This document shows positions 1 to 21,134 of a stretch of 21,134 nucleotides of DNA, in pieces; the stretch's first letter is position 1; every line of letters starts with the position of its first letter. The DNA comes from a virus. The notes below the pieces were generated by a model. The model did not search any database. It was not told where the DNA came from and saw only the letters and a list, made by a program, of their open reading frames with translations. Where the stretch lies: IMG/VR virus record IMGVR_UViG_3300037189_002495, positions 1 through 21,134 of that record, one strand, 5' to 3'. Made by a program: the position numbers and the translations under genes.

Positions 1-1362
1 GGAGGCACAACTTCTTCTCCAGAAGCTGGTCCGGCAGTAGTAGATAATACTATTAAGTGGTCAGAAATCAAAGATGCCAAACAACCTTATACAAAAGATG
101 GTATTGTAACTACAAGAATACAGAATACTCAACAGCATTTTGGTAATCCATTCATTGGTTCTGTAAGACAAGGTAGAAAAGATGTTATTGACAACATAAC
201 TGTATTTGGAAATATTGAGCAAGCAAAACAAGCTTATAGAGATTGGCTTACTGGTAAAGGTTATTCAGAGATCAACCCTGAGCAACGTGCATGGATTCTT
301 GAGCAGATTAATAGTGGTAAACTAGATGGTCAGAGACTATTGTACTACATGCCACAGACTGTTACTAATCTAGATGGTACTGTAGTTAAGGGAGGTTACA
401 TATCTCATGCTGATGTATTGGCTGAGTTAGTTAATGGTAGAGTTCAAACCCCGTCAACTAAACCTATTACTACTAAAGGTCCTAATATTATTCTACCTAT
501 TGGTACTTCCGGCAGTGGTAAGTCTACTTGGATTAAATCTTTACCTGAAGGACAATTCACTATAATATCTCCTGATGAGATGAGAGTTGAATTTACAGGT
601 GATATGAATGATAAATCTAAAGATGCTGAAATTTATCAAGCTGTAAATGACAGAGCAATAGAAGCTGTCAATCAAGGTAAGCAGGTAATAATAGATACTA
701 CCAATCTTAGAAAAGATAGAAGAAGAAGTTTTATTGAAGCTGTAAAGGCTGCTGTACCTGGTGTTGATATCCAGTATAAGCTACTACCTTTAGATGCTGA
801 GCTTGCTAAACAAAGAATTAAAGCAGACATTGCTGCAGGAGTTAATAGAGCAAATGTATCTGATGAAACCATTGATAGACATGCTGAGTCATACAAACAA
901 ATGTTAGAAGACATTAAGTCTGAAGGTATCACTGAGTATAAAGCTGCTGAAGAGGCACCACAAACACCTGCGCCAGTTGTGTCAAATGAGATTACTGTAG
1001 GATCTAAAGTTTATTCAAATTATGGATTATATGATGGAGTCTATGATGTAGTCAACTTAGGTAAAGCTACCCTTGTAAAAAAAGGTAAAAGTATGGATAG
1101 AGTTTATAAGCGAGATGTTATTACATTAAAAGGTAATGATGATAAACTTATACAAATTTATGGGACTATTAAGGATAATGTCTTTTATGGAACTGAAGAC
1201 TCTGCACGTAAAACTTATAGTTCAGCAACTACTGTACAATTTCAATTAGTCACTCAACCATCTACTGATGTGACTGGAACACCAGGAACACAGCTTAACT
1301 TATTTGATGAGAATGCTCCTGAAGGACTACCGCCATCTAAAAGATCCCGCAAAAAGTGCTGA
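1..1362 (+). CDS. Multidomain protein with DUF4326-like segment and polynucleotide-kinase-like P-loop domain (5'-truncated)
   Basis: The frame is open from base 1 to a TGA at 1360-1362, so 453 residues are visible and the true start lies upstream. Using residue numbers of this fragment, GNPF at 48-51, a following AKQAYRDWL and the HADVLAEL stretch at 136-143 match the outline of DUF4326. A second domain begins with Walker A GTSGSGKST (168-176), then ISPDEMR and VIIDTTNLRKDRRR. This is the layout of the T4 Pnkp 5'-kinase (P-loop, NRDD-like, DTNL-x-RR), though zeta-toxin-like kinases are related. The C-terminal part looks beta-rich (KOW/SH3-like, inferred) and contains QLNLF at 431-435. It is followed 34 bases later by a giant co-directional gene. 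Combining nucleic-acid or nucleotide-processing domains in one chain recalls phage polyvalent proteins. The kinase domain is firm; the DUF4326 match and overall role are less so. Confidence 0.75.
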   Translation, partial: GGTTSSPEAGPAVVDNTIKWSEIKDAKQPYTKDGIVTTRIQNTQQHFGNPFIGSVRQGRKDVIDNITVFGNIEQAKQAYRDWLTGKGYSEINPEQRAWILEQINSGKLDGQRLLYYMPQTVTNLDGTVVKGGYISHADVLAELVNGRVQTPSTKPITTKGPNIILPIGTSGSGKSTWIKSLPEGQFTIISPDEMRVEFTGDMNDKSKDAEIYQAVNDRAIEAVNQGKQVIIDTTNLRKDRRRSFIEAVKAAVPGVDIQYKLLPLDAELAKQRIKADIAAGVNRANVSDETIDRHAESYKQMLEDIKSEGITEYKAAEEAPQTPAPVVSNEITVGSKVYSNYGLYDGVYDVVNLGKATLVKKGKSMDRVYKRDVITLKGNDDKLIQIYGTIKDNVFYGTEDSARKTYSSATTVQFQLVTQPSTDVTGTPGTQLNLFDENAPEGLPPSKRSRKKC

Positions 1363-1396
1363 TTTTTTAGTATCTTTATAATATAAAATAAGTGAG

Positions 1397-4300
1397 ATGC
1401 CTTGTAGAATTAAGATAAAAGAGAACCTTGAAGAAGAAGTATATGACCTAGCAAGACCAGGTACATATGGGACTCCTAAACAAGCAAGGGAACTTGCTGT
1501 GCGCATAAACAGAATGTACAATGAGGGTGTTGTTAGATTCAATGTTTCTGAAGCTGACATTCTTAATATTGATGTGACAATTCCAGAGTCTTTAATTGAT
1601 AGGTACTATGACAACGAGTTAAGACTTGAGCAAGAAGAAGCAAGGCATGCACAACGAGCTGATGCTGAAAGAGCCGGTGTTGCTTATACAGATGAGTATT
1701 TGTTTCAAGACTCTATAACTAAACAACAAGATCCAATTGATTATGATTTAGAAATTGCTAAAGACTTTGAGATCTCTGTAAAGGCGTCACAAAGAGCAAG
1801 AAGCAATGAGATAGCTCAAAAGTTAGGTGAGAAGTTTAGTGGAGCATTCAATATGCCACACCAGATGATTACCTCTGATTATGCATTTGAGTTACTAAAG
1901 GATACTAAAACTCCGTATGAAGGGGAACCAGCATTTGTATTTAATAACATTGTCTACTTTGTAGATGGTAACTTCAACATCAACACAGTATTTCACGAGT
2001 ACTCTCACCCCTTTGTAAAAGCAATAGCAAAAGAGAACCCTGTATTGTTTAACAAGTTGTTTCTGCAGTTAGCTAATACTTATGCGGGTCAGGAAATCAT
2101 TGCTGATTTAACAAAGGAACAAGAGTCAAAGCTAGAATCAAAAAGACTTACCGGGGATAGATTCAAAGAAGAAGCTCTAGTAAGAGCAATGGAATATAAT
2201 GCTGCTAAAAAAGTAGATCAGATAGTAGAAACTGAGGCAGGATTCAAAGCATTCATTGCTAATCTACTCTATGCTATCAAACAAATCATCAAAAAGCTTG
2301 TAGGTAAAGTTGACTTAGGTAAGTTGAGTACATCTACAACTCTTGATGAGCTTGTAGACATGATGATGACCAAAGACTTCAGGATAGAAACAGAAGCGCT
2401 GATGGAATCTGATGTTGCAGAATTTACTAAGAAAGCAAAAACAGATATAGAAAAGTTAACTGATGAATTAAGAAGTGTAGATGCTCAGGATTTAATAGAT
2501 ACAATCAACATAGTTTATACAGGAGTTGACTATCAGTTAAAGCAGTTACAGGCTACTCCCCTTGATGTTCAGAAACTTTTAAGAAAAGGTCAGCAAGACG
2601 GTACTATTGATGGTCAAAGACTATTGCGCAATATCAAAAACTATTTAGGAAGTTCACAGACTGTTTATACAGAGATATCTGATGTAAGCCCTGATGATCT
2701 TATTGCAGCTATCAGAGCACAAGAAAAAGATTACACTAAGAGAGCAATCAATCTTATCAAGAGTATTAATGAGATTGAAGTCTTTGCCCGCAGAATTCAA
2801 AATATAGTAAAAGACATGCGTACCAAAAAGATCCATCTTAAACCAGATGGTATGGCTACCTTAGATTACTATATCTCTTTCATGGAATATCAGCAAAAGT
2901 TCTTAGATCAAATTCTACAGAAGCTGAATCTTGATGAAGAATCTGACTTTACCAAGAAGGTCTTGTCTATTGAGCGCGTACTTAAGAACTCATTAAGTGA
3001 TGCATTTAAACTGAGATTTGAGGGAATGGTTAATTGGTTTGAGGAACATGGAGATTTAGTTAATGAATCAATTCAAGGTAAACTTGAAAGAAAGTTATTA
3101 AAGGTTTTGGGTTCTCAAGGTTTTACTCCACAAGAAGTTAGTGATTATATTGATAAGCTTAAACAAAGAGATAACTTAGACAAGTTCTCTAAGGCAGATG
3201 TGGATTTAGGAAGACCTGTACAGGCAACTACAGTTATAGCCGCTGCTGTAAGAAACTTTGGAAAAAAATATATTACAAGCAAAAGTATTTCTAATGTACT
3301 TCAAGGTAGAGCGGGAGACATTGGTGTTATTGGTGCTAATGTTTTACCATATACAAACATCAATGATTCTATTGGTATCTTCTACAGAGAGATGAAGAAT
3401 GAGTTGTCTAATGCGGCAGCTAAGTCCCATCAACAAGAGATTGAGTTACTTAAAGCTATCATGCCTTACTTAAAACAAGTAGGCTATGATGCTAATAAAA
3501 CTCATATGCTTGCTGACCTTATGACCTTTGTGGATACAATTGCTGTAGTAGAAGACGGTGAGCTTAAAGAAATGAAGATCCGGTCTGTACTAGATAAGTT
3601 TAAAAACTGGCGTGCAGACAAAGGTAAACTAGAGTTTGCCTTAGAAGAAGCAAGAGATAGTAAAGATAAAACAGCTGTCAAAAAAGCCATGCAAGATCTG
3701 TGGGCTTTCCATGATAGGTACATGAACCGTAAATATAAAGATGAAGTATATCAGGTTCAGAATATTTGGAGACAGAACAATACAGTCTATGACCCGGTAA
3801 CTAAAACTAATATACTTGTAACTGCAGATGAATCTACTGAAGCTTATCTTGAAAGACAAGAAGCACTAGACCAGATGAGTTTGTATTCTTCTACTAGTGT
3901 GTTTACTGAGCTTGATGATATTTATGAAGAACCAGAATCTAAAGAAGCGCGTAGAGCTTATCAACAATTGTATGAGCTCTATGACTCTAATGGTGTAGAG
4001 AAGTCTGAGGATGAAAGAAAGAAGGTTCTTGTTAGACAACTATATAGAAAAGAGTCTAAGAAATTCTATGATTCAAAGACCAACTTTGACCAGTTCCAAA
4101 GAGACTTTGACAACTTTGTACTTACTGAACTTGCGGCAGAGGGTATTGATATGGATGATGTGGAGTTTGAAAAATATATCCAGAAGTTTGTAGCTAAGAA
4201 TACCCGTATTGCATATTCAGATAAATACTATGATGAGATGGAAGAGATCTTTGATAGAATCAAAGTCTTGACTGAAAAATCAAAGAACAATGCTGTGTCA

Positions 4301-7300
4301 TTACAGTTAGCTACTCTATACAAACAGAGAGCTATTCTAGTGAATGTGGTGTCAGATAAAAATAATACCCCTGATGGTGTTGAACTCAGCCCTGAACAAA
4401 GAAAGAAACTACTTGCTATTGAGAAAGAGATTGTAGTACTTCAAGAAAAGTTTGACAGACAAACAGGTATCAGCAGAGAGGATAAAGAATGGATGGTGGC
4501 TTTTGAGAAAAAGTTAAAACTTAAACAGCCGGTTACTCCAGAAGAGCAAGCTAAATACACTACTCTATTTAATATTCAAGATGACTTAGGTCTTAGTAAA
4601 CAAGAGTCTGCTCAATTGAAAAAAGCTTTTTCTGAACTTGCTGACCTTAGAGAAACTCAAGCTACTGACCAATATACATCTACATTTGATAATGTACTTG
4701 GTGACGCAACAGCTATCCTTGAAGAGAACGGTATGCTTGAGGCTAAAGACTATCCAGGTGAACAGATTGTACAGCTTACAAAAGAGAATGCAGATGAGTG
4801 GATTAACTCACCTATTCTTAAGAAAGTCATGGCTGTTAATCCAGAATTTGAAAAGTGGTTCAAGGCAAATCACTATACAAAGGATATGTATGACCAAGCA
4901 TCTAATACATACAGACCTAAGTATGTTAGATTAAAAGCTTGGAGTGTGACAAGACCAATAGATCCTGAGCACTATGAAATGACTAAGGTAATCAACCCTA
5001 TTACTAAAGAGCCTATCTATATTAAGGGTGTACCGGTTGGAAAGTATAGTTACCGCTCTATTAAAAATGAGTATCTCACTATACCAAGAGATGCTGATAG
5101 AGCAAGCTTTGTAGGAACAGTGATTGATAACCAAGGAAACTACTTACCAAAGGTGTATCCTATTGGTCACCCTAATGCTACTTATATGAATGAGGTTTAC
5201 TTTGATTTAAAGAAAAACCCAAATTCAGCAAGGTTCAAATTAATTGAAGAATATAAGAAGCAGTTCTTAAAAATCCAAGAAGACAGACCATACAGTTCTA
5301 AGTTGTATCTTGATGTACCAAGAATGCGTATTAACGCTAATCTTGAATATATACAATCTGGAAATGCAAGAGATGATGCTTATAGTAAATTAGCTCAATT
5401 GCAGACAGGTGTAACATCTATGTTTACATCAACAAAAGATGACCGTGAGTTTGGACTTAATGCTGATGTGACTACTCAACTTATTGCTACTGATATTAAT
5501 GGGAAGCCTATTACACGCATCCCGGTAAGAGCAATGTATAAGCTTGACATTAATGAAACTACTACAGATATCTTAGGTGTAACAAGTACATACTTGTATT
5601 CTCTAAATGAACAAGAGACTCTTATTAAAAATGAACCTCTTGGAAAAGCTCTTATCAAAATCCTGAGTGATCCTGAGAATGGATTGAAGGATATGAGTAA
5701 AGTAAGTAGAGATATTCAAAAGGTTAGGGGTGAGGAAGTATTTTTACCGTCTTCATCAAAGACATACCAGAGATTAAAGGCTAATGAATATTATGTAGAT
5801 AGATTGTTCTATGGACAAGCTACTTCAGACTTCCAACAGAATAATCCAGCCATAACCAAGCTTATTAAAGCTATGATGGGAAGAGCAAGTGCTTCCTTCA
5901 TTAACTTGGACCTTCAGTCAGCTTTGAAGAACCGTTATGGTATGACTTTCCAGAAGATGATTGAAACTGCTGGTGGTCAATATCTGAGCTATCAATCTAT
6001 GGCAAGAGGTAAGATAAAAGCTTTCAATACTACAGTAGAATTTTCTGCTAAAGGTATCTATCAGTTGGGACCTAAGAGCTTGAACATTCAATTGGTTGAA
6101 AGATTTGACCCAATAATTGGTAAAACAAAGAAAGACTTTGGTAAGTCTACTTCTAGAACCCGCTTCAAAGATTTGCTTGATATGACATTCATGTTGGATG
6201 CCAGAAAGCTTATGGAATTCAACAGTGGTCTTGAACTCTTCTTTGGGATGATGGAACACAAGCAGATAGAGATTACTAGACCTGATGGTAAAGTAGAAAA
6301 GATCCGCTATGTTGATGCATGGGAAATGGGTGATGATAGTATCATAAGACTCAAGCCGGGTATTAACCCTGAGTGGGATCACAAACCTATCAGCCATGAA
6401 TATGTAGCTGGGGAAACTCTGGAAGAACTGGCAAAAAAATATTCCACCACAGTAGCAGCATTGAAAGCTATAAACAAGATTTCAAGTACTGAAGAGTTGG
6501 AACCGGGGGATAAGATTGTTATATCAACCGCTAAGTTATTTAATGACTTCAAGCTTAAGATACAAGGTAGTGGTAAGAGATTAAATGGTCTTGTAGCTGA
6601 TGAAGATAGTGCACAAGCAAACCAGTATATCCTCTATAACTTATTCAGCTTCTACAAGAAGTTTGCTCTACCTATGTTCATGAACCGTTTCCAGACAGAC
6701 ATGTCCAAGGAAAACAGATGGGGTGAAGTATATGATTGGGATATGGGAACCACTACACGCGGATACTATATCACCGGTATACACTCAATCATTAAGTTGA
6801 TTAAGAACTTCAAGGAAGAATATCCTGCTATGGATGTAGAAGAAAAGACAGCTATCAAAAAGATAATGGCTGAGTCTATGATGCTCCTAGCATTTGCTCT
6901 TATAGGAACGCTCTTGTTTGGATATGATCCAGGAGATGAAGATAGATTTGATAAACTCAAAGCTATGGAAGAAAGATATGGTGCTTTAGGTTGGATGTCC
7001 AATGAAGCGCTTTATCTACTGATGATGACTAAGCGTGAGAACCAGATGTTTATTCCGTTGCCGGGTGTAGGATTTGATGAGTGGTTAAATCTACTTGACA
7101 GTACTTCAATTGCAACAGGACCTACATTAGAACTTTACTCTAAGATCTTTATGGATATCATTTACATGGTGACTGGTAGTGAGAAAGCAAGATACAAACA
7201 AGATGTGGGACCATACTCATGGCAAACTGAAGGAAGCCTCAAGCTACTTAATCACATAGGAAGTATCTTTGGTGTTAAAGGTAAGAACGTATCTCCTATT

Positions 7301-7342
7301 TGGGCTATCAAGAAAGCTGAAGCGTTTGATAATCTCAATTAA
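1397..7342 (+). CDS. Giant 1981-aa polyvalent/virion-cargo-like protein with zincin, LysM-like repeat and C-terminal hydrophobic segment
   Basis: One uninterrupted frame of 1981 codons starts at ATG 1397 and ends at TAA 7340-7342. HEYSH at residues 200-204 is an HExxH zinc-metallopeptidase signature, and EEAL at 258-261 fits the distal glutamate ligand seen in zincins of phage polyvalent proteins. The middle is mostly charged helix and probable coiled coil with no recognised catalytic motif. Residues about 1667-1710 (HEYVAGETLEELAKKY, ending EPGDKIVIS) read as a LysM-like repeat. A hydrophobic run at about 1829-1846 could be a membrane segment. No DFDxD-type RNA-polymerase motif was found, so it is not evidently the virion RNA polymerase known from crAss-like phages. 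Packaging and ejection with the DNA is plausible from size and neighbours but is inference. The protease could instead process the co-encoded giant proteins. Confidence 0.8.
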   Translation: MPCRIKIKENLEEEVYDLARPGTYGTPKQARELAVRINRMYNEGVVRFNVSEADILNIDVTIPESLIDRYYDNELRLEQEEARHAQRADAERAGVAYTDEYLFQDSITKQQDPIDYDLEIAKDFEISVKASQRARSNEIAQKLGEKFSGAFNMPHQMITSDYAFELLKDTKTPYEGEPAFVFNNIVYFVDGNFNINTVFHEYSHPFVKAIAKENPVLFNKLFLQLANTYAGQEIIADLTKEQESKLESKRLTGDRFKEEALVRAMEYNAAKKVDQIVETEAGFKAFIANLLYAIKQIIKKLVGKVDLGKLSTSTTLDELVDMMMTKDFRIETEALMESDVAEFTKKAKTDIEKLTDELRSVDAQDLIDTINIVYTGVDYQLKQLQATPLDVQKLLRKGQQDGTIDGQRLLRNIKNYLGSSQTVYTEISDVSPDDLIAAIRAQEKDYTKRAINLIKSINEIEVFARRIQNIVKDMRTKKIHLKPDGMATLDYYISFMEYQQKFLDQILQKLNLDEESDFTKKVLSIERVLKNSLSDAFKLRFEGMVNWFEEHGDLVNESIQGKLERKLLKVLGSQGFTPQEVSDYIDKLKQRDNLDKFSKADVDLGRPVQATTVIAAAVRNFGKKYITSKSISNVLQGRAGDIGVIGANVLPYTNINDSIGIFYREMKNELSNAAAKSHQQEIELLKAIMPYLKQVGYDANKTHMLADLMTFVDTIAVVEDGELKEMKIRSVLDKFKNWRADKGKLEFALEEARDSKDKTAVKKAMQDLWAFHDRYMNRKYKDEVYQVQNIWRQNNTVYDPVTKTNILVTADESTEAYLERQEALDQMSLYSSTSVFTELDDIYEEPESKEARRAYQQLYELYDSNGVEKSEDERKKVLVRQLYRKESKKFYDSKTNFDQFQRDFDNFVLTELAAEGIDMDDVEFEKYIQKFVAKNTRIAYSDKYYDEMEEIFDRIKVLTEKSKNNAVSLQLATLYKQRAILVNVVSDKNNTPDGVELSPEQRKKLLAIEKEIVVLQEKFDRQTGISREDKEWMVAFEKKLKLKQPVTPEEQAKYTTLFNIQDDLGLSKQESAQLKKAFSELADLRETQATDQYTSTFDNVLGDATAILEENGMLEAKDYPGEQIVQLTKENADEWINSPILKKVMAVNPEFEKWFKANHYTKDMYDQASNTYRPKYVRLKAWSVTRPIDPEHYEMTKVINPITKEPIYIKGVPVGKYSYRSIKNEYLTIPRDADRASFVGTVIDNQGNYLPKVYPIGHPNATYMNEVYFDLKKNPNSARFKLIEEYKKQFLKIQEDRPYSSKLYLDVPRMRINANLEYIQSGNARDDAYSKLAQLQTGVTSMFTSTKDDREFGLNADVTTQLIATDINGKPITRIPVRAMYKLDINETTTDILGVTSTYLYSLNEQETLIKNEPLGKALIKILSDPENGLKDMSKVSRDIQKVRGEEVFLPSSSKTYQRLKANEYYVDRLFYGQATSDFQQNNPAITKLIKAMMGRASASFINLDLQSALKNRYGMTFQKMIETAGGQYLSYQSMARGKIKAFNTTVEFSAKGIYQLGPKSLNIQLVERFDPIIGKTKKDFGKSTSRTRFKDLLDMTFMLDARKLMEFNSGLELFFGMMEHKQIEITRPDGKVEKIRYVDAWEMGDDSIIRLKPGINPEWDHKPISHEYVAGETLEELAKKYSTTVAALKAINKISSTEELEPGDKIVISTAKLFNDFKLKIQGSGKRLNGLVADEDSAQANQYILYNLFSFYKKFALPMFMNRFQTDMSKENRWGEVYDWDMGTTTRGYYITGIHSIIKLIKNFKEEYPAMDVEEKTAIKKIMAESMMLLAFALIGTLLFGYDPGDEDRFDKLKAMEERYGALGWMSNEALYLLMMTKRENQMFIPLPGVGFDEWLNLLDSTSIATGPTLELYSKIFMDIIYMVTGSEKARYKQDVGPYSWQTEGSLKLLNHIGSIFGVKGKNVSPIWAIKKAEAFDNLN

Positions 7343-7380
7343 AAAAAAAAGGGGAAACAGCCGAAACTGTCTCCCCTTTA
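7341..7380 (-). terminator. Rho-independent terminator at the convergent junction
   Basis: The arms at 7348-7360 and 7367-7379 form a 13-bp stem with one mismatch around a 6-base loop (CCGAAA). On the minus strand the stem is followed by a run of T (the A-run 7341-7350 on the plus strand), a classic intrinsic terminator for the minus-strand operon whose last stop is at 7411. On the plus strand only TTT follows, so termination of the giant gene from the other side is weaker. Confidence 0.9.
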
Positions 7381-7410
7381 GGTGTAATCCCTGCATTCTT
7401 TCCTACAGGC

Positions 7411-8604
7411 TTATAAGAAGAAGTCTGATGATGGTTTATCATCCTCTTCTTCAAAATTTAAATCAAAGTCAAACTCAGTACTTGTTACTGGTTCTTCTTC
7501 AGTATTGTCTACTGCAAATTTAACTCTTTCTGGAGCTACTGGTACTAGTATCTCATCAAGAACTGCATCTTCATCCTCATCAGTAATAAACTCATCTACT
7601 ACTGGAGCTTCAAATGTATTACCTGCAGGATCCGTATACTGAATTACATCATCTGTAATAGAATGATTAACTTCAACATCATGGTTATTTACACCATATA
7701 GATCTTCGGCTAGCTCTTCTTCAGATATAGTATATCTGACATCTTCATCAATCATATCTGCTTCCTGGTCAGCTTCCATCTCAGCAATCTGGTCTAAGAT
7801 ATTGGTTTGATTAGGAATAGCATTCAATGGATCTACCATAGGTACTGTAACCTCTACAGCTGGTGTAAGAACAACTTGAGTTTGTCCGTTAAGATCAAAC
7901 TCATTACTAATAAACCAGTGAAGCATACGCTGATCTTCCATCCAAGTTCTTGGGTGGGATTGCTGCAATGCTACAGTAGCATGATTATAGAAAGACCACA
8001 GTGTATCCTTACCGCCATTATAGAAGAAGCTTGGCTTGTCCATCTGCTGGCGGATAATACTTGCTTGCTCAGTAGTAAGAATCTCATACTCTGCAAAGAG
8101 CACCCCGAGAATCTCAGCTTGTCTTCTTGAGCTTAGAGGTACAGCCTTCATAGCTTCCTTATCAGCAACTAGGTTATCATAGTACATCTGTGCGTTAGCC
8201 AGGTGACTTTGCATCATAGCAATTGTATCTGCATCTGCAGTACCAGTATGCTTTCTTGCATAAGTACCAATCTCACCACATAACATGACGGTTTGATTAG
8301 CATGTACATAACCACCTACGGCACATTTAAATCTAATTTGTTTATTGTAACTGTTTGTCCATGCAAACATAAGGGACATCTCTGGATCTGAATTGTAGTT
8401 CAGCTGGTAGATACCTTGAGCAATCTGCCCATCATGGGTAGCTCTATATTCTTCACTATGTACAGTGAAACCCATTGCAGTAATCTCTGCAAGGGCATAA
8501 TCCATTATTGATTTGTGAGAAATAACTGTATAAGTTGCAGCATGTGTTGGCAACGGAACAGCCTCCAGAGTAGCTCTGGTAATGTCTTGAATTTTTCTTG
8601 GCAT
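7411..8604 (-). CDS. DUF932-like phage protein with long acidic tail
   Basis: This 397-residue protein has an N-terminal two-thirds resembling the DUF932/YfjQ-type proteins common in phages and plasmids: a YTVISHKSIMD start, GIYQLNYNS, a KCAVGGYVHANQTVM stretch and a conserved-looking MLHWFISNEFDL segment. The biochemical function of this family is not established. Residues after about 270 are strongly acidic and probably disordered, ending EEEDDKPSSDFFL. That ending resembles the tails of the SSB-like protein and the 382-aa protein in this window. Its ATG overlaps the TAA of the polymerase gene by one base (TAATG), so translation is probably coupled. It is the last gene before the junction terminator. 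Linkage to the polymerase suggests a replication-associated role, but that is inference. Confidence 0.7.
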   Translation of the reverse strand: MPRKIQDITRATLEAVPLPTHAATYTVISHKSIMDYALAEITAMGFTVHSEEYRATHDGQIAQGIYQLNYNSDPEMSLMFAWTNSYNKQIRFKCAVGGYVHANQTVMLCGEIGTYARKHTGTADADTIAMMQSHLANAQMYYDNLVADKEAMKAVPLSSRRQAEILGVLFAEYEILTTEQASIIRQQMDKPSFFYNGGKDTLWSFYNHATVALQQSHPRTWMEDQRMLHWFISNEFDLNGQTQVVLTPAVEVTVPMVDPLNAIPNQTNILDQIAEMEADQEADMIDEDVRYTISEEELAEDLYGVNNHDVEVNHSITDDVIQYTDPAGNTFEAPVVDEFITDEDEDAVLDEILVPVAPERVKFAVDNTEEEPVTSTEFDFDLNFEEEDDKPSSDFFL

Positions 8605-10607
8605 TAGAATAAACTTAATTGGTTTATAAACGGTTCAAGTTTATGAATCTCCTTCATAATCTTCTCTAGATAATAATCATAGTTTAAATCATAGTCTTTG
8701 ATGTCCTTTTCTACATAATCAATAAAGACGGTTTGCAAATACTTACCGGCTTCTGTCTGTGCACTACGTCCATCTGCATAGTTCTCCTTCATAATCTTAC
8801 AACCGCTATTAGACATATAGTATCTAATAGTGTGTTGTAGTTCCTCTTTCTTGTGTTCACCATTGTCAATAAACTCTTTGATGAACTTCCAGTCACCGCG
8901 GATCTTCTTACCTGCACAGAAATCAAAGATGTTAGTCTGAGCCTGCAAGAATTCTCTAGGGTCAATACCATGCACGAAATAATAGAAGATACCTTTGGGA
9001 ATAACGAGATGACTCTTGTTCTTATGTAGAGCCAAATCAGCAAACTCAAATCTACCTTTACACTTTACAGCATTGTACTCATAGAGTCCCGGCATGATTC
9101 TTCTTGTAGGATAATGAGGATTGTCATTTCTTATTCCAAGTATAGTATCATAATCAACTTGCTTTGGCATGTTTACCGCAATATAATTATTGACATCACC
9201 TAGAATAATCTTCTCATACTTGTCATGCTCCAACTGCAGATTAGTAATTGTTTCCCACTGCTTACAGATCTCATAGTACTTCTCTTCATAACCTCTTGGT
9301 ATCATAGTCTCAAGACCGTCTGTATTCTGCATCAGAGGAATAGAACCTGGGATACCTTCAGTAAGCATCTCATATAGCATAGCCAGACTCAACTGACCAT
9401 TAATAGTGATACGCATAGTGAACTCTGGATCATACAGAAAGCTGTTCTCATCATTACTCAGACCATAAGTTGAATTCAGGATGATCTTGTATACATAGTT
9501 CCTGATATCTTTCTTGCTAATCTTCTTGCGCTCATCAAAGAACCACTCATACTGTTCTGTAAATTCTTCTTTAGGCAAATGAGCCGGAGCCCACTTGTTT
9601 CTGATATCAAGATTAGGATAGAAACTGACAACATCAGAGGTCATAATGACCATGTCTACAGTAGACTGATACACTTTACTAGACCGTGCACCATGAATAC
9701 CACCAAGACCAAAGTCAGTCTTGACACCTTTGTACTGAATAGAATACTTAAATCCATCTTTAGTTTCTTCAGGAAGTACTATAGCTTCATTAAACTTACT
9801 AAGTAGCTTTTGGAACGTAGCAGTGTTGAATTTTACATAGTCCAGAATAATATCCTTCACTATAATCTGATCACGCTTTGTTCTAAGCTGTTTAAGCTCA
9901 TACTTTTTTATTCCGGTCTTCTGACTTAGGAAATGCAGAAACAACTCTTTAGAGATCCTTGGTTCAGATGCAGAGAACAGATTAATGTTGTACTCATCAG
10001 TCAGAGTCTTGCGGAGCTCAATGTGCTTTTTACTAAGTTTCATAATAGCCTTGGTAGAGCTAACATCATTCTTACAATAGCGGATGACCACTTCAATTTG
10101 CTCAAAGGAGTTAATCTGACTACTATGGTGTATAGGCATGTCAACAATGTTGTGCCAATCCATAGTATACTGAATCCACTTCAGGCTTGATCTTTTAGCT
10201 GGGTTATCCCAATGGTTCAGTTTAAATACATCTACTTGATTTATCTGAAGATCTTTAGGACTGAATTCAAGGAAGCTACCGTCATCTTGTGTTTGAATAA
10301 TCTGTTGAGCTTTACCATAGAGCCATTCGGCAATCTCACATCCACCCATCTCTCTGAGCTGATCAGAGTTCCGCAGGATATACTCAGTAATCTGACTGTC
10401 AAAGCCAAGACCGTTGAAACTAACATGCCACTCATCCAGGGTAATGTTTCTTTCTAAGAATACTATAAGCTCATCTATGTCATTCTGCAAATCATGCACA
10501 ACAAATACTTCTGTGCTCTCATCTTTTACGCTTTCAAAACAAGCTATAAATAAGTTGGACATTGTTTCGTAGTCCATGACATAATGCTGTCTATCTGATT
10601 TACTCAT
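8604..10607 (-). CDS. Family B DNA polymerase with 3'-5' exonuclease and C-terminal clamp-binding peptide
   Basis: This is a compact 667-residue replicative polymerase. Proofreading motifs are intact: Exo I D12-Y-E14, Exo II N66 to F69-D70, and Exo III Y177 to D181. Polymerase motif A is SDVVSFYPNL (D325), motif B is KIILNSTYG (K374, N378, Y381), and motif C is QNTDGLE (N429-T430-D431), keeping the second, metal-binding aspartate but replacing the first with Asn. R360 in FFDERKK and K374 fit the dNTP-binding fingers residues, with an unusually short loop between them. There is no room for the TPR1/TPR2 insertions of protein-primed polymerases such as phi29. The chain ends in QLSLF, the canonical beta-clamp-binding pentapeptide. 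Other frames close upstream of the ATG, which fixes the start. The gene follows a hairpin and is translationally coupled to the DUF932-like gene. Confidence 0.95.
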   Translation of the reverse strand: MSKSDRQHYVMDYETMSNLFIACFESVKDESTEVFVVHDLQNDIDELIVFLERNITLDEWHVSFNGLGFDSQITEYILRNSDQLREMGGCEIAEWLYGKAQQIIQTQDDGSFLEFSPKDLQINQVDVFKLNHWDNPAKRSSLKWIQYTMDWHNIVDMPIHHSSQINSFEQIEVVIRYCKNDVSSTKAIMKLSKKHIELRKTLTDEYNINLFSASEPRISKELFLHFLSQKTGIKKYELKQLRTKRDQIIVKDIILDYVKFNTATFQKLLSKFNEAIVLPEETKDGFKYSIQYKGVKTDFGLGGIHGARSSKVYQSTVDMVIMTSDVVSFYPNLDIRNKWAPAHLPKEEFTEQYEWFFDERKKISKKDIRNYVYKIILNSTYGLSNDENSFLYDPEFTMRITINGQLSLAMLYEMLTEGIPGSIPLMQNTDGLETMIPRGYEEKYYEICKQWETITNLQLEHDKYEKIILGDVNNYIAVNMPKQVDYDTILGIRNDNPHYPTRRIMPGLYEYNAVKCKGRFEFADLALHKNKSHLVIPKGIFYYFVHGIDPREFLQAQTNIFDFCAGKKIRGDWKFIKEFIDNGEHKKEELQHTIRYYMSNSGCKIMKENYADGRSAQTEAGKYLQTVFIDYVEKDIKDYDLNYDYYLEKIMKEIHKLEPFINQLSLF

Positions 10608-10629
10608 ATACTCATTTTTTAATACATAG

Positions 10630-10665
10630 AAAAGGGGAGATAGAACTTGACAACTACCTCCCCTA
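10630..10665 (-). terminator. Intergenic hairpin terminator upstream of the polymerase gene
   Basis: Arms 10633-10643 and 10654-10664 pair over 11 bp with one mismatch around a 10-base loop. On the minus strand the stem ends in CTCCCC followed by TTTTCTAT. It lies between the stop of the 126-aa gene (10685) and the polymerase start (10607). It is the same GC-block-plus-T layout as the hairpins at 7348-7379 and 18706-18729. It could be a full terminator, an attenuator or an RNA-processing site. Confidence 0.7.
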
Positions 10666-10684
10666 ATCTATCTGCCTGACAGGG

Positions 10685-11065
10685 CTATTTCTTGACTTCT
10701 AGGAATGATTTCCAATCCAGGTCTTTGTGGTTAAGTGCAAAGAACTCTACCAAAGACTTAATAGCGTCTACATCTTCAATGTAGTACTCTTGGAAAGTCT
10801 CAATAGTTTTTCTCTCTTCCTTAACCGTTCTACCGTTGGCTCTCTTAGTTTTCAGTGGAGACGGGTCACCGTTCTCATCTAGCTTAGGTAACATGTGCAA
10901 TGTTGTCTTGCTAAGTTTACTGATAATAACAAATACTCTTGTAGCTGGATCAAAAATACATTCTACATAGGGACAATCATCTGTAACGGGGATTAATCTA
11001 AATGTTTCTCCCTCATTCCATGATGACTTGACAACGAACATGTTGCCACCATTTACTTTACTCAT
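10685..11065 (-). CDS. Hypothetical 126-aa protein
   Basis: I do not recognise a family. The N-terminal 65 residues look beta-rich (MFVVKSSWNEG, FRLIPVTDDCPYVECIFDP, RVFVIISK), followed by a basic linker (KTKRANGRTVKEERK) and an acidic helical end (YYIEDVDAIKSLVEFFALN). The basic centre could touch nucleic acid, but nothing proves it. The gene is last in a four-gene unit after the 188-aa protein (26-base gap) and directly before a hairpin terminator. ATG and TAG bound it cleanly. Confidence 0.75.
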   Translation of the reverse strand: MSKVNGGNMFVVKSSWNEGETFRLIPVTDDCPYVECIFDPATRVFVIISKLSKTTLHMLPKLDENGDPSPLKTKRANGRTVKEERKTIETFQEYYIEDVDAIKSLVEFFALNHKDLDWKSFLEVKK

Positions 11066-11091
11066 ACTGTTGGTTTTTTAATTGTTACAAA

Positions 11092-11658
11092 TTAACCTAG
11101 AATTTTCTTGTTTTCCAAATTGATTACTTCTGCGATTAATGTTTCTTTCTCTAGGTCTGGTTTACTACATAGCTCACCAACTTCTCTCAGTAGCTTTTCT
11201 TCTGCACCAAGTAGATTAGCATACAAGCTAAAATACCTTTCTGGAAATAGATAACTTTCCATGTAAGTGTAGCTACCACTGTTTTTGTCAAAGTGATTAA
11301 GAATTTTGCGCTTTATTTGTGGATCCATTTGGCTGTATTTGCCTGCCACTAGTTTCTGATAATCATCTTTTAAATCAGATAAATCAAATGTCAATACATT
11401 CTGTTCATCAGATAGCTCAACATAGTCACACAGTCTTGCGTGCTTTAGTATAACTGTCTTCTCAAAGTTTGCATGTACTTGATCTTTTCTCTTTGGATAG
11501 ATTGCAATCAGTTTTATATCCTCGGGAGTCAAGTATCCTTCCCAAGACAAATATGTCTGTTCAGGAACTACAGGACTACCTAGTTTAATTCCAAGGAGCG
11601 GATATAAAAACACCTTGGACTTTTGAAAATAACTCTTATAAAGCGCTTCAATTGCCAT
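11092..11658 (-). CDS. Hypothetical 188-aa protein
   Basis: No confident family call. The start (YKSYFQKSKVFLYPLLGIKLG) and the SWEGYLTPEDIKLIAIYP segment look like a conserved globular domain. A charged middle and helical C-terminus follow (LLGAEEKLLREVGELC). I have the impression that similar proteins occur in Bacteroidota phages, but I cannot verify this. It begins 5 bases after the PD-(D/E)XK nuclease stop, so it is almost certainly co-transcribed with it. A recombination or replication accessory role would be guesswork from position only. Confidence 0.75.
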   Translation of the reverse strand: MAIEALYKSYFQKSKVFLYPLLGIKLGSPVVPEQTYLSWEGYLTPEDIKLIAIYPKRKDQVHANFEKTVILKHARLCDYVELSDEQNVLTFDLSDLKDDYQKLVAGKYSQMDPQIKRKILNHFDKNSGSYTYMESYLFPERYFSLYANLLGAEEKLLREVGELCSKPDLEKETLIAEVINLENKKILG

Positions 11659-11663
11659 AAATT

Positions 11664-12683
11664 CTACAATTTTACATTACCATTAGCTAAGTCATATGGT
11701 AAGGTATAATCCTTCTGCTCATAATGATAGTTCAATACATTAAGAAGTTCAGAAAAACTTTCCATCCACATGCTTAGTGTTTCCTCTGAAACTTGGAATG
11801 GATATACCTGATTGTACTTATCTATTACAATAAATGTAAACACAATCTTCCATTCATTAGCATCAGCTTTTTCTTTAATTAGATTGTTGAACCCCATAAT
11901 GCAGTAGATTGCCGCCTGAATATCATAGCGATAATACTCTACTGAGTCTGGGAAGCTTTGAATGGATTTGTTGGTTGTCTTAAGGTCATTGATAAATATA
12001 GTCTTAGTATTATCATCTACTACTATATTGTCTGCAAAGCCTTTCAGACCAAATTTGAAATCTGTAAGTTCCGTTTTGAGTGGAACCTCATTGTAAACGG
12101 TAACACCATTAGAGCCATCATGTCCCAACATTAGAAGTCCCATGACCCTGCCATCAGCTCTTAAGCATTCTACTGATTCTTCTGCCTTTGACTTTACAGA
12201 AGCATCAATAACTGTTTTACCTTGTTCTTTAACTTTGAGGAAATCAAAATATACCTTGTTATCAGTTGTAAGCATCTTCTCAATTCTTTGAGCATCTGTT
12301 TTGAGTGCTTGATAGAGATTATTTACGAGTAACTGATTGAGTATATCTGTGGGGAAGTCCTCCAAAGTTAATGATTCATTTTGCAATGGCAAGTAATTAT
12401 GATAGAAAATATGATCTAAAATTACTTTATTGCTTGCCGTAGGAATTTTCCCGGGAAGCATTACAAACTGATCATCAAATTTATCTGGCTCCAGCAATAG
12501 ACAGTGCAGTGCCCTACCTGCTATGAGGTGGGCATCTGTACTATCTTCTTTCTGGTTGAGAATGTAATGGTTGTAGAACCATCTTGGTGATGTTAAAAGT
12601 TTATTTATACCTGAGTAGCTAAAATAAAACTTCTCATTATAAAAACGGATCAAATCCTGATTCAGCTCTGTACTCAACGACAT
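11664..12683 (-). CDS. PD-(D/E)XK exonuclease (RecE/lambda-exonuclease/RecB-like fold)
   Basis: This 339-residue protein has the signature order of the fold: the helix YFSYSGINKLLTSPRWFY (20-37), GRALH (56-60), E199 (YNEVPL), GLKGFAD with D218, the core NDLKTT with D233 and K235, then YDIQAAIY with Q256. These match the E...GxxD...DxK...Q-x-x-x-Y pattern of phage 5'-3' exonucleases such as the RecE C-terminal domain. It probably resects duplex DNA for the Sak4-like annealing/exchange system encoded nearby, or processes replication ends. The assigned ATG lies inside the end of the 382-aa gene (47-base overlap). A shorter form starting at a later, non-ATG codon is possible because no other Met precedes the domain. 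Confidence 0.85.
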   Translation of the reverse strand: MSLSTELNQDLIRFYNEKFYFSYSGINKLLTSPRWFYNHYILNQKEDSTDAHLIAGRALHCLLLEPDKFDDQFVMLPGKIPTASNKVILDHIFYHNYLPLQNESLTLEDFPTDILNQLLVNNLYQALKTDAQRIEKMLTTDNKVYFDFLKVKEQGKTVIDASVKSKAEESVECLRADGRVMGLLMLGHDGSNGVTVYNEVPLKTELTDFKFGLKGFADNIVVDDNTKTIFINDLKTTNKSIQSFPDSVEYYRYDIQAAIYCIMGFNNLIKEKADANEWKIVFTFIVIDKYNQVYPFQVSEETLSMWMESFSELLNVLNYHYEQKDYTLPYDLANGNVKL

Positions 12684-13785
12684 CTTCTTCTATTTGGGTT
12701 TCTGTAACTTGTTCTACTGGTGTAAACTCTTGCAAAGGAATAACCAACTGCTCATTAAGCAACTTAGATATCTCTTCACTAAAAGTTATCCCATGTGGTT
12801 TGAAATAATCATGTCTGTCCATAAGAGTATCTTGATAGTGTTTAAGAACTATCTCCATGTTTTCTTTAGTAACAGCATTCTTTGCAATAAGAACTTTACA
12901 TACATCATCTTGATCAATACTACCTATTGTAACACCCAAGAATCCACAAAGAGCTTTGAAGTTGACATGGTTCCGGCTTCTTTGATTATACATCTTAGTA
13001 TCATACTCTTCAAACAATAACAGTAGATATACTAAGCTCTCAAGATAATTGGCATTAGCCATAATCTCCATTGCTAGTACATGATTATCAGTATCTCCAC
13101 TCTTGAACATATCAGATAAAGTAATGAACATTGTTTCATCTATGATAACAGCATCTGAACCATTGATATACTTAAGTAAAGCATCTTCATTATAGAGAGT
13201 AGCACCCTGATAAGTTTTGTATTCTTCTACATGCTCAGGCTTTACAAAATAAAACTGAGTGCTATTAATACTACCTTCAATGCGTATACCTACTGGAGCT
13301 TCTGTGAGCATCCTTGATGAACTATAGTTATCTACTAAAACAAGTTCATTCTGGTAGAACTCTAGAGCATCTTTTGCTTTTTGCAAGTAATAAGAATCAA
13401 TGTTTACATCAGGTACTAGACTATTTATGTATTCTCTGAATACTTCTGTTTTAATAGAATAAGACCATGAATAGTCAAACATAGCGCTATCAGTCTTATG
13501 ACCAATAAAGACTTTTGTTGCTTGTTCTATATCTCTGACAGACTTTACACCAAACTCAGAATAGATATTCTTCAGCTTTACTCTTGGTATAGTAACACCA
13601 GTAGCAAAGAATAACTTGTCTCCTTGCTGAATATCACATACACTTTCAGACTTAAGCTTAAATCTTGTATCAAATGATCCTTCAGTAACATCAACACCTA
13701 TTGCAACATTATAATTTGCAGCAGACTTGTTATTATACCATTCATGATTTGTAAGGTCAATAGTAAATTTTAAAAATGTTTCCAT
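12637..13785 (-). CDS. Hypothetical 382-aa protein with acidic FDPFL tail
   Basis: Family not recognised. The first 110 residues look beta-rich (FLKFTIDLTNHEWYN, NYNVAIGVDV, GDKLFFATGV). A mixed centre follows, then a helical C-terminal half (AMEIMANANYLESLVYLLLLF). The last 30 residues are acidic and end ESGFDPFL, comparable with SSDFFL of the DUF932-like protein and SSDFSLD of the SSB-like protein. There are no nucleotide-binding or nuclease motifs. It starts a transcription unit just after the hairpin at 13800-13827 and overlaps the exonuclease start by 47 bases. Partnership with the exonuclease is a reasonable inference only. Confidence 0.8.
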   Translation of the reverse strand: METFLKFTIDLTNHEWYNNKSAANYNVAIGVDVTEGSFDTRFKLKSESVCDIQQGDKLFFATGVTIPRVKLKNIYSEFGVKSVRDIEQATKVFIGHKTDSAMFDYSWSYSIKTEVFREYINSLVPDVNIDSYYLQKAKDALEFYQNELVLVDNYSSSRMLTEAPVGIRIEGSINSTQFYFVKPEHVEEYKTYQGATLYNEDALLKYINGSDAVIIDETMFITLSDMFKSGDTDNHVLAMEIMANANYLESLVYLLLLFEEYDTKMYNQRSRNHVNFKALCGFLGVTIGSIDQDDVCKVLIAKNAVTKENMEIVLKHYQDTLMDRHDYFKPHGITFSEEISKLLNEQLVIPLQEFTPVEQVTETQIEEDVVEYRAESGFDPFL

Positions 13786-13799
13786 GTTTTATTAAATTA

Positions 13800-13827
13800 G
13801 ATAAGGCGAGTTTTATCCCGCCTTATC
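13800..13827 (-). terminator. Strong intergenic hairpin between the MoxR gene and the 382-aa gene
   Basis: Arms 13800-13810 and 13817-13827 form an 11-bp stem with one mismatch around a 6-base loop. Downstream on the minus strand is the AT-rich TAATTTAATAAAA rather than a pure T-run. On the plus strand TTGTTTTT follows after two bases, so as drawn it is a better plus-strand terminator. It may also act as an RNA-stability element. A smaller inverted repeat lies at 13848-13867 in the same 96-base gap. Confidence 0.6.
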
Positions 13828-13847
13828 ATTGTTTTTAATTAGTAAGA

Positions 13848-13867
13848 AGTTCCTTTGGAGGGGAACT
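13848..13867. repeat. Short inverted repeat after the MoxR gene
   Basis: AGTTCC at 13848-13853 and GGAACT at 13862-13867 can pair over 6 bp with an 8-base loop, 15 bases downstream of the MoxR stop. No T-run follows on the minus strand. It may be a second, weaker structure in the gap or chance. Confidence 0.35.
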
Positions 13868-13881
13868 GTTTTACGCTAGTT

Positions 13882-15057
13882 TTACTTGACAGCCATCTTG
13901 ACTACCGCGCTGTTCATCATTAGCTTTTGCCACTTGACTTTGTTTCCATTGACAATTTCCTTAACCATGAAATACTTCAAGTCATCTGTGAATGAATCAC
14001 AGTCTGTAAGAAGTTTAATCATACGGTTAACCATTGCATCTGTAACAGTTTTGTCTTGTGAGTATACCAAACAATAGTTAATCAAGCGAGTTGCCATTAC
14101 ACTGGAAATATCAGCACGGAAATCATCTCCTGTACCAATAACAGAGTTCAACTGACCAACAACATAAGACTCATTTGGATTGTTGATCACATCACTTGGT
14201 GCAATGATTCTATCCATCTGATTGTTAATGAACATGGTGAACAAAGATGATACTTCTGGACCTACTGAACCTTCACCAATCATTTGGATAATTGGCAAAT
14301 CATCTTCAAATTTCTGGATAGAGCTGATAGAGTTAAAGAAAGTAGTAATAGCTCTTGGATTGACAGAAGTAGTTACTACCTCTGGATTCATCAACAAGAA
14401 GTTAATACATCTGCCGTCAATACCAACTGACTCTGCCCAACGAGCCCAAACCTTCTCATCAAACTTTACCTCAGTAGAGATAAATCTAGTCTTCTGAGCA
14501 ATGTCAAGACTGGTTACATTATAGTCACCATTGTCTGGATTGGTAGTCAATACAATATGCCAGTTCTTTGGGAGCTTCCAAGAGATATACTCTTGGCGGT
14601 CTATTAACTCCATAGTGGCTTGCATAAATCTTTGGTCAGCTCTGGTGTAGTCATCAAGAATCAAGAAGCCACCTTCTTGTTGTCCCTGAATCCATTCAGG
14701 AGCAGCATGTGACATTCTACTCTGGTTAGTTGGTCTAAATCCATTCTTTAGATATGTCTCAAGCAATGTTTCTTGAACCCATTTCTTATTACCTTCTCTG
14801 TTCTCAACCTCAAATTCTTTGAATGGAAAACCAACCAAGTCACCCAACTCCTCAATCTGGCTCAAGTTCAACTTGATTACAGCCATATTCATTTCTGCAG
14901 CCAACTGCATTAGGGAAGAAGTCTTACCCAAACCTGCATCACCCTCAATATTTACAGCTACAGGAACTTTGCCCTGAGCTTGGATAAACTGGTTATTCTT
15001 AACCATGTGTCCCAAAAATCCTTTTAATTCATCAATGTTCAATTGTACTTGGCTCAT
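13882..15057 (-). CDS. MoxR-type AAA+ ATPase
   Basis: This 391-residue AAA+ protein has Walker A GDAGLGKT (39-46), LGDLVGFPF (71-79), Walker B FLILDD (131-136, with Asp where Glu is usual), sensor-1 TTNPDNGD (171-178) and an arginine-finger candidate R191 in AQKTRF. The order and the LGDLVG loop fit MoxR-family ATPases, which work as chaperone-like remodelers with VWA-domain partners. The gene lies 11 bases downstream of just such a partner (15069-16298), supporting one complex. The C-terminal 200 residues are the helical lid and tail. The substrate is unknown; in a phage replication block it might be a replisome or host complex. Two hairpins follow the stop. Confidence 0.88.
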   Translation of the reverse strand: MSQVQLNIDELKGFLGHMVKNNQFIQAQGKVPVAVNIEGDAGLGKTSSLMQLAAEMNMAVIKLNLSQIEELGDLVGFPFKEFEVENREGNKKWVQETLLETYLKNGFRPTNQSRMSHAAPEWIQGQQEGGFLILDDYTRADQRFMQATMELIDRQEYISWKLPKNWHIVLTTNPDNGDYNVTSLDIAQKTRFISTEVKFDEKVWARWAESVGIDGRCINFLLMNPEVVTTSVNPRAITTFFNSISSIQKFEDDLPIIQMIGEGSVGPEVSSLFTMFINNQMDRIIAPSDVINNPNESYVVGQLNSVIGTGDDFRADISSVMATRLINYCLVYSQDKTVTDAMVNRMIKLLTDCDSFTDDLKYFMVKEIVNGNKVKWQKLMMNSAVVKMAVK

Positions 15058-15068
15058 AACTTTTCTTT

Positions 15069-16298
15069 TTATAATTCTAACTTAATCACTTTGCCCGGAA
15101 GGCTATCATTCATACTTGATCTTTCAGACAGCACCCACAATACTGGTGCTTTTGGAGTAACATTTGTCCAACATTCCCCATCAGTAAAATATACAAGGCT
15201 TGTATACTTTCTGAGATTGGCATTATAATATTCTAGGACGGGATCAAATTCAGTCCCACCTCTACCGTGTACTTCTAATCCTACTTTAGGATTGTAAGGC
15301 TCAATAGATTTAATTGTTGTATCACACTGGATAATGGTGACATCAACCCCGCATTTATGAATGTGAAATATCTCACTCATAAACTCTTTGAGTTCATCAT
15401 CACTTACGGAACCTGAAGTATCAATAGCCAACAACATATGTTGTCTCATCTTAATCTTCAGACCTGGATTGTCAGAGTATCTTCTGTTCTCTTTTCTTCT
15501 AAGTTTCTTAGTATAGATCTTAGTAGAGGTCCCGGTAAATCTTCTGACATAACCACGCCAATCAAACTTTGGCTTTTCAACTTGTGCAAGTTTATCAAGA
15601 TAAGCACTGATATTACCCGGTACATTACCTTTCTTCTTTACAGTTTGTTCTGCAGCTTCATTAAGAAGTCTGTCTAACTGTGTCTGAATAAGTTTCTGTT
15701 CTGCTTCAGGTAGGTCCTCAAACTCTTCCCAAGTACCGTGGTCAGGTAAATCTACATCTTTATCTATATTACCAGCACCCTTAATAGTTATAGTACATTG
15801 TCCCTGTTCTATACCATCAAGAAGCTTATCCATGTTCTCATTACCACAAGAACCATTCTTCTTCTTTTCTTCCTGAGCTTCTTTTAGCTTGTCATAATAA
15901 TAACGACAACCTGCTTTAAGGTCAAGATTCATGTCCGCATAGTCCTTGATATCAATACCACCATCTGGCAGATATTCATCATCAATATACTGATTGATCT
16001 CCATGTCCATGGCTATGTTAGCCAACTTGTGATCCGGAAACTTAAATACTTGACTCAAGTGAAAGAATGCAATATGCAGTAACTCATGCTTAAGTAAACC
16101 TACTTGATGTTTCTCAGATAACTTAGTCCAGAAATCTTCATTAATAGCAAGCTGATAGTTGATACCATTCTTGCTTACGCCAGCTGTAGGAACTTTGTTA
16201 GTCCACAGCTTGTTGAGCATGATGAGAAAGAAACCATAGAATGGCTCCTTCCACATAAGCTCTTTACTAGCTTTACCTAGTGAGTCTTGTTTACTCAT
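15069..16298 (-). CDS. DUF2201-like protein: putative metallopeptidase domain plus VWA-like domain
   Basis: The N-terminal half (1-220) contains VPTAGVSKNGINYQLAIN, the zinc-site motif HELLH at 71-75 and ANIAMDMEINQ (93-103), matching the DUF2201 metallopeptidase-like domain. DHGTW at 186-190 is also typical. The C-terminal half is VWA-like, with MIDAS residues in AIDTSGSVSD (D293, S295, S297), GRGGTEFDPV (T349) and YFTDGE (D373). It ends VLWVL and a short tail. Such proteins pair with MoxR ATPases, and one is encoded immediately downstream. The domain may bind metal-dependent ligands, with the ATPase remodelling a client; peptidase activity is unproven in the family. Its ATG overlaps the stop of the upstream 130-aa gene by 4 bases, indicating coupled translation. 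Confidence 0.88.
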   Translation of the reverse strand: MSKQDSLGKASKELMWKEPFYGFFLIMLNKLWTNKVPTAGVSKNGINYQLAINEDFWTKLSEKHQVGLLKHELLHIAFFHLSQVFKFPDHKLANIAMDMEINQYIDDEYLPDGGIDIKDYADMNLDLKAGCRYYYDKLKEAQEEKKKNGSCGNENMDKLLDGIEQGQCTITIKGAGNIDKDVDLPDHGTWEEFEDLPEAEQKLIQTQLDRLLNEAAEQTVKKKGNVPGNISAYLDKLAQVEKPKFDWRGYVRRFTGTSTKIYTKKLRRKENRRYSDNPGLKIKMRQHMLLAIDTSGSVSDDELKEFMSEIFHIHKCGVDVTIIQCDTTIKSIEPYNPKVGLEVHGRGGTEFDPVLEYYNANLRKYTSLVYFTDGECWTNVTPKAPVLWVLSERSSMNDSLPGKVIKLEL

Positions 16299-16687
16299 TT
16301 CTTTAGATTTATATTAATATCTAAACTCTCTACGGGGTAACCCATAGTTCCTAACATCCGAGTTAATTCAGCTACATGTCCTTCAAGGAACAGCTCAATA
16401 ATCTCAGGCTTAGTTTTCTTTTCAATCATAATTGTCAGACCTTTACCATAAGTAAGAGGCTCATTCATATTTACATACTTGTCCAGAATTTTGTAAGACT
16501 TTGGAGAATGTGTCTCCCAAGCTAACTTATCATATCTACTAAACTTGTAGAAATAGATAAGATATCCAATTTCATTTTCATTAAATGTGTGAGCATCAAT
16601 AGCCTGGAAAGCAATATGTGAATTGTCCTGGTCTTCTGACTGTAACATCTTCAAGATATTACATGCCTCTTGTCTGTTTAAAATCAT
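16295..16687 (-). CDS. Hypothetical 130-aa protein in the MoxR-VWA operon
   Basis: No family recognised. It is a small soluble protein with an N-terminal helix (NRQEACNILKMLQSEDQDN), an aromatic YLIYFYKFSRYDKL stretch and a C-terminal EGHVAELTRMLGTMGYP helix-turn. It lies 2 bases after the DUF6878-like gene and overlaps the VWA gene start by 4 bases (ATGA-type junction). This tight coupling makes it a candidate adaptor or substrate of the MoxR-VWA complex, which is inference from position. Confidence 0.75.
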   Translation of the reverse strand: MILNRQEACNILKMLQSEDQDNSHIAFQAIDAHTFNENEIGYLIYFYKFSRYDKLAWETHSPKSYKILDKYVNMNEPLTYGKGLTIMIEKKTKPEIIELFLEGHVAELTRMLGTMGYPVESLDININLKK

Positions 16688-16689
16688 AA

Positions 16690-17112
16690 CTATTTTGCTT
16701 TACTTAATAAATTACCATTGTGAAGACTAGTATCTGTTTCAGTAATGTAAATTGTATTAACAACTTTATATTTACCAGAAGGTACTAATATTGATACAGC
16801 ACCATAACCACCATCATCTTTCACCCAATTTGGAATGTCATAATCATATAAAAGAATAGTCAAAACAAAATCATGAAGGTCATTATGAGTATCAATATCT
16901 AGATCATCAAGATGCAAAGCAGTTGGTGAGTAAGTACTTATGCTATCAAGTTCATTAATAGCACGATCATCATCTGCATCTAATTTGTTTACAGTGTATA
17001 TAATATCATCAATTTGATAATCACCTCCACCACCTGAATATGTGACCAGAAGACCAGTCACGCCAAGGTCACCCAGCTTCAGTAAGAGGCTGGTAACTTC
17101 TATTTCTGTCAT
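16690..17112 (-). CDS. DUF6878-like small acidic protein
   Basis: This is a 140-residue acidic protein. The early LVTYSGGGGDYQIDDI segment (22-37) and the later NWVKDDGGYGAVSILV match, as I recall it, the pattern of DUF6878 proteins: a glycine-rich 'Y-GGGDSGQIED' element, a WxxxDGG(Y/F)G element and a beta-strand end. The function of that family is unknown. The gene begins 2 bases after the stop of the 56-aa ORF and stops 2 bases before the 130-aa gene, so it belongs to the MoxR-VWA unit. The family call is from memory and uncertain; that the gene is real is not in doubt. Confidence 0.7.
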   Translation of the reverse strand: MTEIEVTSLLLKLGDLGVTGLLVTYSGGGGDYQIDDIIYTVNKLDADDDRAINELDSISTYSPTALHLDDLDIDTHNDLHDFVLTILLYDYDIPNWVKDDGGYGAVSILVPSGKYKVVNTIYITETDTSLHNGNLLSKAK

Positions 17113-17114
17113 AC

Positions 17115-17285
17115 TTATCTTGAAATTAAATGATTGATAACTCTTTCCCAGTAATCCTTTTGTAACATAGGAGCAAGAGCTTTTGTAGCATGTGCAGAGT
17201 TTAATGCTTCTTTCTTGGCTTTTTCTTGACCATGAAGCTTTAGTGAATTGTTATACAATTCATCTGCTTTTTCTTTTGAACGCAT
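17115..17285 (-). CDS. 56-aa basic helical protein
   Basis: ATG at 17285 opens a 57-codon frame ending in TAA at 17115-17117. The protein begins MRSKEKADELYNNSLKLHG, is lysine-rich and almost entirely helical by eye, and ends DYWERVINHLISR. It exactly fills the gap between the GIY-YIG gene (stop at 17287-17289, one base before this ATG) and the DUF6878-like gene (2 bases after the stop). That spacing matches the rest of the operon and is the main reason to call it real. Function unknown. A small DNA-binding or host-modulating peptide is possible but unsupported. Confidence 0.75.
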   Translation of the reverse strand: MRSKEKADELYNNSLKLHGQEKAKKEALNSAHATKALAPMLQKDYWERVINHLISR

Positions 17286-17286
17286 A

Positions 17287-17712
17287 TTACTTTGTTTTGT
17301 AAAACCTACCTAAGATATTCCCATTGAGGAATTCTTCTTTCTCAAGTACTTCATGTTGAAATAAGTACTTTGTCTCTTGGTAAGTAAGCTCTGTGGCTGA
17401 ATAACAAATAGTTAGAATTTCACGGTGAATAATAATATTCCGCTTATGAGCTTCTTGTAAGACTTTATTACTGCTGTAATACTGTCTGTAGTTCAGTTTA
17501 GACTCTTTTGTGTACTTCTTAACTCTTTGATCTGTTAATGCTGCCAAAGCTTTTTTACCCATCTTCTTTTTAGTAACTGAGTAAAAGTTCTTCTTACCAA
17601 TGTATCTTACACATTTGCCGTCAATAATTGCAGTCATCATGTAAATGAATCCTACTGCTTCTTCAGGAATCATTGTATCCTTGAATTCTACATTTTTATA
17701 TATCCAACTCAT
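17287..17712 (-). CDS. GIY-YIG endonuclease (SegE-like)
   Basis: This 141-residue single-domain nuclease has FIY at 22-24 (the GIY position), YIG at 37-39, the YYSSN segment (78-82), the candidate catalytic glutamate E113 in TYQETKYLF and the ending NGNILGRFYK, which is typical of T4 SegE-like GIY-YIG proteins. There is no obvious separate DNA-binding domain. The start overlaps the last 17 bases of the primase gene, so it is translated within the primase operon. It may be a free-standing homing-type nuclease or may cut host or competitor DNA. Confidence 0.85.
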   Translation of the reverse strand: MSWIYKNVEFKDTMIPEEAVGFIYMMTAIIDGKCVRYIGKKNFYSVTKKKMGKKALAALTDQRVKKYTKESKLNYRQYYSSNKVLQEAHKRNIIIHREILTICYSATELTYQETKYLFQHEVLEKEEFLNGNILGRFYKTK

Positions 17713-18685
17713 CTAATAAAGATACTAATTTTTCCTTAACTTTAATAAGACCGTGAGCCTTGACTGAATCAGATAAATCCTTTTCCATATCAAGCACTAC
17801 ATAGCTAACACCATAGTTTTCCTGATACTTCTTAGCTGCTGCTATACCCGGTTCATCATTGTCAAACAAGACAATAACCCTGTTAAATCTTTGCTTCAAT
17901 ATATGCATACCAGTTTTAGTAATCATACTGTTTTCACTGTCTGGAGCAATAGATTGATAACCCTTTATTCCAAGTTTCCTAAATGCCATCAAATCTTTGA
18001 GAGATGAAGTAATAATCAAAGCATCACAGCTACTAGATACTAACTGATCAGAACCCTGTGTGTAATTCTCAACCTTGATAAACTTCTTTTCTTGATTCTT
18101 GGGCATGTAGATCTTGTATAAAGAACCATCTTGCCGAAAATAACCATAGACATACTTTCTGTTAAAGGTCATAGAAGTTACTTTACCATCAAGTTCTGTC
18201 TTCTCCATAGTAAAGAACTCTAGAGGAGATACATTGTAGTGCTCTAAGAGTTTAGAACCTATCTTGTAACTCATCCAATAAGCCTCATCAAGATTAGTCC
18301 AGTGTCTGATTTCATAATCTACTACTTTGAACTTATCATGAATCTGATACTCTGTAGTTACTGTGATGTTATTATCCTTGACATAGGCTTCATAGTCTGC
18401 TACAATTCTGTTTACAGCATTAGCATAAGTTCCTAAGTTATACAACTGCATAACAAGTGCAATATGATCACCCTGATAACCTGAAGAAAAATCCTTGAAC
18501 TTATACTGACCACTGTTGGTATCAAAGTAGATAAACATGGACGGTACTTTGTCACTAGAATTAAATGCAGAAAGAATCTTTACATCTTGACCGGTAAGTT
18601 TCTCTTTGAGATTGAGATAGTGCTCAAACACCCATTCTCTTGGCACATCATTTATGCCACCAATAAAAGTCTTTGTTGAAATCAT
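17696..18685 (-). CDS. TOPRIM-fold DnaG-like primase
   Basis: This is a 329-residue protein. The N-terminal part (PSMFIYFDTNSGQYKFKDFSSGYQGDHIAL, 48-77) follows the CHC2 zinc-binding-domain outline but has none of the cysteines. The C-terminal part is TOPRIM: ALIITSSLKDLMAF (222-235), then VIVLFDNDEPGIAAA (270-284) with the D275/D277 metal pair. Where most TOPRIM domains have an invariant Glu (VEGxxD), this protein has Ser (TSSLKD, S227). It would make RNA primers next to the DnaB-like helicase encoded upstream. The start at 18685 follows a hairpin terminator. Divergent activity or a different role, such as a nuclease, cannot be excluded. Confidence 0.82.
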   Translation of the reverse strand: MISTKTFIGGINDVPREWVFEHYLNLKEKLTGQDVKILSAFNSSDKVPSMFIYFDTNSGQYKFKDFSSGYQGDHIALVMQLYNLGTYANAVNRIVADYEAYVKDNNITVTTEYQIHDKFKVVDYEIRHWTNLDEAYWMSYKIGSKLLEHYNVSPLEFFTMEKTELDGKVTSMTFNRKYVYGYFRQDGSLYKIYMPKNQEKKFIKVENYTQGSDQLVSSSCDALIITSSLKDLMAFRKLGIKGYQSIAPDSENSMITKTGMHILKQRFNRVIVLFDNDEPGIAAAKKYQENYGVSYVVLDMEKDLSDSVKAHGLIKVKEKLVSLLDELDI

Positions 18686-18702
18686 AGGCTTAAATTTAAT
18701 AG

Positions 18703-18730
18703 AAAAGGGGGAACCTAAAGACTCCCCCTC
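18703..18730 (-). terminator. Hairpin terminator between the SSB-like and primase genes
   Basis: AGGGGGA at 18706-18712 pairs perfectly with TCCCCCT at 18723-18729 around a 10-base loop. On the minus strand TTTTCTATTAAATTT follows. This is the same arrangement as the hairpin before the polymerase gene (CCCCTTTTCTAT). Confidence 0.75.
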
Positions 18731-18748
18731 AACTATTTAGCTGTAGGC

Positions 18749-19426
18749 TTAGTCTAGGCTGAAATCTGAAGATGATCTAGTTGGAATATCCAAATCATCA
18801 TCACCGAATCCTGCAACAGGCTTAACTTCTAGTTTCTTAAGATGTTCTGTCTCATTATAAGCCATTACCTTAGAACCTTTAGCAGCATATGCATACCCGT
18901 CCTTGCTTCCTTTTGGTAACCACATATCGTAATTAGTGTAACCAGTTTTACCCTCATACTCTTTACCAGCAATACAGCAATCAATATACTTATCTTTGAA
19001 AGGAGCATCATTGTTAAATGCCTTCACAAAGTCTTCAATTGTGTCATGCTTATCATCTTGAGCCAAGAACCAATCATTGGCACCAAGAGTCTTACAGATA
19101 TTCTGCAAGAACATCATGATAGATCTATCTCTCTGAATCTTAATACCAGATTTAGTCTCACCATCAGCAAATGCATATTGGCTAGCTTTTACTCTACCAA
19201 TCTGACCTGCATAGTGACCTTTAGATTCATCATCTTTGTCAATCATAAACCCTTCAAATCCATCAATAGGTTCAGTCTCCATGTTCAACATGACATGATA
19301 GGCTCCTTCAATAAACTTGAATTCATCTAAATGAACACTGTTAATTTTCAGTGTGTGGTTTCCCGGTGCAAATGTTTTAGGTAGTCCTCCACCTTCTTTG
19401 CCCAAATCTGTTGTGCTTAAAGCCAT
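18749..19426 (-). CDS. Probable single-stranded DNA-binding protein
   Basis: This 225-residue protein has a beta-rich body (HTLKINSVHLDEFK, AYHVMLNMETEP, KDKYIDCCIAGKEYEGKTGYTNYDMWLP), consistent with an OB-fold. Its C-terminal tail is acidic and probably disordered (GDDDLDIPTRSSSDFSLD), like bacterial and T7 SSBs. It follows the Sak4-like ATPase by 11 bases, and Sak4-type recombinases are commonly encoded beside their SSB. It would protect ssDNA at forks and recruit partners through the tail. Sequence evidence for the fold is indirect; the call rests on tail, size and context. It closes a transcription unit before a strong hairpin. Confidence 0.65.
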   Translation of the reverse strand: MALSTTDLGKEGGGLPKTFAPGNHTLKINSVHLDEFKFIEGAYHVMLNMETEPIDGFEGFMIDKDDESKGHYAGQIGRVKASQYAFADGETKSGIKIQRDRSIMMFLQNICKTLGANDWFLAQDDKHDTIEDFVKAFNNDAPFKDKYIDCCIAGKEYEGKTGYTNYDMWLPKGSKDGYAYAAKGSKVMAYNETEHLKKLEVKPVAGFGDDDLDIPTRSSSDFSLD

Positions 19427-19437
19427 CTTTCTTTATT

Positions 19438-20163
19438 TTACTTGTTAATAAACACTTTGTCCCAAGTTGTCTTAAGGACTCCGTCAATCATTTCTGTTAC
19501 TACTATCTCCTCATTTCTAAGATGCTCCGGTCTTGCACCGCAAGTGACCTCATCATTAGTCTTAAATGTAAGAATGGTCTTATTACCTTTTCTATACATA
19601 TAACCAATAGCATCAGCCTGAGCACAAATCATAGATTTAATCTTACCCGTCAAGTCAATGTTGGCGGCCATAACTAGCTCACCTTTATCATCAACTTGCT
19701 TGTCTTTGATGTGACCTGATAAGATTACTGTGGGTGCTAATGTATCAATAAAATCCAAAACCTGAAAGAATGCTTGACGGATATATAAATATCCTGCACC
19801 ATTAGGTAGAGTAGCTACAGTATCACCATCAAAGTTCTTACCCATTGGTGTCTGCTTGTAGAGTTTAATTGCCAATGGCATAATCATTTCCTCTAATGCA
19901 GTTACAGTATCAATGGTAACATAATCATATGGTCTTCCTGCTTCTTTGATAGCCTTACCGGTATCCAGTAACTCCTGTAGATTATTAATCTTGACTTTCA
20001 TAGCATCAATGTAATCAGTACCATTTTCTAAATCAAGAATCAGATTGTTTTCAAGACCAGCATACGCTGTGGTTTTACCGGTCTTTGGTTTAGAATAAAT
20101 CAATATTCTCTTAGGGTTAACTCTATCTCCCTTAATCTTTTGTGTTGGCAATGTTATACCCAT
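19438..20163 (-). CDS. Sak4/AAA_24-type RecA-like ATPase (recombinase)
   Basis: This 241-residue ATPase has a Walker A SKPKTGKT (24-31) close to the N-terminus, LILDLENGTDYIDA (41-54), Walker B YVTIDTVTALEE (81-92, D85), and a VILSGHIKD stretch typical of the phage AAA_24 (nucleotide-binding phage protein) family. Members such as Sak4 are short RecA-core proteins that promote single-strand annealing or exchange with their SSB. It lacks the DNA-binding extensions of full RecA. Neighbours on both sides are replication genes (174-aa protein 3 bases upstream, SSB-like 11 bases downstream). Recombination is the likely role, possibly also replication restart. Confidence 0.88.
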   Translation of the reverse strand: MGITLPTQKIKGDRVNPKRILIYSKPKTGKTTAYAGLENNLILDLENGTDYIDAMKVKINNLQELLDTGKAIKEAGRPYDYVTIDTVTALEEMIMPLAIKLYKQTPMGKNFDGDTVATLPNGAGYLYIRQAFFQVLDFIDTLAPTVILSGHIKDKQVDDKGELVMAANIDLTGKIKSMICAQADAIGYMYRKGNKTILTFKTNDEVTCGARPEHLRNEEIVVTEMIDGVLKTTWDKVFINK

Positions 20164-20166
20164 AAC

Positions 20167-20691
20167 TTAAGAATTAATGATATCATTTAACCACTTCTTT
20201 TGACTCACCGGTCTCTTCAGCATAATGGCTGCAAGATCCCTAATTGTTAATTGACCAATTGGTGCATCAGTATCTGGGTCCATGATTTCATCAAAATCAG
20301 GAAACTCATTTACCGGCACAGGTTGCTCAATTTCAATCTTAATCAATTCAGATACTGGTACCAGATATCTTACATGACCATTTGCTGCTGGCTCTGTCTT
20401 CTCATACTCTTCTTCATAGTGTGGGTTAAATCTCCACTTGTAAAGAGTTCTGTCTGGATCTTCTGGATCTAGGTCAATACTGGTAAACTCCGTATAAATG
20501 TCCTTACCTTTCTTAATCTCACTGAGAAAGAAGCCGATATGCAATTCAGACATACCTTTTGGTTGATAAGCACACTTAGGAATAAATACAACAGTATCTT
20601 CACCTAAGAACTTGAATTTCCATTCATGGAACGCCAGCAAATCTTCAGTTTTTTCTTGCCTATTAATGGTAGGCTTTGTTGATAAACTCAT
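20167..20691 (-). CDS. Hypothetical 174-aa replication-block protein
   Basis: Family not recognised. The first 115 residues look like a beta-sandwich (WKFKFLGEDTVVFIPKCAYQ, ELHIGFFLSEI, TEFTSIDLD). A proline- and acid-rich linker follows (EQPVPVNEFPDFDEIMDPDTD), and the protein ends in a short helix (TIRDLAAIMLKRPVSQKKWL). The linker-plus-end-helix design suggests a tethered interaction motif. It begins 6 bases after the DnaB-like helicase stop and ends 3 bases before the Sak4-like gene. A helicase loader or recombination mediator role is only a positional guess. Confidence 0.75.
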   Translation of the reverse strand: MSLSTKPTINRQEKTEDLLAFHEWKFKFLGEDTVVFIPKCAYQPKGMSELHIGFFLSEIKKGKDIYTEFTSIDLDPEDPDRTLYKWRFNPHYEEEYEKTEPAANGHVRYLVPVSELIKIEIEQPVPVNEFPDFDEIMDPDTDAPIGQLTIRDLAAIMLKRPVSQKKWLNDIINS

Positions 20692-20697
20692 AATTTA

Positions 20698-21134
20698 CTA
20701 TTTTGTTGTTAGTCTTTTCTCCTGTTGAGGAGGTGTAATCATTTCTACAATTTTCATCTTGTCAAATTCAGCCTTGAAGAAACAAAGACCGGTCTCACCA
20801 TTCCTAGATTTCAGAAAGTGTAATACCAGTATTGTATCATCATCAATCAGATAGCGGTCTGGACCATAGAATCTAATCTTCTGCTTAGCAGGTCTATTGA
20901 TACCTACTACGGTATCAGCATGCTGCAGAATTGCATCAGATCCAAATATGTCAGACTCTAGAACGTAATTACCATACTTGCCTTCTTCACTTCTCTCCGG
21001 GTTGTCAATATTTCTATTGAGCTGACTCAAGAGTATAAATGCTACCGGCCACTGTCTTTTAAGAGATGTAATTGCTTCACCAAGGTTTGCTAGCATATCC
21101 TGCTTAGACTTCTCATTGGTCCCGTTCTTAAATA
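20698..21134 (-). CDS. dnaB: DnaB-like replicative helicase, C-terminal part (5'-truncated)
   Basis: The frame stays open to the window edge. The visible C-terminal 144 residues include LLSQLNRNIDNPE (the SQLNR element of DnaB-family RecA domains), then SDIFGSDAILQHADTVVGI (the D..x..I.Q.AD pattern), and KSRNGETG near the end. These are the conserved motifs after Walker B in DnaB-family hexameric helicases. The Walker A and primase-interaction domain lie outside the window. It would unwind the fork 5'-3' and work with the primase at 17696-18685. A methionine at 21096 is internal, not the start. Confidence 0.9.
   Translation of the reverse strand, partial: FKNGTNEKSKQDMLANLGEAITSLKRQWPVAFILLSQLNRNIDNPERSEEGKYGNYVLESDIFGSDAILQHADTVVGINRPAKQKIRFYGPDRYLIDDDTILVLHFLKSRNGETGLCFFKAEFDKMKIVEMITPPQQEKRLTTK

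Follow-up and report, generated by a model that had tools for sequence, protein, structure and literature searches.

RavA-ViaA, NorQ-NorD and CbbQ-CbbO are bacterial pairs of a MoxR AAA+ ATPase and a VWA partner whose clients are metabolic enzymes, and to our knowledge none of these VWA partners has been described with a DUF2201 HExxH domain. The locus described here has the same two components, and NorQD provides a model of mechanism for them (PMC9976466). In phages, the combination of MoxR with a DUF2201/VWA protein is already known. The AAA+ ATPase gp24 and the vWFA protein gp25 of phage N4 are two of the 14 N4-like core genes (PMC4193335), and a MoxR-vWA(metallopeptidase) pair was reported in group 2.2 jumbo phages, for which a role in virion assembly was proposed (Iyer 2021, PMC7824862). 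The initial annotation of our locus, which saw no close functional precedent, was thus wrong as far as the MoxR-VWA pair is concerned.

Enterobacteria phage N4 and its relatives (Schitoviridae) encode a MoxR homologue (family profile E~1e-5) and a DUF2201/VWA protein (E~1e-16) with both HExxH and MIDAS motifs. However, they are podoviruses of another lineage, their MoxR gene precedes the VWA gene, and they lack the 130-aa protein (p130), the 382-aa protein (p382) and the short shared element described below. In the jumbo phages, the VWA domain is likewise fused to an N-terminal metallopeptidase, and the pair was read as chaperone and co-chaperone (PMC7824862); in contrast to our locus, which lies in a crAss-like replication block, p130 and p382 are absent and the proposed role is virion assembly. 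The VMAP/iSTAND/FtsH ternary conflict systems resemble it in another way, since they encode MoxR, VWA and a third protein in one operon and small helical adaptor domains (EADs) turn up repeatedly among the proteins of any one system (Kaur 2020, PMC7159879). Those systems are host-encoded, whereas the present module is phage-encoded. Neither VMAP, iSTAND, FtsH nor effector domains were found by Pfam in the neighbouring proteins, and there was no PADLOC match, so that the earlier suggestion of a conflict system was not borne out.

The MoxR-VWA pair in a crAss-like replication block

The window, that is, the whole stretch of 21,134 nucleotides analysed here (IMG/VR record IMGVR_UViG_3300037189_002495), is a fragment of an uncultured crAss-like (Crassvirales) phage of an environmental lineage, with the genes in question on its minus strand. 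Its primase has crAss-like phages as top matches, and homologues of the polymerase, DnaB, Sak4, primase and exonuclease were found in cr1_1 and cr272_1. The fragment itself is without TerL and MCP; these Crassvirales hallmarks come from related contigs, where TerL was found in 10 of 11 (E 4e-38 to 8e-46) and MCP in 9 of 11. Our literature search found no publication on crAss-like phages with MoxR-VWA. The pair and its context are as follows.

17696..18685, minus strand: Toprim DNA primase (context)
17287..17712, minus strand: SegE-like GIY-YIG endonuclease (context; E=5.3e-21)
15069..16298, minus strand: DUF2201 putative metallopeptidase plus VWA protein, 409 aa, phrog_1314 (Pfam, PHROG and motifs)
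16074-16088, minus strand: HELLH motif of the VWA protein, residues 71-75
15408-15422, minus strand: MIDAS motif DTSGS of the VWA protein, residues 293-297
13882..15057, minus strand: MoxR-type AAA+ ATPase, 391 aa, phrog_1297 (E=1.9e-35; conserved motifs)
14920-14943, minus strand: Walker A motif GDAGLGKT of MoxR, residues 39-46
11664..12683, minus strand: RecB/Exo VIII-like exonuclease (context; family and profile matches), the downstream end of the conserved block

With the primase and the SegE-like gene upstream and the exonuclease and DNA polymerase downstream, the location inside a replication block given by the initial annotation is correct. The five open reading frames that it had listed (MoxR, VWA, p130 and two smaller genes, p140 and p56) were confirmed at their minus-strand positions and are real genes by dN/dS, and its assignments of the MoxR and VWA proteins also hold. 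MoxR has the features of its class (Walker A and B, sensor and Arg finger); Walker A, N173, R191 and R235 are conserved, R191 being invariant across the family and the aligned cultured-phage homologues. Pfam AAA_5 scores under cut-off for the window protein (17.2 bits) and for the genome (E=1.6e-5), and was over cut-off in 2 of 10 records searched. The VWA protein matches DUF2201 (E=7e-19) and DUF2201_N (E=3.6e-17), both over cut-off, and DUF2201 is over cut-off in 15/15 records. Its MIDAS (DxSxS-T-D) is intact, with D293, S295, S297, T349 and D373 conserved at 1.00 in the family and the aligned cultured phages. The residues of the predicted zinc metallopeptidase (H71, E72 and H75 of HExxH together with N94, A96, D98 and N102 of a further conserved candidate ligand motif) are invariant or nearly so, cultured phages included.

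The two genes are separated by 11 nt in the window, and in 107 of 126 relatives MoxR lies within 60 nt of VWA in the same direction, the checked exceptions having insertions or introns. Both are under strong purifying selection, with dN/dS against close relatives of 0.07-0.13 for MoxR and 0.12-0.14 for VWA. Moreover, insertions interrupt four of their catalytic motifs (Walker A, Walker B, HEL|LH and AMD|MEIN), and Rfam group I introns were recognised at three of these four sites. An Rfam search of the window itself gave no match. Insertions within catalytic motifs argue for strong constraint on both activities. Homologues of the VWA protein occur in 364 catalogued phage records, and none was found in bacterial genome contigs with the patterns used. 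PHROGs annotates the VWA family as "HNH endonuclease" and gives the MoxR family no more than the label "ATPase". A scan for promoters and terminators did no better on the window than on shuffles.

MoxR-VWA could remodel and clip structural proteins during virion assembly or maturation, as Iyer 2021 proposed for the group 2.2 jumbo phages (PMC7824862) and by analogy with the pair that Acidianus two-tailed virus uses in tail assembly. N4-like roseophages encode four virion proteins near their gp24/gp25 homologues (PMC4193335), and small proteins carrying the shared element are encoded close to the terminase in related contigs (see below). However, the MoxR-VWA genes lie between primase and exonuclease, outside the terminase/capsid block, both in the window and in related contigs; several other phages (XC38, PYO2, JA-1, pYD6-A, SonariX and Moorella phages) place the VWA gene beside a dda/DNA helicase gene, a DNA polymerase gene or both; and N4 gp24 and gp25 are middle genes (PMC4193335). 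We therefore regard a virion role as unlikely, though worth keeping in view.

Other crAss-like phages have genes of a comparable kind in the primase-adjacent replication block. In crAss001 these are gp77 (Prok-JAB-like) and gp76 (ThiF), and in Uncouvirinae a CobS-like MoxR, which adjoins the same primase, with a partner of 264-267 aa. The genes in these regions are protein-remodelling or protein-modifying, but they belong to other protein families, and the regions examined gave no profile match to DUF2201/VWA or p130.

p130 and its related domain in p382

The gene preceding VWA encodes p130, a previously undescribed all-helical protein family, and the gene following MoxR encodes p382.

16295..16687, minus strand: p130, all-helical candidate partner protein (synteny; AlphaFold2 model)
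16574..16687, minus strand: element of ~35 residues at the p130 N-terminus (E=5.5e-17)
12637..13785, minus strand: p382 (domain homology; 85/85 relatives)
12814..13143, minus strand: p130-like domain of p382, residues ~215-324 (hhalign, hmmsearch)
13039-13146, minus strand: copy of the element in p382 (profile)

The AlphaFold2 model of p130 has seven helices and a mean pLDDT of 91.3. The family has no Pfam or PHROG match, and its fold has no match in the PDB (best E 0.82). Against BFVD it gave weak matches (prob 0.72-0.99) to phage proteins of 360-396 aa, one of them named crAss-like, which we note as a lead only. By tblastn, p130 was absent from cultured phages, and profile searches found no homologue in N4-like and other cultured phages carrying the MoxR-VWA pair. 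The existence of MoxR-VWA phages without p130 indicates that the machine does not generally require it.

Within its lineage, p130 stands upstream of VWA in all 143 distinct relatives with enough sequence to judge. The two genes overlap or abut in 139 and are separated by an insertion of ~870 nt in 4, and contigs returned by a p130-seeded scan show VWA and MoxR following wherever the sequence extends far enough. In the window, the overlap is 4 nt (ATGA) and covers the VWA start codon; overlaps of 4, 8, 11, 14, 23, 26 or 29 nt are seen among relatives. p130 may nevertheless be a passenger that stays upstream of VWA by lineage inheritance, its domain being a common helical scaffold of the lineage with no functional tie to the pair. 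The 143 relatives are all of a single lineage and so do not count as independent, and the element was absent from 15 other phages searched whole, 8 with MoxR-VWA and 7 crAss-like or related, so that it follows the lineage rather than possession of MoxR-VWA. On the other hand, p130 has been kept beside VWA despite heavy turnover of neighbouring genes, it is under purifying selection (finite dN/dS estimates of 0.15-0.32 against close relatives), it overlaps the VWA start codon, and a homologous domain is found in p382 on the opposite side of the pair. Together these make a passenger role improbable.

That p130 has a related domain in p382 is seen by hhalign (prob 96.6, E=6e-10) and hmmsearch (down to 1e-11), and on this sequence comparison the p130 domain recurs within p382, which lies downstream of MoxR in 85/85 relatives. 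No other Rosetta-stone fusion among p130, VWA, MoxR and p382 was found. p382 was not found in cultured phages, and its N-terminal domain has no fold match: BRCT (PF00533) was rejected for it (0/15 records at E<=10, with control genomes positive), and a PDB profile match to "NrN" (E 0.005) was discarded as low-complexity. The element, with the consensus xxEExxNLxxMLxSxDxDNxxLAxxxI, spans the first ~35 residues of p130 and occurs in one to three more proteins per genome in most related genomes searched. These carriers are a protein of 134-194 aa and proteins of 90-119 aa, the latter encoded just before the terminase, at ~1.5-2 kb.

A possible remodelling machine with its own partner

We tentatively favour, at slightly less than even confidence, a MoxR-VWA remodelling or cleavage machine that serves the replication-recombination complex, with p130 as a translationally coupled partner. 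The machine would be expressed together with the replication-recombination genes. By analogy with NorQ/NorD (PMC9976466), MoxR would assemble a hexameric ATPase ring, and the VWA domain would plug this ring and hold a client by the metal site of its MIDAS. Turnover of ATP would then remodel the client, which the fused N-terminal HExxH domain might also clip. p130 would be a dedicated third component that contacts VWA or MoxR and is produced in step with VWA through the overlapping genes. Given that the p130 domain is repeated in p382, the simplest reading is that it is a docking or client module; on the exonuclease/polymerase side, p382 would then probably serve as client or platform, and p130 would be a free adaptor or competitor. 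The lineage thus offers two candidates, p130 and the p382 domain that resembles it, for the client or adaptor of this phage pair.

A more far-reaching version, which we consider doubtful, is that the element shared by p130, p382, the 134-194-aa protein and the near-terminase 90-119-aa proteins is a lineage-specific docking tag, through which one MoxR-VWA-metallopeptidase machine picks out several phage proteins from the replication and packaging blocks, with p130 as adaptor or competitor. If true, this would be a phage-encoded adaptor/tag system for remodelling or proteolysis.

Accessory genes and the extent of the module

Two further small genes precede p130.

16690..17112, minus strand: p140, DUF6878 family, a rapidly evolving accessory gene outside the core (94/98 relatives; dN/dS 0.40-0.62)
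17115..17285, minus strand: p56, a small accessory gene of a minority of relatives (20/98)

The junctions noted initially, from a 4-base overlap to a 2-base gap, are as described, with the p130/VWA overlap and gaps of 2 nt at both p56/p140 and p140/p130. The grouping of all five genes into one module stands only in part: the MoxR-VWA couple with p130 is kept throughout, while p56 is mostly missing and p140 evolves fast and is absent from some deeper relatives. A sixth small gene (DUF6915), homologous to neither p140 nor p130, is present in 90/98 relatives and missing from the window. Of the small genes, p130 alone stays wherever MoxR-VWA stays. The module is better drawn as p130-VWA-MoxR-p382, with the exonuclease gene next in line; the earlier set ended one gene before p382.

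Such turnover would fit a role in host takeover or counter-defence, in which p130 and the DUF6878, DUF6915 and 56-aa genes are variable adaptors steering MoxR-VWA onto host proteins. p140 evolves rapidly, DUF6915 and p56 come and go between closely related genomes, and p130 has mosaic alleles. This mosaicism between close relatives, together with a dN about three to five times that of MoxR, also counts against the favoured reading, since it would be unusual in a subunit under tight co-evolution. However, gene content varies among close relatives while the core stays, p130 is never lost, its domain sits in a phage protein, p382, and its mosaicism may reflect co-conversion driven by the neighbouring SegE-like endonuclease. 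With the lack of a PADLOC match, these points make host takeover rather improbable. As to the accessory genes themselves, dN/dS of p56 is 0.13-0.32 against close relatives, and the window copy of p140 scores below cut-off against DUF6878 (E=0.024, 15.0 bits vs 24.3), the family being matched by all 70 aligned p140 members (best 1.1e-18).

A known MoxR-VWA pair in a crAss-like replication block

The initial annotation had grouped five genes at 13882-17285 into one module, and all five are real, with junctions as it had described them. The window carries the following features:

Minus strand, in order: DnaB-like helicase (partial), 174-aa protein, Sak4-like protein, 225-aa protein, Toprim primase
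Minus strand, next: SegE-like GIY-YIG gene, p56 (56 aa), p140 (140 aa), p130 (130 aa), VWA (409-aa DUF2201 putative metallopeptidase plus VWA protein), MoxR (391-aa MoxR-type AAA+ ATPase), p382 (382 aa), exonuclease
Minus strand, last: two small genes, DNA polymerase, 397-aa protein
Opposite orientation: 1981-aa gene and kinase-like gene
1397-7342, plus strand: the 1981-aa protein, with a weak LysM match, facing the replication genes
16574-16687, minus strand: the element, a stretch of about 35 residues at the p130 N-terminus
18705-18730, minus strand: terminator-like hairpin, its stem 11 pairs long, separating the 225-aa gene from the primase (terminator-like sites in the window do not exceed shuffles in number)

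The best catalogue matches of the primase are crAss-like phages, and in the Suoliviridae phages cr1_1 and cr272_1 a comparable replication block holds homologues of polymerase, DnaB, Sak4, primase and exonuclease. Given also that related contigs of 106-122 kb encode a crAss-type terminase (10 of 11) and capsid protein (9 of 11), the source of this virus record is an uncultured environmental Crassvirales lineage.

VWA matches both DUF2201 and DUF2201_N above cut-off in Pfam. Across 104 members of its family and 11 cultured phages from other lineages, its HExxH, a second motif (N94-A96-D98-N102) and every MIDAS residue show no or almost no variation. MoxR belongs to phrog_1297 and has intact AAA+ motifs. 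VWA homologues occur in 364 phage records, many of them N4-like, and in N4 the same pair is gp24/gp25, which a list of 14 core genes gives as 'unknown' and 'vWFA domain' (PMC4193335). Since the pair has also been described in jumbo phages, with virion assembly involving proteolysis proposed (Iyer et al. 2021; PMC7824862), it is already known as a kind; what is new is the third component, p130, and the domain that it shares. In phrog_1314 and in records annotated from it, the DUF2201/VWA family is widely labelled 'HNH endonuclease'; the sequences instead bear the motifs HExxH and MIDAS and are matched by DUF2201.

Conserved neighbours of the pair and their common domain

The synteny counts cover distinct VWA relatives of full length whose flanks were long enough; because all belong to one lineage, the counts are not independent events. 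p130 lies upstream of VWA in 143 of 143, abutting or overlapping it in 139 and separated in 4 by an insertion of about 870 nt, which, where examined, is a homing-endonuclease-like ORF. Downstream of the pair, p382 is present in 85 of 85. p140 is found in 94 of 98 relatives, SegE in 92, a DUF6915 gene lacking in the window in 90, and p56 in only 20. The deeper relatives L079 and L111 keep p130 and lack p140, and all contigs recovered with p130 as the only seed have VWA and MoxR downstream of it where long enough. The proposed module therefore stands in part, cut to p130-VWA-MoxR-p382. The DUF6915 gene (L002 2119-2460) is very conserved and in most relatives separates p140 from p130; it is missing also from a few close relatives of the window.

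No family was found for p130 in Pfam or PHROG. AlphaFold2 gives it a confident all-helical fold (pLDDT 91, pTM 0.85), for which no neighbour was found in the PDB. The p130 profile matches residues ~215-324 of p382 (profile-profile probability 96.6, E=6e-10, 109 columns), with a common core M-x-x-S-x-D-x-D-N. A gene with this domain thus stands on either side of the pair.

The element is also present by itself in a protein of 134-194 aa, encoded roughly 10 kb away from the operon where contigs were checked. Proteins of 90-119 aa, some 1.5-2 kb from the terminase, have it as well. These small near-terminase proteins (L234 407-1031, L237 688-1029, L246, L248) end in it, and p130 starts with it. 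Whole-record searches found it in four of four lineage records, at 3-5 copies in the three large contigs and 2 copies in the fragment that forms the window. The 15 other records searched, from 7 phages that are crAss-like or infect Flavobacterium and 8 of the MoxR-VWA group, had none, which marks the element as specific to this lineage.

Candidate role in replication or virion assembly

By analogy with NorQ/NorD (PMC9976466), a MoxR hexamer would be plugged by the VWA domain, which would hold a client through its MIDAS, here with a putative metallopeptidase domain fused onto the VWA partner. Natural candidates for adaptor and client would be p130, whose translation is coupled to that of VWA, and the domain in p382. 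From gene context we infer that the client may belong to replication, because primase and exonuclease form the context here, several unrelated phages have helicase or DNA polymerase adjacent to VWA, and in Uncouvirinae crAss phages (L251 503-2459, L257 6567-8518, L255 1-1536) a CobS-like MoxR ATPase with a 264-267-aa partner after it sits beside the primase. Virion assembly is a serious rival, as it is the published proposal for the jumbo-phage pair and element-bearing proteins lie near the terminase.

The Uncouvirinae partner is annotated CbbQ/NorQ-like; on visual inspection it might instead be a VWA-like fold that lacks MIDAS, and not a second ATPase. In crAss001 (L253 10654-14325, gp76-gp78) the equivalent place between primase and exonuclease holds a different protein-modification module, a Prok-JAB-like metalloprotease and a ThiF (E1-like) protein.

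Selection, mosaic alleles and insertions

Finite dN/dS estimates were 0.07-0.13 for MoxR, 0.12-0.14 for VWA, 0.09-0.15 for primase and 0.11-0.14 for exonuclease, and 0.15-0.32 for p130, 0.28-0.41 for p382 and 0.40-0.62 for p140. p130 and its upstream neighbours appear to recombine, since p130 DNA identity is 93% with one close relative and 67% with a second, whereas VWA and MoxR differ little between the two. Recombination perhaps proceeds through the adjacent SegE-like endonuclease. Against L087/L163 and L085/L169, window 16295-17712 has SegE, p140 and p130 alleles swapped between close relatives, with primase, VWA, MoxR and exonuclease uniform; the SegE-like gene lies at the edge of this mosaic stretch.

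Two sites in relatives' MoxR, Walker A (GDAGL|GKT) and the position following Walker B (LDDYTRAD|), are interrupted by insertions of about 0.3-1.2 kb, as are two in their VWA, inside HEL|LH and at AMD|MEIN. Rfam identifies group I introns at both MoxR sites and the AMD site, and recognised none at HEL|LH. Since the codons that mobile introns typically occupy are the best conserved ones, these insertions suggest that both predicted catalytic activities are strongly constrained. The four sites fall on Walker A, Walker B, HExxH and the second metal-ligand motif. MoxR insertions occur in L013, L020, L055, L198, L227, L273, L283, L289 and L297, and VWA insertions in L109, L118, L180, L195, L196 and L206; several of these insertions are recognised group I introns that contain GIY-YIG ORFs.
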